Shown in pieces: positions 1-64,000 of a stretch of DNA of 64,000 nt. How positions within the stretch are numbered: the first letter of the stretch is position 1; every line of letters begins with the position of its first letter. Under the pieces are notes generated by a model that worked only from the letters and a program-made list of their open reading frames with translations, did no database searches and was not told the DNA's origin. A program made the translations under genes and the position numbers. The stretch is from a bacterium (lineage in GTDB: Bacteria > Campylobacterota > Campylobacteria > Campylobacterales > Sulfurimonadaceae), in the NCBI GenBank assembly GCA_018825665.1, contig JAHJEG010000015.1, positions 62,001 through 126,000 of the forward strand, in the 5' to 3' direction.

Positions 1-219
1 GACCTTAAAGTTGTGGATGCGACTGTAGACGGAATAGCAAAAGCTATATATGGTACAGGTGAGAAAACCAGAGGGATGCAAAGTGGTAATCTGTCTACGA
101 TGCTTAAATGGATGGTAGCAGGTACTGTTGCTTTATTATCATTAGCTGTGGTTTTTGGACTGGCAGTTAGATACTCTGGTGAAATTAAAACAATTTTATC
201 AGGCTTAGGAGTTCAATAG
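1..219 (+). CDS. nuoL: NADH-quinone oxidoreductase subunit L, C-terminal end (partial)
   Basis: The frame is already open at base 1 and closes at 219, so only the last 72 residues are present and the start lies outside the window. They hold one clear membrane helix (about residues 34-52) after a short polar stretch, as expected for the distal end of the NuoL antiporter-like subunit of complex I. The assignment rests mainly on context: the stop codon is followed at once by nuoM and then nuoN, the standard L-M-N order. Taken alone, the fragment is too short to identify. Confidence 0.85.
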   Translation, partial: DLKVVDATVDGIAKAIYGTGEKTRGMQSGNLSTMLKWMVAGTVALLSLAVVFGLAVRYSGEIKTILSGLGVQ

Positions 220-1773
220 ATGTTAGATCATATTTTATCGATTTTAATTTTCTTTCCGGCATTGGCGGCAATGTTCGGATTTATGATTCAAAAAGATAGT
301 ATTCGTGCTTATGGTGTGGCGGTAGCTACTATTGAGTTCGTTTTATCTTTATGGTTATGGTTCGCTTTTGATTCAAATGTATCTGGTATGCAGTTTATGG
401 AGCAGCTTCCTTTAATTCCTGCGTTTGGAATTAACTATATTCTGGGTGTAGACGGGATATCTTTATTTATTATTATCCTCTCGGCATTTTTTACAATGAT
501 AGGTATCGCGTCTTTGACGGATACGAAGAACGTAAAGAACATGATTGTAACACTTCTGTTTTTACAGATGACAATGGTTGGTGTATTTGCTGCGCTTGAT
601 GCTATCGTATTTTACATATTCTGGGAGCTTTCACTTGTTCCGATGCTTTATATCATCGGTGCATGGGGTGGACCTTTAAGAGTGTATGCATCAGTGAAGT
701 TCTTCTTATACACATTTGCCGGTTCATTAGTTATGTTGGTAGGTATGTTGTTCATGGCATATTTCTATTATCAGGCAACCGGCATGTGGAGTTTTGCTAT
801 TCTTGACTGGTACAGACTTATCTTGCCTGAGACCTTCCAGCTTTGGTTGTTTGCGGCATTCTTTATAGGTTTTGCCATCAAAGTTCCAATGTTTCCTTTT
901 CATACATGGTTACCGTATGCGCACGGACAGGCACCGACTATCGGTTCTGTAATACTGGCTGCAATCTTACTTAAAATGGGTACCTATGCGTTTATCCGTT
1001 TTTCATTGCCGATGTTCCCGGATGCATCTGTGTTCTTTATGTTCCCGATAGCTATAATCGCAATTATAATGATTATCTATACGGCGATGGTGGCATATGC
1101 GCAAGAAGATGTTAAACAGGTTGTTGCCTATTCATCTGTATCGCATATGGGTGTTATTATTATCGGTACTTTTGCTTTGAATGTTGAAGGCATCTCAGGT
1201 TCGATCTTCCTGATGATAGCGCACGGAGTTGTTTCCGGTGCACTGTTCTTGCTCGTTGGTGTTATATATGACAGACGTCATACTAAGATGATGAGCGAAT
1301 TTGGAGGTCTTGCACACGTTATGCCTAGATACGCGACTATCTTTGGTTTAATGCTGATGGCTTCAGTAGGTATGCCTCTTACAATCAACTTTGTAGGGGA
1401 ATTTTTAAGTTTACTCGGATTTTACCAACAGTCTCATATCTTAACTCTTTTAGCGGGAATAGCAATTGTCGTAGGTGCCATCTATATGCTGGCAGCATAC
1501 AAAAAAATGTTCTTCGGTGAAGTTACAAATGAGAAGAACAGTAATCTTCCTGACGTAAACAAAAGAGAGTTATTGGCTTTAATTCCTTTGTCGATTATCA
1601 CTATTTGGTTAGGTGTATACCCAAAACCTGTATTGGAGCCGATCAACAACTCCGTTGAGTCTATTGTGCAGCTTATGCACGATAAATCAATTACACAAGA
1701 AGCTAAATCAAGAATCCCTAACCTTGTAAAAGGTGTAGAGATTTCTAGAACTACAGCAGGGGAGGCACACTAA
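220..1773 (+). CDS. nuoM: NADH-quinone oxidoreductase subunit M
   Basis: Proton-pumping membrane subunit of respiratory complex I, homologous to Mrp-type antiporters. At 517 residues it is normal for the family and consists almost entirely of membrane helices. Key residues are present: the helix-5 glutamate in FWELSLVPM (E136), the central lysine K221 just before FPFHTWLPYAHGQAP (225-239), and K252 in the broken-helix region. The ATG follows the nuoL stop codon directly and has AGGAG about 9 bases upstream inside nuoL; the stop overlaps the nuoN start by one base (TAATG), so the three subunits are translationally coupled. In Campylobacter relatives complex I may take electrons from flavodoxin or ferredoxin rather than NADH; this window does not show which applies here. 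Confidence 0.96.
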   Translation: MLDHILSILIFFPALAAMFGFMIQKDSIRAYGVAVATIEFVLSLWLWFAFDSNVSGMQFMEQLPLIPAFGINYILGVDGISLFIIILSAFFTMIGIASLTDTKNVKNMIVTLLFLQMTMVGVFAALDAIVFYIFWELSLVPMLYIIGAWGGPLRVYASVKFFLYTFAGSLVMLVGMLFMAYFYYQATGMWSFAILDWYRLILPETFQLWLFAAFFIGFAIKVPMFPFHTWLPYAHGQAPTIGSVILAAILLKMGTYAFIRFSLPMFPDASVFFMFPIAIIAIIMIIYTAMVAYAQEDVKQVVAYSSVSHMGVIIIGTFALNVEGISGSIFLMIAHGVVSGALFLLVGVIYDRRHTKMMSEFGGLAHVMPRYATIFGLMLMASVGMPLTINFVGEFLSLLGFYQQSHILTLLAGIAIVVGAIYMLAAYKKMFFGEVTNEKNSNLPDVNKRELLALIPLSIITIWLGVYPKPVLEPINNSVESIVQLMHDKSITQEAKSRIPNLVKGVEISRTTAGEAH

Positions 1774-3281
1774 TGTTAGAGCCAGTTAATGTTTCAATGG
1801 AGTCATTAAATCTAATGACTCTGGCACCAATGCTCATTCCGATTATTGGTGCACTTTTGATTATTGTTATCGATATAATCAAGGGTGGTTTAGATAAAAC
1901 CTTATATGTAGGTTTAAGTTTACTATTTTTATTAATGGATTTTGGTTCACTTTTAGAAGCATCAGGCGTATTCGCACAAAGCGGTACCGTTATGGGTGTG
2001 TTTGATGTGATGCTTATTGACGGTTTGGCAATATTATCTCAGTTTATCATTGTCGGTGCATCTATGCTGTTTATACCATTGGCACTTACGCACAATCGTT
2101 TTCACGAGTTTTCGTATCCTGAGTTTTTTGCATTGTTCTTGTTTATGATTTCAGGCTTCCAGTTTATGGTTGCTACAGATAATCTTATCCTTATCTTTGT
2201 AGGTCTTGAGACAGCTTCTTTAGCTTTATATACGCTCATAGCGATGCACAACCGTGACAAGTCGTTTGAAGCTGCGGTAAAATACTTTACAATGGGTGCC
2301 CTGGCTGCTGGTTTTTACAGTTTTGGTTCAATGGTATTTTATGCACTTACGGGTTCAGTTGAGATCAATCAGATGGCAACTGTCTTAGCGGCAAACAATT
2401 ATGCCGATATCGGATATGTTCTTGTGGGTGTAGTCTTTATGCTTGCGTCATTCGGATTTAAACTTTCATTGGTTCCGTTCCATACATGGGCTCCGGACGT
2501 ATATGAAGGTGCAAGTGCCGCAATGGCCGGATTTATGTCAATCGTGCCGAAAATAGCAGCCTTTATCGTTGTAATGAGACTTTTTGAATTTTTAATTCAC
2601 AGCGGAGTAGTCTGGCTAGAGATAATCCTTTATATTTTTGTAATCGTTACGATGACTGCTGCAAACATATGGGCTCTGGTTCAAACGGATGTGAAAAGAA
2701 TGCTTGCATACAGTTCGGTTTCACATGCCGGCTTTGTAATGGCAGCGATTTTGATTGGAACAACTCAGGCAAACAGTGCTTTATTCTTGTATTGGGCATT
2801 ATTTACATTTACCAACCTTGGTTCATTCAGTATGTTATGGATTTCACGCCAGAAACATCTTCCTGCACACCAGGCATCAGACCACAGTTATGATAAATTT
2901 GCCGGTATGATCCAAACAGCTCCGATAGCGGCAGTTATTATGGCGTTATTTATGCTAAGTTTGGCAGGTATCCCTCCTTTTGCACTGTTTTGGGGTAAAC
3001 TGTATATGATATCATCTGCTGTTACGGGCGGGTATACGGTTCTTGCTTTAATCATGGCACTAAACTCGGCGATAGCTGGATATTATTATTTAAAACTGAT
3101 TATATATATGTTTATGAAAGAGCCTGTAGTAGGTAATGACGGGCATGTATACGTGGCAAATTCGACATTGGCTTTGAAATCCATCATAGGTTTTGCCGCT
3201 GTGGGAACTATATTTGCTTTAGTGGCTGTAAACCCGCTTTTAGAGTTTATTACATCATTTGTATATAATAGCGGATACTAA
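1773..3281 (+). CDS. nuoN: NADH-quinone oxidoreductase subunit N
   Basis: Third antiporter-like membrane subunit of complex I, 502 residues. The helix-5 glutamate is E146 (VGLETASLALY), the central lysine is K230, and the family signature VPFHTWAPDVYEGA lies at 234-247. Its ATG shares one base with the nuoM stop. It is the last nuo gene; pflA follows 37 bases later on the same strand, with no obvious terminator between, so read-through is likely. Confidence 0.96.
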   Translation: MLEPVNVSMESLNLMTLAPMLIPIIGALLIIVIDIIKGGLDKTLYVGLSLLFLLMDFGSLLEASGVFAQSGTVMGVFDVMLIDGLAILSQFIIVGASMLFIPLALTHNRFHEFSYPEFFALFLFMISGFQFMVATDNLILIFVGLETASLALYTLIAMHNRDKSFEAAVKYFTMGALAAGFYSFGSMVFYALTGSVEINQMATVLAANNYADIGYVLVGVVFMLASFGFKLSLVPFHTWAPDVYEGASAAMAGFMSIVPKIAAFIVVMRLFEFLIHSGVVWLEIILYIFVIVTMTAANIWALVQTDVKRMLAYSSVSHAGFVMAAILIGTTQANSALFLYWALFTFTNLGSFSMLWISRQKHLPAHQASDHSYDKFAGMIQTAPIAAVIMALFMLSLAGIPPFALFWGKLYMISSAVTGGYTVLALIMALNSAIAGYYYLKLIIYMFMKEPVVGNDGHVYVANSTLALKSIIGFAAVGTIFALVAVNPLLEFITSFVYNSGY

Positions 3282-3318
3282 CAAGCTAAAAAATAGATAG
3301 CAGTAAAAGGAAGAGACT

Positions 3319-5676
3319 TTGTTGAAACAGATACTCTTTTTACTGCTCTGCTTCAATCTTTTTGCCCTTGAAGTCTCTATTCAGGGTGCAAAAGAGAACT
3401 TTCAAAACTACTCTATCTTACACATACGCAATACAGATACCTTTTTATGTCAGGACATGAAAGATGATTTTGATAAAACGACGCAAATAGCCTGTGTGTT
3501 TTCTAAAGAACCAAGTGCAAAATTCAACACTCTGCAGAATGATTTTTTTGAAATCACATCCCAATCCAAAAATAAAACCTTTTTCCTTATCATCAAACCT
3601 TTTTATAAGATGAAACTGATACCGATTATATTTGATCTGCAAAAAGATGACACTGTGTTTGATGCGGAGGCAAGCTTGTCGCAGCACTGGATGATTATAG
3701 GGTATAAAGAGGAGCTTCCCTTTATCAAACATGAAACTTCCCAGGAAGTGGGTGTTAATTTTCCTTTTACCCTGGCAAAAGACAAGCTGCCCTATGTAGG
3801 AGCATTGGATCTCAAGGGCAACCCTATTCATATACAAAAAGTACAGGATGTTTCCGATTATATAAGGATTAAAAATTATTACAAAGATAATAAATACGCC
3901 CTGTGTCTGGAACTTATTGATGAGGTTATGGCGGAGTATCCAAACTCGCTTTTCAAAAGCGAACTGCTCTTTTACAAGATTAGAGTTTTTGCCAAACAAA
4001 AAGATTATGATAATGTCATTGAGAGCGCCAAAATATATCTAAGGGAATATTCGTCCGATGAAAATGTTCCCGAGGTCTTGTCCTTGAGTGCAAAAGCATA
4101 TTCCAAGATAGGGCTGAGTACGGATGCCGATTACTTTTTTGACAGGTTGTTCAGCGAACATAAGGACTCGGAGTATTGTAAATGGGGGTATATCTATATG
4201 GGGGAGATGCTGGAAGAGTCGGGTTCTGCATCCAAAGCTCTTGAGTTTTTTGAAAAAGCTCTGCAAGAAACTAATGACATAGATATAGCGGCATATGCAG
4301 CTTATAAACTTGCAAGATATAAGATATCCTATTCAAACTCCAAAGAAGCTGCCAAATATATAGAAAAAATATTAAATGCAAAACCTGTTTTCTTTATGGA
4401 TGATTTAAAAGACTCCAAAGAGATGATGTATCTTTTTGCGGAGGAAAAGCATTTTGTCATTGCTGCAGACATAGCAAAGGTAATTTTGGAAAATACTACA
4501 ACATCAGATGATGATTATGAAGTGCTTTTGAGTAAAAGGGGAATCTGGCTCTCCATGAGTGACAAAAAAGAAGAAGCGCTCAAGAGTTTGAATGAATATA
4601 TTAAATTATATAAGTACGGAACATACGAGGATGAGGTGAAGGTTGCCAAAGACTCTCTCTTTTTTGACAATACAGACGCAAATCTATCGACCAGACTTAG
4701 TGAATATGACACCCTTATTGAAACCTATATGAATGATACGATAGGCAACAGAGCCATCTATGAAAAAGCAAAACTATTATACGAGAACAAGATGTATAGT
4801 GATGTCTTGGGATTTAAAGAATCGATTTTGTCTTTGGAGAGCGAAGTATATCCGGATACAGATGCAATCATAAAAGAGTCGGCTATAGGGGTTATGCAAA
4901 GAGCATTGAAAGAAAAAGAGTGCCAGGAAGTATTAAATATATCGGCTGATTACAATATAACACTCTCCAATGAATGGGATGAGGGCATCTATGAGTGTGC
5001 AATGAAGGGGGCCGACTTTTTACTTGCCAAAAGAATCGCATCCGAGAATCTAAAATCAAAAGATTTGCAACAAAGAAAAAAATGGCTCTACAGATATATA
5101 AAAGTTGATTTCGCTACCGGCAACTACAGCGATATCGTAGAAGCATCCAAGGAGTTGATCGTTTTGATTCAAGACAGCGATGACTTGGAGTACAGGGATG
5201 TTTACAGAATTTTATTTGATACCTATCAGAGGCTTGAAAATCCCAATAAGATGCTGGATGCCATTGTTGAGATACAAAGAATATACGGAGCAAGCTATCT
5301 TGACATAGAGAGATATATCGCCGTAATGGTCATAGGAAACAACTTAAAAGATGACAATATGGTTATCAAGTATGCCAAAGAGGTGGATACTATACAAAAA
5401 ACATCCAATTCCTATACCCAAAGCCCGTTTGTAGAGTTTACCCTCTACCAGGCATATATCAACAAAGAGAATTATAAGGCTGCTCTGGAGATTATAAAAT
5501 CCCTGGATGCAAGAGAGCTTGATGCTGAAAAAAGAGCAAGGCAAAAATATCTGCTAGGAACCGTACTGGAAAAACTTTGGAGAGATGAAGAGGCTGACGC
5601 GGCGTATCAGGCGGCTATAGAGGCCAAACCTGATTCTGCCTGGGCGAAACTGGCAAAATCCGCTAAAGATATTTAG
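3319..5676 (+). CDS. pflA: TPR-repeat periplasmic flagellar motor protein PflA
   Basis: A 785-residue exported protein: hydrophobic signal peptide in the first 16 residues, then a beta-rich N-terminal part, then tandem helical repeats of TPR type from about residue 185 to the end. In Campylobacter jejuni, pflA encodes a periplasmic TPR protein of nearly the same length, lies immediately after nuoN, and with PflB forms the disk/spoke scaffold that places stator units in the wide flagellar motor. Matching length, export, repeats and position support the name; sequence identity could not be measured. The start is TTG (3319 or 3322) with AAGGAAG upstream. Its 3' end overlaps the convergent miaA gene by 14 bases. 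Confidence 0.75.
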   Translation: MLKQILFLLLCFNLFALEVSIQGAKENFQNYSILHIRNTDTFLCQDMKDDFDKTTQIACVFSKEPSAKFNTLQNDFFEITSQSKNKTFFLIIKPFYKMKLIPIIFDLQKDDTVFDAEASLSQHWMIIGYKEELPFIKHETSQEVGVNFPFTLAKDKLPYVGALDLKGNPIHIQKVQDVSDYIRIKNYYKDNKYALCLELIDEVMAEYPNSLFKSELLFYKIRVFAKQKDYDNVIESAKIYLREYSSDENVPEVLSLSAKAYSKIGLSTDADYFFDRLFSEHKDSEYCKWGYIYMGEMLEESGSASKALEFFEKALQETNDIDIAAYAAYKLARYKISYSNSKEAAKYIEKILNAKPVFFMDDLKDSKEMMYLFAEEKHFVIAADIAKVILENTTTSDDDYEVLLSKRGIWLSMSDKKEEALKSLNEYIKLYKYGTYEDEVKVAKDSLFFDNTDANLSTRLSEYDTLIETYMNDTIGNRAIYEKAKLLYENKMYSDVLGFKESILSLESEVYPDTDAIIKESAIGVMQRALKEKECQEVLNISADYNITLSNEWDEGIYECAMKGADFLLAKRIASENLKSKDLQQRKKWLYRYIKVDFATGNYSDIVEASKELIVLIQDSDDLEYRDVYRILFDTYQRLENPNKMLDAIVEIQRIYGASYLDIERYIAVMVIGNNLKDDNMVIKYAKEVDTIQKTSNSYTQSPFVEFTLYQAYINKENYKAALEIIKSLDARELDAEKRARQKYLLGTVLEKLWRDEEADAAYQAAIEAKPDSAWAKLAKSAKDI

Positions 5677-6556
5677 AAAGTATAATTCTCTCCAACTCTT
5701 CGAGCGGGGCAGAGGTGATGTTTTCAAACTGTGTTCTGTTAAAGGTCTGCTGTCTTTTTGCCAACTGGGCTGTATGAGTAGAGATGTTTTCAAGCATCTT
5801 CTCTTTTGTTACTTTGCCATCTAAAAACTCTAAGACCTCCACTATCCCTATGGAACTCATGGCATGTGGAAACCTTGTATATTTTTGCTCTAAATAGCAC
5901 ACTTCATCAATCAGACCGCAAGAGAGCATAGTATTGGTTCTGCCTTTTATTCTTTCTCTTAGAGTCTGTCTATCGATCTCAATATTGTAAATGTCAAGAT
6001 TGTCTATGACAGGTTTTGGCTGGTTCTGTTGAAACCACTCTGTCGGGGTCAGTTTTGAAGCTTCATAAATAAGCAGCATTTTTTCTATTCTGTACTTGTC
6101 ATTTGCAGCAATACTTTTCATATAGGAACTATCAAGGGTATATAAAAACTCATAGGCACTCTGTAGGTTTTTTAATCGCATTTGCACATGCCGGGAGATC
6201 TCGGGTGTGATGCGCGGTAAAACGGATAAGCCGCTGAGCAGAGACTTCAGATAAAAAGAGGTGCCGCCGACAATGACAAGGTTTTTATTTTCCCTCCGGC
6301 ATGTGGAAATGACCTCTTTATATAAATCTATAAAAATATCAACACTGAAATATTGATCGGGATTCAATACATTTATTCCAAAATGCCTAAGGGAGTCGAG
6401 ATCTTTTTTCGACGGTTTTGCCGAAACTATGTCTATCTCTTTGTAGATACTCAGCGAGTCGATGGAGAGGATATACGCATCCGTCTTTTGGGCAATTCTG
6501 ATTGCCAAATCGCTTTTTCCTGATGCAGTCGGACCTATTATAGCTATTTGATTCAT
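5663..6556 (-). CDS. miaA: tRNA dimethylallyltransferase MiaA
   Basis: Transfers a dimethylallyl group to N6 of A37 in tRNAs reading UNN codons, the first step towards ms2i6A. The N-terminal P-loop GPTASGKSDLA (residues 8-18) and the following SIDSLSIYKEIDIVSAKP are diagnostic; 297 residues is normal. The stop overlaps the convergent pflA end. The start has no Shine-Dalgarno sequence: a TATAAT box lies exactly six bases before the ATG, so the message may be leaderless. The gene carries two copies of CCACATGCC and one TTTGCACATGCC variant, in three different codon contexts. Confidence 0.95.
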   Translation of the reverse strand: MNQIAIIGPTASGKSDLAIRIAQKTDAYILSIDSLSIYKEIDIVSAKPSKKDLDSLRHFGINVLNPDQYFSVDIFIDLYKEVISTCRRENKNLVIVGGTSFYLKSLLSGLSVLPRITPEISRHVQMRLKNLQSAYEFLYTLDSSYMKSIAANDKYRIEKMLLIYEASKLTPTEWFQQNQPKPVIDNLDIYNIEIDRQTLRERIKGRTNTMLSCGLIDEVCYLEQKYTRFPHAMSSIGIVEVLEFLDGKVTKEKMLENISTHTAQLAKRQQTFNRTQFENITSAPLEELERIILSKYL

Positions 6557-6562
6557 GGTGAA

Positions 6563-6568
6563 ATTATA
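6563..6568 (-). promoter_or_regulatory. -10 box of miaA, leaderless arrangement
   Basis: TATAAT on the minus strand, then TTCACC, then the miaA ATG. With usual -10 to start spacing, transcription would begin at or within a base or two of the A of the start codon. No purine-rich ribosome-binding site can be placed in such a short leader. Confidence 0.55.
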
Positions 6569-6624
6569 TCATTTTAAATCAACTTTGGATAAAATGAGTC
6601 CTATTCATTTCACAAGGTAATAAG

Positions 6625-7485
6625 TTGCAAAAATATATTAACAAATTAAAAGATTTCAATGAACTGGTCATGTTCGAACATTCGATTTTTTCTCTTCCGT
6701 TTATATTTATCGCTATGATTGTCGCAGCAGATGGCTGGTTTGGTTTTTGGTTCTTGCTGCTTGGTGTTTTGGCAGCCGTAAGTGCGAGAAACTTTGCCAT
6801 GGGCGTAAACAGATATGCGGATAGGGATATCGATGCTCTCAACCCCCGAACTGCCGATCGTCCAAATGTGGACGGAAGGCTTGACGGCTCAAGCATTATG
6901 ATCTTTATTCTGGTCAATGCCCTTGTCTTTGTAGCCGTTGCCTATATGCTGAATACGCTTGCATTTTCTCTGAGTATCCCGATACTGCTCGTCCTTGCAA
7001 GCTACTCCTATTTCAAGAGATTTTCATCTCTGGCACATGTGGTTTTGGGAATATGTCTGGGTCTTGCTCCTATCGCCGGTGTAATCGCCGTAAGTGCAAG
7101 TATCCCCCCTTGGTCGGTGATACTGAGTCTGGGCGTTATCTTCTGGGTTGCAGGCTTTGACCTGCTGTACTCTTTGCAGGATATAGAGTTTGACAAGGAT
7201 AACGGTCTCCACTCCATCCCTTCAAAATACGGAGCAGAGGCTACACTGTTTATATCTGCACTTTTTCATATGCTGAGCGTACTGTTCTGGGCGTTATTCG
7301 TATGGATCTCCGGTCTTGGGGTTTTTGCCTTTGCCGCCGTAATACTAAGTGCTGTCATGCTTAGATATGAGCACTATCTGGTGCGAAAAGATTTTACGAA
7401 GATCGACCGTGCTTTTTTTACTGTAAACGGGTATCTTGGAGTGGGATTCTTATTTTTAATCATTATGGATAAAATAGTTTCATGA
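6625..7485 (+). CDS. mqnP: UbiA-family prenyltransferase, probably MqnP of menaquinone biosynthesis
   Basis: Membrane prenyltransferase of 286 residues with both aspartate-rich substrate motifs: NRYADRDIDALNPRTADR (about residues 69-86) and QDIEFDKDNG (about 187-196). In Campylobacterota menaquinone is made by the futalosine pathway, where the UbiA-family enzyme MqnP prenylates the 1,4-dihydroxy-6-naphthoate-derived ring; MqnP rather than UbiA is inferred from the phylum. Other mqn genes are not in the window. The start is TTG (6625), preceded by AAGG at a workable distance. The stop overlaps the next gene as ATGA, indicating translational coupling. Confidence 0.75.
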   Translation: MQKYINKLKDFNELVMFEHSIFSLPFIFIAMIVAADGWFGFWFLLLGVLAAVSARNFAMGVNRYADRDIDALNPRTADRPNVDGRLDGSSIMIFILVNALVFVAVAYMLNTLAFSLSIPILLVLASYSYFKRFSSLAHVVLGICLGLAPIAGVIAVSASIPPWSVILSLGVIFWVAGFDLLYSLQDIEFDKDNGLHSIPSKYGAEATLFISALFHMLSVLFWALFVWISGLGVFAFAAVILSAVMLRYEHYLVRKDFTKIDRAFFTVNGYLGVGFLFLIIMDKIVS

Positions 7486-8000
7486 ATGTCCGTTTGGTAA
7501 AGGCGCCCATCAGTATAGTTTTTAGCGAGGCGGGGAGTGATGATGAAGCATATCTCAGAGAGTACCATCAGCTTAGCGAATCGGATGATGACCCGATAAA
7601 CCATTGGCTAAAGCTTGCAAAAGCGAGGGGAGATACCGCTGATACGGACCCTGTTTTGCTTAACCTGGTTGTTGAGCTGCATAAAAAAATCGACGCTTTG
7701 GAGATGTTTTTAAAAAATGAACAGCCAAAAAGGCTCTCTTTGCTAAACGAAGCGCATATAGACTCCATAGGTTTTGAGCATTTCAATCTAAAAGAAGAGT
7801 TGCTTCAAGAGGGTACGGAATATTACGGCCGTGTGGAGATGCCCGTCCATCCAAAAAGAGACGTTGCTGTTTTTTTTAAAGCACTGAGCAAGACACTGGC
7901 GCAGATTACCAAGATTCATGAGAGAGATGAAAAAGAGTGGGGAGCATATTTGACTGCCAGAGAGAGAGTATTGATACGTGAGGCTAAAGAAAACAGATGA
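7482..8000 (+). CDS. Conserved-type hypothetical cytoplasmic protein
   Basis: A 172-residue, highly charged protein without signal peptide or membrane helix. I do not recognise the family. The middle is predicted helical (about 65-95), and the part from about 105 to 130, including an YYGRVEMPV segment, has a beta pattern loosely like a PilZ barrel; the usual RxxxR and DxSxxG motifs are not evident, so a c-di-GMP role is not claimed. It is coupled by 4-base ATGA overlaps to mqnP upstream and to the next unknown gene downstream, inside a run that leads to ftsW and murG. Confidence 0.8.
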   Translation: MNVRLVKAPISIVFSEAGSDDEAYLREYHQLSESDDDPINHWLKLAKARGDTADTDPVLLNLVVELHKKIDALEMFLKNEQPKRLSLLNEAHIDSIGFEHFNLKEELLQEGTEYYGRVEMPVHPKRDVAVFFKALSKTLAQITKIHERDEKEWGAYLTARERVLIREAKENR

Positions 8001-8515
8001 ATTTTGAATCATTACCGCTAGAATATGTCATAGTAGCGATGTCGGGTGTTATTTTGTATCTTCTGTACTATGTATTTACCAAGGACTCGGAATACAGCAA
8101 AAATATCCATTCTGTAGCTTCTGTTGTGGAAGAGTTAAACAGGGACATCTATTATCTGAAGAAGAAACTTGTCGATAATCAAAAGCATCTGCAGGATAAT
8201 TCAAGAAACATGAGCGATGAGGAGATATACGAAGAGATTGAAAGAAGCGTGTATGACATGATACAGCCCCTCTCTCTGAGTCTCAAGCAGGTAAAAGAGA
8301 CTATCTATACGATTGATTCGCAGATTGATTCGAGAATCTCCTCTTTGGAGAGCGGTGTAAAACAGATCTCAATTCCCTCTTCAATCCATGGTAATGATGA
8401 TGAGAAGATTATGTCTTTGTACAAGCAGGGCGTATCACTCGATACGATTTCAAAAGAACTGCATCTGTCAAAACCTGAAGTTGAGTTTGTTTTAAAAATA
8501 AACAAAATCAAATAG
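7997..8515 (+). CDS. Membrane-anchored coiled-coil protein with C-terminal HTH-like segment (DUF6115-like)
   Basis: 172 residues: one N-terminal membrane helix (about residues 10-26), a long charged coiled coil (about 35-125), and a compact C-terminal segment SLYKQGVSLDTISKELHLSK (about 143-162) that reads like a helix-turn-helix. That last part resembles DUF6115, which often sits near motility or envelope genes; the match is from memory and moderate. It lies 15 bases before ftsW, so a role in envelope or division is possible by context only. Confidence 0.75.
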   Translation: MNFESLPLEYVIVAMSGVILYLLYYVFTKDSEYSKNIHSVASVVEELNRDIYYLKKKLVDNQKHLQDNSRNMSDEEIYEEIERSVYDMIQPLSLSLKQVKETIYTIDSQIDSRISSLESGVKQISIPSSIHGNDDEKIMSLYKQGVSLDTISKELHLSKPEVEFVLKINKIK

Positions 8516-8530
8516 ATTCAAGGCACTACA

Positions 8531-9694
8531 ATGGCAGATAGAAAACTCTTTACCCTGGTGTCTGTATTGATAGGGATAAGTATCATCCTTACCTATTCTT
8601 TATCTGCCTATACGACCCTCCTTTTTGGTGTGGGAGAGTTTCATTTTGCACTCAGACAAGCCGCATTTGGAATTCTAAGCATCATCATTATTTGGGTTTT
8701 GGCACAGCTCAATCCTGATAAATGGTTAAAACCTATAGGATTTACACTTTTCATAGGTTCGGCAATATTGATGATAGCGATGCCTTTTTTGCCCGAATTT
8801 CTGGTTTCGGCAGTCGGCGGGGCAAAAAGATGGATTAAGGTTTTTGGATTTTCAGTTGCACCGGTTGAGTTTTTTAAAATAGGTTTTGTATACTTTTTGG
8901 CGTGGAGTTTTTCCAGAAAACTCGGTCATCATGACGGGATGGGGCTTAAAAAAGAGTTTATCAGATTCGCACCCTATGGAGTGGTGTTTATAGGAGCCAT
9001 GTTTATCATTGCCTTTGTTCAAAACGACCTGGGACAGGTTGTGGTCCTTGGTTTGACACTTTTATTTATGCTTATGTTCGCGGGAAGCAGTTTTAGGTTT
9101 TTCTTTACAATCTTATCTGCTTCATTCTTGTTTTTTGTTTTTTTCATATATACAGCCGAACACAGGGTTCTAAGGATAAAATCCTGGTGGGCTCTGGCGC
9201 AAAACAGTGTCTTGGGACTTTTCCCGGAGTCTATTGCGGAGCAGCTTCGAGTTCCCACAGAAGTGGAACCGTATCAGATAGGGCACTCGCTAAACGCCAT
9301 TCATAACGGAGGAATATTCGGTACGGGAGTGGCAAACGGGACTTTCAAGCTTGGGTTTTTAAGTGAAGTGCATACGGATTTTGTTTTGGCAGGTTTGGCA
9401 GAGGAATTCGGATTCGTCGGTGTCGTATTTGTGGTCGTTCTCTTTATGTGGATGCTCCAGAGGATATTTAAAGTAGCAAACCGTTCCCGTGATACGAGTA
9501 TGTATCTTTTTAGTCTCGGTATAGGATTGCTGCTCTCTTTTGCTTTTTTGGTAAACGCCTACGGAATCAGCGGAATAACTCCGATCAAAGGCATATCTGT
9601 ACCGTTTTTGAGTTATGGCGGTTCTGCGATTTTAGCTGCATCTATAGGTGTTGGAATGGTTTTGATGGCCTCAAAAAAAGTAAAAATGGATTAG
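8531..9694 (+). CDS. ftsW: Septal peptidoglycan polymerase FtsW (SEDS family)
   Basis: A 387-residue polytopic SEDS protein. Recognisable blocks are SAVGGAKRWIKVFGFSVAPVEFFKIGFVYF (split here as GGAKRWI at about 97-103 and PVEFFKIG at about 111-118), QNDLGQVVV (about 164-172) and, near the end, FLSYGGSAI. These fit both FtsW and RodA; FtsW is preferred because murG follows 14 bases later, the usual division-cluster pairing. FtsW polymerises lipid II glycan strands at the septum together with a class B PBP. Confidence 0.88.
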   Translation: MADRKLFTLVSVLIGISIILTYSLSAYTTLLFGVGEFHFALRQAAFGILSIIIIWVLAQLNPDKWLKPIGFTLFIGSAILMIAMPFLPEFLVSAVGGAKRWIKVFGFSVAPVEFFKIGFVYFLAWSFSRKLGHHDGMGLKKEFIRFAPYGVVFIGAMFIIAFVQNDLGQVVVLGLTLLFMLMFAGSSFRFFFTILSASFLFFVFFIYTAEHRVLRIKSWWALAQNSVLGLFPESIAEQLRVPTEVEPYQIGHSLNAIHNGGIFGTGVANGTFKLGFLSEVHTDFVLAGLAEEFGFVGVVFVVVLFMWMLQRIFKVANRSRDTSMYLFSLGIGLLLSFAFLVNAYGISGITPIKGISVPFLSYGGSAILAASIGVGMVLMASKKVKMD

Positions 9695-9708
9695 GTTTGG
9701 TGAATTAA

Positions 9709-10728
9709 ATGAAGTTATGTATAACAGGCGGCGGAACCGGAGGACATCTGATGATAGCCGAATCTTTGGTTGAGGCTGCCGTAGCGGACGGACATGAGGT
9801 GATTTTTATCGGTTCAACAAGCGGTCAGGACAAAAAATATTTTGAATTTCACAGTTCATTTTCACATGTCTATTTTCTGGAGACAAGCGGCGTGGTAAAT
9901 CAAAAAGGGGTGCAAAAGCTTTTGGCGCTATGGCGTATCTTCAAGGCTTTTATCATTTCGAGAAAAATTTTAAAAACACATGCTGTTCAGGCCACCTACA
10001 GTGTCGGCGGATTTTCTGCCGCACCCGCGTCCTTTGCATCACTCAGCCGCTTTATACCCTTGTTCATACACGAGCAAAATGCGGTTGAGGGGAGGCTGAA
10101 CTCTCTGTTAAAACCCTTTGCCCGGAGGTTTATATCCGCTTATGACACAAACTCGGTGGTACAGGGCTATCCTGTAAAAAGTGCTTTTTATAAAACTGCA
10201 AGGGTGAGAAAAGAGCTTAAAACCATAATTTTCTTAGGGGGTTCGCAAGGTGCCAGGGCTATAAATGATTTAGCATTGGGTGTTTGTGGCGAGCTTCAAA
10301 AAAGAGGGATACGGATTATTCACCAGGCGGGGGAGAGTGATTATGAAAGAGTTGCACAAGAGTATCATAAACAGGGTGTAGAAGTGGAGCTGTACGGATT
10401 TACAAAAGAGCTTGAAGCCCTGGTCGCAGATGCCGACCTGGCTGTGAGCCGCGCAGGGGCAAGTACGCTTTGGGAAATCTCTGCCAACGGACTGCCTGCC
10501 TTGTTCATCCCCTATCCACATGCCGCGGGAGATCATCAGTATTATAATGCAAAGTTTATAGTGGATAACACTCTTGGCTGGTGTGAGAGAGAAGGTGATG
10601 ATTTAAAAGACAAACTGCTTCATGTGTTAGATGAAGAGCTCGAAGACAAAAGTAAAAGACTGTTGGAATATTCAAATAAGGATGTGGCACAAAAAATGAT
10701 TCAAGATGTAGTAGAGAGTATTCAATGA
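9709..10728 (+). CDS. murG: UDP-GlcNAc:lipid I N-acetylglucosaminyltransferase MurG
   Basis: Makes lipid II from lipid I on the inner face of the membrane. The 339-residue protein has the N-terminal glycine loop GGGTGGHL (6-13), HEQNAVEGRLN (about 121-131), the second-domain loop GGSQGARAIND (about 178-188) and the nucleotide-sugar site AGASTLWEISANGLPALFIP with the following PYPHAAGDHQ. The ATG follows the ftsW stop by 14 bases; its stop overlaps the dedA start (ATGA). A CCACATGCC copy (10516-10524) encodes the P-H-A of a conserved family motif, so this copy may owe something to protein constraint. Confidence 0.97.
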   Translation: MKLCITGGGTGGHLMIAESLVEAAVADGHEVIFIGSTSGQDKKYFEFHSSFSHVYFLETSGVVNQKGVQKLLALWRIFKAFIISRKILKTHAVQATYSVGGFSAAPASFASLSRFIPLFIHEQNAVEGRLNSLLKPFARRFISAYDTNSVVQGYPVKSAFYKTARVRKELKTIIFLGGSQGARAINDLALGVCGELQKRGIRIIHQAGESDYERVAQEYHKQGVEVELYGFTKELEALVADADLAVSRAGASTLWEISANGLPALFIPYPHAAGDHQYYNAKFIVDNTLGWCEREGDDLKDKLLHVLDEELEDKSKRLLEYSNKDVAQKMIQDVVESIQ

Positions 10729-11330
10729 TAAAAGAGATAGCGCAGGCGATAGTCGATTTGATATTTGACTGGGGATATATAGGGATCTTTTTGCTGATGA
10801 CGATAGAGAGTTCCTTTATACCCTTTCCAAGTGAAATAGTGCTGGTACCGGCCGGATATCTGGCTTCGCAGGGGCAGATGAGCATGGGTATGATAATGTT
10901 CAGCGGATTGTCGGGATCACTTTTGGGTGCATTTATCAATTATTATCTGGCGCTTTTACTCGGGCGCAAGATACTTAAAAAATACGGAAAGTACTTTTTT
11001 ATTAAAGAGAGTTCTCTTGATAAAATGGACAACTACTTTGAAAAACACGGGCATATCTCCACCTTTATAGGCAGGCTGCTTCCTGGAATCAGACAGCTTA
11101 TATCGATTCCCGCCGGAATTGCCAAGATGAATTTGGCGGTATTTGCGACTTTTACGGCTTTGGGTGCGGGAATATGGGCATTTATCTTGGTTCTTCTGGG
11201 GTATTTTATAGGTGAGAACCAGGAGCTCATTGATGCATATCTCAAACAAATCCTCATGGTGGTACTGGTATGTCTCGTGGTCTTAGGCGCATGGTATGCA
11301 TACTATCAAAAAAGAAAAATAGTTAAATAA
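10725..11330 (+). CDS. DedA-family membrane protein
   Basis: 201 residues with several membrane helices and typical DedA/SNARE-associated features: an early acidic ESSFIPFPSE (about residues 29-38), GRLLPGIRQLISIPAG (about 115-130) and a C-terminal helical anchor. DedA proteins include undecaprenyl-phosphate or phospholipid flippases and are needed for envelope integrity. Coupling to murG suggests recycling of the undecaprenyl carrier, which is inference. Confidence 0.9.
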   Translation: MIKEIAQAIVDLIFDWGYIGIFLLMTIESSFIPFPSEIVLVPAGYLASQGQMSMGMIMFSGLSGSLLGAFINYYLALLLGRKILKKYGKYFFIKESSLDKMDNYFEKHGHISTFIGRLLPGIRQLISIPAGIAKMNLAVFATFTALGAGIWAFILVLLGYFIGENQELIDAYLKQILMVVLVCLVVLGAWYAYYQKRKIVK

Positions 11331-11346
11331 AAATTAGGAGATAAGA

Positions 11347-11817
11347 ATGGTTGAATTAGAACAAAAAGCACCGCAGTTTTGCTTGCCGAATCAGGACGAT
11401 GTAGAGATATGCCTTAGGGACTTAAAGGGGAAATGGATCGTCTTGTATTTTTATCCAAGGGACAGCACTCCTGGATGTACCACGCAAGCGTGCGCGTTTA
11501 CGGAAGCTGCACCGGATTTTTCGGATCTCAATGCCGTTATCTTGGGTGTCAGTGCAGATTCTACGAAAAAGCATCGTAATTTTATAGAAAAACAAAACCT
11601 CGGAATCACACTTCTCAGTGATGAAGATACATCTATGATGCAAGAATACGGCGTTTGGCAGTTGAAGAAAAATTACGGAAAAGAGTATATGGGGATAGTG
11701 CGTACAACTTTAATCATAGACCCGGAGGGAGTTGTAAAAGCCTTATGGGAAAAGGTAAGAGTAAAAGAGCATGTTCAAAAGGTAAAAGAGGAGCTGGAGA
11801 GGCTCAAAGCACTTTAA
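11347..11817 (+). CDS. bcp: Thiol peroxidase, Bcp/PrxQ type
   Basis: Peroxiredoxin of 156 residues with the PrxQ active site FYPRDSTPGCTTQAC: peroxidatic Cys near residue 45 and a resolving Cys five residues on, the helical-pair arrangement of atypical 2-Cys BCP proteins. It reduces hydrogen peroxide and organic hydroperoxides in the cytoplasm using thioredoxin. AGGAG precedes the ATG. It is the last gene of the mqnP-ftsW-murG-dedA run and faces the convergent cytochrome gene. Confidence 0.93.
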   Translation: MVELEQKAPQFCLPNQDDVEICLRDLKGKWIVLYFYPRDSTPGCTTQACAFTEAAPDFSDLNAVILGVSADSTKKHRNFIEKQNLGITLLSDEDTSMMQEYGVWQLKKNYGKEYMGIVRTTLIIDPEGVVKALWEKVRVKEHVQKVKEELERLKAL

Positions 11818-11831
11818 AAAACAAAAGAGCT

Positions 11832-11850
11832 CTTGCACATAAAGTGCAAG
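11832..11850 (-). terminator. Hairpin between convergent bcp and cytochrome genes
   Basis: CTTGCAC and GTGCAAG form a 7-bp stem with a 5-base loop. Reading on the minus strand, the hairpin is followed by a T-rich stretch, so it best fits a terminator for the cytochrome gene; on the plus strand no T run follows. It may act weakly in both directions. Confidence 0.5.
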
Positions 11851-11856
11851 CCGTTC

Positions 11857-12969
11857 TTAGAACTGAAAACTCTCCTTTTTAAACACCGTAAATTCAGTAG
11901 CTACTTTTTCATTTTCAAGTTTCAGCGTTTTGAGAGCTTTCGGATTTACCAAAAACCATCCTAAGACAACATCCACCCTGTCACCCTGCATAAGTTTGAA
12001 ATCATAAGAGACACTTCTTTTTTCATTGGCTTGAATCATCGTGTCTTTTAGAGTCTTATCCGCAGCCCACGGCATAGCCGGCTTACCGTCTTTGCCTATA
12101 ATCCTTACAAATATTTCATCTTGAAGGTGTGTGGTATTTGCATCTCTTGTCACGCTTACTTTGAGCACGGCAGTGCGAAGAGGGTGTAACAGTAAGGCAT
12201 GTGAAGTTTGGTTGTCGATATTGACAATAAAATCAGATATCTCTCTTAATACAGAAATGTTAACGTATTTACTGAGCATATCAGAGTGAAAATGACTCCC
12301 TGCAAAACCGTGAAAAGTGTGTTTTTCCCTTTTGTGCAAGTTTGATACACTCCCTTGTACCTTCGGCATATGGCAGCTGACACAGTTTGCATCATCCATT
12401 GAATTATCAATATTTGTCGAACATACGTTTAAGCCGTGTTTGTTCATCTTGTGGGAATGGCACCCGATACAGACATTGCCGTTTTTCATATGCTCATTTC
12501 CCTCACTGACGATACCGTGATAAGGTGATTCCATATGCTCTTCAAGTGTGCCGAAATAGTTCTTTTGGGTATGGGTCATGATATTTGTATTATGGACAGG
12601 GTGATGCTCGATACTTTTGATCCTATGACAGTATGCACAGCTGATTCCGGCCTGATGCGTAGCATTGTTCATATCGGGCATAGCCTTTTGTCCCGGTGTT
12701 TTCATAGCGTTAAGATTATCGGCGGCCGGAGTATGGCATTTGCCGCAGCCGTATCGTTCCTGTTTTGTGTTTTGGGGATGTTTTTCCCAAACCGCATTGT
12801 GAATGACATCTTTTTGCGGAGTTGAATGCGCATGCATTGAAGCGCTGAACTCATCATAAATTTGTGTATGGCAAGCTTTACAGTCCTCGCTTGGGGCGTA
12901 GGTACGTGTCATGTCGTTTGCAAAAAGCCAGGTGTAGAACAGGAGGGATAAACCAAGGAGGAGTTTCAT
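11857..12969 (-). CDS. Periplasmic pentaheme c-type cytochrome (cytochrome c-554-like)
   Basis: 370-residue exported protein: signal peptide ending near LFA (residue 17) and five CxxCH heme-binding motifs at residues 30-34 (CKACH), 74-78 (CGKCH), 110-114 (CAYCH), 166-170 (CIGCH) and 195-199 (CVSCH). Several other histidines between the motifs could be distal ligands. After about residue 215 there is a heme-free, beta-rich C-terminal domain. The motif spacing resembles the cytochrome c-554/NapC-NrfA-like multiheme group; the partner is unknown. AAAAGG lies a few bases before the ATG, and a strong palindrome sits about 60 bases upstream. Confidence 0.88.
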   Translation of the reverse strand: MKLLLGLSLLFYTWLFANDMTRTYAPSEDCKACHTQIYDEFSASMHAHSTPQKDVIHNAVWEKHPQNTKQERYGCGKCHTPAADNLNAMKTPGQKAMPDMNNATHQAGISCAYCHRIKSIEHHPVHNTNIMTHTQKNYFGTLEEHMESPYHGIVSEGNEHMKNGNVCIGCHSHKMNKHGLNVCSTNIDNSMDDANCVSCHMPKVQGSVSNLHKREKHTFHGFAGSHFHSDMLSKYVNISVLREISDFIVNIDNQTSHALLLHPLRTAVLKVSVTRDANTTHLQDEIFVRIIGKDGKPAMPWAADKTLKDTMIQANEKRSVSYDFKLMQGDRVDVVLGWFLVNPKALKTLKLENEKVATEFTVFKKESFQF

Positions 12970-13029
12970 ATAAAAACCTTTTGTAAAATTTAGAAGAATA
13001 GTTACAGGATTATAGCTATGAATAACTTA

Positions 13030-13050
13030 TACGAATATATATTATTCGTA
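13030..13050. promoter_or_regulatory. Palindromic operator candidate upstream of the pentaheme cytochrome
   Basis: Eight-base arms TACGAATA and TATTCGTA around a 5-base centre, all AT-rich. It lies about 60 bases before the cytochrome start and about 23 bases beyond the nhaA stop, with a minus-strand TATAAT-like box between it and the cytochrome gene. The dyad is not the TTAAC-N4-GTTAA pattern of Campylobacter Nss/CRP-family regulators. The regulator is unknown. Confidence 0.4.
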
Positions 13051-13072
13051 CTAGTTATATGGTGGATTCGGT

Positions 13073-14410
13073 TTAGGAAGAGGGCTTGTTTGATAAAAAT
13101 TTCAGCCAAATAAATCCGAATAAGCCGGCGCTCAGAGAAGCGGCCAATATCCCCACCTTTGCCTGAAAAATAAGTACATCATTACCCAAAAATGCCAAAT
13201 CCGCTACGAATATGGACATGGTAAATCCGATTCCTCCTAAAAAAGCGACACCGAAAACCTGACTCATCGTACTGTTGTCCGGGAGTTTTGCTATACCCAT
13301 TTTTACTGCAAGGTACGCTATACCTGCTATCCCTGCAACTTTTCCAACAACAAGCCCAAGCATTATACCTACTGAAACAGGTTCCATGATTGTCTCTCCG
13401 ATGGATGAGAAGTCTATAGATATGCCCGCATTCGCCAAGGCAAAGAGAGGGATAACAAGTAAACTCACAGGCAGATGCAAAGAGTGTTCAAGCCGTCCTG
13501 CAGGAGAGCCGACGGAATCGATTTTGTCTTTTATATTTTGCAAAATAGCTTTTTGTTTTTCGTGCATGGTGTGGTCCGTGGCCACCGGATAATTGTCATA
13601 TTCGTCAAGCAGGTTTTTTGTATGCATGGTAAAATCTACGGGTGTGAATTTTGGCTTTGAGGGTATAGCCATGGCTGCAATTACCCCTGCTATGGTCGCA
13701 TGAACACCGGATTCGAGCATAAAGAGCCACATGATTGTCCCGACTATAAAATAGGGTAAAACGGCGTGGATTCCAAAACGGTTGAAAGCAACTAAAATAA
13801 AAAAAGAGATAAACGCCATAATAAGGGGGATAAAATGGATCTGGTCTGTATAAAAGAGTGCTATCACCACGACCGCACCAAGGTCATCCACAATAGCCAG
13901 AGCGACCAAAAAGGTCACAAGTGACGGTGAGACTCTGTTACCCAAAAGAACCAGGGCACTAATGGCAAAAGCTATGTCGGTCGCCATCGGAATACCCCAG
14001 CCGTTTGCGCCTTCGGAGCCGTGGTTGATTGCAAGATAGATGAGTGCCGGAATTATCATCCCACCAAGAGCGGATAAAATAGGCAGGATGGCAACTCTGA
14101 TATTTGAGAGTTCACCGACTAAAATCTCCCTTTTGATCTCCAATCCTACGATAAAGAAGAAAAAGGCCATAAGTCCGTCATTGATCCAATGGTGTATAGA
14201 ATGGGACAAACTCCAGGAGCCGATATCCAGATTGATTTTCGTGTGAAAAAAATGGGCATAAACATCCGCGATAGGACTGTTTGCCAATAAAAGTGCAATG
14301 ACGGTTGTAATCATCAATACTAAACCGGTAGTGGTTTGGGCATGTAAGAAATGCTCGAAAGGGGTTGCAATTTTTTTGAAAGTTTTTTCCCATGGGGCGT
14401 ATAATCTCAT
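13073..14410 (-). CDS. nhaA: Na+/H+ antiporter NhaA
   Basis: Electrogenic sodium/proton antiporter for pH and sodium homeostasis, 445 residues with about 12 membrane helices. The transport site is recognisable in ALAIVDDLGAVVVIALFYT, containing the paired aspartates equivalent to D163/D164 of E. coli, preceded by MATDIAFAISALVLLGNRVS. An upstream in-frame ATG at 14473 would add 21 basic, non-conserved residues and run into the Sel1 gene; the ATG at 14410 has AAAGG upstream and lies 10 bases after that gene's stop, so it is chosen. Confidence 0.95.
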   Translation of the reverse strand: MRLYAPWEKTFKKIATPFEHFLHAQTTTGLVLMITTVIALLLANSPIADVYAHFFHTKINLDIGSWSLSHSIHHWINDGLMAFFFFIVGLEIKREILVGELSNIRVAILPILSALGGMIIPALIYLAINHGSEGANGWGIPMATDIAFAISALVLLGNRVSPSLVTFLVALAIVDDLGAVVVIALFYTDQIHFIPLIMAFISFFILVAFNRFGIHAVLPYFIVGTIMWLFMLESGVHATIAGVIAAMAIPSKPKFTPVDFTMHTKNLLDEYDNYPVATDHTMHEKQKAILQNIKDKIDSVGSPAGRLEHSLHLPVSLLVIPLFALANAGISIDFSSIGETIMEPVSVGIMLGLVVGKVAGIAGIAYLAVKMGIAKLPDNSTMSQVFGVAFLGGIGFTMSIFVADLAFLGNDVLIFQAKVGILAASLSAGLFGFIWLKFLSNKPSS

Positions 14411-14420
14411 AAGTGGACCT

Positions 14421-14684
14421 TTAAAATATATTTTTAGTGGATATCTGTATTTCCGACATCTGAAAAGCCGCATCTCTGTGGCCGTTTCTTCTTGCTTTTG
14501 TCCACCATTTTATGGCAGTGTCTATATTCTTTTCAACTCCGTCTCCATCTCTGTACATCCTCCCTATATAGTATTGTGCTTCAGGGTCGTTTTCGTATGC
14601 GGCTGCATCAAACAGAGCGTCAAACGCCTCTTTGAATTTTCTATCATTATACAGCTCGTAGCCGTTAGGTGTATTCTGTGACAT
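14421..14684 (-). CDS. Small Sel1-repeat protein
   Basis: 87 residues without a signal peptide. The centre, AQYYIGRMYRDGDGVEKN followed by AIKWWTKARRNGHRDA, is a clear Sel1-like (SLR) repeat of the alpha-alpha TPR-related type, and the N-terminus looks like a second, partial repeat. Such proteins usually act as protein-binding adaptors; the partner is unknown. AAGGATAG precedes the ATG and a minus-strand TATAAT lies at 14710-14715. It is probably cotranscribed with nhaA, 10 bases downstream. Confidence 0.8.
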   Translation of the reverse strand: MSQNTPNGYELYNDRKFKEAFDALFDAAAYENDPEAQYYIGRMYRDGDGVEKNIDTAIKWWTKARRNGHRDAAFQMSEIQISTKNIF

Positions 14685-14782
14685 CTGCTATCCTTTTTTA
14701 TTATTATCAATTATAGCTTAGAAGTACAAACCAAAAAAATTAAATCCAAGGAGAAAAGATTAAAAGAGAAAGAGTGGGAATA

Positions 14783-14806
14783 TTTTCCAAGTTATAACTT
14801 GGAAAA
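14783..14806. terminator. 24-bp perfect palindrome after the monoheme cytochrome gene
   Basis: Perfect self-complementary sequence with arms starting TTTTCCAAG, located 9-32 bases beyond the stop codon of the minus-strand cytochrome gene. The arms begin and end in T4/A4, so the hairpin carries its own short T run on either strand. It may be a terminator or a protein-binding dyad; the position favours a terminator. Confidence 0.45.
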
Positions 14807-14814
14807 ATTATAAC

Positions 14815-15270
14815 TTAGTCCGCTATGCGTTCTTTGTCACGGACGAGATTATGGCAGTTAAAACATGCACCGACTATATTTAAATACGCTTCTTGGGCAA
14901 TGGCTTGTCTTTTTCTTACAGATAAACCCTCTTTGTTCTCAATCGCTTCCCTGATTGTGGCAACACTTGTTTTGATTTTTCTGGCACTATCAACGGCGAT
15001 ATTCACCTTGTGCTTTTTGCTGTCCATATCTTTTGGCAGCATATCAATCATTTGGTCTCTGTTGCCCAGCAACTCTTCCGCATCCTTGGCAAAACTGTTT
15101 AAAATTATTGAGATCCCTTTTTTGTCGCTGGAAATAAAACCCCTTTGAAGCTCATTTAACTCAGCATTGAGTTTAAACATATTGGTTTTGAGGTCAAACT
15201 CAGACGCACTCAAAGAAGATATCCCCAAGGCCAAGGCCAAAAAACCGCTTACTAAAATTTTTGTATTCAT
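14815..15270 (-). CDS. Periplasmic monoheme cytochrome, cytochrome c'-like
   Basis: 151 residues with a signal peptide ending near SLSA (residue 22), a mostly helical body, and a single heme motif CFNCH close to the C-terminus (about residue 136). A C-terminal CxxCH on a four-helix bundle is the layout of class II cytochromes c (cytochrome c' and c-556), which bind NO or carry electrons in the periplasm. AAGGGG precedes the ATG and a TATACA box is about 40 bases upstream. The function is not settled by context. Confidence 0.8.
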   Translation of the reverse strand: MNTKILVSGFLALALGISSLSASEFDLKTNMFKLNAELNELQRGFISSDKKGISIILNSFAKDAEELLGNRDQMIDMLPKDMDSKKHKVNIAVDSARKIKTSVATIREAIENKEGLSVRKRQAIAQEAYLNIVGACFNCHNLVRDKERIAD

Positions 15271-15434
15271 ACCAACCCCTTTTTTATTTGTTTCATTGTA
15301 TAGCGATTTATTTTAAACTTAGATAAATTAGCCTTACTTATAATAGAGAGAAAATACCAGGAGGGATATATTGTGTGAAATCTTAAAATTACCGTTAGGG
15401 CAAAAGCAGTCATATAAAACTTAAAAAAAATAAG

Positions 15435-15440
15435 TATAAT
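15435..15440 (+). promoter_or_regulatory. -10 box, leaderless arrangement
   Basis: TATAAT followed by six bases (CTGTTT) and then the ATG of the LRV-repeat gene. The upstream sequence is A-rich with no Shine-Dalgarno element in reach of the start codon. Confidence 0.5.
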
Positions 15441-15446
15441 CTGTTT

Positions 15447-16799
15447 ATGAATTTAAAAGAATTTGAAAACAAGACCATACTCTTATTTGGCAAAAGTCGT
15501 GCATTTACAAAGGATGAGTTTGATGCGCAGATGGATTTTTATAAAATAACCGTACTCAAAGAATACGCTGATGATGTCGTTTTGATCGTCGATGGAAGAA
15601 TGATGACCCCCTATGAGCAAAATAAAAGTGAAGCTCTGTATGAAGAAAAAAAAGCCGAGTTTTGCAGTATAGACGACTTGGAAAATGAGCTTGCCAAGCA
15701 TATTGACACAGATGTGTTACTGATGAGTTTGAAGTTAAGCCATGACAAGCAAAGATTAAAAGGTTTTTTGCAAAACACGATGATAGACGATGCGCTTTTT
15801 TTGAGACTTTTAAAGATGTACAGATGGAGCGGGGAAGATTTTTTTGAAAATGATGACAACCGTGATGTGACGGCTGCTCTGATTTCAAGGTTTTATGAAA
15901 ATATCGAGAGAAATCACAATGTACAATATGCCACTTTGGGACTGATGCACCTGGTAGTACAGGCAAAAGACTCAAGCCTTATTGAAGCCATAGTCGCCTT
16001 GGAACCTTTGCAAAAAAGTTTTAAAAGCAATGCAAAAGATGCAAATTACAGTATTGTAACCGCCATAGCCACACATCACCATACCTCTACAGGCGTTTTG
16101 AAAATGCTGATAAAAAAGTCCAACACCTATGTCAAAACATTAATAGCCATGAGAGCAGACTGCCTCGGCGACATGCAGAAGATGCTCTATGAAAGCGGCG
16201 ATGCATTCGTAGTTGAGGCCTTGTCCCATAATAAAAATCTGGACAAAGAACTGGCCAGCAAAATATTGCAAGAGAATGTTTACAGTAAAAATATAGCCAG
16301 ACATATAAATCTCAATGATGAGATTTTTGAGGTATTGATTGGCAGCTATCCAAAAGAGCTGGCATGCAACGAATCATTGACTCCGTCTATGCAGGAGAGA
16401 CTGGTTGGTTTACATGATGCGGATGTCAATCTCGCACTCGCATCCAACGCTCATCTGGATGAGAATATTGTTATGAAACTTTTGTGTGAATCCAGCGAAG
16501 AGATACAGTTTTGTCTGTATTCAAATGTAATCACATCCAAAGAACAGCTTGAAGAGGCTTATCTGGATGAGATAAACCACAGAGCGCTCTGTAGCAATGA
16601 GAATACACCTGCGCATATTTTAAAGAAGCTTGGCGAGAGTGAGGATATAAAGGTGCTCGAAGAGTTGGCAAAAAATCAAAATACTCCGGTTGAGGTTTTG
16701 TATCAGCTGCAGCTTGATAGCCGCTTTGAGCGGTTTGTAAAAGAAAATCAGGCATTTGGCAAACATATACAAAGCCAAAACATAGGCTGGCAGGTTTAA
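15447..16799 (+). CDS. LRV-type repeat protein with BRCT-like N-terminus, partner of the MoxR/VWA genes
   Basis: 450-residue cytoplasmic protein. Residues 5-85 have the alternation of a BRCT-like fold (NKTILLFGKSRAF, then VVLIVDGRMMTPYE); this is a weak match. From about residue 190 to the end are degenerate helical repeats of leucine-rich-variant type, clearest in LASNAHLDENIVMKLL and LCSNENTPAHILKKLG and again in LAKNQNTPVEVLYQL. Such solenoids bind proteins. The gene is 8 bases from a MoxR ATPase and shares a cluster with a VWA protein, so it may choose the substrate for that pair; this is inference. The start has no ribosome-binding site (see the -10 box). Confidence 0.78.
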   Translation: MNLKEFENKTILLFGKSRAFTKDEFDAQMDFYKITVLKEYADDVVLIVDGRMMTPYEQNKSEALYEEKKAEFCSIDDLENELAKHIDTDVLLMSLKLSHDKQRLKGFLQNTMIDDALFLRLLKMYRWSGEDFFENDDNRDVTAALISRFYENIERNHNVQYATLGLMHLVVQAKDSSLIEAIVALEPLQKSFKSNAKDANYSIVTAIATHHHTSTGVLKMLIKKSNTYVKTLIAMRADCLGDMQKMLYESGDAFVVEALSHNKNLDKELASKILQENVYSKNIARHINLNDEIFEVLIGSYPKELACNESLTPSMQERLVGLHDADVNLALASNAHLDENIVMKLLCESSEEIQFCLYSNVITSKEQLEEAYLDEINHRALCSNENTPAHILKKLGESEDIKVLEELAKNQNTPVEVLYQLQLDSRFERFVKENQAFGKHIQSQNIGWQV

Positions 16800-16807
16800 G
16801 GAAAGAA

Positions 16808-17824
16808 ATGAAAGCATCAGACTTAACTACAATTATCGCATCTCTAGTCGTCCAGAAGGTACCGACTTTTCTTTGGGGTGCTCCGGGAATCGGAAAATCA
16901 TCCATTGTAAAACAGATATCAAAAGAGAAGGGGATAGGTTTTATAGATTTAAGATTATCTCTTATGGACCCGACCGATTTAAAAGGGGTTCCTTTTTATG
17001 ACAAGGAATCCCATACCGCTCTTTGGGCTCCTCCGGCCTTTTTGCCGCGTGAGGGCGAGGGGATACTGTTTTTGGATGAGCTTAATTCTGCACCTCCGAG
17101 CGTGCAGGCCTCGGCATACCAGCTGATTCTTGACAGAAAAGTGGGGGAGTATGAGCTTCCTGATGGCTGGGCGATAGTAGCAGCCGGAAACCGTGAGGGG
17201 GACAGGGGCGTGACGTATCGTATGCCTGCTCCTCTTGCAAACAGATTTGTGCATTTTGAGATGGAGGTCAATGTGGACGACTGGAGAGATTGGGCGTATA
17301 AAAACACCCTGGATGAGAGGATAATCTCATATATAAGTTTCAAAAACGAGCACCTCTTTACCTTTGATGCAAAAAGCGACAACAAAAGCTTTGCAACGCC
17401 AAGAAGCTGGGAATATGTGCACAATATACTCAAAAGCGATATAAGCGAAGAACTTATTTTGAGTGCACTCTCCGGTGCAGTGGGCAAGGATGTGTCTGTC
17501 GGTTTTTTGAGTTTTTCAAAAGTGATGAACAAACTTCCTGACATAGAAAATATCCTGGCATGTGCAAAGAGCCCGGATGGAGATGACAATAATATCTACA
17601 GCGAAGAAGTGGATGTACTCTATGCCTTAAGTACGGGGCTTGTAAGCAAACTACTGCAAAAAAACACGGAAGAAAGGCTGGATAATTTGCTGCGCTACAC
17701 CTTGGACCTCAAAAGTGAGTTTGCGGTTATGATCGTTCAGGACCTCCAAAGAAACGGGGTGACGATGGAACACTCCCAGGTATTCAAAAAATGGGTGCAG
17801 AAATTTGCATATCTCTTGTCATAA
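16808..17824 (+). CDS. MoxR-family AAA+ ATPase
   Basis: 338 residues. Walker A is WGAPGIGKSSIVKQ (about residues 18-31), Walker B is GILFLDELNSAPPSVQAS (about 85-102), and the sensor/arginine-finger region AAGNREGDRG with ANRFVHFEM follows. MoxR ATPases act as chaperones that load metals or remodel complexes, nearly always with a VWA-domain partner; here that partner is at 18576-19730, separated by a thioredoxin and a peptide gene. AAGGAAAG precedes the ATG, and the gene follows the LRV protein at once, so the two form an operon. Confidence 0.9.
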   Translation: MKASDLTTIIASLVVQKVPTFLWGAPGIGKSSIVKQISKEKGIGFIDLRLSLMDPTDLKGVPFYDKESHTALWAPPAFLPREGEGILFLDELNSAPPSVQASAYQLILDRKVGEYELPDGWAIVAAGNREGDRGVTYRMPAPLANRFVHFEMEVNVDDWRDWAYKNTLDERIISYISFKNEHLFTFDAKSDNKSFATPRSWEYVHNILKSDISEELILSALSGAVGKDVSVGFLSFSKVMNKLPDIENILACAKSPDGDDNNIYSEEVDVLYALSTGLVSKLLQKNTEERLDNLLRYTLDLKSEFAVMIVQDLQRNGVTMEHSQVFKKWVQKFAYLLS

Positions 17825-17851
17825 GAGTTTTTAAAAGAGGAAAGATAAATT

Positions 17852-18217
17852 ATGGAAAATGTCCTAGAGATAACAGACGCGACATACAGCGCTTTTATAG
17901 AAAATACGGATGCGGTGGTTTTTATAGATTTTTACAGCCAGACATGCGGGCCTTGCCAGACTTTGCTCTCATATCTTCCCGACCTCTCGAAACATTACAA
18001 AGAGGATGCCGTGGTCATTGCAAAGGTCAATGTCGCTTCCAATCCCAAGCTTGCAAAAAAGTTTATGGTGCGAAGTGTTCCTTTGAGCATAGTCGTAGGC
18101 AGGGATAAAATGGTGAAAAATGCAGAGGTGGGTTTACTGGGGAAGGATGCTTATTTTAAGATGATAGACAATGAACTTAAAAAGAATACCGGATTCTTCT
18201 CTAGGTTGTTTGGATAA
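17852..18217 (+). CDS. Thioredoxin-like protein
   Basis: 121 residues, no signal peptide, thioredoxin fold with the canonical active site SQTCGPCQTL near residue 34 and the cis-proline region VRSVPLSIVV. It is a cytoplasmic dithiol oxidoreductase. Its place between the MoxR ATPase and the VWA partner suggests a redox service for that complex, but it could be a general thioredoxin. AGAGGAAAG lies upstream of the ATG. Confidence 0.88.
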   Translation: MENVLEITDATYSAFIENTDAVVFIDFYSQTCGPCQTLLSYLPDLSKHYKEDAVVIAKVNVASNPKLAKKFMVRSVPLSIVVGRDKMVKNAEVGLLGKDAYFKMIDNELKKNTGFFSRLFG

Positions 18218-18233
18218 TATTTTATTATAATAC

Positions 18234-18255
18234 GCTAACACTTTGCTAACACTTT
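18234..18255 (+). promoter_or_regulatory. Tandem 11-bp repeat at the -35 region of the small peptide gene
   Basis: GCTAACACTTT occurs twice with no gap. The second copy ends five bases before a TATAAT box (18261-18266), so the pair covers the -35 position. Direct repeats with 11-bp period at this place are typical of OmpR/PhoB-type activators. Confidence 0.5.
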
Positions 18256-18260
18256 GAAGC

Positions 18261-18266
18261 TATAAT
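18261..18266 (+). promoter_or_regulatory. -10 box of the small secreted peptide gene
   Basis: TATAAT 28 bases before the ATG of the 44-residue peptide, with AAAAAGGA as ribosome-binding site between. The tandem 11-bp repeat stands where a -35 element would be. Confidence 0.55.
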
Positions 18267-18294
18267 TTTCCTAACCCAAACAAAAAGGATTCAC

Positions 18295-18429
18295 ATGAAA
18301 AAATTTACAGCGACTTTGTTAGTATTAGCAGCTTTGGCGTCAAGCGCGTTCGCACACCATAACTCTCCATCAAGTACTGCAGGCGGCAATATCTCAGATG
18401 GTTCAGGTCATTTAGATTTAGTATTTTAA
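18295..18429 (+). CDS. Small secreted peptide, 44 residues
   Basis: ATG with AAGGA five to nine bases upstream; stop TAA at 18427-18429. The first 20 residues (MKKFTATLLVLAALASSAFA) are a textbook signal peptide with an AFA cleavage site, leaving a mature peptide of only 24 residues starting HHNSPSS and ending LDLVF, rich in Gly, Ser and His. A promoter with a tandem 11-bp repeat lies upstream and a hairpin pair follows, so it looks like an independent transcription unit. I know no family. The N-terminal His-His of the mature peptide could bind copper or zinc. Confidence 0.65.
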   Translation: MKKFTATLLVLAALASSAFAHHNSPSSTAGGNISDGSGHLDLVF

Positions 18430-18435
18430 TCCATT

Positions 18436-18490
18436 GGTGCGGTGTCTTGCCGCACCTGCTCGTTTGACGGGCGTTTTCCTTTTTTAATTT
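18436..18490 (+). terminator. Terminator after the small peptide gene
   Basis: Two hairpins in series: GGTGCGG/CCGCACC (18436-18456), then GCTCG/CGGGC with one G-U pair (18458-18472), followed by GTTTTCCTTTTTT. The T-rich tail makes this the best rho-independent terminator candidate of the region and separates the peptide from the VWA gene. Confidence 0.7.
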
Positions 18491-18547
18491 CAATTAAATT
18501 TATACTTCTTGCTGTTTTGTCTTGTTTTAGCGAAGAATAACTTATGT

Positions 18548-18553
18548 TATAAT
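18548..18553 (+). promoter_or_regulatory. -10 box of the VWA gene
   Basis: TATAAT 22 bases before the TTG start of the VWA protein, after the terminator; it indicates that this gene has its own promoter separate from the MoxR operon. Confidence 0.55.
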
Positions 18554-18575
18554 CTTTGATAAATTACAGGATAAG

Positions 18576-19730
18576 TTGTTCCCTCCCATGCCAGGTATTG
18601 AAAAAAAAATTTCACAAGCAAAATCAAAACTCTTAATCGATTATCCCTATTTCGGCACTTTGGCTTCCAAGCTCGAACTCGTAGTCAATGATGATATACA
18701 GGCTTTTAAAAGTGACGGCATAAGCTTGCACTATAACAGCGATTTTTTTGAAGGACTTGAGCTTAGCGAGATGGAATTTGTATTTGCAAACGGAGCAATG
18801 CATGCATCTTTGGCGCATGAAGCAAGAAAAAACGGCAGAAGCGGATGGCTTTGGCAGATGGCGACAGACCTCGCCATAAATGATATGCTTGTTCAAAACG
18901 GTATGGATTTGCCCCATGGAGCGCAGTACAGAGTCAGATTTGAAGGGATGTACGCCGAAGAGATATATGCCGAGCTCAAAGACGATATTTTAAGAGAGGA
19001 CGAAAATCTCGAATACGAAGCGGACGATGCAGGTGATGTCCAAAACAACGAAAACAAAAACGAAGAAAAAAACACGCAGACCCAAACCCAGGAACAACTC
19101 CTAGAAGAGGTTTTAAAAGAGCAGCTCTTTGCAGAAGATGCCCTCTCCCAGCTAACAAAAGAGATACAAAAAGGGGAGGCTCCGCAAAGTATCGACAGAT
19201 TTTTCAAGCTTGAGAAGTTTGGAAAGATCGATTGGAGAGAAGAGATTAAAATCGCTCTTGAGAGATTTTTTAAAGATGATTATGTGCTCATTCCGCCGAA
19301 TAAAAAGTTTTTGCATATGGGGATTTATCTGCCCTCAAACATCAGTCGGACCTTCAGGCTTGTAATCGCGGTCGACAGCTCAGGTTCGGTAGACGAAGAT
19401 CTTTTGAACCAGTTCTTAAACGAAGTCAATTTTTTGATGAGTCTGGTGCATCATTACCAGATTGAGATGCTTGTCTGCGATGACAAGATTCATTCACACC
19501 GAACCTTCTACAGCGGGGATACTTTGGAGTGTGATTTAAGAGGGGGCGGGGGTACCGACTTCAGACCTGTTTTTGATTTTATAGACAAAGAGCTGGATGA
19601 TACCAAACTGCTTTTATATTTTACGGACTTACAGGGGATATTTCCACATGCCCAACCAAATTATGCGCTAAAGTGGGTTGCGCCAAGGAGAGGAGAAGTA
19701 CCGTTTGGCGAAGTGATACTTCTTGATTAG
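18576..19730 (+). CDS. VWA-like (DUF2201) protein with degenerate metallopeptidase domain
   Basis: 384 residues. The N-terminal half (about 10-115) matches the putative metallopeptidase domain that normally carries HExxH before an LW-x2-A-x-D-x-AIN block; here the block is intact (LWQMATDLAIN, 92-102) but the zinc motif reads NGAMH (72-76). A charged linker (140-175) leads to a von Willebrand A domain with MIDAS residues D267-S-S-G-S271, T327 (GGGGTDF) and D351. Such proteins pair with MoxR ATPases, as here. The start is TTG with AGGATAAG upstream; the ATG at 18588 is too far from a ribosome-binding site. The end overlaps the convergent GGDEF gene by 4 bases. Confidence 0.85.
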   Translation: MFPPMPGIEKKISQAKSKLLIDYPYFGTLASKLELVVNDDIQAFKSDGISLHYNSDFFEGLELSEMEFVFANGAMHASLAHEARKNGRSGWLWQMATDLAINDMLVQNGMDLPHGAQYRVRFEGMYAEEIYAELKDDILREDENLEYEADDAGDVQNNENKNEEKNTQTQTQEQLLEEVLKEQLFAEDALSQLTKEIQKGEAPQSIDRFFKLEKFGKIDWREEIKIALERFFKDDYVLIPPNKKFLHMGIYLPSNISRTFRLVIAVDSSGSVDEDLLNQFLNEVNFLMSLVHHYQIEMLVCDDKIHSHRTFYSGDTLECDLRGGGGTDFRPVFDFIDKELDDTKLLLYFTDLQGIFPHAQPNYALKWVAPRRGEVPFGEVILLD

Positions 19731-20971
19731 TTATGCAGGAGCTGGTTTATGCCGTTTTGTTTTGCATTGTGAAGCATCATATCTGCCTGATTGAGCGTGT
19801 CCTCGAGGGTGTCTTCAGGGTTGAAAACCGCACCTATGGAGATAGTGAATCTTATCTCCTGAGCCTCCTGCGAAAGTGTCACGGAACTTTTTACCTTTGT
19901 TTTTAGTCTTTGGAGAACTTTGAGTATGTTTTCCTGACTTGTATTTTTAAGAACGATACAGAACTCTTCACCGGAAAATCTGGCGACCAGGTCATGTTGG
20001 TTCGTATTTGCTCTGAGGATATCAGCCAGGTGCGAGATAATCTGGTCTGCTGTCTCATCACCGAAGCTGTCCTTTAGATTTTTGAAATCATCAATATTTA
20101 TCATGACGATGGCAAAACTTTCATTGGATATTTTCGCTTCTTCAAAATAAGGCTGCATATCTTTGTAGAAATATCTTTTATTGTATAAACCTGTCAAAAA
20201 ATCCCTGTTGGCATGGTTGGTGATGATGTGAATGTTTTCAAGAGCTTCTATGGAGTTGTTGATACGACACGAAAACTCCTCTTTTGAGAAAGGCTTGTTT
20301 ATGTAGTCGTTTGCCCCGTTTTTTAAGAATAGAGCGGTTTGCTCACCGTCGCCATTATTTGAGATGGCTATGATGCCCAAATCTTTTTTGCCGTACGTCT
20401 TTCTTATCTCTTTTGTGAGTTCCAGTCCGTCCATAACGGGCATATGATAATCGCTCAGAACGAGGCTGATATCGGGCGTCACCTCCAGCATGCCAAGTGC
20501 CTCTTCTCCGTGGGCTACGGTGATGACCTTAAAAAACATGTTCTCAAGCATTTTTTGCAGCTGTTTTCTGAATATAAGGGAATCCTCCACGACAAGTATT
20601 TTATGATTTTGATTTTTTTTAAGTCTTTTTATGGTCTGGATGATATAGTTTATGTCATCGATCCCGCTTTTATTCACATAGCTTATAATGTTTTTTTCAA
20701 GCATCCCTTTTCTGAACTCTTTATCCGTATTGTCGCTGAGGACTATCACTTTGTTGTTCTTTTGCAAAAGGTATTCTACGGCTTGTGTCCCCTGCGCATC
20801 AGGCAGATTTAAATCTATGAGAGTTAGAAAATATGTATATTTCTTTAAGAAGAGTTTGGCTTCGCTAAGCTTGTAGGCTATATCCGTTTCCATACCGAGT
20901 TGCGAGCTTATTTTTTTTGCGATAAGTTTGGCAAGAGTCTTGTTCTCCTGTATAACTAATATTTTCATCAT
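19727..20971 (-). CDS. Response regulator with two receiver domains and a GGDEF domain
   Basis: 414 residues: REC1 (about 3-115), REC2 (about 123-240) and GGDEF (about 255-412). REC2 is complete (ILVVEDS, phospho-Asp in LSDYHMP, Ser, Lys in NKPF). REC1 keeps the phospho-Asp (LIDLNLP) and Lys but has Q-E (VIQEN) instead of the usual acidic pair, so its phosphorylation is doubtful. The signature loop is SGEEF, one residue from the consensus; such variants can still make c-di-GMP. No inhibitory-site RxxD is obvious. The kinase is not adjacent. Confidence 0.9.
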   Translation of the reverse strand: MMKILVIQENKTLAKLIAKKISSQLGMETDIAYKLSEAKLFLKKYTYFLTLIDLNLPDAQGTQAVEYLLQKNNKVIVLSDNTDKEFRKGMLEKNIISYVNKSGIDDINYIIQTIKRLKKNQNHKILVVEDSLIFRKQLQKMLENMFFKVITVAHGEEALGMLEVTPDISLVLSDYHMPVMDGLELTKEIRKTYGKKDLGIIAISNNGDGEQTALFLKNGANDYINKPFSKEEFSCRINNSIEALENIHIITNHANRDFLTGLYNKRYFYKDMQPYFEEAKISNESFAIVMINIDDFKNLKDSFGDETADQIISHLADILRANTNQHDLVARFSGEEFCIVLKNTSQENILKVLQRLKTKVKSSVTLSQEAQEIRFTISIGAVFNPEDTLEDTLNQADMMLHNAKQNGINQLLHN

Positions 20972-21047
20972 TCTTTATAAAACCATCCATCATCCGTAAT
21001 TTGAATACATTTTACACTAATTTATTTGGATTTATATCCATTATTGC

Positions 21048-21053
21048 TATCAT
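21048..21053 (+). promoter_or_regulatory. Extended -10 box of the helicase gene, leaderless arrangement
   Basis: TGCTATCAT gives an extended -10 element; six bases (CCATCT) separate it from the ATG at 21060. No Shine-Dalgarno sequence is present before the start. Confidence 0.45.
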
Positions 21054-21059
21054 CCATCT

Positions 21060-22319
21060 ATGGATTATTTAAATGTTACTATAGACAAGTTGAAGAGCGG
21101 CAGAAACGTTTTTTTAACCGGCGGTGCGGGCGTTGGAAAAACAACTGCCACAAGAGAGATCATCAAATATTTTGAACATGAGAGTAAAAAAGTAGCGAAA
21201 CTGGCATCAACGGGGATGGCCGCTACACTCATAGGCGGGCAGACCCTGCACAGCTTTTTGGATTTGGGGATCGCTTCGAACCTTGGGGAGTTGGGGCAAA
21301 ATGCTAAGTTGGAAGCGCCGAAAAAAGTAAAGAAACTGATATCGGCCATGAGCTTGATCGTGATAGACGAGATATCGATGGTGAGTGATGCGCTGCTGGA
21401 GATGATACAGCTAAGACTCAGGCAGTCCGATTTTCGCGGTTCTTTGCTTGTCGTGGGTGATTTTTTGCAATTACCCCCTGTAGTGCGAGGTTTTGGCGAG
21501 GTTCGCTTTGCTTTTGAGTCGGAGTGCTGGAGAGGGTTTGATTTTTTCAAGATAGAATTGACGCAGGTGTACAGAACGGACGATAAGGACTTTATAGAAC
21601 TTTTAAACAGTGTCAGGTTCGGTCATATCGACGAAGAGATACACGATACTTTGAATGAGTATATAAAACCTCTGCCTCAGGACTTGAGTGCGTTCACTTT
21701 TCTTTTTGGAAAAAATGAAACCGCCTCGCAACACAACAAAAATCAGTTGGCATTTATCGACAATGAACTCTTCGTAAAAGAGGCACAGGTGATAAAACAT
21801 CTCAAGTCCGCCCAGGATGCAGAGATTCAGAGATTTATGAATGATGCGAGGATAGAAAAAGAGCTGGAGCTGAAAATCGGAGCACCTGTTTTGTTTACAA
21901 GAAACTCCTGGAACTATTTTAACGGAGAGAGAGGGATAATCGTAAATATAGACAACAACTATGTCTATGTGCAAAAAGAGGATGAAAAGGTGATAAAGCT
22001 TGAAGCCCTTGCCCAGAGCAAAGAAAGATGGAGTGAAAAAATTATAGAGGGTAAAAAAGAGATGATAGAGGAGCCTGTTTTTAGTGTCTATCAGTTTCCC
22101 ATAAAATTGGCTTTTGCAATTACAATCCATAAATCCCAGGGGATGAGTATACAGGATTTGATAATAGAGACGAATGAGATTTTTGCTCCTTCGCAATTTT
22201 ATGTGGCACTCTCAAGGAGTTCAAACCCAAAAAGACTTACAATGATAGCACCCAAAAGACAGTGGCACGAACTTGCTTTTGTCAATTACAAGGCTCTGAA
22301 TTTCGTGCGGGATATTTAG
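21060..22319 (+). CDS. Pif1/RecD-like superfamily 1 DNA helicase
   Basis: 419 residues with P-loop GGAGVGKT (21-28), a conserved TGMAATLIGGQTLHSF block (motif Ia, about 51-66), Walker B IDEISMV, a Q-rich motif III (VVGDFLQLPPV) and near the C-terminus AITIHKSQGMS (motif VI-type). The layout is that of short Pif1-like 5'-3' helicases, which unwind G-quadruplexes and stalled forks; RecD2-like TraA relatives are longer. The start lacks a ribosome-binding site but has a -10 box six bases upstream. The gene ends just before a strong hairpin built from the TTTGCACATGCC repeat. Confidence 0.88.
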   Translation: MDYLNVTIDKLKSGRNVFLTGGAGVGKTTATREIIKYFEHESKKVAKLASTGMAATLIGGQTLHSFLDLGIASNLGELGQNAKLEAPKKVKKLISAMSLIVIDEISMVSDALLEMIQLRLRQSDFRGSLLVVGDFLQLPPVVRGFGEVRFAFESECWRGFDFFKIELTQVYRTDDKDFIELLNSVRFGHIDEEIHDTLNEYIKPLPQDLSAFTFLFGKNETASQHNKNQLAFIDNELFVKEAQVIKHLKSAQDAEIQRFMNDARIEKELELKIGAPVLFTRNSWNYFNGERGIIVNIDNNYVYVQKEDEKVIKLEALAQSKERWSEKIIEGKKEMIEEPVFSVYQFPIKLAFAITIHKSQGMSIQDLIIETNEIFAPSQFYVALSRSSNPKRLTMIAPKRQWHELAFVNYKALNFVRDI

Positions 22320-22331
22320 GGCATGTGGAAA
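22320..22331. repeat. CCACATGCC repeat family, intergenic copy
   Basis: GGCATGTGGAAA directly after the helicase stop codon. It belongs to the family described under findings; all exact 9-mers start at 781, 5861, 6299, 10516, 19644, 22320, 29014, 29046, 31080, 32616, 34285, 34296, 52070, 52731, 52813, 54957, 56299, 57355, 59397, 60986 and 60997. Confidence 0.85.
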
Positions 22332-22333
22332 TA

Positions 22334-22358
22334 TTTGCACATGCCGGGCATGTGCAAA
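22334..22358. terminator. Terminator made of paired TTTGCACATGCC repeats
   Basis: Two 12-base copies head to head with a single central G form a long perfect hairpin, followed on the plus strand by GCTTTTTCT. It lies between the convergent helicase gene and the giant lipoprotein gene, 15 bases after the former's stop. A further copy, GGCATGTGGAAA, lies immediately upstream at 22320-22331. Confidence 0.75.
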
Positions 22359-22365
22359 GCTTTTT

Positions 22366-25300
22366 CTATTTGGAAGTTTTTTTGACAAGGCGCAGTCCGT
22401 CATCTTTATTGTGTATGTAGAGATAGTTCGACGTTGCGTCCGCTGCATAATAGAAGAAATCATTCTGTATCGCTTCATTGTAAAAAATGGCGTAAGAGTA
22501 GCGCGCAGTGTCCGTCTCCTGTAAGATACTGCTGCTTGATGGATGGATGGTATATACCTTATAATACACCTCCCCAAGCGCGCTGTCATAATGTCTTGTA
22601 AGCATGTAGATTGTGTTGTCAACGACACGGATAGAGCTTGGAATGCTTCCAAGATTCAATTGCGAGAAGTTGGGCAGAGTATAGTAGTCCACTACCTTTG
22701 CCGTGCCCGCATCACTGCCGTCACTCTCCCAAAGAGCATCAAAATACAGGAAGTAAAACTTGTCATCGCAGGTAAAATATCCGTTGATATCCTGTGCGTA
22801 TTGCTTGGCCCCAAAGCTGTGTGCCAGTACAGTTCCTCCCGGAGTTCCGTCTGTTTTCCACAGTTCCGTGACATCATTGTAGCCCACACTTGCGTCTCCC
22901 GCATATCTGTATTGGAAATAAACGGCGTCCTTGTATGTAATCATCTGATTCATATTGAGGCTTAGTTGTTTAAGAAACTGTGTGCCGCTCTGTGTCCCGT
23001 CACTGCTCCAGAGACCGTCTTGGGCATTGGTGCTGTCGTGATTATTGAAAAAAACTTTTTGGGCTCCTGTAAATAATGTAAAGATCTCCAAGCCGTTTTT
23101 GAGAAGCTTTGTTCCCTCCTGTGTACCGTCGCTGACCCAGAGCTCGCTGTTATTGGAGGTGCTGTCTTTGTCTGCAATAAAATAGAGCGTGTCGTTGAGC
23201 AGGACCAAAGATGTTATTTTCATAAAACCGGACATATCTTTGACAAGGAGAGTTCCCTCTGGAGTACCGTCTGTACGCCAGAGATGATAATTGTAATAGG
23301 TACTGCCTCCGCCTGCATGTGCAATAAAATAGACATTTTCTCCAAGAGTCACAAAGTCGGATGGAAATCCTATGCTCTTTGTGCTGTCTATTTGATGCGC
23401 TTGCTCGCCCACGCCTGCAACAAAAGGCTCTCTGTCTCCGGATTCGGTTTCTCCGGCATAGATATATTTTTGGGCAAACTTATGCATAGGTGTGCCCAGG
23501 TACAAGGAAGAGCCGCTTGGATTGGCATCGTTGAGCATCATTGTCCCGGCCTCACTCGCATCACTCATCCATGCTTCAACCGCATGCACGGTATCGGTAA
23601 AAGGCAGAAGAATGGAAGGTCTGTGATAAATGCCAAATTCCCCTTTTGCCGTATATACGCCGTCACTTACACTGATAATGATCTTTTGATCCAGAGTAAT
23701 GTCGGCACTCTCAAAGGCATCGACGGAGATGGTGCCGCTGCATTGAGAAATATTATTCTCATCCAGGCTGCAGCTGATATTGGAGATATGCGTTCCTTCG
23801 TATCCGAGAGGTCCTTCAATGGTTGAGATGCTCACCTGGATTGTGAGTGTGTCTATAGGCGTATCTCTGTCGGTAAGTGAAAAAGAGATCGCCACCTGGT
23901 CAGCTCCCCCTACACGAATATTTGTATCAAAAATATCTCCGCTGATTTGCGGACCTTTGTATGCTATTCCGTCGTAAAGGCTCAAAAGTACGGGCTGACC
24001 GCTGTTTACAAGAGCCAGAACCAGATCACGGTCGGTATCAAGAAATTCAAACTTCTGGATGTTCATAGCGGCATCTTTGTACTGAAAAATATTCTCATCA
24101 TCCCGTGTAGGGTGTGCGGCAGTGCTAAGAAAGCCCGAACAGGTGATTCCGTTGGCACAATAATAGGCGCCAATCGGATTGTAACGCAAAGACTTATTTG
24201 CGCCGTTAGCCGTCGAAGTACCGACATAATAAGCATCTGTCGGGGCATCGTAATTGAGCTGCTGAAGTTTGAGGCCCAGTCTGAGGTTGGCATAGAACCC
24301 ATCCACATGTGAGACCAGATTCATTTTTTTGTCATATCTGTAGGCCAAAGTTTTGAGCGGAGAATTTTCGTTATAGTAGAGCGTATATGGAACGCTATAG
24401 GATATATCCTGCGAATCGCTGAGCTCTATTCTGTTTTGTCCGTTGATTGTAAAAAGAAGAAGATTTCCGCTTTTTACCCCAAAAAGACAGTCCATTTTTT
24501 CGCTCGTACAGCTGTTTTGAATCTCTTTCCAATCCGCACGGTAAGAGGACTCTGTTTCAAAAAGCAGATTCTGGGTCAAGACGGCAAGGTGTGATTCATC
24601 TATAAATTCCAAATCCTGAAATACTGTCTGTGTCCCTATATTTGGATGGGAGAGCAGGGTGAGATTGGTATCGCTGATTGTATAGAGATTGAGTTTTGTG
24701 TGTACGGGTTCATGTTTATCGGTACTTGCATAGTCCAAAGGGATATAAGGCACAATCAACTGTGTTCTCTTAGGCGACAAGAAAGAGCGGATGGTCGTAA
24801 AGACGGTCTGATTGGATTCGTCTTTTATCTCAATGCTTGATTCAAGGCTCATCACACCCTCATCGGTATAACGTACCGTCATCACTCTTGCCCCTGAGTC
24901 ATGCGAGAAGACAAAGAGCATTCTGTTGTCCGCCAAAAGGCGCACCAGCGACAACTCTTTTTGTCCCGTTGAAAACATCGACCTGCCAATAGATTTTGAG
25001 GCTGTCATAGCCTCTTTTATCGGGAGAAGCGTGCCGTTGAAGTCGTTGATGTCATAACTAAAGAGCTCTCTCATAGTGGATGTCACGGGGTCAACCTCCA
25101 GCACGGTTGCAGGAAGCGTGTCGTAGATATTGCTGCTCACGATAGCTTTTGAATCAAAGATATCGATGATTTTTCGAAAATTCGTGTCACTCTCAAGCTG
25201 ATTCATCACACGCATCTCCATGGAGAGGACATCTCTTCCGCTTGCCATTACGGCAACATCAAGAGAGGTGTCCACAAGAGCAACGGAGCTGTTTATACTC

Positions 25301-28300
25301 TCATCCAAAACCACATCAACGGTTATGGAGACAAGCGCACTCGGTTCTCTTTTTTGATTATGCAGTTTTTGCTGCTCAAAATCACTGCTCAGTGGGTTTT
25401 CCAAGGCCAGCTGATTGCTTGAGTTATACACCGGATAATCGCTAATGACAAGCTGGTACTTATTCTCATCGAGATGTGTCCATTCAAATGCGGCATTCTT
25501 GTTGAATATCTCTTCGAGTTTAAGGGTTTGGCTGAACACACCTATCATATCGTCATCTTCCTTGCTTATTCCGTCATCTTCGACAATGGCAAGTTCGATG
25601 TAGAGTGCAGCTATGTTCTCACTTCCTCCGCTGTAGAGGAGTGCATCGTTCGTATCAAGCTCTTCATTGTCCGCTACCCCTGTAAAATAAAGATAATCCC
25701 AGTCCTGACCCGAAGCATCCCCTATCACCTCCGTGTCTGAAAAAAGTGAACGGATTTGATTCGAAGTCCTTGGGGCATCACCGATAACGCCTACAAACGG
25801 GATAAGATGGATCTCCGCATTATCGTCGGACTCATAATTGGAGATTATCTTTACATTGTTCAAGGAGACTTTTACGCTTGCAACGGGAGCGGAACTCACC
25901 CTTGCAAACTCCATGGCTCCTCTTGTCTTTTTGCCCACCCCAAACAAATACTGTGCGTCTGATTTTAGGACATTGTTCCCGTTTTGTGCAGAACCTTCAT
26001 TTTTGTAGTTATTCAAGAGTTCTTCAACATCCGAATAAAGATCCACGCCGCCGTTGAGTTTACTGATGTCGCTGCCGGTTCTGAGACGCTCTTTTGCTTC
26101 GTCTATCTTGCCGGCCTGGATAAGGGCTGCAATCTCTTGGGCCTCTCTCATAACCGTGCTGGTGTTTGAATCGCTTGAGCTTCCCGTGAGGACATTATAG
26201 ACATCTTGCTCGCCCGGGAGCTGCTCCTTGTCCATGTTGAGCACAAGGTCGGCTGTTTGGAAGAACTGCATTCCGCCGTTGCTTATGTCGGCAAGGCCGC
26301 AGGCAATCTTCGCATAACTCAGTTTTTGTCCGTAGGTGTCTATATCCGTATTTTTTTGGGCAACTCCGGACATATAAAAATGATAGGCGTCTTGTGTATG
26401 AAGCCCGTAAAAGGGATCCGTGCTTGAGAATCTGTTGATTGCGGCTCTGGCACTTCCCAGAGGATCGTCCTGTGCCGCAAGCTCCACGTCATGCAGCTCA
26501 TCCGCCAAGGTCACGGTATCGCAGACAAGATCGATAAAATTTCCCGTGACAATATTGAGTGCCTGACTTGCAGCATAGCTTAAGACAGGCAGAAGCTCCG
26601 CATTGGCATTATAAACATCCTGGTCGCTCGCCACATAATCAAAGGTGATAGGTAGGGTGCTTTTATTGACCCGCTCAACCGGCACGCCCAATACAGGACG
26701 GTTCGTTTCTATAATAACCGGAATGCGGGGGTATTCGCCCGTGTTTAAAAAAGTATCGATACAGCCGGTATTTGTGCTGTTGCACTCCATAAACTCCTGT
26801 GTTTTATAGGCAAGACCGTTGTAGGGAAACTGCCCCACATCGACCTGCACGGTTCTTTCTATCCAGTTTTGATAAAGGTCATAATAATTAGAGAGGATAT
26901 GAAGGTATTCCACGTCCTGATACTGTCTTTGCATATATTTTGAGTAATCTGTCATCACCATATGGGCTTTATAGCTCTCTGTGGGGTTTGCAATATTGTA
27001 AGGTCCGAGTTCCCCTTTTATACAGGTGTCCTGCATGCCGTCCTCATCGGGGCAGATATAGGTTTGCGGGTCATTTTGATAATCGTAGCTGTGTGCAGAT
27101 TCGTAGAGTTGTTTTCTTCGCAAAAACTCATCGTTGTAGCTGTAGCATGCTCCGTCTGTTTTAAACTCATCGCCTGTCTTTTGGGAATTTATCCAGCACT
27201 GCCAAAGCGCTATCTCATTACTCATCGTATCCGTGCTCTTGATGAGGTCATCGATATACGAGGGTATGTTGATAGGCGGTGCCATATTTGTATTGAGATT
27301 GATGCTCACTTCCCCCTCATTGAAGGCCCCGTCTTCCCCCTCTGTTTTTAGTGAAACCGATTTGAGGATTCCAAGCACAAACTCTTTTGTCTGTATCTGC
27401 TGGTCTGTATTGATATAAGTCGCCAGATTCAAATAGGTCTCACCGCCTTGCGTTATAGAGGTTGGAGCGAGTCCTGATAGGGTGCCTGCATCTGTCGCAG
27501 AAAAGGAAACAGCGTCTTTTGGCAAAATATCAAGTCTCCATATACCTTTTTCCCTCGTGACCCCATCCATCTGCAAAGCACCGAGCGAACCCCCTGATTT
27601 GCCCCAGAAGACACTTCCTCCGGGTGCGTACAGTACATAGTTGAAATAAGCCTCCGTATCATTGTCCGTATCGATATCAAAAGTGATGTTTAAATCACTC
27701 AGCTGTGAATGAATCGTGCTGAAAGTATAGGATTTTGCATGAAAGAGAGTGTTGTTCCTGTAAAGCTCGTCTGAGCCCGTACTTAAGAACTCCGTGCCGT
27801 TTAAGAAGATATGCTGTGCGACTCTTTGCGGCTGTATGATATCTGTAAGGGTGATGCTAAACTGTGCATCGGCTCCCTCAAATACAAAGGGTTTGCACAC
27901 ATCCGCGCCTGTAATAGGGATATAATAGGTATAGGTCTCACCGATAAGGCGGTTATCCAGCTCTGCGGATTCGCTGTTTTTTATGATGATACGTTGATCT
28001 GAGCGACCCGAGACGACAATAACGGCGATTCCCGTTTGAGGAAACTGCACTTTGACATCGCCCCCTTCAGAGGTGACGAGAGTGGTATTTACGGAGCTCT
28101 GCTCTTTTGCAATCGTCATTGGAAAATGGACTCTTGAAATTTGGCAGCTGTTGTCCATAAACGGAAAATCAGAGACGATCCCATCCGGTCGAAGCTCTTT
28201 ATCGGCGTTGACGAGCACGTAGCCATCAGGCACCAGTGCACTCACGCGAGAGGCCGATTGCGAAGGAGCAGAGGAGGTGCCGATGGTATCTCGTGCCAGT

Positions 28301-28911
28301 ATATTTTGATAGCGCTGATCCAGATTACCGAAATTATTCACCATCTCCACCTTCTCAAAAGCACTCTGTAGAGAGAGAAATGCCTCCATGCTCAGAGGCT
28401 CCTGCGCTGCGAGTCTGAGTTTTTTGTTGAAGCTTTTTAATTTTTCCTGATTTAAAAGATCCAAGGCCTGTGTACTGATGTTTTTTACAGGAAATATTTT
28501 CGAATCAGGCAAGGCAATCATTTGCTCTACCAAAACAGGAGAGTAGCGGAGTGCTTTTAGCTTGTCTATAACCTCAGTTGCCACTGCGGCATCTTCAAGC
28601 TTTTTATACTCAATCTTATTGTTATTCACTCTGAGCAGTTTGGAGATCTCCTCCGTACTTATCTGCGGATTGGCATTTTGTATCTCAACACTCAAAGCCA
28701 AGGCGCCTACGGAGGATATTTTGCTCTGAAGCTCCTGCACACTGCTGATACCTATGGAAGAGAAGGTCGCATTAAAATCCTCCAAAACTACAGAGGTGTC
28801 TTCAAAAACAGTGCCAGAACCGCCGCTGCTTCCTCCCCCTCCGGAACATGAAGTCAAAACCAAAACGCTAAAAAGACCCAAAACCAAACTTTGAAATTTT
28901 ATGGGATACAT
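22366..28911 (-). CDS. Giant outer-surface lipoprotein with ELWxxDGTxxGT repeats
   Basis: 2181 residues, the largest gene here. Signal peptide with lipobox LTSC (Cys22), then a Gly/Ser-rich spacer. Most of the chain is long, acidic and beta-rich with no family I can name; around 1690-1850 the pattern suggests cadherin- or Ig-like domains. The last 350 residues hold five copies of a beta-propeller-like motif: HLWRTDGTPEGT, ELWVSDGTQEGT, GLWSSDGTQSGT, ELWKTDGTPGGT, ALWESDGSDAGT, plus a degenerate AWMSDASEAGT. Such repeats occur in large bacterial surface proteins. It has its own promoter with an 11-bp-periodic box shared with the next exported operon. Confidence 0.85.
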   Translation of the reverse strand: MYPIKFQSLVLGLFSVLVLTSCSGGGGSSGGSGTVFEDTSVVLEDFNATFSSIGISSVQELQSKISSVGALALSVEIQNANPQISTEEISKLLRVNNNKIEYKKLEDAAVATEVIDKLKALRYSPVLVEQMIALPDSKIFPVKNISTQALDLLNQEKLKSFNKKLRLAAQEPLSMEAFLSLQSAFEKVEMVNNFGNLDQRYQNILARDTIGTSSAPSQSASRVSALVPDGYVLVNADKELRPDGIVSDFPFMDNSCQISRVHFPMTIAKEQSSVNTTLVTSEGGDVKVQFPQTGIAVIVVSGRSDQRIIIKNSESAELDNRLIGETYTYYIPITGADVCKPFVFEGADAQFSITLTDIIQPQRVAQHIFLNGTEFLSTGSDELYRNNTLFHAKSYTFSTIHSQLSDLNITFDIDTDNDTEAYFNYVLYAPGGSVFWGKSGGSLGALQMDGVTREKGIWRLDILPKDAVSFSATDAGTLSGLAPTSITQGGETYLNLATYINTDQQIQTKEFVLGILKSVSLKTEGEDGAFNEGEVSINLNTNMAPPINIPSYIDDLIKSTDTMSNEIALWQCWINSQKTGDEFKTDGACYSYNDEFLRRKQLYESAHSYDYQNDPQTYICPDEDGMQDTCIKGELGPYNIANPTESYKAHMVMTDYSKYMQRQYQDVEYLHILSNYYDLYQNWIERTVQVDVGQFPYNGLAYKTQEFMECNSTNTGCIDTFLNTGEYPRIPVIIETNRPVLGVPVERVNKSTLPITFDYVASDQDVYNANAELLPVLSYAASQALNIVTGNFIDLVCDTVTLADELHDVELAAQDDPLGSARAAINRFSSTDPFYGLHTQDAYHFYMSGVAQKNTDIDTYGQKLSYAKIACGLADISNGGMQFFQTADLVLNMDKEQLPGEQDVYNVLTGSSSDSNTSTVMREAQEIAALIQAGKIDEAKERLRTGSDISKLNGGVDLYSDVEELLNNYKNEGSAQNGNNVLKSDAQYLFGVGKKTRGAMEFARVSSAPVASVKVSLNNVKIISNYESDDNAEIHLIPFVGVIGDAPRTSNQIRSLFSDTEVIGDASGQDWDYLYFTGVADNEELDTNDALLYSGGSENIAALYIELAIVEDDGISKEDDDMIGVFSQTLKLEEIFNKNAAFEWTHLDENKYQLVISDYPVYNSSNQLALENPLSSDFEQQKLHNQKREPSALVSITVDVVLDESINSSVALVDTSLDVAVMASGRDVLSMEMRVMNQLESDTNFRKIIDIFDSKAIVSSNIYDTLPATVLEVDPVTSTMRELFSYDINDFNGTLLPIKEAMTASKSIGRSMFSTGQKELSLVRLLADNRMLFVFSHDSGARVMTVRYTDEGVMSLESSIEIKDESNQTVFTTIRSFLSPKRTQLIVPYIPLDYASTDKHEPVHTKLNLYTISDTNLTLLSHPNIGTQTVFQDLEFIDESHLAVLTQNLLFETESSYRADWKEIQNSCTSEKMDCLFGVKSGNLLLFTINGQNRIELSDSQDISYSVPYTLYYNENSPLKTLAYRYDKKMNLVSHVDGFYANLRLGLKLQQLNYDAPTDAYYVGTSTANGANKSLRYNPIGAYYCANGITCSGFLSTAAHPTRDDENIFQYKDAAMNIQKFEFLDTDRDLVLALVNSGQPVLLSLYDGIAYKGPQISGDIFDTNIRVGGADQVAISFSLTDRDTPIDTLTIQVSISTIEGPLGYEGTHISNISCSLDENNISQCSGTISVDAFESADITLDQKIIISVSDGVYTAKGEFGIYHRPSILLPFTDTVHAVEAWMSDASEAGTMMLNDANPSGSSLYLGTPMHKFAQKYIYAGETESGDREPFVAGVGEQAHQIDSTKSIGFPSDFVTLGENVYFIAHAGGGSTYYNYHLWRTDGTPEGTLLVKDMSGFMKITSLVLLNDTLYFIADKDSTSNNSELWVSDGTQEGTKLLKNGLEIFTLFTGAQKVFFNNHDSTNAQDGLWSSDGTQSGTQFLKQLSLNMNQMITYKDAVYFQYRYAGDASVGYNDVTELWKTDGTPGGTVLAHSFGAKQYAQDINGYFTCDDKFYFLYFDALWESDGSDAGTAKVVDYYTLPNFSQLNLGSIPSSIRVVDNTIYMLTRHYDSALGEVYYKVYTIHPSSSSILQETDTARYSYAIFYNEAIQNDFFYYAADATSNYLYIHNKDDGLRLVKKTSK

Positions 28912-28966
28912 AAGAAACTCCTTGTAATCACTCTTTTTATACTCTTAAACGAGTATAGTTCAAGAG

Positions 28967-28985
28967 CATTGCAAAATCGTTGTAA
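28967..28985 (-). promoter_or_regulatory. Response-regulator box upstream of the giant lipoprotein
   Basis: Plus-strand CATTGCAAAATCGTTGTAA, two TTG-containing half-sites 11 bp apart. It matches 17 of 19 bases of the box at 31630-31648. On the minus strand it is followed after about nine bases by TATACT, a -10 element, so it covers the -35 region of the lipoprotein gene. Confidence 0.55.
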
Positions 28986-29010
28986 AATGTAATTTTATAT
29001 GTATGCGGGA

Positions 29011-29057
29011 TTTCCACATGCCAAACCAAGAAAGAGCTCTTTCTTGGCATGTGGAAA
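29011..29057. terminator. Long hairpin ending in two CCACATGCC repeats
   Basis: TTTCCACATGCC (29011-29022) and GGCATGTGGAAA (29046-29057) form the base of the stem, extended by complementary AAGAAAGAG and CTCTTTCTT sequence with a small bulge: about 21 paired bases in all. It lies 8 bases after the stop of the minus-strand gene 29065-30387 and before the promoter of the giant lipoprotein, fitting a terminator between the two units. Confidence 0.65.
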
Positions 29058-29064
29058 CAAAAAA

Positions 29065-30387
29065 TTAAAAGAAGCTTTTTAAAAAGTTGGCGGCTTTATC
29101 GATGTCTGCATCCGAAACGGAGTCCATGAGGGATGCCTCAGCGTCTTCATTGTCTTGGCTCTTTGTATTCTCATCGCTCTTTGAAGAGACAGCCCCTTCT
29201 TCATCCTTTAAGTGGGGATTAAAATGAAATATAATCCCTTTGATATCAACATTTCCATACAGGTCGAGCGGGCCGAGATCTATATCTTCATTTTTGCTCG
29301 TAAAAGAGAGGGATGTTGTATCATTGATGATGTAGTCAAGGTAAGCCTGTTTCGTTTTGACGATTCTTCCCTGGTATGTCTTGTTGTACCATTCCCCTTC
29401 GCTCCACCATTCAATCCCGTTTATGTCATTGGAAGCACTCTGATGTCTTTGAAGGTTTATATTTTTTATTACACCCCCTTTTTTGTCGTTCATATTGAGT
29501 GTCACCCTTATGATCTCTCTTCCGTCTCCCCTTACAAACAGAGCATCCTCGGTATCTTGGCCCTTGCATGCCGCTGCCTCATAGAGTTCAAATCCGACAA
29601 ACATATTCTGAGGTTCATTATGCAGATACTGTTTGAGTATTTTTGATTCGCCTGCTTTTCTTTTGCAGCATACATCGGCAAAGCAGGGATCATCCGAGAC
29701 AGGTCTGAGTCTCACTGTTTTTTTGGACTCCTGCACAAGGGCAGATGCCTGTTTCTCGTTTTTTGTATTCTGCACGGGGCTGCTTTTAGATTTTGAAGTG
29801 CTTGGCAGTTCATAGGTACTGCTTGGAAGTTTTTTCTCTTCAAAGCTTTCGAGAATCATCCCCTCTCCCATGATAATCACATATCCTTTTTCAATCTCAT
29901 ACATATTTTTGCTCTCACCGCTCATTTTGGAGAGCATATCAAACATCTTTTGTGTCATCTGCACCAATTTTTTGTTGTTGCTGACAACGATGCGGGTCTC
30001 TCTTCCTTCATCATTTAAAATCCAAATCTCACCGTTGATTCCGGCTACCTTTTGTTTTTTTCCTGTTTTTTTGAAACTAAAGCCTGCGCCTTCATCCTGC
30101 TGTTCCTGTACAAAACTTACACCCATAGAGTCTATAAAACTTTTGGCCTTATCCACATCCACGATGCTCAGCACTCCATTATGCTGACTTACGATATAGG
30201 TCTTTTTATTTATGGAATATATCTCCGTGGAGCCATCTTCACCGGGAGGTGTTATCATCTTTGCATGGTTGGCATCTTTATACATAAAGGTGCTCACATC
30301 CGTATCCATATTGTATTGCAAGACATAATCAGCCTGCAATGAAACCAGCATCACTCCAAGCAGTATCAGTATTTTATTCAACATCAT
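29065..30387 (-). CDS. Exported protein of unknown function, DUF4412-like N-terminus
   Basis: 440 residues with a signal peptide ending near LQA (residue 19). Residues 20-190 form a beta-rich domain reporting a mature YVLQYNMDTDVSTF start, loosely like DUF4412 proteins; then a low-complexity Ser/Lys linker (about 195-225), a cysteine-containing segment (DPCFADVCCKRKAGES, about 235-250, and one more Cys near 277) and a C-terminal domain ending in an acidic tail. No enzyme motif is visible. It overlaps the upstream exported gene by four bases with AAGGAG before the ATG, so both are one operon. Confidence 0.78.
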   Translation of the reverse strand: MMLNKILILLGVMLVSLQADYVLQYNMDTDVSTFMYKDANHAKMITPPGEDGSTEIYSINKKTYIVSQHNGVLSIVDVDKAKSFIDSMGVSFVQEQQDEGAGFSFKKTGKKQKVAGINGEIWILNDEGRETRIVVSNNKKLVQMTQKMFDMLSKMSGESKNMYEIEKGYVIIMGEGMILESFEEKKLPSSTYELPSTSKSKSSPVQNTKNEKQASALVQESKKTVRLRPVSDDPCFADVCCKRKAGESKILKQYLHNEPQNMFVGFELYEAAACKGQDTEDALFVRGDGREIIRVTLNMNDKKGGVIKNINLQRHQSASNDINGIEWWSEGEWYNKTYQGRIVKTKQAYLDYIINDTTSLSFTSKNEDIDLGPLDLYGNVDIKGIIFHFNPHLKDEEGAVSSKSDENTKSQDNEDAEASLMDSVSDADIDKAANFLKSFF

Positions 30388-31586
30388 TTCTCCTTTTTTA
30401 GTTGTATTGTTTCTAGTTCTTCAAGCCTGTAGGAAAGCTCTCCAAACGGATCGAGGGATTCCGTAATTTTTTTTGCATAGATCCCAGGCTTGTCGTCTAT
30501 CATCCATAGTCTGACCTTGTCATCTCCTAGAATCCCTTCAAAGACAGTGCACATAAATTCGCCTGCCAAAACTTTGAGTTTTTCCCTGCCTGGAGTTTTG
30601 TAGGTATACATCTCTTCTTGCGGAAAAAAGTTGTTGTAACTATTGCTCAATCCGCCTTTGTGTTGCTGTGAGAACTGCTCATCCGCGGCTCCGTTTCGCA
30701 TTGTGAAATTTGTAAAGGTCACACTTGGTTTTGGTGTGACCTCAATCAGCGAACGAAATGAGCTGTAGCGCATAAGGTCTACGCCGTTGAGCAGGGTTCC
30801 TATTCTGTATTGGACAAACTCTATGTCAGACAAAGACTCGGCCATAAGGGTGAAATCCGTCCATTTATGTGGAAGCTCCGGAGCTGAACCCTCGGGAATA
30901 TCCTCTTCAGTGAAGTTTAACCTTTCAATTACAAGGGGCGTTTTCTTGAGGGCTTTTATCTCTTTTGCTCCTTGTGTAAGCATAAGCCCTTTTTCATCCA
31001 GATATTTGATTTTGTTTTCGCCGCTCAAGGGTGTCCTTTGTGCCGCGATCATAATACTTTTGGCTTTTGCATCATAAATCCACATGCCGCGTATCTTGGT
31101 TGAGACATCCTCTTCATACAGAGAATACAAAAACGTATCCGGCAGTTCAAAAGTCACAAGTCCCATGGAACCATCCCCGGTTTGCAATTCCCATGTTCCC
31201 GCAAGATTTGAGCTCTTGTTTGCCAGTGCTATCTCTGTATGGTTGATTCTTAAAAAGTGTATTTTGTATTTGTAGGGGATCTTGTTCTTTTGAAGAACCA
31301 GTTCTTTGTCGTTGAAGCTGAGAACCGTATAGGAGCCTGCAATATCCTCATCTATATCCGATTGGATTTTAAACTCTTTTGAACCCTCTTGATACGTATA
31401 CGCCCCAAAGTTTATGCCCATTATGATAAAGGAACCGTCTGCGCCAAACTCTACATCTGCAAAAGATTCCTGAATCTCATCTTTGACCTCCACTTTGCCA
31501 AGAAGCCACTCTCCGACTACTCCATCGGCAAAGACCGGTGTTTGAAACAGTATGCCAAGAATCAGCAACTTTAGTACAATACCCAT
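30384..31586 (-). CDS. Exported lipocalin-like protein of unknown function
   Basis: 400 residues with a signal peptide ending near VFA (residue 20). The mature chain begins with GVVGEWLLGKVE and contains a second GTWELQTGDGS near residue 130: two GxWxL starts of lipocalin-like beta-barrel repeats, each about 100 residues. The C-terminal half (about 225-390) is a separate beta-rich domain. No catalytic motif is seen. It begins the operon that continues into 29065-30387. Its promoter region carries the same 11-bp-periodic box as the giant lipoprotein gene, and it is 63 bases downstream of an OmpR-type regulator gene. Confidence 0.78.
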   Translation of the reverse strand: MGIVLKLLILGILFQTPVFADGVVGEWLLGKVEVKDEIQESFADVEFGADGSFIIMGINFGAYTYQEGSKEFKIQSDIDEDIAGSYTVLSFNDKELVLQKNKIPYKYKIHFLRINHTEIALANKSSNLAGTWELQTGDGSMGLVTFELPDTFLYSLYEEDVSTKIRGMWIYDAKAKSIMIAAQRTPLSGENKIKYLDEKGLMLTQGAKEIKALKKTPLVIERLNFTEEDIPEGSAPELPHKWTDFTLMAESLSDIEFVQYRIGTLLNGVDLMRYSSFRSLIEVTPKPSVTFTNFTMRNGAADEQFSQQHKGGLSNSYNNFFPQEEMYTYKTPGREKLKVLAGEFMCTVFEGILGDDKVRLWMIDDKPGIYAKKITESLDPFGELSYRLEELETIQLKKEK

Positions 31587-31629
31587 CGTAATCTCCCTGT
31601 AGCCGTTTTTATAGATTGTAGAACGAAAT

Positions 31630-31648
31630 CATTGCAAAATCATTGCAA
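31630..31648 (-). promoter_or_regulatory. Response-regulator box upstream of the lipocalin-like operon
   Basis: Plus-strand CATTGCAAAATCATTGCAA; with flanks it is an exact tandem repeat of AAATCATTGCA (31626-31636 and 31637-31647). On the minus strand it is followed by TACAAT/TATAAA -10 candidates and the ATG about 40 bases on. Direct repeats of 11 bp are the usual site for OmpR-type dimers. Confidence 0.6.
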
Positions 31649-31649
31649 T

Positions 31650-32333
31650 TTATATTTTTATCCTGTAGCCTATAGAGTGGAGCGTCTCAATAAACTTGTA
31701 GTTGAGCTTGGAGCGAAGACGTGCGACCAGGGCTCTTCTGGTATTTTCATTGCTCTCTTTAAAAGGCCAAAGCTCATTCTCCAAATCATAGATAGAGATA
31801 ACCTGATTTTTGGAGCGTATCAATAAGTCCAGGAGCTGTTTTTCCTGTTTGGTGAGGTGAATCAGCTCTCCGGACATAATCAGGTCTTTATTACGGCTGT
31901 CATAGGAGAATACTTCATCCAGGATAATATCACCGAATAAATCAGTCTCGTTGCTATCCTCCTGCCTTCTGTCTCGTTTTAGTGCTATCTTGATTGCGAT
32001 TTCAAGCTCTTTTGTGTTGAAGGGCTTGATAAGATAGGTGGTGGGATTGGTCTCGATGGCCCGCTCAAGAGTAGAATCATCACTAAAAGCACTGATGTAG
32101 ATAATAGGGATATTTTTGTAGTTTTTTATATTTGCTGCACATGCTATGCCATCAACATCCCCTTTGATGCAAACATCCATCAGCACCAGGTCCACATCGC
32201 AGCTGAGCATTATCTCCATTGCTTTTGCGGCACTTGAAGCAGTCGCACAGGCAGTGTATCCAAGCTCTTTTATAAAATGCGAGATCTCCAGAGCTACGAG
32301 ACTCTCATCCTCGACGATCAATATGTTTTTCAT
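31650..32333 (-). CDS. OmpR-family response regulator
   Basis: 227 residues: receiver domain (1-120) with acidic pair E8-D9, phospho-acceptor D53 (LVLMDVC), and the switch Lys in LIKPFN; then a winged-helix DNA-binding domain (about 135-226) with the LTKQEKQLLDLLI start and the VARLRSKLN recognition region. Its start overlaps the histidine kinase stop by 4 bases, so the pair is cotranscribed. The 11-bp-repeat boxes before the adjacent exported genes are its likely targets. Confidence 0.92.
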   Translation of the reverse strand: MKNILIVEDESLVALEISHFIKELGYTACATASSAAKAMEIMLSCDVDLVLMDVCIKGDVDGIACAANIKNYKNIPIIYISAFSDDSTLERAIETNPTTYLIKPFNTKELEIAIKIALKRDRRQEDSNETDLFGDIILDEVFSYDSRNKDLIMSGELIHLTKQEKQLLDLLIRSKNQVISIYDLENELWPFKESNENTRRALVARLRSKLNYKFIETLHSIGYRIKI

Positions 32334-34150
32334 AATCTAAACCTTATTATGTAGGAAAGACCCTCTTGTGTCTGTATTGTCATAGCACCTTCAAGCTGGT
32401 CCAGCACCAAAGTCCTGATGAGACTCATCCCAAGTGTGTTTCTTTTGTTTTCGTTCAAGCCGGACTTTTCTCCGTTATCTTGTATTTTCAATGTATACTC
32501 GTTTGAATTTTTCGTGATGGATATCTTGACAAGCAGTTTGTGCGTTTTTGCGTGTTTGATTGAATTTATGACTATCTCATTGATGACAAGACCGATATAG
32601 CCTGCCTCTTTTAGTGGCATGTGGATATCTCTTGCATCCGTAGAAAAAGTCATAGCCTTGTCGTGAAAGCTGCTTTTTATTTTATCGCACAGCTCGTCTA
32701 TATATTCGTCCATATCTATATGCTGAAGATTTTCCTGCAGATACAACATCTCATGGGTCTGTGATATTGCCAAAATTCTGTGTTGCAAGTCTTTTAACTG
32801 GCTTTTTGCGGCAGATTCCGCATGTTCTATTTGTATTCTGAGGATGGATAAAATAAGCTGCAAATTGTTTTTTGTACGGTGATGAAGCTCTTTTAGGAGG
32901 GTTCTTTTGCTTTGGAGCGCATCTGAGAGGCTTTTTGTCTGTTTTTGTATCTCGTTTTCTATCACACGCTGTCTCTCCCCCAAAGACTCAAGCAGGAGCA
33001 TGTCGGCTTTTTCCTTTTGTTCTTTTAAAAGTACATAGCGATCCGTAAAGGCCAGAGAGAGGAAGAGGGCTTCAAGGATTGTTGCATAGAGTATAAAGTT
33101 TGGTATTTTGTACATTACGCAGATAAGTCCCAGACCGTCGATAATCATCAAGGTAAAGCCAATCGCCAGAACACTCCAGCCAATAATAAAAAAGCGGGCC
33201 TGCTTATATCCGCGCAAATAGATCCAAACACCGGCATAAATGTTAAAAAGAACAAATACGAGACCTGTCAAAATCCCCACTTCAGGGTAATAAAACCAGG
33301 GAGTGCCAAAGAGCGGTATCTCAATGAGCGCTATCAGGATGATTAGATTGTATATCGAATCGATTTTTTCGTACTTTTTTGTAGATAAGAATTTTTTTGC
33401 AAACAGGGCGGCAATGATATACATGGCATTCACCTTCAGAAGAACACTCAGGTTGTCGAAGTAGACGAAAGATGCCGGAAAAAAAAGCGGGGTGATGCCC
33501 AGATATGTCATTTGCTGCCATACCAAAGTCGCCAGATACAAACAGTAGTACAAAAAAGAGTCTTCCCGGCTGTAAAAATAGAGTAAAAGATTGTATATAA
33601 AAAAGGAGATGATGATTCCAAGCGAGAGCATAATGAGTGTTTGTTGTCTATGGTCCTCATACACGAAGGTGTTCCTGTCTTTTAGATAGATTCCAAATTT
33701 CAGAGCCGTCGTGTTATTTACAATCCTTAAATAATAGCTAGCTTGCGTGTTCGCATCGAGGGTAAGTGCAAATGCCGGTTCTATCGTAGTTTGCTTTGCC
33801 TCCGTATGGAGCATCCCCTTTTGTATGCTGCTGCCGTTTTCATCAAAGAGAGTCACTTCCTCAAGGATTGGGTTTTGAACTTCAAGTATTCTCGAAAGTG
33901 AGAAGTCTGTATTGTTTTGGAGCGTAAATTTGACCCAAACCGCCTTGTCTTTTGTAAATCCGAGATTGAGATGCTCCAGGCTGTTTGGCTTGAAAGAGTT
34001 TGTGTTTTGGATATCGTAAAAGCTGAGAGAGTTTTCATCTATAAAGAGCTGTGATTTGTCCAGAACGCTTTGGTCTGTGCTGTATATATCAATATTTTGT
34101 GCATTTAGGGGCAGTAAAAATGCCAGTGAAAAAAATAACAAGCGCAGCAA
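32330..34150 (-). CDS. 7TMR-DISM sensor histidine kinase
   Basis: 606 residues: signal peptide (about 1-17), a periplasmic 7TMR-DISM extracellular domain (about 20-170), seven membrane helices (about 175-375), a coiled coil, then a HisKA_2/HWE-type dimerisation region with LKELHHRTKNNLQLILSIL (His near residue 417) and an HATPase with NEIVINSIKHA and QDNGEKSG. The DISM domain is thought to bind carbohydrate-like or other small ligands. The start is TTG (34150) without a clear ribosome-binding site; it fits because the signal peptide begins there. It overlaps its regulator gene by four bases. Confidence 0.9.
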   Translation of the reverse strand: MLRLLFFSLAFLLPLNAQNIDIYSTDQSVLDKSQLFIDENSLSFYDIQNTNSFKPNSLEHLNLGFTKDKAVWVKFTLQNNTDFSLSRILEVQNPILEEVTLFDENGSSIQKGMLHTEAKQTTIEPAFALTLDANTQASYYLRIVNNTTALKFGIYLKDRNTFVYEDHRQQTLIMLSLGIIISFFIYNLLLYFYSREDSFLYYCLYLATLVWQQMTYLGITPLFFPASFVYFDNLSVLLKVNAMYIIAALFAKKFLSTKKYEKIDSIYNLIILIALIEIPLFGTPWFYYPEVGILTGLVFVLFNIYAGVWIYLRGYKQARFFIIGWSVLAIGFTLMIIDGLGLICVMYKIPNFILYATILEALFLSLAFTDRYVLLKEQKEKADMLLLESLGERQRVIENEIQKQTKSLSDALQSKRTLLKELHHRTKNNLQLILSILRIQIEHAESAAKSQLKDLQHRILAISQTHEMLYLQENLQHIDMDEYIDELCDKIKSSFHDKAMTFSTDARDIHMPLKEAGYIGLVINEIVINSIKHAKTHKLLVKISITKNSNEYTLKIQDNGEKSGLNENKRNTLGMSLIRTLVLDQLEGAMTIQTQEGLSYIIRFRL

Positions 34151-34280
34151 TGTGTCATAAAAAGTGATAATCCCAACCTGTAAAATCTAAATTTAACAAA
34201 ATTATATTGAAATTCACTTATGTTTTAAATAAATATTTGAAAAAAGGTATATTCGCAAGAGGGCAGATGAGGTAGATGGT

Positions 34281-34308
34281 ATTTCCACATGCCGCGGCAT
34301 GTGGAAAT
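34281..34308. terminator. 28-bp perfect palindrome built from two CCACATGCC repeats
   Basis: Two copies of ATTTCCACATGCCG head to head without spacer. It lies 22 bases beyond the stop of the peroxiredoxin gene on the minus strand and about 130 bases before the histidine kinase start, so it can terminate the peroxiredoxin transcript. No T run follows. Confidence 0.6.
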
Positions 34309-34330
34309 AGAGGAGATTATAATGTAGATA

Positions 34331-34927
34331 TTATAAATCACCCTCGTGTTTTGCCAGGTACTCAGCAACACCTTCAGTGGATGCTTTCATACCTTCGTCA
34401 CCTTTTTGCCAGCCCGCAGCACAAACTTCACCGTGCTCATCAGTAAACTGCATTGCGTCTACCATACGAATCATCTCATCGATGTTACGTCCGAGTGGAA
34501 GGTCATTGATAACAGCGTGACGCACGATACCTTTACCGTCAATCAGGAATGAACCGCGCAGTGCTACCGCTTCACCGAAAAGTACATCATAGTCTTTAGA
34601 AATCTGTTTAGTAAGGTCAGCTACGAGTGGATATTTGATACGTCCTATACCACCGTTGTTTACCGGAGTCTCTCTCCACGCGAAGTGTGAGAATTGGCTG
34701 TCAACAGAAACACCGATTACATTCACGCCACGGCTTTTGAAATCTTCGATTCTATGAGAAAATGCGATAATCTCTGAAGGACAAACGAAAGTAAAATCTA
34801 GTGGATAGAAGAAAAGTACAGTACCTTTTTCACCTAGGTTTTCTGAGAGTTTGAAATCTTCTACGATTGATCCATCTGCTAAAACTGTTGTTGCTGTAAA
34901 ATCCGGAGCTGGGTTTGTTACTAACAT
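34331..34927 (-). CDS. Typical 2-Cys peroxiredoxin (AhpC/Prx1 type)
   Basis: 198 residues. Peroxidatic Cys49 in FYPLDFTFVCPSE and resolving Cys in HGEVCAAGW near residue 170 define a typical 2-Cys enzyme that reduces hydrogen peroxide and alkyl hydroperoxides in the cytoplasm. The ATG at 34927 has AAGGAAA upstream; a longer frame from 34963 would add 12 charged residues absent from the family. In Campylobacter, ahpC lies next to the ferredoxin gene; here it is about 9 kb away. Confidence 0.94.
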   Translation of the reverse strand: MLVTNPAPDFTATTVLADGSIVEDFKLSENLGEKGTVLFFYPLDFTFVCPSEIIAFSHRIEDFKSRGVNVIGVSVDSQFSHFAWRETPVNNGGIGRIKYPLVADLTKQISKDYDVLFGEAVALRGSFLIDGKGIVRHAVINDLPLGRNIDEMIRMVDAMQFTDEHGEVCAAGWQKGDEGMKASTEGVAEYLAKHEGDL

Positions 34928-35035
34928 ATATATTTCCTTGTGTTGTTTTTTTGTTAGAGGCATTCTAACTAAATAAAATTAATAAATATCTGATTTGACA
35001 AATAAGTAAAATTATTTAAGGAAAATTTTTATCTT

Positions 35036-36085
35036 TTAGAATAGAACCGAAAAAGAGAGTAAAAGAATGTCGCTGTTTTTTAGAGTATGGAACTGGTATT
35101 CGCTTTTTATGGCTACAGGCTGTATCGGTCTGTAGGTATATCCGATGACAGAAAAGGTATCCTGATTTTGTTCATACTCATTGTCCATGTAGTCCTCAAA
35201 TCTCAGTATGAAAGAGTGCTTTTCTTTGTACCTGTAAACGCCCTGTATATAGCCCATGTACTGTATATTTGTCGTATTATTAAGGAACTGCTTTCCAAGT
35301 TCGGACTGTATTAAAATATTTTCACTCTCATATTTGAATCCAAAGAGCAGATAATTGTAGACATCGTCACTTTTTTGAGTTTCGTACTCCTCAAAATAGT
35401 CATCCTCGTCATTGTCTCCGTCATCTACAATTACGGCTTCTTCAAACTCTTTATAGTGCCCCGCGCTCAGCTTATAGCTTAAGGCATCTTTTGTGTAGGT
35501 GAGAGAGAGTGCAAGATGCTGTATTATTTTGGAATCATTGTATTTTGGGTCTATATCGGGGGAATTCTGTCCCAAGATATCCAGCTCGAATACCGAGTCC
35601 GATATAAGGCTGTATTTTAAACCTACACCGGTTGAGAGTTTTGGATACAGCATCTCAGCCGTAAGAGGATTGGAGGTTGTGTCTCTAAGAACATTGATTG
35701 GGACCTCATTCCAGAATCCGACCGGAGTATAAAATTTTCCGGCTGTAAGAGAGTAGTTTTCATTGATCTGATATTTGGCAAAAACTCTTTCTGCGTATAT
35801 ATTCCCATGCTGTGTGGATTTTTGGGAGATGAAGCTGTACTGGTATGGATTTAAAGACTCAAATTCTACGAGATAGGAGAGTTTATCGGCGGAGCCGTAA
35901 GCCAGGAAGGATACATCATCCAAACTGGCCCCATTTGTATTTGTGCCCTGCGCATAGCTTGTTGAAAAGTAGCCGCCGACATAAAGATAGGAGTCTACAA
36001 GAGAATAACCCTGTCCCAGCTCATAGCTATCATTGGCCTGCATTGCAGAAAACAAGAATAAGAGCAAAAATAGTTTTTTTTTCAT
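35036..36085 (-). CDS. Porin-like outer membrane beta-barrel protein
   Basis: 349 residues with a signal peptide ending at MQA (residue 17), alternating amphipathic strands throughout and a C-terminal Phe (SFSVLF), the outer-membrane signature. Segments such as ERVFAKYQINENYSLTAGKF and FYTPVGFWNEVP resemble phosphate-selective/OprP-like or general porin proteins of the phylum. A very acidic loop (DDGDNDEDDYFEEYE, about residues 218-232) could select cations. The ATG overlaps the dsbD stop by one base, making it the last gene of the cytochrome-ApbE cluster. Confidence 0.8.
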   Translation of the reverse strand: MKKKLFLLLFLFSAMQANDSYELGQGYSLVDSYLYVGGYFSTSYAQGTNTNGASLDDVSFLAYGSADKLSYLVEFESLNPYQYSFISQKSTQHGNIYAERVFAKYQINENYSLTAGKFYTPVGFWNEVPINVLRDTTSNPLTAEMLYPKLSTGVGLKYSLISDSVFELDILGQNSPDIDPKYNDSKIIQHLALSLTYTKDALSYKLSAGHYKEFEEAVIVDDGDNDEDDYFEEYETQKSDDVYNYLLFGFKYESENILIQSELGKQFLNNTTNIQYMGYIQGVYRYKEKHSFILRFEDYMDNEYEQNQDTFSVIGYTYRPIQPVAIKSEYQFHTLKNSDILLLSFSVLF

Positions 36086-37827
36086 TAGAGATTTATTATA
36101 GCTAAAAACTCTTGAGGAGCTTTGTACCCTACTACCCTCTTGCTTTCTATCAGGTCGGTGTTTGTATCAAAAAAGAGTATTGCCGGAGGTCCGAAAATAT
36201 TATACTCTCTGGATAAGGCCTTGCTTTTATCATCGTTGGCACTTAGATCCGCTTTTATTAAAACATACTCATCCAGAGCGCTGATTACGGCAGGATCCTT
36301 AAATGTGATCTCTTCAAGCTCTTTACATGAAGTACACCATTTTGCTGCAAAATCCAGCATTACCTTCTTGCCTTTGGAAGCTTCTAGAAGAGTGTCGAGT
36401 TCATGAACCGAGTATACCGTTTTGAAGTGAAGTCTGGTTTTTTGATTTTCTGCAACCGCACTTTTATTCGTAAATTTTTCAAATGGTTCCAAAATATTTT
36501 CCGCACCGCTTAGGAGTCCTATAAAAACAGAGATACCGATACTGAGCAGGATAATTCCTATACCCTTTAAAAGGGCATGCCAGCCTCTTTTTGTTCCCAA
36601 AGGCTCCAAAGCTCCAAGATAGATGGAAGAGATGGTGAAAAGTGCCGCCCACAGAGCCATTATGGTTTGCGTCGATGCGATTTTTTGAAGCATCCAAATG
36701 GCAATGGCGAGCATAATAACTCCAAACACTTCAGATACACGGTTCATCCATCCGCCTGGACGAGGCATAAATTTGCCCGAGCCGGCACCTATAAGCAGAA
36801 GCGGCGCACCCATACCCAGACTCATGACAAAAAGAGCGACTCCTCCAAGTACGGCATCCCCTGTTTGTCCTATATATACAAGCGTACCTGCAAGCGGCGG
36901 TGCCACACAGGGACCGACAATAAGAGCGGATAAAAAGCCCATAACCGCGACACCGAGCAGACCCCCTTTATTTGAAGCGCCGTCGGAGACTTTTGAGAGT
37001 CTGCTTTGAAGGGAGGAGGGAAGACCAATCTCATAAAATCCGAACATGGAAAAAGCAAGAGCCACAAACACAAGGGCAAAAGAGATGACAACATAAGGGT
37101 TTTGCATCGCGGCCTGCAGGTTGCTTCCAAAAAGCCCTGCCAAAACTCCGGCAATCGTATAGGCAAAGGCCATAGAGAGCACATAGATGAGAGAAAGGAA
37201 AAACCCTCTTTTTGCACTCATCCCTTCCCCTTGCGAAACTATGATAGAGGATAAAATCGGTATCATCGGAAAGATACAGGGTGTCAAAGACAAGAGAAGC
37301 CCAAAACCAAAAAATGTAAGTAAGACGATGAGAATGCTGTCATTTTTAAAACTGTCTGCAATCTTGTCTGTCTCATTTGCCAAAACGGGTGCCGGAATCT
37401 GCTTTGAAGCGATCTTCAGGGCGGAACCGCTCACATCGAAACTGAACTCTTTCTCTATGGGTTCATAACACAGGCCTTTGCCTGAGCATCCCTGGAAAGA
37501 GAGAGTAAGGGTGATATTTTTCGTATCGTCAAATTCTTGAGTTTTTGCCAAATCCACCGTGATGAGCACGCTTTTTTCATAAACCTCTTTTGCATCAAAA
37601 AGAGCAGCTGCAGGAAGATGAATCTTTTGTATCCAAACAAGATCACTTGTCGTAGTAACCTGTATCGAATCTTTATATATGTGAATATCTTCACCCGCTT
37701 TGATCTCAATAGAGACTTTGTCTGCATCGAGTACGGCTGATGGGATAAATGCCTCTTCTGGCATCAAAAAATTTGCCGCACCCAAAAATGTGAATAAACT
37801 TAAAAATAAAAATATGATTTTTTTCAT
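36085..37827 (-). CDS. dsbD: Thiol:disulfide interchange protein DsbD
   Basis: 580 residues in three parts: periplasmic alpha domain after a signal peptide, with its Cys pair in CSGKGLCYEP (about 114-123); eight-helix membrane domain with the paired cysteines in TPCIFPMIP and VGPCVAPPL; and a C-terminal thioredoxin domain with AAKWCTSCKELEE. It carries reducing power from cytoplasmic thioredoxin to the periplasm. Next to heme proteins, a TlpA thioredoxin and a cysteine-ending DUF4266 protein, its probable job here is to keep CxxCH apocytochrome thiols and the other cysteines reduced. Confidence 0.94.
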   Translation of the reverse strand: MKKIIFLFLSLFTFLGAANFLMPEEAFIPSAVLDADKVSIEIKAGEDIHIYKDSIQVTTTSDLVWIQKIHLPAAALFDAKEVYEKSVLITVDLAKTQEFDDTKNITLTLSFQGCSGKGLCYEPIEKEFSFDVSGSALKIASKQIPAPVLANETDKIADSFKNDSILIVLLTFFGFGLLLSLTPCIFPMIPILSSIIVSQGEGMSAKRGFFLSLIYVLSMAFAYTIAGVLAGLFGSNLQAAMQNPYVVISFALVFVALAFSMFGFYEIGLPSSLQSRLSKVSDGASNKGGLLGVAVMGFLSALIVGPCVAPPLAGTLVYIGQTGDAVLGGVALFVMSLGMGAPLLLIGAGSGKFMPRPGGWMNRVSEVFGVIMLAIAIWMLQKIASTQTIMALWAALFTISSIYLGALEPLGTKRGWHALLKGIGIILLSIGISVFIGLLSGAENILEPFEKFTNKSAVAENQKTRLHFKTVYSVHELDTLLEASKGKKVMLDFAAKWCTSCKELEEITFKDPAVISALDEYVLIKADLSANDDKSKALSREYNIFGPPAILFFDTNTDLIESKRVVGYKAPQEFLAIINL

Positions 37828-37846
37828 GATAACCGCCTTATGCTAT

Positions 37847-38767
37847 TTAAAAAGGATAAACTTCAAAACTTTCTATATTGATATCTGAGAAATTCTCAAA
37901 TAAGATCTCTTTGTCCCTGCTTATGGCTACAACGGCTACGTTGAATCTTTGTGCCATCTCTTTGAGTTTGCTTCTGTTTGAGTTAAAAACTACAGTTGCG
38001 ATCCCATCAAGTGTCGTCGTATCCATTCCATTTTTGATGATGGTTACGCTGCTGTAGTAATGATTTGGCTTGGCGCTTTCTTTGTCAAGAATATGATGAT
38101 GCTCTTTTGATTTGATAAACCTTTCATAATCACCGCTCGTAGAGATACAAAGAGCCTCTTTGGATGTTTTTATAAGGCCTATATTTCCGTCCTTAAAAGG
38201 ATTTTTGATGGCAATATTATATTTTTTTCCAAAAGAACACACCTCACCGCCTACAGATACGATTGCTTTTGTAGCACCCATTCTTTGAAGATGCTCCATA
38301 ATCTTATCTGCGACATAACCTTTTCCTATCCCTCCCAAGTCCAGTTTCATCCCGGTATGCGTTAAAAATATTTCATTATTATGAATATGCAGATACTTGT
38401 AATTAACCAATTTTCTTGTTTTTAGGAGTTCTATTGAAGTGGGTATTTTTTCATTTTTTGTTCCAAATCCGTAAAGTCCCTGTGTGAGAACTCCTATAGT
38501 AGGGTCAAAAGAACCATTGGACATTCTTGCCAATTCCAAGGCCTTTTGAAATATTTCAAGCTCTTTATACTCACAGCGAATACTTTTAATCCCTGAAGCT
38601 TTGTTTATTTGACTTAAAAGAGAACCCTCGTCGTATGCTGAGTACTTTTGTTCAAATTTTTTTGCTATATCCAAGCACTCAAAAAGAGTTTTCTTGGATA
38701 CATTCGATTCTATTAAAAGTTCTGTAGTCATAACAGTTGTTCTGAGTCCATTTTCAAAAAAAGACAT
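37847..38767 (-). CDS. apbE: FAD:protein FMN transferase ApbE
   Basis: About 306 residues. The core GGIGKGYVADKI, the SVGGEVCSFGKKY strand and NPFKDGNIG are typical of ApbE, which attaches FMN through a phosphodiester to Thr or Ser in Dxx(S/T)GA(S/T) motifs of exported proteins. I see no clear signal peptide or lipobox, which is unusual, since the target acts outside the cytoplasm. The ATG at 38767 is one base after the upstream stop; in-frame ATGs at 38785 and 38809 overlap the neighbour and are not excluded. The preceding gene encodes a DAVTGAS motif, a likely substrate. Confidence 0.88.
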   Translation of the reverse strand: MSFFENGLRTTVMTTELLIESNVSKKTLFECLDIAKKFEQKYSAYDEGSLLSQINKASGIKSIRCEYKELEIFQKALELARMSNGSFDPTIGVLTQGLYGFGTKNEKIPTSIELLKTRKLVNYKYLHIHNNEIFLTHTGMKLDLGGIGKGYVADKIMEHLQRMGATKAIVSVGGEVCSFGKKYNIAIKNPFKDGNIGLIKTSKEALCISTSGDYERFIKSKEHHHILDKESAKPNHYYSSVTIIKNGMDTTTLDGIATVVFNSNRSKLKEMAQRFNVAVVAISRDKEILFENFSDINIESFEVYPF

Positions 38768-38768
38768 T

Positions 38769-39884
38769 TTAGTAATCAAACTCATAGGATATAGTTGTAA
38801 AAACGGCATTCAGACTCTTGACACCGTACCAGCTCTGGATATATTCATTGCTGCTCGTCTGATAATAATCAACACTCGCCGTAAGTTTAGACCCGCCGTT
38901 CATCTTATATATAAAAGGCACTCCGATAGTATAAGAATCAAAAGCGCTCATCCTGTAATCCGTTGCAAAATATGTATCACTAAGCGTATAGGAACCTATA
39001 GGCTTAATAAAATTCGATTTTGTCTGCGTGTAATATCTCAGTCTCAAACCGCTTGTAAAATTGTCACTAAAATCGTGCAGCTCTTCTATATTGAGCGTGT
39101 GCGATGAGATGTCCCAGTCGTCCGTATAGTATCTATAGGAAACATTCATGCTGTTTGTTTCATTCAACAGAGTTACCCCCTTAAGAGCAAAAGCATGCCC
39201 CGTTCTTTTGTCAGGGTAGTTTTCAAACTTTGCAATATCATCTTGTAGAACAAAGTGATACGGAGAGGATAAGAACCCTTCACTATTCATATAAGAATAC
39301 ACGGCCTGAATAGAAAGTGTCGGCGAAATAAGTTGATTTACGGATAGATCCACCTTTCCTTCATTTCTGTTGTCCTTAGGCAAGTCTCTTTGAAATACAG
39401 GTTTCCATGTATCAAACGACTGCGAAATCCCTATACCCAAAGCAGTGTTTTGCTCATTAAGCTGTCTTACATAATTTACAAAAGCAGATTGCCCCGTATA
39501 ATCGACTTCACTTGAAAAATATCCGCCGAAACTGACCAGGTTCTCACCATCGTCATAGGTAGCCATAAGCGTAGGCGCATAGCGAATATCATCGTAAGGT
39601 ACTTCCTTGGATGAAGCTCCTGTAACGGCATCCACATGCGTAGCGTTACTCCCGTTTTTAATACTTGCTGCCGAAATCGCATCAATCCTCATCTTCACTC
39701 CAAGCATCCATTGCGAGGAGATTTTTTTGAAGAGTGAAAGTGTAGGAGAGTAGACCTCTACACCCGCATTATCGGTATATGTGTTGACTCCAAAGGAGAT
39801 GGTATCTTTTAAATCAGATGCAAGGGATGTTATCTCAAGCATCAGCAGTGAGAGGGTAAATATAAAAAATTGTTTTATCTGCAT
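38769..39884 (-). CDS. DUF3570 outer-membrane barrel with flavinylation-like motif
   Basis: 371 residues, signal peptide ending near SLA (about residue 22), then amphipathic beta strands ending in EFDY: an outer-membrane barrel of DUF3570 type. Residues about 85-91 read DAVTGAS, fitting the ApbE target pattern Dxx(S/T)GA(S/T); the threonine would be the FMN site. A similar DAISAAS lies 17 residues earlier. The ATG at 39884 has AAGGAGG at ideal spacing; the TTG at 39890 is adjacent to it and unlikely. It overlaps the DUF4266 gene by 10 bases and precedes apbE by one base. Confidence 0.85.
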   Translation of the reverse strand: MQIKQFFIFTLSLLMLEITSLASDLKDTISFGVNTYTDNAGVEVYSPTLSLFKKISSQWMLGVKMRIDAISAASIKNGSNATHVDAVTGASSKEVPYDDIRYAPTLMATYDDGENLVSFGGYFSSEVDYTGQSAFVNYVRQLNEQNTALGIGISQSFDTWKPVFQRDLPKDNRNEGKVDLSVNQLISPTLSIQAVYSYMNSEGFLSSPYHFVLQDDIAKFENYPDKRTGHAFALKGVTLLNETNSMNVSYRYYTDDWDISSHTLNIEELHDFSDNFTSGLRLRYYTQTKSNFIKPIGSYTLSDTYFATDYRMSAFDSYTIGVPFIYKMNGGSKLTASVDYYQTSSNEYIQSWYGVKSLNAVFTTISYEFDY

Positions 39885-40093
39885 CCGCAACCTCCTTGAA
39901 AAGCACTTTCCCCGCCGGCACTGGCCTCACGGATTAGAAAAATATGACCCTCCTGTTCCGCTCTTTCGGCAATCGGGGAGAGGCTCATTTTTTCTTGCGC
40001 AAAGTACTCTTTTTCATAGGGCATAACCCGTACCAGTCTGTCTGAACAGCCGCTTAGAACCAGGGCTGAGAGTATCAGGATAATTTTATACAT
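39875..40093 (-). CDS. DUF4266 lipoprotein
   Basis: 72 residues. Signal peptide with lipobox LSGC (Cys16), then a short conserved body, MSLSPIAERAEQEGHIF followed by IREASAGGESAFQGG, and a C-terminal CGCR. This is the DUF4266 family, which travels with DUF3570 barrels and thioredoxins. The role is unknown. The paired C-terminal cysteines could bind metal or be substrates of the neighbouring TlpA and DsbD. It is 2 bases from tlpA. Confidence 0.85.
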   Translation of the reverse strand: MYKIILILSALVLSGCSDRLVRVMPYEKEYFAQEKMSLSPIAERAEQEGHIFLIREASAGGESAFQGGCGCR

Positions 40094-40095
40094 AA

Positions 40096-40593
40096 TTATT
40101 TTCCCAATAAGCTTTTTATCTTGATCTTTAATTTGGCAAGCGAATCTTCATCAATACTGCCAATAAAAATATCTACCAGTTTTCCATTTGCATCAATTAG
40201 ATAGGATGAAGGCATACCCATGCATTTGTAGGCCTTTGGAAGAGTCTTTTCTTTATCATAAAAAGAGTTTAAGACTCTATTTTGGTCAACACCGTTTAAA
40301 AAGGAGATCGCACTTTGAGGATCTTTATCTATACTGGAGAGAAGAATTTTAAAATTACTCTCTTTAAACTCTTCCTGAAGTTCTACAAAAAGAGGCATCT
40401 CCTCTTTACAGCCTCCGCACCAGCTGGCCCAAAGGTTTAATAAGATTACGTTTCCTTTGAAATCAGTACTTGAGAGTTCCTGATTTAGATTGTACAAATT
40501 TGGAAGTTTAAAATCCGTTACATTGTCTCCGATTTGAGGGGCTGCAAAAACATTTGCACATAAAAACAGTGCAACCAATAATACTTTTTTCAT
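40096..40593 (-). CDS. TlpA-like periplasmic thioredoxin
   Basis: 165 residues with a signal peptide ending at VFA (about residue 17) and a TlpA/ResA-type thioredoxin fold; active site LWASWCGGCKEEMP (about residues 53-66). The CGGC active site and the following E-E-M-P are usual for reductases or heme-maturation proteins that act on cytochrome thiols. In this operon it probably works between DsbD and the heme lipoproteins or DUF4266. Confidence 0.9.
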   Translation of the reverse strand: MKKVLLVALFLCANVFAAPQIGDNVTDFKLPNLYNLNQELSSTDFKGNVILLNLWASWCGGCKEEMPLFVELQEEFKESNFKILLSSIDKDPQSAISFLNGVDQNRVLNSFYDKEKTLPKAYKCMGMPSSYLIDANGKLVDIFIGSIDEDSLAKLKIKIKSLLGK

Positions 40594-40608
40594 TTTTTAT
40601 CCTTTACT

Positions 40609-41199
40609 CTATTCGCATAGATTTTTGTTGATTTGTGCAAATAATGGCGCTTGCACACCGCCTTTTATATGGCAAGAGTTACAAGAAACTCTATTGTTGA
40701 TGTCGGCAGAATTATTTATATCATACGGCAGTGACGAAAACGCGTGTGTTTGTGTCGATACCGCTAAGACATTTGCATTCTCATCTGTTATCTGTACATA
40801 GTAGTCTCCGGGACTGACCGAATACAACATTCTTTTTAAAATAAAGATATTTCCCTTTCCTTTATAGCCTTTGGAATCAAGATCTTCATAATCCTTTGAA
40901 CTGTATGTGAGATTAAAGCCCGAATCATAAAGATTTATAATCTGCTTTCCTCCGCAGACATTGTTCAAATCATCCTGATCTGTTATATTCTGGTCTTTAT
41001 AAAGAGTACCGCCAAAGAGGAGATTTTTCTCCTCCTGAAGGTCAACATTATGGCAGGCAAGGCAGTCTCTGCCTTGAAAGTGCCAGCCTTGAACACCTGA
41101 TACCGTGCTACTTTGCTCTTCACCTTCTTCTTCCTCCCCGCAGCCGCTTAAAAATAGAGCTGTAGACAGAAGTAAAAGAAATAAAATAGTTTTCTTCAT
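40609..41199 (-). CDS. Diheme c-type cytochrome lipoprotein
   Basis: About 196 residues. Lipobox LSGC, then an acidic spacer, then heme motif CLACH around residue 46-50 in WHFQGRDCLACHN and a second, CNSCH, around 175 in NRVSCNSCHIKGG. It resembles the first half of the neighbouring tetraheme protein (HNQGKNCLSCH), so both share a domain. Anchored on the outer or inner membrane, it should pass electrons between the barrel proteins and the periplasm. ATG at 41199 is preceded by AAGGAG; the TTG at 41202 is less well placed. Confidence 0.85.
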   Translation of the reverse strand: MKKTILFLLLLSTALFLSGCGEEEEGEEQSSTVSGVQGWHFQGRDCLACHNVDLQEEKNLLFGGTLYKDQNITDQDDLNNVCGGKQIINLYDSGFNLTYSSKDYEDLDSKGYKGKGNIFILKRMLYSVSPGDYYVQITDENANVLAVSTQTHAFSSLPYDINNSADINNRVSCNSCHIKGGVQAPLFAQINKNLCE

Positions 41200-41208
41200 C
41201 AAATCTCC

Positions 41209-42489
41209 TTAGTTGTTTAGTGCACCGGCACTAATCCAGTCTTGTATAGTTGTATATTGTGCGGATGAAGCACTAATAGCAGCTCCTCCTCCATGACTGA
41301 CCTGGCCGCTTCCTTTTAGTAAAAGAGAAGAATTTGCAGGACTGGCAGTATTAACAAAGGCAGATACATTACTATAAGCGGTAGACGGATTACTGACACT
41401 GAAGTTTCCACTGCCGCCATGACATGCTTTACAGTCAGTATTGAGCAGAGGCAATACGTCTGCTGCAAAAGATACTGCTGTCGTCGTTGTGCCTGTTGTT
41501 GTGCCTGTCGTTGTGCCTGTCGTTGTGCCTGTCGTTGTGCCTGTCGCGGCACCGCCGTCATCAAGTGCACCGGCACCAATCCAATCCCGTATCGTTGTAT
41601 ATTGAGCAGATGAAGTGCTGATAGTAGCTCCTCCACCATGACTGACCTGACCACTCCCTTTTTGTAAAAGAGGGGAACTTTCCGGGCTGGCAGTATTTAC
41701 AAAACCTATTACATTGCTATAGGCGGTAGATGTATTACTGACGCTAAAGCTTCCGCTTCCACCATGACAGACTTTACACTCTGTATCGAGTATGGGTAAA
41801 ATATCTGTGCTAAACAGTGGTGTCCCTGTAGTCCCGGTTGTTGTTCCTGTGTCTGTCGTAGTACCGGTAGTCGTGCCGGTGTTTAGCGAAGCATAATAGT
41901 CATAGGAAACGATTCTTCCCGGTGAATTATTTGTCCCCGTTGCACCGTGACAACTGTTACAATCGAGTCTGGTAAGGTCGTGCGTGCTCAGTGAACTGTT
42001 AACCACTTCTCCCTGAGGATTTATAACTTGTGCCGTATATCCGTTTACAGTTCCTGTGTTGAAAGATGATTGCGCATTCCCTGTACCCCTGCCTTTGGAG
42101 TAGTTTATGATTTGATTTGTATTTTCCAATAAAAGTCTTATGGAGTAATCGCTTGCATATTTGCTGCCATCACTGTCTGCTGCATTGATTGTCGTAAAAA
42201 TAGATGCACCTGAAGTAAATCTATCTTCATTGCTCCCATTATGACAGCTTAAGCAGTTTTTTCCCTGATTATGAAAGGATATATTTGCTGTAGTAATATT
42301 AGAAGTGTTACTACTATTATCATTATCATCATCATCATCATAACTTTCCCGATCATAACGTTCATATTCGGAACTTTCACTCTCATAACTTTCTCTATCA
42401 GAACCTTCATCGTCCGAATTGCTTGTCTCGCCGCAGCCACTTAATAGAGCTGCTACTGTAAGAAGACTTATCAAATAATGCTTTTTCAT
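41209..42489 (-). CDS. Tetraheme c-type cytochrome lipoprotein with duplicated domain
   Basis: 426 residues: lipobox LLSGC (Cys19), a highly acidic Ser/Asp/Glu-rich spacer (about 25-65), an N-terminal diheme domain with CLSCH and CNSCH like the next gene's protein, then two nearly identical monoheme domains, each starting DI/DVLP-L-x-T-x-CK-x-CHGGSG and ending with a QYTTI-x-DWI-x-AGAL block. The domains are joined by Thr/Gly linkers (TGTT)n encoded by 12-bp tandem repeats. It heads the cluster that continues to the porin. A pair of 7-bp direct repeats 4 bases apart lies upstream. Confidence 0.87.
   Translation of the reverse strand: MKKHYLISLLTVAALLSGCGETSNSDDEGSDRESYESESSEYERYDRESYDDDDDNDNSSNTSNITTANISFHNQGKNCLSCHNGSNEDRFTSGASIFTTINAADSDGSKYASDYSIRLLLENTNQIINYSKGRGTGNAQSSFNTGTVNGYTAQVINPQGEVVNSSLSTHDLTRLDCNSCHGATGTNNSPGRIVSYDYYASLNTGTTTGTTTDTGTTTGTTGTPLFSTDILPILDTECKVCHGGSGSFSVSNTSTAYSNVIGFVNTASPESSPLLQKGSGQVSHGGGATISTSSAQYTTIRDWIGAGALDDGGAATGTTTGTTTGTTTGTTTGTTTTAVSFAADVLPLLNTDCKACHGGSGNFSVSNPSTAYSNVSAFVNTASPANSSLLLKGSGQVSHGGGAAISASSAQYTTIQDWISAGALNN
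41483..41542. repeat. 12-bp tandem repeat inside the tetraheme lipoprotein gene
   Basis: Five consecutive units of GTCGTTGTGCCT on the plus strand (the second has one change). On the coding strand they give in-frame Thr-Gly linkers. A change in copy number would alter linker length by four residues without a frameshift. Confidence 0.9.
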
Positions 42490-42534
42490 TTTTGACCCCT
42501 ATATGTTTTTATTGCGGTAAGTTTAAGGCAGATT

Positions 42535-42552
42535 TATGAAGTTTAAATGAAG
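42535..42552 (-). promoter_or_regulatory. PhoB-like direct repeat upstream of the tetraheme lipoprotein
   Basis: On the minus strand CTTCATT-TAAA-CTTCATA: two 7-base repeats with a 4-base AT spacer, the geometry of PhoB/OmpR-type sites. It is about 46 bases before the lipoprotein ATG. The downstream -10 is unclear, so this is tentative. Confidence 0.35.
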
Positions 42553-42578
42553 ATTAGATGTAATTAATGATTGTCTGA

Positions 42579-42584
42579 TATACT
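42579..42584 (+). promoter_or_regulatory. -10 box of metK
   Basis: TATACT 48 bases before the metK ATG, in an AT-rich upstream region; AAGGAAAA serves as ribosome-binding site. No good -35 element is seen, which is common in Campylobacterota promoters. Confidence 0.45.
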
Positions 42585-42631
42585 TTCATCGATTTATGGA
42601 GCTGGACTCTATATCTCAATAAGGAAAATCG

Positions 42632-43789
42632 ATGACGAAAGAGTATATATTTACTTCAGAGTCTGTAACAGAAGGGCACCCTGATAAGATGGCAGATCAA
42701 ATCAGCGATGCAATTTTGGATTATATTATTGAACATGATCCTAATGCGCGTGTTGCGTGTGAAACATTAGTATCAAATGGTTTTTGTGTAATTGCAGGCG
42801 AACTGAAAACAACGGCTTATGCCCCAATGCAAGAGATTGCCAGACAAGTTATCCAAGAGATTGGTTATACGGATGCAACCTATGGTTTTGATTACCGCTC
42901 TGCTGCTGTACTAAACGGCATAGGGGAACAGTCCCCTGATATAAATCAGGGTGTGGACCAAGCAGGCGGAGAGATCGGCGCCGGAGATCAGGGATTAATG
43001 TTTGGATATGCGTGTCGTGAGACGGATGTACTTATGCCTCTTCCTATATATTTGGCACACCGCCTGACACAAAAACTCGCACAGGTGAGAAAAGACGGGA
43101 TTATTCCGTATCTTCGTCCTGATGGTAAAGCACAGATAAGTATTAAATACATTGGACATACACCGGTTTCGGTAGAGACGGTAGTTGTTTCAACGCAGCA
43201 TGCTCCTGAAGTTTCTCAGGAAAAAATTCATGAAGATGTTATTAATGAAGTAATTAAAAAAGTAATCCCTGCAGAGATGATGAACGAAGATACGGTATTT
43301 CATATAAATCCTACCGGAAAATTCGTAATCGGCGGTCCTCAAGGTGATGCCGGGCTGACGGGAAGAAAAATTATTGTAGACACATACGGTGGAAGCTGCC
43401 CTCACGGCGGTGGAGCTTTTAGCGGCAAGGATCCTACGAAAGTTGACAGAAGTGCGGCATATGCAGCCAGACATGTTGCAAAAAATCTTGTAGCCTCCGG
43501 TGTATGTGATAGAGCGACCATCCAGGTTGCTTATGCTATCGGGGTTGTGCAGCCGGTTTCTATTATGGTAGATACGCACGGCACAGGAAAAGTGGATGAA
43601 GAAAAAATAGAAGAGTGTGTAAAAGCACTGTTTAATCTTTCTCCTAAGGGAATTATAGAGTCTCTTGACCTGCTTCGTCCTATCTATAGAAAAACTGCAG
43701 CTTATGGCCACTTCGGTAGAGAAGAGGAGGGGTTTACATGGGAGCAGACAAACAGGGTAGACGAGATTAAAGAATATTTAGGTCTTTAA
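42632..43789 (+). CDS. metK: S-adenosylmethionine synthase
   Basis: 385 residues. It makes SAM from methionine and ATP. Signatures: [23 protein letters not shown] near the start (shown in part as [12 protein letters not shown], residues 12-23), the [12 protein letters not shown] loop (about 117-128), the P-loop-like [19 protein letters not shown] region (about 264-282). The ATG has AAGGAAAA upstream. It faces away from the cytochrome cluster, sharing a 142-base intergenic region. Confidence 0.98.
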
Positions 43790-43802
43790 TTTCAGTGCCG
43801 GT

Positions 43803-43828
43803 TTTACGGCGGATTTCTTCGCCGTAAA
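43803..43828. terminator. Hairpin after metK
   Basis: TTTACGGCG and CGCCGTAAA form a perfect 9-bp stem with an 8-base loop, 14 bases after the metK stop. No T run follows, so the terminator call is moderate. Confidence 0.55.
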
Positions 43829-43954
43829 CAATATTCACAACACTATTAATATAATCACTCAAACCCAGCACACAAAAGCCCCATGAATTGTAACTATTGC
43901 TCAGATTTTCTTTTTTAAAAAAGATATTTTAGCTACCTTTAAAAATCTTAACTG

Positions 43955-43960
43955 TATAGT
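43955..43960 (+). promoter_or_regulatory. -10 box of the ferredoxin gene
   Basis: TATAGT 26 bases before the ATG, with TAGGAGA as ribosome-binding site. Between them CCTAAA and TTTAGG form a small dyad that overlaps the ribosome-binding site. Confidence 0.45.
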
Positions 43961-43985
43961 TACCTAAACTATTTAGGAGAAGATA

Positions 43986-44345
43986 ATGGCAGTATATATT
44001 AATGATACATGTATTAACTGTGGTGCTTGTATTGACGAATGTCCAGTAGAAGCAATCGTAGATGAGGATGATAATCCAACCGGTGAAGAAATTTACTATG
44101 TATATCCAGACAAATGTGTAGAGTGTGTTGATCATCACGATGAGCCGGCATGTGCTACTGCGTGTCCAACAGAGGGATGTATCACATGGGATATGCCTTT
44201 TACTGCTGAGCATAAAGATTTCTTCGCAGGTGCTAACTATGAAGATGGTAAAAATTATGTAATGGAAGACGCTGATGCTGAAATGCCATTCCATGACAAC
44301 ATCAGTCTTGAAGATCGCAAGAATCGTGCAAACGTTATAGATTAA
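43986..44345 (+). CDS. fdxA: 2[4Fe-4S] ferredoxin
   Basis: 119 residues. First cluster motif INCGACIDECPVEA (about residues 9-22); second is CVECVDHHDEPACATACP, with eight residues between the second and third Cys, the extended loop of Allochromatium-type ferredoxins. An acidic tail follows. It carries low-potential electrons for pyruvate and 2-oxoglutarate oxidoreductases and possibly for complex I in this phylum. In Campylobacter the gene called fdxA is beside ndk, as here. Confidence 0.92.
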   Translation: MAVYINDTCINCGACIDECPVEAIVDEDDNPTGEEIYYVYPDKCVECVDHHDEPACATACPTEGCITWDMPFTAEHKDFFAGANYEDGKNYVMEDADAEMPFHDNISLEDRKNRANVID

Positions 44346-44357
44346 TATTTGATTTAG

Positions 44358-44374
44358 ACTCCCTTAAAGGGAGT
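44358..44374. terminator. Hairpin after the ferredoxin gene
   Basis: ACTCCC and GGGAGT with a 5-base loop, 13 bases after the stop codon, followed by TTTATAC. A weak rho-independent terminator. Confidence 0.5.
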
Positions 44375-44466
44375 TTATACAAGCAAAACGAGAGAAAAAC
44401 CTTCACAAAATATTCATAAAAACTCCTCTTTTTATAATTTTAAACTCATTTATACAAAAATTCCGC

Positions 44467-44472
44467 TATAAT
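44467..44472 (+). promoter_or_regulatory. -10 box of the ndk-yceD-rpmF-plsX-fabH operon
   Basis: TATAAT preceded by CGC, 35 bases before the ndk ATG, in T-rich surroundings. TAGGAGA is the ribosome-binding site. Confidence 0.55.
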
Positions 44473-44506
44473 CCCACTCTATTTTTTATACATACTAGGA
44501 GACTTG

Positions 44507-44920
44507 ATGGAAAGAACACTATCAATAATAAAGCCAGATGCAGTAGCAAAGGGTGTTATCGGTAAGATTTTAGATCGTTTTGAGAGTAATGGTCTTAAAA
44601 TTGCAGCAACAAGAAAAATGCAACTTTCTCGTGGTGACGCTGAAGCATTCTATGCAGTACACTCTGAGAGACCTTTTTTCAATGACTTAGTTGATTTTAT
44701 GATTAGCGGTCCTGTTGTTGTTTCAGTTTTAGAAGGCGAAAATGCAATGGCTAAGAACCGTGATCTTATGGGTGCTACTAATCCTAAAGAAGCTGAAGCC
44801 GGCACAATTCGTGCAGATTTTGCTGAAAACATAGATGCAAATGCTGTTCACGGAAGTGATTCAGTTGAAAACGCAGCTATCGAAATTGCATTCTTTTTCT
44901 CTGAGAGAGAAATTTCATAA
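44507..44920 (+). CDS. ndk: Nucleoside diphosphate kinase
   Basis: 137 residues, normal for the family. It balances NTP pools by ping-pong phosphate transfer. The active-site His is in [12 protein letters not shown] near residue 116; the N-terminal [15 protein letters not shown] is also conserved. A TTG at 44504 precedes the ATG at 44507; the ATG is better spaced from TAGGAGA. It begins an operon with yceD, rpmF, plsX and fabH. Confidence 0.97.
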
Positions 44921-44926
44921 TTCATT

Positions 44927-45283
44927 ATGAAACTTTCGCTTAGAAAAGTAGGCAAAACACCATTAGATTTTGAAGTCAAATCTAAGGAAATAACTTTTAA
45001 AGGTTATTTAGAGTATCATGCTGGCAAATTGATTTTGCTAAAAGCACATTTAAGCGGCATAATTGATACCGAGTGTAACATATGTGCCAAAGAGATTAAA
45101 TTACCAGTGGATGAAGAGATAGAATTTTTTATCTCCGATGGAATTTATGAAGATCAAAACGATATCGAACTCGATGTTGTCGAATCTTTAGACTCTCAAG
45201 TGGACCTAGATGAACTTTTGGCTTCAGAAATTGAGCTATTAAAGAGTGACTATTATCGTTGCGAAGAGTGTCAGGAATCTTAA
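44927..45283 (+). CDS. yceD: DUF177/YceD-family protein
   Basis: 118 residues. The family is found beside rpmF throughout bacteria and has been linked to 23S rRNA accumulation in plants and bacteria. Here CNIC (about residue 50-53) and CEEC (near the end) provide two Cys pairs, perhaps for zinc. It starts 6 bases after ndk and ends 93 bases before rpmF. Confidence 0.9.
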   Translation: MKLSLRKVGKTPLDFEVKSKEITFKGYLEYHAGKLILLKAHLSGIIDTECNICAKEIKLPVDEEIEFFISDGIYEDQNDIELDVVESLDSQVDLDELLASEIELLKSDYYRCEECQES

Positions 45284-45376
45284 AAATAGATTTTTGATTG
45301 AATAAATTGACTCAGTGAGTCTAAATTTAGTGACCACAGCGGTCTAAGTGAAATAAAAAAAAGAAAGGATAAAAAA

Positions 45377-45526
45377 ATGGCAGTACCTAAAAGAAGAGTA
45401 TCCCACTCTCGTTCAGCAAAAAGAAGAACGCACTACAAAATTTCTTTAGCTCGTCCAGTTAAAGACAAAGATGGAACATATAAACTTCCACACCATATTA
45501 ACCCTACTACTGGTGAGTATAAATAG
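45377..45526 (+). CDS. rpmF: 50S ribosomal protein L32
   Basis: 49 residues, starting [20 protein letters not shown], the invariant L32 N-terminus. AAAGGA lies upstream of the ATG. The zinc-binding Cys pairs of many L32 proteins are absent, so this is the Cys-free (C-minus) form. The plsX start follows after three bases. Confidence 0.97.
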
Positions 45527-45529
45527 TCA

Positions 45530-46528
45530 ATGGTGAAAATCGCTATTGATGCAATGGGCGGGGACTTCGGTCCTGGGCCGATTGTTAAGGGTTGTGTTCA
45601 AGCATTGAAAAAAAAATTGTTTACACCTATATTGGTAGGTAAAAAATCAGAAATTTTACCTCTGTTACCAAAAAGTTATAGAGATAAGATTTTAATTGTA
45701 GATACTGATGATGTAATCTCAATGAGTGATGCTGCTACGGATGCTGTAAAAAGAAAAGAAAGTACCATTTACAAAGCAATTGAACTTGTAAAAAACGGTG
45801 AAGCCGATGGTTTGGTCTCTGCCGGACACAGTGGGGCAACGATGACATTAGCCACGCTTAAGCTCGGGCGCTTGCAACATGTATTGCGTCCTGCGCTTGT
45901 GACACTTATGCCTACTAAAACAGGTCGCCGTTCAGTTGTCCTTGATGTAGGTGCCAATGTAGACTCCAAGCCGGAACATTTGGTTCAGTTCGCTGTTATG
46001 GGCGGGTGCTATGCTGAGGATGTCTTAAAGATTAAAGATCCAAGCATAGGTATGCTGGCAAACGGTGAAGAAGACTCAAAAGGGAACGATGTCACTAAAG
46101 CAGCGCATAAAATGCTCAAAGGCTACAAAGGCTACAAGGGTAATGTCGAAGGCAGTGATATTTTTAACGGAAGTTGTGACGTAATCACTTGTGACGGCTT
46201 TGTCGGAAATCTTGTACTAAAAGCTGCCGAAGGTGTAGCTTCGACAATCAGTATTTTGATCAAAGATTATATAAGAAAATCTCCGGTTGCTATTACCGGG
46301 GCACTTTTAATGAGAAAAGTGTTTAAGCTCCTTAAAAAACAGATTGATTATTCTGAAATCGGCGGAGCTCCACTTATTGGAATCAAAGGCTGTGTGATCG
46401 TAGGTCACGGTAAAAGTGATGCAAGAGCAATTGAAAATGCAATTTATCAATCTATAAACTACGTTAATACCGGTGTAAATGAACATATCATTTCAAGATT
46501 AGGGCAGTTGAAAGAAAAGGAAAACTAA
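45530..46528 (+). CDS. plsX: Phosphate acyltransferase PlsX
   Basis: 332 residues. It converts acyl-ACP to acyl-phosphate, the first step of phospholipid synthesis by the PlsX/PlsY route. [18 protein letters not shown] (5-22), [10 protein letters not shown] (about 97-106) and the [15 protein letters not shown] region (about 223-237) are typical. It overlaps fabH by one base (TAATG). Confidence 0.97.
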
Positions 46529-47526
46529 TGGCTTATGCAGCTTTTCGTTCTATTGGTGCGTATGCCCCGAAAAAAATTTTAACAAATGAAGATTTGTCCA
46601 AGATGGTGGATACTTCAGATGACTGGATTGTTAAAAGAACCGGGATTAAAGAGCGTCATATTGCAGCTAAAGATGAAACAACCAGTGATATGGGGGTTCA
46701 AGCTGCAAAAAAAGCCATAGAGAGAAGCGGCATTCATCCAAATGAGATCGATATGGTTGTCTGTGCGACAATCAGTCCTGATTATTTTTGTATGCCATCG
46801 ACCGCTACTATCATTTCAAACAAACTGGGGCTGGGTAATGTGACTGCATTTGATATATCTGCAGCATGTACCGGATTTGTCTATATTCTTTCCATCGCAA
46901 AAGCATTTATAGAATCCGGAATGAAAAAAAATGTTTTGATAATCGGTGCTGAAAAACTTTCCGCAATAACGGACTATACTGACAGAGGTACCTGTATTTT
47001 GTTTGGTGATGGTGCCGGAGCCGCAGTTATCAGTGCAACAGAGAATAAAGATGAAGCTATCATTGATATACATACGGGCGCAGACGGAACGTATGCTGAC
47101 CTGCTGATGACTCCAAACGGCGGAACAGGCTCACCTCATGATTCTTTGGAGCTTGAGGCTGGGGCATGTTTTATGCAGATGAAAGGAAATGAGACCTTCA
47201 AGGTCGCGGTCCGTACGCTTACAAAAGATGTTGTAGAGATTTTGAATGACAATAATATTGAAAGTTCAAAGATAGACCATTTTGTTCCGCATCAGGCTAA
47301 CTACAGAATTATTAAAGCAGTTGGCGATGCACTGAAGATGAGAGATGAGCAGGTCGTTTTAACTGTAGGAAAATTTGGAAATACCTCAGGTGCTTCCATA
47401 CCGATGGCTATCAACGAGGTGTATGAAAGCGGTTCTCTAAAAGCCGGAGAACTAATGCTCCTGGATGCTTTTGGCGGTGGACTGACATGGGGAAGTGCTC
47501 TAGTCCCTTTCTCTCCGCTAAAATAA
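46528..47526 (+). CDS. fabH: 3-oxoacyl-ACP synthase III
   Basis: 332 residues. It starts fatty-acid synthesis by condensing acetyl-CoA with malonyl-ACP. The Cys-His-Asn triad is present: Cys in [13 protein letters not shown] (about residue 112), His in [10 protein letters not shown] (about 253), Asn in [10 protein letters not shown] (about 283). It ends the operon and is followed by a good hairpin. Confidence 0.97.
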
Positions 47527-47535
47527 ACTTTTCTG

Positions 47536-47559
47536 CCAAATTTCTCCCTTGAAATTTGG
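47536..47559. terminator. Bidirectional hairpin between fabH and the HIT gene
   Basis: CCAAATTTC and GAAATTTGG form a perfect 9-bp stem with a 6-base loop, 10 bases after the fabH stop. It lies between convergent genes and can serve both strands. Confidence 0.65.
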
Positions 47560-47591
47560 TTCTATCACAGCAGCTTACAAATTTTACAAAA

Positions 47592-47960
47592 CTACATTAT
47601 ACTTAGAGCATTAAAAACTCTTTTATGAAAATCATCTTCATTTGGCAGATGCAAATCGGAATCTCTTAGTTTTTCTCCCCACATAGGGTTTGGAAAATAA
47701 CTGTCTTTTTCAAATCTCGCCATCACATGTATATGTACTCTTGGAAGAATATTGGCGAATGAAGCCATATTGATTTTTTTTGGATGGTAGTAGTGTTTCA
47801 TCTCATATTCTACTACATCGTAAACACTCCATAACCTTTTTCTTAGTTCTTTTGGAATATCCCCAAGTTCTTTGTACGGTTCTTTGGTAAATATTTTAAG
47901 CCAAGGTATTTCACTTTCGTGAGTTTCTATGTATATTTCCGAGTCCTCATATATCAGCAT
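47592..47960 (-). CDS. HIT-family (histidine triad) protein
   Basis: 122 residues, the length of small HIT hydrolases. The triad motif is VHIHVMARF (about residues 75-83), a variant of HxHxHxx with the first position moved. Members hydrolyse nucleotide-P bonds of AMP derivatives. GAGGAAA lies upstream of the ATG. It sits between fabH and the DEAD-box helicase with no operon partner. Confidence 0.82.
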   Translation of the reverse strand: MLIYEDSEIYIETHESEIPWLKIFTKEPYKELGDIPKELRKRLWSVYDVVEYEMKHYYHPKKINMASFANILPRVHIHVMARFEKDSYFPNPMWGEKLRDSDLHLPNEDDFHKRVFNALSIM

Positions 47961-48052
47961 CGTATTTCCTCTTACATGTGAGTTTGTTGTTGATGATAAT
48001 TATAACTAGTTAATTTGAAAGTAGATTTATATGCTTTGCAGATAGCGAAGAA

Positions 48053-48072
48053 AGGGGGGAAATCTTCTCCCC
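48053..48072 (-). terminator. Hairpin after the DEAD-box helicase gene
   Basis: On the minus strand GGGGA and TCCCC form a short stem followed by CCTTTCTT, about 25 bases after the stop codon at 48097. It is weak but well placed. Confidence 0.4.
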
Positions 48073-48096
48073 GGAAGGAGGAAAAGTTTGTTGGAT

Positions 48097-49620
48097 TTAG
48101 TCTCTGTGTCTTGGACGTGAGCTTCTGTTTCTGTCTCTGTGCCCGCCTGTAGATGCACCGGCACCACCCGAACGGCTTCTGTTTCTGTCTCTGCTTCCTC
48201 CGCCGCCGCTTCTGCTTCTGTGTCCGCCTCTGCCGCGGTTTCCGCCACGGTTAGCCGCACGCTCTAAAATAGCTTCTAATCTATCAGCAGGAATACCGAT
48301 GTTGTTTGGTCCTTTTATCTCTTGATTGTCTAAAAGCATAGAGATAAGTTTGTAGGCCATTTTTTCTTCATCAATATCTTCACGAAGCAGGTCTAAAACT
48401 TTGTGTGCTTCATCATAGATATGCTGATCCTCGATTTTGCTTACAAGCGCAGTGATTGTAGTTTTTCGAAGATCATTTTTACTAGGAACAAAAGCATGGT
48501 TCATAGAAGTACCCACTTTTGATTTGATACGCTGAAGTTCTTTAAACTCTATCGGAGTTAAAAGTGTGATTGCTTTACCTTTAGTTCCTGCACGACCTGT
48601 TCTGCCTATACGGTGAACATAAGATTCAGGGTCAAAAGGGATATGGTAGTTAAATACATGTGAAATATTGTCTACGTGTATACCGCGGGCTGCAACATCG
48701 GTTGCAACCAAGACTTGCACAGAGTTGTTTTTAAAACCTCTGATTACGTTTTCTCTTTGTCTTTGCTCCATATCTCCATGAAGGCCGTTTGCCAAATAAC
48801 CGGCATTTGATAAAACGTTTGAAAGTCTGTCTACTTCACTTTTTGTTCTACAGAATACTACAGACTTCTTAGTTTCTTCTGAGTCCATAAGACGGATGAT
48901 AGCATCATCTCTCTCTGATTCTTCGATAACATAGTAGAGTTGTTCTATATCCGTATTTGTAGTCTCACCTTTAGTGATTGATACAAATTCAGGATTGTCT
49001 AAAATTCTAGATGCCAGAGTCTTGATAGGCTGAGGCATAGTCGCAGAGAATAAAAGTGTCTGACGGTTTGTTGGAAGATATGAAAAAATTTCATTGATAT
49101 CATCCAAAAATCCCATGTCAAGCATTTCATCGGCTTCATCCAGAACAACCATGCTTGGAATGAAATCTTTGATCATCCCTTTTTTCAGGATATCCAAAAG
49201 ACGACCAGGAGTCGCAACAACTACGCTCGCACCTCTTTTGATTAAATCCAGTTGGCGCGTATACGAGCTGCCGCCATAGATAGTTACTGTTTTTATCCCA
49301 AGGTTTCTTCCATATTTGAAAAGTTCATCAGAAACCTGAGTAGCGAGTTCACGTGTGGGTGTAATAACTAAGACTTCAACTCCGCCTTTATTGTGCATAT
49401 TGTTAAGTGCCGGAAGTCCAAAAGCAGCTGTTTTACCTGTTCCTGTATGTGCTTGACCTACCATGTCGCGACCTGCTAAAACGATAGGGATTGCAGAGGC
49501 TTGAATAGGACTTGGAACTACGAAACCAGCTTCTTTGATACTGCGAAGTATCTCTTTTTTTAAACCTAAATCATCAAATGTGATTACTTTTTCTTCTTGT
49601 TGTGCATTATCTTGCATCAT
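48097..49620 (-). CDS. DEAD-box RNA helicase with RG-rich tail
   Basis: 507 residues with all motifs of the family: Q motif SPIQASAIPI, motif I AHTGTGKTAAF, motif II VLDEADEMLDMGF, motif III FSATMPQ, and HRIGRTGRAG in the second RecA domain. The C-terminal 55 residues are a low-complexity Arg/Gly/Ser tail (RGGHRSRSGG and similar), typical of RhlE/CsdA-type helicases that bind RNA loosely. It unwinds structured mRNA or assembling ribosomes, often in the cold. Alternative ATGs at 49620 and 49617 are equal. Confidence 0.93.
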   Translation of the reverse strand: MMQDNAQQEEKVITFDDLGLKKEILRSIKEAGFVVPSPIQASAIPIVLAGRDMVGQAHTGTGKTAAFGLPALNNMHNKGGVEVLVITPTRELATQVSDELFKYGRNLGIKTVTIYGGSSYTRQLDLIKRGASVVVATPGRLLDILKKGMIKDFIPSMVVLDEADEMLDMGFLDDINEIFSYLPTNRQTLLFSATMPQPIKTLASRILDNPEFVSITKGETTNTDIEQLYYVIEESERDDAIIRLMDSEETKKSVVFCRTKSEVDRLSNVLSNAGYLANGLHGDMEQRQRENVIRGFKNNSVQVLVATDVAARGIHVDNISHVFNYHIPFDPESYVHRIGRTGRAGTKGKAITLLTPIEFKELQRIKSKVGTSMNHAFVPSKNDLRKTTITALVSKIEDQHIYDEAHKVLDLLREDIDEEKMAYKLISMLLDNQEIKGPNNIGIPADRLEAILERAANRGGNRGRGGHRSRSGGGGSRDRNRSRSGGAGASTGGHRDRNRSSRPRHRD

Positions 49621-49764
49621 GTACCTTTGATAAGGAGATGATACAAAACGTATACCTTCCCCTAGAAATATTTGTCGAATTATACCCGAATAAAGCTAGA
49701 TTTAAATTAAACTGACAAATATTTAAAATTATTTAAGTTTATAATGTGTAAAATGGCTATCAAT

Positions 49765-51936
49765 TTATAAATTTTTATAGACTTTAATACAGTTTCTTCC
49801 GCTTTTTTTCGCTTCATACAAGGCTTTGTCCGCTCTGTCGAGTATTGTTTTTAGCTCGGTTTCATTCTTGTAATCAAATATCGAAATACCGATGCTCGCC
49901 GTATATTTGAGGGTATCTCCATTTATTTTCATTTCAGAATTATTGATTTTTTCAAGCAGCCTTCCGGCAAAGAGCAGGGCATTTTCTTCATTGGTCTGCG
50001 CAAGCATAATGACAAACTCTTCTCCGCCGATTCTAGCTACCGTATCGATATTCCTTATGGCATCCTTGCAGATATTCGCAAAATGTTTTAAAACATCATC
50101 CCCTGCGGCATGTCCATAGGTGTCGTTAATATTTTTAAAATAGTCCAAATCGAGCAAGAGGAAGCTAAGGTCTGTTTTGTATCTGCTTGAGCGTGCCAGT
50201 TCTGTTTTTGCAAGTTGCTCAAATTTTCTGCGGTTTGTGGTTTTTGTCAGGTAATCCAAAAATGCGGCCGTTTCAAGTTTTGCATTTTCTCTTTCGTGGT
50301 TTTTAATCTCGATCTCTTTTTTATTGAGATAAAGCTGTCTGTATATATCGCCCTTGAGAAGCTTGAGTCTTGTGAGTTCATAAGCATCGTGTATTTTTGC
50401 GATATCATCTTTTGTGCGTAGTTTGATAAGTCTGAAATTCCTTCCCCCTTTGGAGAGATCTATCATCGCATTTGTCAACTCATCAATCTGTTTTTGGGTA
50501 CTTGCTCTGAAAATATATAAAAGAGCGAGTGTAATAAAGGCGATACCCGATAGATAAAGCATCAGTACAATAAAATCATCCACAGTCCGGTTTATCTCAT
50601 CCTGGATTGTCGTTTCAAGCTCTTGTATCAACTCTTTTTCAAAACTGTATATCTTATTTATATATTGGGATATTGCCAAAAACCAGGCTTTTGAATCCAA
50701 ATCCTGCATATCTCTATTTTTCATTTTCTCCTCATAGGATACAACTGTTTTTTCCGGATTTGACTTTTGAATCTCTTTATAGATCTCAATATATTTTTTT
50801 GAGGATGTGTGCTCAAGTTTATGGAGCAGTATCTCTTTGGCATTGAGCAGCTGGATAAAGGCTATGAAGTCTTCATTTGCAGTGTCTTTTTTTTCTATGA
50901 GTATGGTTCCGTAGGCCCTTTTTAAACCTATCTGCTCCTTGTAGTGCAAAATATTTGAGAGGGTATCAAGCGTAGCGGATATTTTTTTATTAAGATTGAA
51001 TATCTCTATTTTTGAAGTAATGTCAATTATATTTTCAACAATGCCTCTGTAATAGACAATCATTTCGGATTGGGAAATTTCCCTCTTGTCTATGCGGCTT
51101 CTAAAATCATCTAAGCTTATGATTTCAGAATGAAACCTGTGTATGCATGTGTGTATGGATGCGAGTTTATCAGGATTAATTGTTTGTATTTTACCGGCAA
51201 AGGCTTTTATGTTTTTATCCACATCTTTTCTCTGTTCTTGCAAAGAAAGTTCAAACTTGGAGTGCTCTGAACTCAGGTGACCGCTGCTTAGACCCCGCTC
51301 TGCCTGCAGGCTGTGCGTAAGCTCGCTGATATCATAGATGATAGAGCTTAGACGAGAAGTGTCTTTGATATTGGTATAATTGTTGTAATAACCATAGAGA
51401 ATAAAATAACTTAAAATAAACATTCCGCTTAAAGGGATAAAAACAGATAAAAAGATACGTTTATTGAAGCTTAAAATATCCGTAGTCTTGCTTATCACGC
51501 ATTTTAAAAAGGATCTTTTGCCCTCTTGCATTTGTTTGCAATTACGATTTTTCAGCGTTTCAATGATTTGCATATCTTCGTTGATGATATGGTTTACAAG
51601 CCAATCTGTTAAAAATGCAGCAATCTCCTGCGCTCCGGCATAATCCTTTGCATGAAAAAATTTCTCTTTTATTTCGGGCACTTTTGCGGCAAAACTGTCG
51701 TGCTGTTTTTTGTGCTCCTCAATATCCTGATACTTGTTTTGCTGCATATAAAGTTCTTCTCTTGCAAAATGAAGCGAAACATATTCGTTTAAATCGGAGA
51801 ATATGCCCTCGAGTACATCCTCCGTTGCATTCTCATCAATGGCTTTGGAGAGCCTATTGATAATTTCCAAGAGTTTTTTATGGTCCTCATCAATCGCTTT
51901 TACGCCAAGACTCAGGCCGTCGTTCCATTCCAGCAT
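49765..51936 (-). CDS. Hemerythrin-NIT-GGDEF sensor diguanylate cyclase
   Basis: 723 residues from the ATG at 51936 (GAGGT upstream; an in-frame ATG 120 bases earlier adds sequence unlike the family). Domains: bacteriohemerythrin (1-130) with the metal ligands in IDEDHKKLL, HFAREELYM, HKKQHDSF and HIINEDMQ; membrane helix near 155-175; a periplasmic nitrate/nitrite-sensing (NIT)-like helical domain starting with LQAERGLSSGHL (about 210-221); a second helix near 455-475; GGDEF with RIGGEEF. It probably couples oxygen or nitrogen oxides to c-di-GMP synthesis. Confidence 0.88.
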   Translation of the reverse strand: MLEWNDGLSLGVKAIDEDHKKLLEIINRLSKAIDENATEDVLEGIFSDLNEYVSLHFAREELYMQQNKYQDIEEHKKQHDSFAAKVPEIKEKFFHAKDYAGAQEIAAFLTDWLVNHIINEDMQIIETLKNRNCKQMQEGKRSFLKCVISKTTDILSFNKRIFLSVFIPLSGMFILSYFILYGYYNNYTNIKDTSRLSSIIYDISELTHSLQAERGLSSGHLSSEHSKFELSLQEQRKDVDKNIKAFAGKIQTINPDKLASIHTCIHRFHSEIISLDDFRSRIDKREISQSEMIVYYRGIVENIIDITSKIEIFNLNKKISATLDTLSNILHYKEQIGLKRAYGTILIEKKDTANEDFIAFIQLLNAKEILLHKLEHTSSKKYIEIYKEIQKSNPEKTVVSYEEKMKNRDMQDLDSKAWFLAISQYINKIYSFEKELIQELETTIQDEINRTVDDFIVLMLYLSGIAFITLALLYIFRASTQKQIDELTNAMIDLSKGGRNFRLIKLRTKDDIAKIHDAYELTRLKLLKGDIYRQLYLNKKEIEIKNHERENAKLETAAFLDYLTKTTNRRKFEQLAKTELARSSRYKTDLSFLLLDLDYFKNINDTYGHAAGDDVLKHFANICKDAIRNIDTVARIGGEEFVIMLAQTNEENALLFAGRLLEKINNSEMKINGDTLKYTASIGISIFDYKNETELKTILDRADKALYEAKKSGRNCIKVYKNL

Positions 51937-52043
51937 TTTAAAATACCTCACACTATAATACTTTATTATAGAGCAAAAGCCCATTGAAGGAACTAAAAGA
52001 GATGTCAATCTGCAAGATAAATTGCCATCTAACAGATATGTAG

Positions 52044-52049
52044 TATAAT
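52044..52049 (+). promoter_or_regulatory. -10 box of rmuC
   Basis: TATAAT 26 bases before the GTG start of rmuC, in the 138-base region shared with the divergent hemerythrin gene. AGGATGG serves as ribosome-binding site and overlaps a copy of the GGCATGTGG repeat. Confidence 0.5.
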
Positions 52050-52074
52050 TTATCAACTAATTTCAGGATGGCAT

Positions 52075-53337
52075 GTGGATTTATATTTGATACTATTGAT
52101 ATTTATAGGTGCAACGGTTTTAGTCTTGGTCTTTATGTATCTCAAGCAGAGAGACACTCTGATACATGTGTATTCTCTTCATGAGAATCTGCTTGCCCGA
52201 AACAAAGAGCTTGAGGAGAGAATACATGAACATAAACGTGATTATGCAGTGTTGCATTCCAGGTTTGTGAGCGAATCCGATGCCTCAAAAGAAAAACTGG
52301 AAATTTTAAGAAATGCCAAAGAGGAACTGGGTAAAGAGTTTGTGGTGCTGGCAAATAAGATATTTGAGGATAAAACAAAACAGTTTGATCATACGCACAA
52401 AGAGCAGTTTGAGATGCTCCTAAAACCGTTTCGCGAGCAGATCACGAATTTTTCACTTCAGTCAAAGGAGCAGTTTACCACCGAGTTAAAAGACAGGCAC
52501 CTTTTAAAAGATGAATTGGACAGACTAAAACAGATGAATGAACAACTCTCGCAGGATGCGCTTAATCTTACAAAAGCGCTCAAGGGAGAAAATAAGACCC
52601 AGGGCAACTGGGGGGAGATGGTGCTTGAGAGAATACTCGAAGAATCCGGCCTTAGAAAAGGGTTTGAATATGAAACACAGGCAACACTCAAATCCGATGA
52701 TGGGAAGATCTACAGACCTGATGTCATTATCCACATGCCACAGGAGAGAGATATCATTATAGACTCCAAAGTCTCTCTTTTGGCGTATGAAAGATTTATA
52801 AGCAAAGAGGACCCACATGCCAAGTCTCAGGCACTCAAAGAACATATTTCAAGTATTTCCGGGCATATCAAAGGGCTCAGTGAAAAAAAATATGAAAAAC
52901 TTGAGGGGGTGAAAACCTTGGATTTCGTACTCTTGTTTATGCCCATAGAGGGGGCTTTTTTGCTTGCTCTTGAACAAGACGGAGAATTTTTCAAGAGGGC
53001 CTATGCAAACAACATCCTTGTCGTTTCCCCCTCAACTTTGCTAGTGACCCTGAGAACCATTGAGCATATCTGGAGAACACAAAGACAAGAGGAACATGCA
53101 AAACGCATAGCCGATGAGGCTGAAGCGATGTATGACAAACTTGTCCTTTTTGTAAATGAGATGCAAAACATAGGCAGTAATATACAAAAAACGCAGAGCT
53201 CTTACAATAATGCCATGAAAAGGTTAAAGTCGGGGCGAGGCAATGTGATACAAAGGGCCGAGAATATGAAAGAGCTGGGCCTGCGACCCAAAAAGACTCT
53301 CTCTATAAAAAGTGAGGATACCGATGAAGGTGAATGA
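52075..53337 (+). CDS. rmuC: DNA recombination protein RmuC
   Basis: 420 residues: N-terminal membrane anchor (about 2-20), coiled coil (about 30-180), then the endonuclease-like core with GNWGEMVLERILEESGL (about 179-195), DVIIHMP and IIDSKVSL. RmuC limits inversions at short inverted repeats. The start is GTG at 52075, inside the repeat GGCATGTGG (52070-52078). Three repeat copies lie in or at this gene. The 3' end overlaps the histidine kinase by 14 bases. Confidence 0.9.
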   Translation: MDLYLILLIFIGATVLVLVFMYLKQRDTLIHVYSLHENLLARNKELEERIHEHKRDYAVLHSRFVSESDASKEKLEILRNAKEELGKEFVVLANKIFEDKTKQFDHTHKEQFEMLLKPFREQITNFSLQSKEQFTTELKDRHLLKDELDRLKQMNEQLSQDALNLTKALKGENKTQGNWGEMVLERILEESGLRKGFEYETQATLKSDDGKIYRPDVIIHMPQERDIIIDSKVSLLAYERFISKEDPHAKSQALKEHISSISGHIKGLSEKKYEKLEGVKTLDFVLLFMPIEGAFLLALEQDGEFFKRAYANNILVVSPSTLLVTLRTIEHIWRTQRQEEHAKRIADEAEAMYDKLVLFVNEMQNIGSNIQKTQSSYNNAMKRLKSGRGNVIQRAENMKELGLRPKKTLSIKSEDTDEGE

Positions 53338-55183
53338 AAAAAAGCTTATCCCTTATCTTATAGTTGTTATTCCGCTTGCTCTGGTCCTGACGGCGAGTTT
53401 TATAATCACAAGTTTTTACCTTGAAAAAGTAACAAAGTATTTTCAATCCACGAAAGAAAAAGCGATACAGGAGCATATAGAGTCTAAAAAAGTAAAAAGC
53501 GAACTCTGGGCCAAGCAGCTGAATCTTTTGTTTGAGTATAAAAATACAAGAGTGCAGCAGCAGATAAAGGATGAACTGCAAAGCAGAATAGACAGGGCTT
53601 ATGAGAGTGCCAGGTATATCTATGAGAAATACAAGGGCAAAAAAAGTTCACAGGAGATACAAGAAAGGGTGCTTGATGCACTAAACCAGATGGTGTATAA
53701 CAATGAAAAAAACCACATCTTCGTAACAAATTACCGTGGGAACAGTATCCTTCCTGGTTCTCAGAGGATAGAGAAAAAGAAACTTGCCGCCTATAGCGAT
53801 TTAGACGGAAGAGCCACGGTGCTTGAAGAGATACAGGTGGTGAGAAAAAAGGGTGAAGGCTTTATAGAGAGCCGTTTTTTCAAAAACGGCTCCAAGCAGA
53901 CTATATTGGTCAAAGACCTCGGTATGTTTGAGTGGTTTATAGGCTCAAGCATATATACGGTTCAAAAAAAAGAGGATTTGAAGAACACGCTTTTGGAGAT
54001 GATTCAAAGCGTACCTATGGACAAGTCCGATTTTATGGGTCTGTATGATAATAAAAAAGCGATATTCTTATCTTTAAATATGCGAAAAAAACTCGGAAGC
54101 GAATCTTTAAAAGTCATAAGCGATAATTTATCAAAGCAAACCGCATGGTATAAGGACAAACTTGAGGGTCATTATTATTACGGCGAATATTACGAACCCT
54201 TTGACTGGTACCTTGTGTATGGGTTTGATATTTCAAGTATGAGCTATCAGGAACTTCAAAAGCAAAAAGACCTGGAAAAGATGCTCGATGACGAGCTGAA
54301 GTTCATTATAAAGATATCAGCTTTGATTGTTTTATTTGTCGTGATACTTTCGCTTTTGCTATCAAGGAAGATAAACAAGATTTTTCAGCACTATCAGCAG
54401 GAGGTTCAAAAAAGGGAAGACGAACTTCAGGCCCTCAATGCCTCACTTGAACAAAGGGTCAGCCAACAGCTGGCGGTGCAAAGGGAAAAGGACAAAATCT
54501 TGATACAGCAGTCGAAAATGGCTGAAATGGGGGATATGCTGAGTATGATAGCCCATCAGTGGCGCCAGCCTCTTAATCAGATGTCCTATATCCTTATGAA
54601 TATCGATTCCGCATTTGAATATAAAGAACTGACAAAAGAATATCTCGAGGATAAAATCAAAGAAGCCAATAATCTTTTAGAGTTCATGTCTATTACTATC
54701 GATGATTTTAGGAACTATTTCAGACCGGACAAGGAAAAAGAGTTCGTACTCGTAAGCGATGTCATAAGAACGAGCGTGGCACTGATGAAAAATTCTTTGG
54801 ATGCATCAGAGATAGAGATAGAGGTCCACTCAGAGGGGCGGGATTTGACCCATATTTATAAAAATGAGTTTATTCAGGTGATTTTAAATCTGATAAAAAA
54901 TTCAAAAGACGTCCTGGTGCACAATAAAGTCCAAAATCCGAAAATCACGATCAGTTCCACATGCCGGGGCAAGAATCTCATTGTAGAGGTTTGCGACAAC
55001 GGAGGGGGAGTGGATGAAAAGATAATGGACAAGATATTTGAACCCTATTTTTCAACAAAAGATAAAAAAAGCGGAACGGGTCTTGGGCTTTATATGTCTA
55101 AGATGATTATTGAGGCGCATCTGTATGGAAGTCTGAGTGTGACAAACATAAAAAACGGAGCCTGTTTTAAGATAGAGCTCTAG
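53324..55183 (+). CDS. Cache-domain sensor histidine kinase
   Basis: 619 residues from the ATG at 53324, which has GAGGATA upstream; a GTG at 53312 adds four residues only. Membrane helices at about 12-32 and 325-345 enclose a periplasmic Cache-type (sCache_2-like) domain with NHIFVTNYRGNSIL. A coiled coil leads to an H-box MLSMIAHQWRQPLNQM, characteristic of the phylum, and an HATPase with NLIKNSKDVL, CDNGGGVD and GTGLGLYMSK. No response regulator is adjacent, so it is an orphan kinase. Confidence 0.9.
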   Translation: MKVNEKKLIPYLIVVIPLALVLTASFIITSFYLEKVTKYFQSTKEKAIQEHIESKKVKSELWAKQLNLLFEYKNTRVQQQIKDELQSRIDRAYESARYIYEKYKGKKSSQEIQERVLDALNQMVYNNEKNHIFVTNYRGNSILPGSQRIEKKKLAAYSDLDGRATVLEEIQVVRKKGEGFIESRFFKNGSKQTILVKDLGMFEWFIGSSIYTVQKKEDLKNTLLEMIQSVPMDKSDFMGLYDNKKAIFLSLNMRKKLGSESLKVISDNLSKQTAWYKDKLEGHYYYGEYYEPFDWYLVYGFDISSMSYQELQKQKDLEKMLDDELKFIIKISALIVLFVVILSLLLSRKINKIFQHYQQEVQKREDELQALNASLEQRVSQQLAVQREKDKILIQQSKMAEMGDMLSMIAHQWRQPLNQMSYILMNIDSAFEYKELTKEYLEDKIKEANNLLEFMSITIDDFRNYFRPDKEKEFVLVSDVIRTSVALMKNSLDASEIEIEVHSEGRDLTHIYKNEFIQVILNLIKNSKDVLVHNKVQNPKITISSTCRGKNLIVEVCDNGGGVDEKIMDKIFEPYFSTKDKKSGTGLGLYMSKMIIEAHLYGSLSVTNIKNGACFKIEL

Positions 55184-55285
55184 AAGCTTCAATAGAGAGG
55201 CGATGCTTATCGTGATACAATTTTGGTGTCGGCAATGCTGAGAATCTAGTTGTAAATTTTTAGTTACGGATTATCTTATTTACAC

Positions 55286-55291
55286 TATACT
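55286..55291 (+). promoter_or_regulatory. -10 box of the efflux operon, leaderless arrangement
   Basis: TATACT with eight bases to the ATG of the 101-residue protein. No Shine-Dalgarno sequence is present between. Confidence 0.45.
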
Positions 55292-55299
55292 GCCAAAAT

Positions 55300-55605
55300 A
55301 TGAAAAAGTCTAAAAATATAATCTTATCGGTTTTATTGTTCGCATTTACTTTTTTTGCAGTGCATGATTATGTTATTATGGATGTTGACGCTGATACGCA
55401 GTATGAACTGTGTTTTTCCAAACATGACAAAAGTCAGCTTGACCTGCCCTCTGAAATACATAACTTTATCCACATCTTGCTTGATACCCCGATGCTCGAA
55501 CCTGTGCAGGTTGCTTTGGCGTTTGCATACGAAAAACCTTTCGATTCCAAAATCGGATTTACCTCACATGTTCACCTCGTTTTACAAAGACCCCCTTTAA
55601 GCTAA
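55300..55605 (+). CDS. Small exported protein upstream of the metal efflux genes
   Basis: 101 residues with one N-terminal hydrophobic segment (about 6-23) that may be a signal peptide or anchor. The rest is unknown; it has five His and one Cys (HDY, CFSKHDK, HNFIH, TSHVHLVL) that could bind metal. It is 56 bases before the outer-membrane efflux gene and probably heads the operon. A role as metal-binding accessory is by context only. A second frame (55355-55600) overlaps it but lacks a proper start. Confidence 0.7.
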   Translation: MKKSKNIILSVLLFAFTFFAVHDYVIMDVDADTQYELCFSKHDKSQLDLPSEIHNFIHILLDTPMLEPVQVALAFAYEKPFDSKIGFTSHVHLVLQRPPLS

Positions 55606-55661
55606 ACTTTTTACGAATATTCTCTCTCGTGAGAGCAAAAAAAATTATAAAAAGGTTAACA

Positions 55662-56843
55662 ATGAAACTAAAAATATTTTTACTTTTACTTTTGTCTCTA
55701 AGTGCCTACGCACAAAACCTGCATGATATCTTAAGTGCACTCGGCAACAGCGGCGCAGTAAAATACATAAAAGAAAAAAGAGATTCTGAGATAGCAGCAA
55801 ATGAACTGAGCCTGGCTTACAATGCTCCAGAGCTCGGTCTGAGTCTTGCACATGCCAAAGACAGTGCCCAGGACGGCATTGAATATTCTTTTTCTCTTTC
55901 TCAAAACATAGCGCAGCCTTTTTCATCCGCAGATAAGAACAGTGCAACAGAGTTTGCAGCAAAATCTTTAAAGCAGGGTGCAATGCATGATATACATATG
56001 ATGACTTTGGACGTAGCTTCAAAATATCACAGTGCCTGTGTGGCAAAAGAGATGGGGGAAAGCTCCGATTTGCTTTTTACTGAGCAAAACAAAAGATTTT
56101 CCCAAATACAAAAAGCCTATGACCTGGGTGAGATATCTAAAAAAGAGCTGCTCTTTAACAAGCTTGACTTGGCAAAACTCAGCCAAAAGGCAAGCGCGTA
56201 TAAAAGAGAGTATCTGAGCGAATTCTCATCCTTGCAAAAAGAACTTGATTCGCTTATTCTTGATGGACTCTCATGCGATGATTTGGTCGTACCGATTGGG
56301 CATGTGGAACTGGGCGATATCAATGCGCATGATGAGCTTATAGATTTGGCGTACCAGCAAAAATCTTCGCAGGCTTTTTATGCGGTGTATGATTCGACGG
56401 TAAGCGGACTCGGATATGAACTGGCGTATGATAAAGAGCTCGATACAAGAAGGTATACGGCAGGTATCACGATCCCTCTAAGTTTCTTATCATCACAAAA
56501 AGAGCGGGAGAAGGCAAAATATCTTCATAATACCTCCGCCCTCAATGCATACAGGGATTCTCTGAGCAAAAAGATACAGAGTGCTTCAAAAGCGTTGCAG
56601 CAAAAGATTAAGACTCTTTTTGATGAGTACACCCTCCTGCAAACAGAGATCGTTCCCTTGAACGAGGAGTTGCTCAAGCTTTCAAAGTCTGCACTTGATG
56701 AGGGTGAAGGGACGGTTATGGAGTATCTGGATGCAAGCCGCTCCTATTCGGAAAATGTCCTGGAGATGTTGGCCATGAAAAAAACTTACTATTACGAACT
56801 GTTTGAATTATATAAAACAGCTGATTTGGAATTTGGAGAATAA
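55662..56843 (+). CDS. TolC/CusC-type outer membrane efflux protein
   Basis: 393 residues. The signal peptide ends at AYA (about residue 17). The mature protein is a helical coiled-coil hairpin with two repeats, shorter than E. coli TolC. The ATG at 55662 has AAAAGG upstream; a GTG at 55629 would add a basic, non-conserved stretch. With the next two genes it forms a CBA tripartite efflux system. The stop shares its last base with the adaptor start (TAATG). Confidence 0.88.
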   Translation: MKLKIFLLLLLSLSAYAQNLHDILSALGNSGAVKYIKEKRDSEIAANELSLAYNAPELGLSLAHAKDSAQDGIEYSFSLSQNIAQPFSSADKNSATEFAAKSLKQGAMHDIHMMTLDVASKYHSACVAKEMGESSDLLFTEQNKRFSQIQKAYDLGEISKKELLFNKLDLAKLSQKASAYKREYLSEFSSLQKELDSLILDGLSCDDLVVPIGHVELGDINAHDELIDLAYQQKSSQAFYAVYDSTVSGLGYELAYDKELDTRRYTAGITIPLSFLSSQKEREKAKYLHNTSALNAYRDSLSKKIQSASKALQQKIKTLFDEYTLLQTEIVPLNEELLKLSKSALDEGEGTVMEYLDASRSYSENVLEMLAMKKTYYYELFELYKTADLEFGE

Positions 56844-57910
56844 TGATGAAAAAACTAATAACCTTGACTTTGGTCTGTATCTCACTCCTGGGAGCGCAGA
56901 CGATACATATAACGGCAAAACAACAGGCTGACTTAGGGGTAAGAACTCAGGAAGTGACCAAGATGGACACAATATCGTTTCCTCCCTACAACGGAGTAGT
57001 GACTCTGGATAAAAAAGACATTATACTCATCGGGCCAAGGGTTGAGGCAATCATAGAGGAGATATATGTCCGAAAATTTGAGCATGTGAAAAAAGGCCAA
57101 AAACTTTTTGCCATTCGCTCCAATGAGCTTTTGAATCTTCAAAAAGAGTATATAGAAGCTCTTATCCTCAGTGAAAATATCAACAGGGAATATGAGAGAG
57201 ACTCAAAGCTTTACAGTGAAGGTATCATCGCGCAAAAGAGATTTTTAAATGCACAAAAAGAGAAAAAGAACAGTGATCTAAAAGTGAAACTGAGTCAAAA
57301 CGAGCTTCTCTCCTGCGGGCTTGAGCCATCAATGGTCCAGTTGCTTGAAAAAACCCACATGCCGGTTTTAAAGCTGGATATCGTTGCTCCAAGAGAGGGT
57401 GTGATTTTTAAGATAGATGCAAATATCGGTGAAACTGTTACGGCACAAAGCAGTGTTGTGGGGATAAACGCACAGGGAAAAAGGTTTATCGAGATAAGTG
57501 TGCCTGTAAAAGTATTGCCTGACCTGTCCATAGGGGATGTTTGCGCCTTTGATACATACAGTGCAAAAATCAGTTCGATATCGAATGTGGTAAACAGCTC
57601 TTCACAGTCTGTTCAGGTGAGAGCCCTCATTGAGAATGCTGATGATATTTTAATAAACAAAGTCTATGAAGTGGTTATCTCCAAGAGCATTGAAGGCACT
57701 TTTAAAATCAAAAAAAGCGCTCTGGTATTTAGCGAGAGCAAGGCCTATATATTTAAAAAATCGGCGGATGGTTTTGAAGTCTTAAGTGCAAAGATCATGG
57801 GAGAAGGCCCGGTGTGTTACATAGTAAAAGCTGATTTGAAAGAGAAAGATGAGCTTGCCGTAAGTTCAACCTCGGCCTTGTTGAGTGCGATGGAGAACCC
57901 TGATGAGTGA
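56843..57910 (+). CDS. RND efflux periplasmic adaptor (CusB/CzcB type)
   Basis: 355 residues. Signal peptide ending near LGA (residue 18), then beta-barrel, lipoyl and alpha-hairpin parts. The paired lipoyl halves are PPYNGVVTLDKKDIILIGP (about 47-65) and DIVAPREGVIFKID. It bridges the outer-membrane channel and the pump. No Met-rich copper-binding N-terminus as in CusB is obvious. The 3' end overlaps the pump gene by 8 bases. Confidence 0.9.
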   Translation: MMKKLITLTLVCISLLGAQTIHITAKQQADLGVRTQEVTKMDTISFPPYNGVVTLDKKDIILIGPRVEAIIEEIYVRKFEHVKKGQKLFAIRSNELLNLQKEYIEALILSENINREYERDSKLYSEGIIAQKRFLNAQKEKKNSDLKVKLSQNELLSCGLEPSMVQLLEKTHMPVLKLDIVAPREGVIFKIDANIGETVTAQSSVVGINAQGKRFIEISVPVKVLPDLSIGDVCAFDTYSAKISSISNVVNSSSQSVQVRALIENADDILINKVYEVVISKSIEGTFKIKKSALVFSESKAYIFKKSADGFEVLSAKIMGEGPVCYIVKADLKEKDELAVSSTSALLSAMENPDE

Positions 57911-60900
57911 AAAACTAGTCAGTTTTGCCCTCTCTCAGAGGGTGCTGGTCCTTCTTTTGGCGATGGTGGTGCTCTTCTTCGGTGCCATGTCCATGCTTAA
58001 ATTGCCCATTGATGCATATCCTGATGTCGCACCTACACAGGTGAAGATGATTTTGAAATCTTCTGGGATGACGCCCGCGGAGATGGAGTCGCGTGTAACG
58101 ATTCCTATAGAGCAGAATATGCAGAGTATTCCAAACCAGACCATTATCCGTTCGCTCTCCAAATACGGTCTATGTGATATCACCATCGATTTTGAAGACG
58201 GTGTGGATATTTACTGGGCCAGACAACAAGTCGCGCAGCGCCTTAGCGAGGTGATGGGGGATCTTCCTGCAAATGTCAGCGGAGGACTTGCCCCTATTAC
58301 CACTCCTCTGGGGGAAGTGCTGATGTTTACCATCGAGTCTGATACGCTTACACTCATGGAAAAAAGAACGCTTCTTGACTGGGTTATAAACAGAAAAATC
58401 AGAGGGATTGACGGCGTTGCCGAGACCAATGCTCTTGGAGGATTTGTTAAAACGTATGAGATTGTCCCCGATTTTTCAAAGATGATGCAGTACAAAATCA
58501 CCATGCAAATGCTTCAGGACACTCTGATGAGAAATAATCAGAATGACGGAATAGGAAGACTCTCTTTGGGGGAGCAAAGCCTTTATATCCGCTCAGAGGG
58601 AAGGCTTAAAAATACAGAGGATATCGCGAATCTGATTATCAAGCAGGAAAACGGTGCAAACATCCGTGTATCGGATGTCGGCACTATTGAAATCGGTTCT
58701 TTGACAAGAGCCGGATTTGTGACAAAAGACGGCAAAGAGGAAGCCGTACAGGGATTGATTCTTGCAAGAAAAGGGGTGGATACTTCATCTCTTTTAACAA
58801 GAGTCAAATCTGAGCTTCAAAAAATAGAAAAAGATCTGCCAAAGGGCACGAAAATCAATATTTTCTACGACCGTTCAGACCTTGTGGGAAAAGCTATCAG
58901 CACGGTGTCAAAAGCACTTTTGGAAGCTCTGGTGCTGATAGTTATCATCCTGTTTGTCTTTTTGGGCAATTTTGCATCCGCTTTTAGCGTAGCGATTATT
59001 CTCCCTTTTGCGGCCATGATGACGTTTATCGCCATGGGATATTTCGGGATAACCGCAAACCTTATGAGTTTGGGGGGACTTGCCATAGCGATTGGTATGC
59101 TTGTGGATGCGGGTGTTGTGATGGTTGAAAACATAAGCGAGCACCTCCATAGTGAAAAGTACAAAAACGAACCGAAACTGGATCTGGTTCTAAAATCTGC
59201 AAAAGAGGTCGCAAGCCCTATATTTACAGGGATACTTATCATCATCATCGTATTCCTGCCTCTATTGACCCTGGAAGGATTGGAAGGAAAGCTCTTCGTT
59301 CCTGTTGCTTTGAGTATAGTGTTTGCCCTTAGCTCCTCTTTACTTTTGGCGCTTACCTTTATTCCGGTAATAAGTTTTTATGTCCTTAAGCAGACTCCAC
59401 ATGCCAACCCGATGATTATGGTGTTTTTGGAAAAGGTATATGCGGTTGTTTTAAAATGGACGCTTTCGCATCAAAAAACGGTCTTTTTGACAGCGGGTGT
59501 ATTGTGGATACTTGCCCTTGGTGCGTATACTCAAGTGGGAAAAACATTTATGCCTGAGCTTGATGAGGGGAATGTGATTATAGGGATTGAGAAAAATCCT
59601 TCTATTTCTCTTGATGCAAGCCGCGATATTGATTTGAAGATTCAGCAGACTCTTCTGCGTGAAGTGCCTGAGATTCTCTCCATCGTAGCGCGAGGGGGAA
59701 GTGATGAGATAGGTCTGGACCCGATGGGGCTCAATGATACAGATACGTTTTTGGTCCTAAAACCAAAAGAGCAGTGGCGAGTCCCTTCAAACGAGTGGCT
59801 TTTGGATCAGTTTCGTATGGTCTTGGATCAGTTTGTAGGGATTGAGTACGGATTTACCCAGCCTATTGCCATGAGAATCTCCGAGATGATAAGCGGTTCG
59901 CGCGGTGATATTGTTGTCAATATTTACGGTGAGGATTCCACTAAACTTGAAGATATTGCCAAAAAGATAGCAAAGATCACAGAAAATATAAAAGGCAGCA
60001 GCGATGTCTACAAAAAGGCAAACGAAGGGGTCGCATACTGGCAGATAGAGTTTAAAGACGAGGCAATGGCGCGATATAAAGTGAGCAGGGACGAGCTTGC
60101 CGGTTACCTTAAAATCGCTGTTAACGGGAGTGGAGCCGGAATTATTCAAGAAGACCTCAGACGAATCCCGCTGATGATAAAAGGCTCACATGAGATGCAG
60201 ACGAGCATGAGCAAAAATGTAAACCTGCAGTACGTCCTAAAAGACGGCAGCAGTGTTGAGCTCAATGAACTGGTAAACTTCAAAAAGACTCTCGGCCCTG
60301 TTCAGATAGACCATGAAAACGGGATGAGAAAAAGTCTTGTCCAGACAAATGTGGCAGGGCGTGACCTTGTGGGTTTTGTGGATGAACTGAGTGCAAAGAT
60401 AGAAGCGGAGGTGCAGTTGCCACAGGGTTATTTTGTGGAGTATGCCGGGGAGTATCAAAACCAGCAAAGAGCCTCAAAGAGACTCTCCTTTATCGTCCCT
60501 CTTAGTATCGGGCTTGTGTTTATCCTGTTGCTTTTGACTTTTAAATCATCGCTTCAGGCATTTTTGGTTCTGCTCAATATCCCTTTTGCATTGATAGGCG
60601 GGGTATACGGACTCTATTTTACCGGGGAATACATGAGTGTTCCCGCAACGGTCGGGTTTATCGCCCTTATGGGTATCGCGGTTTTAAACGGTGTCGTGAT
60701 GATAAACTATTTCAACTATCTCAAACACAGCGTAGAAGATGCCATGGAGATTGTAACCCAAGGTTCGCTAAGAAGACTGAGACCTGTATTGATGACCGCT
60801 TTTATAGCTGCTCTTGGACTTATCCCGATGCTCTTTGCAACGGGGCCGGGTTCTGAGATACAAAAGCCTTTGGCTATTGTTATCATCAACGGTCTTGTAT

Positions 60901-60974
60901 CCTCGACTTTCCTTACTTTGGTACTGCTTCCGATTTTATATCATAAGTTTGTATTAAAGAGCGCTAAGGAATAA
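57903..60974 (+). CDS. Heavy-metal efflux RND pump (CusA/CzcA family)
   Basis: 1023 residues with 12 membrane helices and two large periplasmic loops. The N-terminal LSQRVLVLLLAMVV, DAYPDVAPTQV and TM4 block LAIAIGMLVDAGVVMVEN (about 385-402) mark the heavy-metal-efflux (HME) group; the Asp in TM4 is the proton relay. Which metal is exported (copper/silver or zinc/cobalt) cannot be decided by eye; the three Met residues of CusA were not traced. The ATG at 57903 has GGAGA at good distance; the GTG at 57885 is less likely. A repeat palindrome follows the stop. Confidence 0.93.
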   Translation: MSEKLVSFALSQRVLVLLLAMVVLFFGAMSMLKLPIDAYPDVAPTQVKMILKSSGMTPAEMESRVTIPIEQNMQSIPNQTIIRSLSKYGLCDITIDFEDGVDIYWARQQVAQRLSEVMGDLPANVSGGLAPITTPLGEVLMFTIESDTLTLMEKRTLLDWVINRKIRGIDGVAETNALGGFVKTYEIVPDFSKMMQYKITMQMLQDTLMRNNQNDGIGRLSLGEQSLYIRSEGRLKNTEDIANLIIKQENGANIRVSDVGTIEIGSLTRAGFVTKDGKEEAVQGLILARKGVDTSSLLTRVKSELQKIEKDLPKGTKINIFYDRSDLVGKAISTVSKALLEALVLIVIILFVFLGNFASAFSVAIILPFAAMMTFIAMGYFGITANLMSLGGLAIAIGMLVDAGVVMVENISEHLHSEKYKNEPKLDLVLKSAKEVASPIFTGILIIIIVFLPLLTLEGLEGKLFVPVALSIVFALSSSLLLALTFIPVISFYVLKQTPHANPMIMVFLEKVYAVVLKWTLSHQKTVFLTAGVLWILALGAYTQVGKTFMPELDEGNVIIGIEKNPSISLDASRDIDLKIQQTLLREVPEILSIVARGGSDEIGLDPMGLNDTDTFLVLKPKEQWRVPSNEWLLDQFRMVLDQFVGIEYGFTQPIAMRISEMISGSRGDIVVNIYGEDSTKLEDIAKKIAKITENIKGSSDVYKKANEGVAYWQIEFKDEAMARYKVSRDELAGYLKIAVNGSGAGIIQEDLRRIPLMIKGSHEMQTSMSKNVNLQYVLKDGSSVELNELVNFKKTLGPVQIDHENGMRKSLVQTNVAGRDLVGFVDELSAKIEAEVQLPQGYFVEYAGEYQNQQRASKRLSFIVPLSIGLVFILLLLTFKSSLQAFLVLLNIPFALIGGVYGLYFTGEYMSVPATVGFIALMGIAVLNGVVMINYFNYLKHSVEDAMEIVTQGSLRRLRPVLMTAFIAALGLIPMLFATGPGSEIQKPLAIVIINGLVSSTFLTLVLLPILYHKFVLKSAKE

Positions 60975-60982
60975 AACGCTTA

Positions 60983-61008
60983 TTTCCACATGCCGCGGCA
61001 TGTGGAAC
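60983..61008. terminator. Palindrome of two CCACATGCC repeats after the efflux operon
   Basis: A 24-bp perfect palindrome (60984-61007) made of TTCCACATGCCG head to head. It starts about 10 bases after the pump gene stop and before selO, so it is well placed as a terminator for the efflux operon. Confidence 0.65.
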
Positions 61009-61032
61009 TCTCCTTAAATATATCTGCAAAAA

Positions 61033-61078
61033 AACATGCCTGCTTTTTAGCAAACTCTTTTTTAAAGCAAGGCATGTT
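61033..61078. repeat. Inverted repeat containing ACATGCC before selO
   Basis: AACATGCCTGCTTT and the complement of AAAGCAAGGCATGTT form a 14-bp stem with one bulged base and a loop of about 17 bases. It is next to the palindrome at 60983-61008 and ends 11 bases before the selO ATG, so it may affect selO translation or be a decayed copy of the repeat. Confidence 0.6.
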
Positions 61079-61089
61079 ACAAGAGACAC

Positions 61090-62529
61090 ATGAAATTTTC
61101 ACAATTAAAACTAACTACCGATTATACGAATTTGGCTCCTGTTTTTTATAACAAGGTCAAAGGCACACCGCTAAAAGAGCCGTTTTTGATTTGTGCCTCC
61201 CAGGATGCAGCCGGGCTTTTGGGGATAGATGAGGATATATCTCTTGATGATAAGCTCGTAGAGGTATTAAACGCAACACATCTTTTAGAAGGTTCCGAGC
61301 CTTTTGCAATGTGCTACGCCGGGCATCAGTTTGGATATTTTGTGCCGCGTCTTGGAGACGGACGTGCGCTGAATCTTGGCAAGGCAAAGGGGTTTAATTT
61401 ACAGCTCAAAGGTGCGGGACAGACGCTTTATTCCCGTCAGGGAGACGGCAGGGCAGTTCTTCGCTCCTCCATACGCGAATTTTTAATGTCAGAGGCGATG
61501 CACGGTCTTGGGATAGAGACAAGCAGGGCTCTGGCTTTGATAGGATCTGATGAGGATGTGGCACGGGAGCGCTGGGAAAAGGGCGCAATTGTTTTGAGAC
61601 TATCCCCGACTTGGGTGCGTTTTGGGACTTTTGAGTATTTTAATTTTCCGGGCAGACACGACAAGCTGGAACACTTGGCTGATTATGTGATAGCGGAATC
61701 GTTTTCACATTTGCAAAATCAGGAAAACCGTTATCTCTCAATGTATAAAGAGGTCGTTCAAAAAACGGCAGGACTTTTGGCAAAATGGCAAAGCGTGGGC
61801 TTTAACCATGGAGTGATGAACACAGACAATATGTCTATAGCGGGACTTACGATCGATTACGGACCCTTTGCATTTTTGGATGACTATGACCCGAACTATA
61901 TCTGCAACCATACGGATACAGAAGGACGCTATAGCTTCAAAAATCAGCCCGGTATCGCGCACTGGAATCTGGGGCAGTTGGCAAAGGCACTCTCGCCAAT
62001 AGTACACTACGAATCGGCCATGCAAGCTCTTGATGATGTTTTTGGTGATACTTATGAGAGGGAGTATCTAAGGATTATGTATAAAAAGATGGGACTGAAC
62101 ATACAGGATGAAAAAGATCTTGAACTGCTCAAATGGATGCTTGGAGCTTTAGAGAGTGCCACTATAGACTACACGCTTTTTTTCAGAAAACTCTCACGCT
62201 ATGATGGAGATAAAAAAGAGATATTGGATATTGCCGTTTTTAGAACACCGCTCCAAGAGTGGCTCGAAGCCTACGATAAACGCCTGGAAAAAGAGAGTCT
62301 GAAGCAAGAGCAACGTCATAAAAAGATGCTCAGGGTAAATCCAAAGTACATACTAAAAAATCATATACTCCAAGAAGCTATACAAAAAGCACAATCGCAT
62401 GACTTTACAATGGTGAAGGAGCTGCTCAAAGTCGCGCATTCTCCATTTGAAGAACATGTAGAGTTGGCACATCTATGTAAATCAGCACCGCAAGAATCCA
62501 AAAACATAAAACTAAGCTGCTCCTCATGA
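61090..62529 (+). CDS. selO: Protein adenylyltransferase SelO (YdiU)
   Basis: 479 residues. A pseudokinase-fold enzyme that moves AMP from ATP to Ser, Thr or Tyr of proteins. Signatures: YAGHQFGYFVPRLGDGRAL (about 76-94), LKGAGQTLYSRQGDGRAVLRSS region, the catalytic NHGVMNTDNMSIAG (about 240-253) and DYGPFAFLDDY. The C-terminus is SCSS, the conserved site where some homologues have selenocysteine; here it is Cys. Redox stress response is the known setting. Confidence 0.95.
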   Translation: MKFSQLKLTTDYTNLAPVFYNKVKGTPLKEPFLICASQDAAGLLGIDEDISLDDKLVEVLNATHLLEGSEPFAMCYAGHQFGYFVPRLGDGRALNLGKAKGFNLQLKGAGQTLYSRQGDGRAVLRSSIREFLMSEAMHGLGIETSRALALIGSDEDVARERWEKGAIVLRLSPTWVRFGTFEYFNFPGRHDKLEHLADYVIAESFSHLQNQENRYLSMYKEVVQKTAGLLAKWQSVGFNHGVMNTDNMSIAGLTIDYGPFAFLDDYDPNYICNHTDTEGRYSFKNQPGIAHWNLGQLAKALSPIVHYESAMQALDDVFGDTYEREYLRIMYKKMGLNIQDEKDLELLKWMLGALESATIDYTLFFRKLSRYDGDKKEILDIAVFRTPLQEWLEAYDKRLEKESLKQEQRHKKMLRVNPKYILKNHILQEAIQKAQSHDFTMVKELLKVAHSPFEEHVELAHLCKSAPQESKNIKLSCSS

Positions 62530-62572
62530 AGGAGTTTAAAACTATAGGGGAGCAGGGTAGATAAACTTTAGA

Positions 62573-62578
62573 TATAAT
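62573..62578 (+). promoter_or_regulatory. -10 box of the DctP-LivK fusion gene
   Basis: TATAAT 39 bases before the ATG, after selO; GGGAAGG serves as ribosome-binding site, 11-17 bases before the start. Confidence 0.5.
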
Positions 62579-62616
62579 ATCTCAACATTACCTGGATGGG
62601 AAGGCAGACTGTTTTG

Positions 62617-64000
62617 ATGAAAAAACTTGTAATTATATTTGTCGGTGTTTTGGGCATTGTTTTTGCTGCTTTGTTTATATACTCTCAAAATCCGGAAAAA
62701 ACGGTGCAGGACTCTGCATTGACAAATAACACCCAAAAGCATTCCATTCACCTGCGATTCGGGCACAACACTCCAATAGACAGCGCACTTCATCAGGCTG
62801 CTTTGCGTTTTGCAAGTGAAATCAAAAAGAAAACGCAGGGTGGGATTACAGTTGAGGTTTTCCCCTCTCAAGAGCTTGGGAATGACCATCAAATGGTTGA
62901 GATGGCCAGAAAAGGAGAGCTCGATATCTTGCTTACGCCTACTGCCAAGATGAGTGTCGCAGTTCCTTCGATGCAGTATGCAGACCTGCCTTTTTACTTT
63001 CCATCACGTGAAGATCTCTATGATATGCTTGATGGTGAACCCGGACAGATGATCCTTCATGATATGAAATCCATCGGGCTTATCGGAGTGACATTTTGGG
63101 AAAACGGATTTAAGCACCTCACGGCAAATTCGCCTATTCTTTCTCCGGGCGACCTGCAAGGGAAAAAAATCCGCGTTATGAAAAGTCGTATTATCATGGA
63201 GCAGTTTAAATCATTGGGCGCGACACCTCTGCCTATTGATTTTCATTCGACCAAACAGGCTCTGAACGATAGAATCGTTGACGGTCAGGAAAATCCTCTT
63301 ATAGCCATCGTAAGTATGGGTTTTCATGAAGTACAAACCGATTTGACGCTGAGTGAACATGCTTTTTTGGGGTACGTACTCTCCTTCAGTGACAAATCTT
63401 TGTCTAAACTCCCAAGCTCGTTTCGTTCTCTCCTCATTGATACGGCCAAAGAGGTTACACCCTGGGAGAGAAAAGAGACCCAAAAAAGAGAAAAAAAACT
63501 TCTTGGGATTATTTCGAAATCCGGAGTCAAAATTCATACTTTGAATAAAGAGCAGCGTCAAGAATTCGGCCGGCTTCTTAAGCATATTCCCGAGCAGTAT
63601 GAGCATATTATCGGTGTGGATGTCATATCAAAAACAAAAGAGTTGTTGTACAAAAAATACGGAGCAAATCTAGAGCATAAAGATCATATACTCATAGGGA
63701 TAAATGCAGATGCCTCTATAGGCGGAGAGCTTGCGGGTCTTGAGATTAAGCGGGGCGTGGAACTGGCAGTCGCACAAATAAATGAAAAAGGCGGCGTGCT
63801 TGGCAAACCGCTCGAAGTTATTTTCAAAAATCATAAGCTTATGCCGACCAAAGGGATACAAAATATCCAAGAGTTTGCCCAAAATCCGAATCTGGCAGCG
63901 ATTATCGGTGGGAAACACAGTGCGGTTATCGCAGAAGAGATAGCTACGATTCAGGGGCTGAGAATTCCCTATCTTGTGCCTTGGGCTGCAGCTGAGAAAG
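62617..64000 (+). CDS. Fusion of DctP-type and LivK-type periplasmic binding domains (partial)
   Basis: The frame opens with ATG at 62617 and runs off the window, so at least 461 residues are present. A membrane helix (3-21) is followed by a TRAP-type DctP solute-binding domain (about 45-345: LRFGHNTPIDSALHQAA, VEVFPSQELGND, GKKIRVMKSRI, DGQENPL). Then a second domain starts (about 350) with KDHILIGINADASIGG and VAQINEKGGVLGKPLEV, the beginning of a LivK/Leu-Ile-Val-type binding protein. Such double sensors usually continue into a kinase, GGDEF or methyl-acceptor module, which would lie beyond the window. Confidence 0.85.
   Translation, partial: MKKLVIIFVGVLGIVFAALFIYSQNPEKTVQDSALTNNTQKHSIHLRFGHNTPIDSALHQAALRFASEIKKKTQGGITVEVFPSQELGNDHQMVEMARKGELDILLTPTAKMSVAVPSMQYADLPFYFPSREDLYDMLDGEPGQMILHDMKSIGLIGVTFWENGFKHLTANSPILSPGDLQGKKIRVMKSRIIMEQFKSLGATPLPIDFHSTKQALNDRIVDGQENPLIAIVSMGFHEVQTDLTLSEHAFLGYVLSFSDKSLSKLPSSFRSLLIDTAKEVTPWERKETQKREKKLLGIISKSGVKIHTLNKEQRQEFGRLLKHIPEQYEHIIGVDVISKTKELLYKKYGANLEHKDHILIGINADASIGGELAGLEIKRGVELAVAQINEKGGVLGKPLEVIFKNHKLMPTKGIQNIQEFAQNPNLAAIIGGKHSAVIAEEIATIQGLRIPYLVPWAAAEK

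Follow-up and report, generated by a model that had tools for sequence, protein, structure and literature searches.

A family of 44-residue exported peptides and its predicted two-component envelope regulon in Sulfurimonas, Sulfuricurvum and relatives

A short peptide gene very probably belongs to an envelope regulon. The gene lies at positions 18295..18429 on the forward strand of the window, the 64,000-nucleotide stretch of DNA analyzed here. It is not a self-contained unit, because the tandem repeat in front of it belongs to a multi-gene regulon. The initial annotation had treated the locus as self-contained, and this part was not supported, as the repeat also precedes genes of a two-component system and of further exported proteins. 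The claim that the locus carries a real gene for a short exported peptide was borne out by paralogs, by relatives with an intact frame and by purifying selection, and the activator-type repeat, -10 box, ribosome-binding site and terminator were supported as well. The comparisons show a family of 44-residue peptides with a predicted Sec-type signal sequence, and we regard this family together with its regulon as highly probable. The account that we consider best joins family, regulon and a role of the peptide in metal buffering, and as a whole it is tentative, slightly more doubtful than not.

The elements that had been described for the locus were all present when the sequence was read directly and folded. 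Two perfect copies of an 11-bp box (CTAACACTTTG) stand in tandem at 18235-18245 and 18246-18256, followed on the same strand by the -10 hexamer TATAAT (18261..18266), which is 9 bases from CTAACA of the second copy, and by the ribosome-binding site AAGGA (18285..18289). The frame of 44 codons starts with ATG at 18295, ends with a TAA whose last base is 18429, and encodes a type I peptide (HHNSPSSTAGGNISDGSGHLDLVF after the signal peptide). Codons 1-20 (18295..18354, forward strand) make up the predicted signal peptide, which signal peptidase I is predicted to cleave at AFA|HH, and the 24-residue mature peptide (18355..18426, forward strand) has no predicted fold. AlphaFold2 gave a helix at residues 2-20 and left the mature 24-mer without secondary structure (pLDDT about 52-56). 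Two adjacent hairpins and then a T-rich run downstream (18436..18485, forward strand) form a probable terminator according to a pattern scan and folding. The hairpins read GGUGCGG..CCGCACC and then GCUCGUUU..GGGC, the second being the sole terminator-like match of the scan, and the folding energy of the pair was -22.4 kcal/mol vs -12.3 +/- 2.8 for shuffled sequences (z -3.66).

The pattern scan gave no sigma-70 promoter for the gene, as a -35-like hexamer at sigma-70 spacing is lacking, and the only promoter-like match of the stretch lies elsewhere. The tandem repeat occupies the usual -35 position, and the box pair (18235..18256), which overlaps the -35 region, is predicted to be bound by a response regulator. 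The missing hexamer fits an activator-dependent promoter. The distance from the box to the -10 hexamer of the window gene is identical across the peptide family.

The peptide gene and the thioredoxin gene (17852-18217) are flanked by a gene for a MoxR-like AAA protein and one for a DUF2201 metallopeptidase/VWA protein (window 16808-19730). In Sulfuricurvum, the type I peptide L199 lies less than 1 kb from a similar AAA gene, in opposite orientation. Two further genes lie on the reverse strand of the window. One encodes a putative lipoprotein of 2181 residues with CSGGGGSSGG after the signal sequence (22366-28911), the other an exported-looking protein of 151 residues that contains a CxxCH motif and had no match in Pfam (14815-15270).

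The source genome, a 2.34 Mb draft whose named relatives are chiefly Sulfurimonas and Sulfuricurvum MAGs, contains four copies of the gene, as the window gene has three paralogs at 55-57% identity. An alignment of ten members was used to search 135 genomes of the genus (very probably Sulfurimonas) and then 398 genomes of the order. Thirty-four of the 135 genus genomes matched at E 0.01, with scores that fell into two classes: full-length matches in 13 genomes at E 2.7e-18 or better, and remaining matches at E 2.4e-5 or worse that mostly covered the signal peptide alone. In the order search, full-length matches were found in 13/398 genomes (E 1e-17 or better), including other genera and one genome, G418, from another family, and here too every other match was at E 2.4e-5 or worse. 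Relatives were found in some Sulfurimonas and Sulfuricurvum and a few other Campylobacterales. The family table comprises 33 members from 18 genomes, equal to 31 distinct proteins; G410 was left out of it, since its g27 sister genomes were already included. Longer proteins bearing the mature motif were also sought and none was found; the readable long-frame matches (6 of 10 opened) belonged to different proteins whose signal peptide is similar.

The peptides are 44 residues long, with a few of 45-54, and are encoded by one to four stand-alone genes per genome. Two types can be told apart by their mature motifs, which are HHxSPSxxAGGN..SGHL..F in type I, to which the window gene belongs, and HHMAxYxDAGxxIPxxSPHLxMxF in type II. 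Eight residues (A20, H21, H22, A29, G30, S37, H39 and L40) never differ among the 31 distinct members, of which the window gene is one, and the invariance of A20, H21 and H22 is the basis for the predicted AxA|HH-type cleavage site. All 31 distinct proteins of the table end in an aromatic residue, Phe in 26 and Tyr in 5, and the Sulfuricurvum type I member L199 carries an extension and ends in Leu. Short forms have alternating hydrophobic residues before the last residue, and long type I forms have a polar third-last residue. Every tabulated genome with a type I gene also has type II (8/8), as does the genome shared by L199 and L209. In G032 (L013, C1:2169514-2170759), two pairs of type I and type II genes encoding identical proteins are repeated in tandem every 775 bp, an array that is a recent segmental duplication.

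Comparison of synonymous and non-synonymous changes, which had been proposed along with frame conservation as a check on the gene, gave a clear outcome for a coding frame. For the mature part, pN was 0.148 vs pS 0.581 in type I (nine members, with three long type I genes tallied separately) and 0.160 vs 0.793 in type II (21 members). Between the window gene and G016a, there were 20.7 synonymous changes over 30.7 sites and 6.3 non-synonymous changes over 101.3 sites. These substitution counts indicate that the frame is under purifying selection. A chance frame or the leader of a regulatory RNA would be in keeping with the very short length and the lack of a family model, yet the frame is intact in 33/33 tabulated members, the synonymous excess is strong, and the start codon, ribosome-binding site and stop are conserved among the tabulated members, so that we consider it extremely improbable that there is no protein gene here.

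The tandem box accompanies the peptide gene throughout the family. We scored the pattern CTWACR-N5-CTWACR-N9-TANAMT, which was fully met in 22/33 members and with one mismatch in seven; the rest had two (G418), three (G317) or four mismatches (G388 and G490), and the peptide boxes of the g27 genomes were degraded, with 3-4 mismatches. The box was found in 33/33 tabulated members, 26-29 bp 5' of the start codon and at a fixed distance from the -10 hexamer, and in a control of 200 shuffles per upstream region (6600 in total) the observed score was reached once, for G490. By eye, the box could also be seen at L199, L203 and L209, in the last case 85 bp before the start and after a leader.

Genome-wide counts tie the box to further genes. 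In the source genome, the 20-bp box core at three or fewer mismatches occurred at 7 sites in 2.34 Mb vs 0 in the reversed control, and four of these sites belong to the peptide genes, the others to genes for a DUF2202 protein, an exported protein rich in Q/N, and a response regulator of OmpR type that is accompanied by its kinase. Counting the box plus -10 at one mismatch or fewer against a reversed control, we found 76 matches vs 11 across 19 peptide genomes, 29 of the 76 being peptide boxes. Twelve genomes with the two-component system and without the peptide gave 32 matches vs 8 in the control, and 15 genomes without the system gave 7 vs 16. Enrichment was confined to genomes with the OmpR-type system; system presence in these 27 genomes was assigned by a regulator search for 12 and by a kinase search for 15.

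The OmpR-type regulator (L029:7980-8618-) and the kinase (L029:6938-7993-) are accompanied in a syntenic operon by an exported protein of ~130 residues and an outer-membrane-like protein, which in the source genome has a Pfam match to a thrombospondin-3 motif; in some genomes the latter two genes precede the regulator. For the regulator, the top match showed an identity of at least 46% in 18/18 peptide genomes searched and in 3/3 further ones (21/21). The g27 regulator is only 46% identical, near the level of paralogs, and in G388 the neighboring genes match. Six of 12 non-peptide genomes had a regulator ortholog, and the other six only matches at 41-46% identity and E 1e-46 or worse; for this split the hypergeometric probability is about 8e-4, the 12 genomes being the first ones of the no-match lists and no random draw. 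The kinase was matched in the f11 genomes listed only at about 1e-27 to 1e-31. Its sensor part contains a CxxxxxC pair in 20/21 orthologs, G388 being without it.

A box with three or fewer mismatches lies directly 5' of the regulator in 9/21 operons, and a box-like site (five or fewer mismatches, or by reading) lies 5' of the gene for the ~130-residue protein or its counterpart in 20/21, the exception being G418. Scores at neighboring genes were mostly 6-9, with few at 4-5. This arrangement strongly suggests that the regulator is autoregulated and switches on the peptide genes. An identity of the ~130-residue protein with the Spy/CpxP chaperones was considered and set aside, as no profile or PDB match was found with the proteins of 11/21 operons, the G418 protein being cut to 91 residues.

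The genes behind good boxes mostly encode exported-looking products, namely the ~130-residue protein, DUF2202 proteins, Q/N-rich proteins and the peptides, and from this we read the regulon as a probable envelope response. The DUF2202 targets have either a twin-arginine-like start or the domain at the end of lipoproteins. Lipoproteins with DUF2202 toward the end and a good upstream box were seen at L187, L189, L193, L197, G011 and G073, and several DUF2202 lipoproteins share GQLVD(S/N)YVEN near the start, a second DUF2202 architecture in the regulon. DUF2202, which we take to be a ferritin-like metal protein domain, was present in 14/18 peptide genomes, 4/12 genomes with the system only and 1/13 genomes without the system. 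A few box matches precede cytoplasmic-looking genes (e.g., L185, L190 and L195). In two genomes (at L185 around 942 and at L190 around 1492), a box-like site (CTAACACTTATTTAACA) lies 5' of a gene that presumably resembles moaC and may be an additional, non-envelope target. Among the box targets read, none was recognized as a gene for metal efflux or uptake.

A conserved neighbor was also sought as a functional clue, and none was found in the peptide-gene neighborhoods read. A weakly NifX-like gene (PF02579, below cut-off) lies 3' of the peptide gene in G016 and G139, with a similar one further off in G086; the similar-looking gene of the source genome had no match. In two Sulfuricurvum genomes (L208/L209, 3319 onward), a TonB-dependent receptor gene begins ~185 bp 3' of the type II gene on the same strand, and on the other side an outer-membrane efflux protein gene lies beyond a DTW-domain gene. 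Such a receptor gene downstream was not seen beside peptide genes outside Sulfuricurvum L208/L209.

In the mechanism that we prefer, the OmpR-type response regulator, paired with a sensor kinase in the membrane, would bind the tandem 11-bp box that replaces the -35 element. Since this regulator would control its own gene as well as those for the ~130-residue protein next to the kinase, the DUF2202 proteins and the exported Q/N-rich proteins, the peptide would be made as part of an envelope response, be it to stress or for adaptation. It would then be exported by Sec and probably cleaved at AFA|HH, as the conserved sequence features indicate. The flexible 24-mer may bind metal, possibly Cu(II), through its N-terminal amine, its two N-terminal His and the invariant third His, and could thereby buffer metal in the periplasm or outside the cell during the same stress, comparable to SilE/PcoE. 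An N-terminal Xaa-His segment is a known chelating arrangement for Cu(II). Metal binding through the free N-terminus and three invariant His is speculative but preferred, and we hold this step only tentatively. Consistent with it are the invariant H21, H22 and H39, the unstructured mature part, the co-regulated DUF2202 proteins and the CxxxxxC pair of the kinase. Against it speak that invariant His make up only 3/24 mature residues, that the type II Met residues are missing from most type I peptides, and that no box target read was recognized as a metal transporter. The lack of a conserved neighbor, the degraded g27 boxes with their 46% identical regulator, and the 6/12 searched genomes in which the regulator is present and the peptide missing count against the explanation too.

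The chief rival of metal binding is feedback on the kinase, in which the exported peptide would bind its own sensor kinase at the periplasmic loop, thereby damping or boosting the response, as MgrB does with PhoQ. A small exported regulon member of an autoregulated system with a strongly conserved mature part would suit such a role, and there is a precedent in MgrB, a 47-residue PhoP-regulon member that acts at the membrane and inhibits PhoQ, as far as the available part of its description goes (PMC8404706). MgrB keeps its membrane anchor, being a membrane protein according to the same part of that source, whereas the peptide here has a predicted cleavable signal peptide. Twelve genomes have the two-component system and lack the peptide, and simple feedback would not need as many as four paralogs, of two types, in one genome, so that we regard feedback as unlikely, though worth keeping in mind. 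Less likely again is a combination of the two ideas, in which type I and type II peptides would loop back on the cysteine-bearing sensor and carry metal to or from the kinase at their N-terminal His-His site, so that a Gram-negative chemolithotroph would sense peptide and metal in one circuit.

Pheromones tend to differ from species to species, and the mature part of this peptide is nearly fixed across genera, which argues against a secreted signal or factor that acts on other cells as a pheromone or antimicrobial. The occurrence of type II in every type I genome and the alternation of the two types in the G032 array could point to a paired factor, but the pairing may reflect descent only, and we consider such a role improbable. 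No recurrent immunity, peptidase or transporter gene was recognized in the neighborhoods read. The initial annotation had suggested a signal, a metal-binding peptide or a toxin-like factor, and for the toxin-like factor there was no pointer, with no immunity, export or lysis gene recognized in those neighborhoods and mature peptides that are net acidic or neutral. Slightly less probable still is that the peptide mimics the C-terminus of an outer-membrane protein, binding the PDZ domain of HtrA/DegP or the barrel-assembly machinery and so tuning envelope quality control. The aromatic last residue of all distinct tabulated members and the alternating hydrophobic residues of the short forms would favor this, but it is weakened as a main reading by the terminal Leu of the extended L199 and by the polar third-last position of the long type I forms.

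Small proteins that are exported and governed by a two-component system have been described before, and the peptide family and its regulon are new as far as our searches reach. The peptide had no Pfam match, no NCBIfam match above cut-off and no match among PDB sequences (best E 1.1), and a literature search found no description of the family among the entries listed; a search for DUF2202 found nothing. The AimP phage pheromone family (NF033802) was rejected as a relative, as it scored 15.7 and 14.2 bits vs a cut-off of 35 and matched the N-terminal part only. A mobile or viral origin was likewise set aside, with no match in IMG/VR viral contigs, plasmids or phages.

Several described systems resemble parts of this one. 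The DccRS (Cj1223c-Cj1222c) site is a direct repeat with an 11-bp period and the half-site TTCAC, whereas the half-site here is CTAACA. DccRS of Campylobacter jejuni, from the same order, is OmpR-type and autoregulated and has a small number of putative periplasmic or membrane targets, and the available parts of its descriptions contain no 44-residue histidine peptide (PMC7118207, PMC9449129). Similar traits are seen here in the predicted site 5' of the regulator (9/21) and of the kinase-adjacent gene or its counterpart (20/21). PcoE is a periplasmic metal sponge, and SilE and PcoE are regulated by SilRS and PcoRS. Sponges of this type bind Ag/Cu by means of numerous His/Met residues. In the part of its description available, SilE is a disordered periplasmic sponge (PMC5008109). 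The peptide resembles these proteins in being small and predicted to be exported, disordered and under a two-component system, but it is far shorter, has three conserved His, carries Met mostly in type II and has a putative metal role, and no metal-resistance operon was recognized around the peptide genes in the neighborhoods read. CrdA of Helicobacter pylori, larger than the 44-residue peptide, is a further counterpart. It is a putative copper-binding protein under OmpR-type control (CrdRS) in the same order (PMC9182242, PMC9449129), but belongs to a copper efflux system (PMC12319023), a comparison made by description only from the available parts of these sources.

With this work, an apparently undescribed peptide family joins the catalogue of small proteins together with its regulator, a predicted binding site and co-regulated genes. 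With the regulator, the site and the co-regulated gene set in hand, the role of the family is testable at once. An envelope two-component regulon is thereby outlined in the sulfur oxidizers Sulfurimonas and Sulfuricurvum, and the DUF2202 proteins gain a regulatory context.

Follow-up and report, generated by a model that had tools for sequence, protein, structure and literature searches.

A plausible flavinylated outer-membrane redox device beside heme lipoproteins in a Sulfurimonas-type bacterium

The DNA analyzed here is a stretch of 64,000 nt (“the window”) from a Sulfurimonas-type, sulfur-oxidizing ocean bacterium, and all coordinates are those of the window. A row of eight minus-strand genes, arranged like an operon, occupies positions 35036 to 42489. 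In the order of their transcription, they are:

41209..42489, minus strand: CytA, an Asp/Ser-rich lipoprotein with four CXXCH motifs (lipobox LLSGC; cytochrome c Pfam matches)
40609..41202, minus strand: CytB, a diheme lipoprotein (two CXXCH motifs and a lipobox Cys) with further invariant cysteines C83 and C196
40096..40593, minus strand: TlpA-like periplasmic thioredoxin with WCGGC (TlpA/Redoxin, 4.5e-21)
39875..40093, minus strand: DUF4266, a small lipoprotein with a C-terminal CGC, i.e., a CXC motif (PF14086, 5e-14)
38769..39890, minus strand: DUF3570, a 16-stranded outer-membrane beta-barrel and predicted ApbE substrate (PF12094, 2e-54)
37847..38767, minus strand: ApbE, an FAD:protein FMN transferase with no signal peptide (PF02424, 8e-60)
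36085..37827, minus strand: DsbD, a full-length transmembrane thiol electron carrier (DsbD_N, DsbD_TM and C-terminal thioredoxin; PF02683, 2.8e-93)
35036..36085, minus strand: BBP2/porin-O/P-like outer-membrane protein, a looser partner (BBP2 below the cut-off, 21 of 26 bits)

An earlier note on this DNA had described a near-contiguous cluster of these eight genes, and both the shared strand of the open reading frames and their Pfam matches bear this out. The spacing at the center of the row is especially tight: the DUF4266 gene overlaps the start of the DUF3570 gene by 16 bases, and a single base separates the DUF3570 stop codon (38771-38769) from the apbE ATG (38767). Since the gene order and the flavin sites described below are found again in dozens of related loci, the arrangement is far from a chance one. 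The named relatives of the locus are Sulfurimonas genomes, and its DUF3570 places inside Sulfurimonas in the tree. Within the genus, 22 of 135 genomes have DUF3570, making it an accessory trait; a search of viral contigs for DUF3570 gave no match. Elsewhere in the window are a 2181-aa lipoprotein with a Gly/Ser-rich start (22366-28911) and a pentaheme cytochrome-like protein with five CXXCH motifs (11857-12969).

The AlphaFold model of mature DUF3570, built with 64 homologues, is a 16-stranded barrel (mean pLDDT 91.1, pTM 0.86). Its top Foldseek matches are outer-membrane barrels only (e.g., OmpG, FadL and AlgE), and a PDB sequence search with the DUF3570 profile gave no match. The protein has the even strand number, loop asymmetry, signal peptide, and C-terminal Tyr of an outer-membrane beta-barrel. 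PF12094 is its only domain; the FMN_bind domain (PF04205) was not found in it. The linkers on one side of the barrel (side A) are 4, 27, 2, 11, 22, 4, 27, and 15 residues long (mean 14, range 2–27), and the turns on the other (side B) are 4, 3, 4, 2, 4, 4, and 5 residues long (mean 3.7, range 2–5). Outer-membrane barrels have both termini and their short turns in the periplasm; therefore, the long-loop side A is the outside. Conservation is concentrated toward this side. Of the 21 strand positions conserved in at least 90% of sequences, 19 lie in the half toward side A (shuffle p ~1e-4, with neighboring positions not independent), and further invariant residues are in outside loops (W259, D258, P226, E223, F294, D311, and R313). 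In the model, there is what looks like a conserved, outward-facing vestibule that adjoins the flavins and holds most of the family-invariant residues.

Two predicted flavinylation sites are associated with one of the outside loops:

39663..39683, minus strand: predicted flavinylation site 1, DAISAAS, residues 70-76, acceptor S76
39612..39632, minus strand: predicted flavinylation site 2, DAVTGAS, residues 87-93, acceptor S93
39591..39671, minus strand: predicted extracellular loop L2, residues 74-100, between strands 3 and 4 (model topology)

Loop L2, at 27 residues, is the joint-longest loop of side A; S76 is located at the beginning of L2, and site 2 is entirely within it. The model of L2 is low in confidence (pLDDT <50 at mature residues 51–71), and the flavins may sit outside or be folded into the mouth or lumen of the barrel. 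The earlier note had proposed a flavin-carrying barrel as an electron path across the outer membrane. The model agrees with the barrel and with sites on an extracellular loop; that electrons cross it is something we infer.

The FMN acceptor of ApbE substrates is the final residue of the motif DxxSGA[ST] (PMC12052999). Set against a [S/T]GA[S/T] motif, site 2 fits, with TGAS, whereas site 1, which starts 17 residues upstream, has SAAS. The acceptor serine of both sites is nonetheless present in 28 of 28 DUF3570 proteins from the same phylum, among which D70, A75, S76, D87, A92, and S93 are all invariant. In a set of 64 DUF3570 proteins from several phyla, D70 is found in every one and residue 76 is Ser or Thr in 62, indicating that site 1 is family-wide and site 2 more variable. 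Both sites read SGAS in a Chlorobium homologue (L147), and in four clade A members (L085, L090, L098, and L100; clade A is described below) neither is canonical. A G-to-A change in the motif reduces flavinylation of a Klebsiella pneumoniae model substrate by ~50% (PMC12052999); by analogy, the off-consensus alanine of site 1 may lower the efficiency of flavinylation.

These data modify what the earlier note had said of the sites. It had named DUF3570, encoded one base from apbE, as an ApbE target by virtue of DAVTGAS. The motif is there, at residues 87-93, and the assignment agrees with the Chlorobium luteolum DUF3570, which is flavinylated by its cognate ApbE on co-expression and loses flavinylation only when both serines are changed (PMC8238504); the second site, DAISAAS, had been missed. 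The note had also suggested a T-to-A change in DAVTGAS as a test and conservation of the motif as a check. The threonine is the wrong residue to change. Position 90 varies naturally among T, V, A, and I (V, A, or I in L014, L015, L058, and L064), and the TGAS string is likewise not conserved, with VGAS, AGAS, IGAS, TSAS, and ATAS among relatives; it is the acceptor serine that is invariant. We considered whether loss of T90 in relatives means loss of the site and rejected this, since the acceptor is the last residue of the motif (PMC12052999). For the same reason, mutations should target S76 and S93.

The ApbE encoded next to DUF3570 differs from other ApbE proteins in lacking a signal peptide. 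Among the Sulfurimonas ApbE proteins sampled, a signal peptide was called, by N-terminal hydrophobicity rather than with a trained predictor, in none of 7 linked to DUF3570 and in all 22 others, 15 of which adjoin an FMN_bind gene. In one locus (L150), ApbE gains a hydrophobic stretch only by way of an alternative start inside the DUF3570 gene. DUF3570-linked ApbE proteins are also leaderless in Aquificota, Gammaproteobacteria, and Acidobacteriota, the exception being a Bacteroidetes locus (L116). The host genome has one ApbE of each kind, and the one FMN_bind gene found in it lies on a different contig, beside the signal-bearing ApbE. The difference in signal peptides suggests that DUF3570 is probably flavinylated in the cytosol, ahead of export. 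Cytosolic modification is also the simplest reading given that an extracellular loop would be out of reach after membrane insertion, and there is a precedent for a cytosolic ApbE in Klebsiella (PMC12052999).

DUF3570 proteins that are accompanied by CytA and CytB form a single clade, clade A, with 100/100 support. Clade A comprises Campylobacterota (Sulfurimonas and Sulfurovum), Aquificota, and one Nitrospirota row; in addition, TlpA, DUF3570, ApbE, and CytB are all encoded at a Candidatus Manganitrophus locus (L099; 53% identity, not among the sequences of the tree). Within 6 kb of DUF3570, clade A loci have TlpA in 30 of 32 cases, DUF4266 in 28, ApbE in 30, and CytB in 26. The corresponding numbers for 45 other loci are 30, 27, 28, and 0. 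CytA is near DUF3570 in 22 of 32 clade A loci. Campylobacterota have another DUF3570 lineage apart from clade A, and one genome (G295) has both (L015 and L016). Four loci of this second lineage (L104, L106, L107, and L110) encode lipoproteins of 637–675 aa upstream of TlpA, with a C-terminal diheme domain like that of CytA. In Chlorobium, an 873-aa protein with eight CXXCH motifs (L147:3696-6317) and a monoheme lipoprotein are encoded upstream of TlpA-DUF4266-DUF3570. The large diheme lipoproteins and the Chlorobium protein rule out the idea that loci outside clade A are free of cytochromes. Pairing with cytochromes may thus have arisen more than once.

CytA consists of a diheme domain and two monoheme repeats, with a weak match to hydrazine synthase alpha; a 12-base tandem repeat of 5.3 copies (window positions 41483-41546) encodes the Thr-Gly linker between its heme repeats. 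In CytB, C21, both CXXCH motifs, C83, and C196 are invariant in 22 of 22 sequences. C83 and C196 are outside the heme motifs, one of them near the C-terminus, and might make thiol contact with TlpA. AlphaFold modeled CytB weakly (pLDDT 66), the Foldseek matches of the model are not significant, and a PDB sequence search with CytB gave no credible match. The BBP2-like family is conserved in 17 loci and is near DUF3570 in 15 of 32 clade A loci and 0 of 45 others. We considered the BBP2-like porin as a core part of the system and downgraded it, since it belongs to a module of its own that is also found elsewhere in the host genome. This recurring module consists of the porin, a 137-aa PBP-like protein with no Pfam match, a response regulator, and a histidine kinase. 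Besides a copy at G000:C58 (L177), many Sulfurimonas loci have it downstream of BBP2, in some cases on the other strand; it is possibly a sensing unit tied to the flavin system.

What, then, are the thiol carriers for? TlpA/ResA-like proteins and DsbD reduce heme-site thiols in other bacteria, and heme lipoproteins adjoin them here. Hence, TlpA and DsbD could serve cytochrome biogenesis for CytA and CytB, with ApbE-DUF3570 as a separate neighbor; the earlier note had given TlpA and DsbD this role. We consider this very unlikely. TlpA-DUF4266-DUF3570-ApbE recurs without cytochrome genes in Campylobacterota and Gammaproteobacteria, and because TlpA stays with DUF3570 with or without cytochromes, it is better regarded as part of the flavin system than of heme attachment. 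Furthermore, cytochromes are present in nearly all clade A loci, whereas DsbD is within 6 kb of DUF3570 in only 10 of 32, and a second DsbD elsewhere in the host genome is for general use. Lastly, Aquificota add a ferredoxin-thioredoxin reductase: in locus L089, the gene for its catalytic chain (FeThRed_B, 3e-26; L089:10127-10627) separates those of DUF3570 and ApbE, and CytB is adjoined by a short DsbD resembling CcdA (L089:6802-7644). Two further loci, L094 and L097, have ORFs of comparable size in the corresponding position between DUF3570 and ApbE. The L089 arrangement points to reducing equivalents moving outward via thiols.

The direction of flow could also be the reverse, with an extracellular donor (sulfur, Fe(II), or Mn(II)) passing electrons through the flavins and heme lipoproteins to periplasmic carriers. 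In favor of electron uptake, the hosts are mostly chemolithoautotrophs (Sulfurimonas, Sulfurovum, Aquificota, and Candidatus Manganitrophus). However, the usual role of thiol carriers and ferredoxin-thioredoxin reductase is to deliver electrons of low potential outward, and we regard uptake as improbable.

A third alternative is maintenance of surface thiols, disulfides, or metal sites, in which the flavinylated barrel and DUF4266 would draw on electrons from DsbD and TlpA to keep partner proteins at the surface or in the periplasm (e.g., C83-C196 of CytB) reduced, for repair or maturation rather than respiration. TlpA and DsbD are classical disulfide reductants, CytB has its two extra invariant cysteines, and DUF4266 has a CXC motif. 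Moreover, a VIT1 iron transporter is encoded in 25 published clusters, suggestive of assimilatory metal reduction (PMC8238504). On the other hand, periplasmic thiol repair does not need covalent FMN on an extracellular loop, and most loci outside clade A have no CytB-like client. We consider maintenance unlikely, if the least unlikely of the three alternatives.

Instead, we read the cluster as an outer-membrane redox relay that is fed by thiols and tipped with flavin, and as a variant of the DUF3570 “DsbD” system that carries cytochromes; we judge this reading an even call. We infer the relay’s order and direction of electron flow, how the electrons get past the barrel, what CytA and CytB do, and an extracellular acceptor. 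Cytosolic thioredoxin, supplied via ferredoxin-thioredoxin reductase in some Aquificota, would reduce inner-membrane DsbD or CcdA, from where electrons would pass to periplasmic TlpA and on to the CXC thiols of the lipoprotein DUF4266. DUF4266 would then reduce one or two FMNs held covalently at S76 and S93 on the extracellular loop of the DUF3570 barrel, and CytA and CytB would exchange electrons with these FMNs on either side of the membrane. The FMNs would be attached in the cytosol by the leaderless ApbE, followed by Sec export and insertion by BAM. The relay needs an element to bridge a gap of ~25–30 Å across the membrane. Speaking against it as well are its restriction to 22 of the 135 genus members and the lack of a linked gene for any known extracellular acceptor. 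DUF4266 has ~50 residues, carries its CXC at the very end, and is co-translated with DUF3570; we hypothesize that it could reach into the barrel. Its C-terminus here is GGCGCR, and all 55 relatives end in GGCGC[RNG]. A bolder version, which we advance tentatively and lean against, treats DUF3570-DUF4266 as a novel kind of outer-membrane electron conduit that does without a multiheme wire, and in which a CXC lipoprotein, possibly within the cytosol-flavinylated barrel, feeds surface FMN, and the heme lipoproteins extend the path in vent chemolithoautotrophs.

Together, a flavin loop, a leaderless transferase, and a thiol feed provide a concrete, testable model for moving electrons to the cell surface without multiheme cytochrome wires. 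To our knowledge, flavinylated DUF3570 has been assigned no place or role since 2021. The model also raises a question of secretion, because a barrel polypeptide that carries covalent flavin would have to get through Sec and BAM. A surface redox trait common to vent and metal-oxidizing autotrophs is suggested by the spread of the cytochrome-bearing clade over Sulfurimonas, Sulfurovum, Aquificota, and Manganitrophus.

Several known systems resemble the cluster in part. The host’s own FMN_bind-ApbE pair (G000:C30) likewise has an ApbE beside its likely substrate, but there the ApbE carries a signal peptide and sits beside a soluble FMN_bind protein. In the Listeria FmnB/PplA system, a transferase of the ApbE type produces a flavoprotein at the cell surface, from which electrons pass outward; unlike here, the substrate has another fold, there is no outer membrane, and the transferase is secreted. 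The MtrCAB and PioAB conduits also place an outer-membrane barrel with a redox cofactor beside heme lipoproteins. By contrast, the cluster described here has a 16-stranded barrel, lipoproteins of two and four hemes, and a flavin that is predicted to be bound covalently to the barrel. The cluster does not encode a conduit of the MtrCAB type, since the MtrB/PioB family (PF11854) is absent from the host genome and the DUF3570 barrel is too small to sheathe a multiheme wire.

By far the closest match is the “DsbD system” of flavinylation, for which Meheust et al. (2021, eLife, PMC8238504) reported 285 DsbD clusters, with DUF3570 in 227, a thioredoxin-like protein in 183, and DUF4266 in 221. In the literature that we searched, DUF3570 and DUF4266 are named only in that paper. 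Shared with its clusters are DsbD, ApbE, DUF3570 with two sites, the thioredoxin-like protein, and DUF4266 with CXC; the cluster here differs in adding CytA, CytB, and the BBP2-like porin, and in having SAAS rather than SGAS at site 1. The class of system is thus already published, and DUF3570 flavinylation is not a new idea. Accordingly, the conduit proposed in the earlier note was right in outline, partly known already, and mistaken about the acceptor residue and the role of TlpA and DsbD. As searched, the text of PMC8238504 describes no DUF3570 outer-membrane barrel, extracellular sites, leaderless ApbE, or cytochromes in DsbD-type clusters. What appears to be new is the outward-facing flavin loop, the leaderless, probably cytosolic ApbE, and the heme partners that define a cytochrome-bearing clade.
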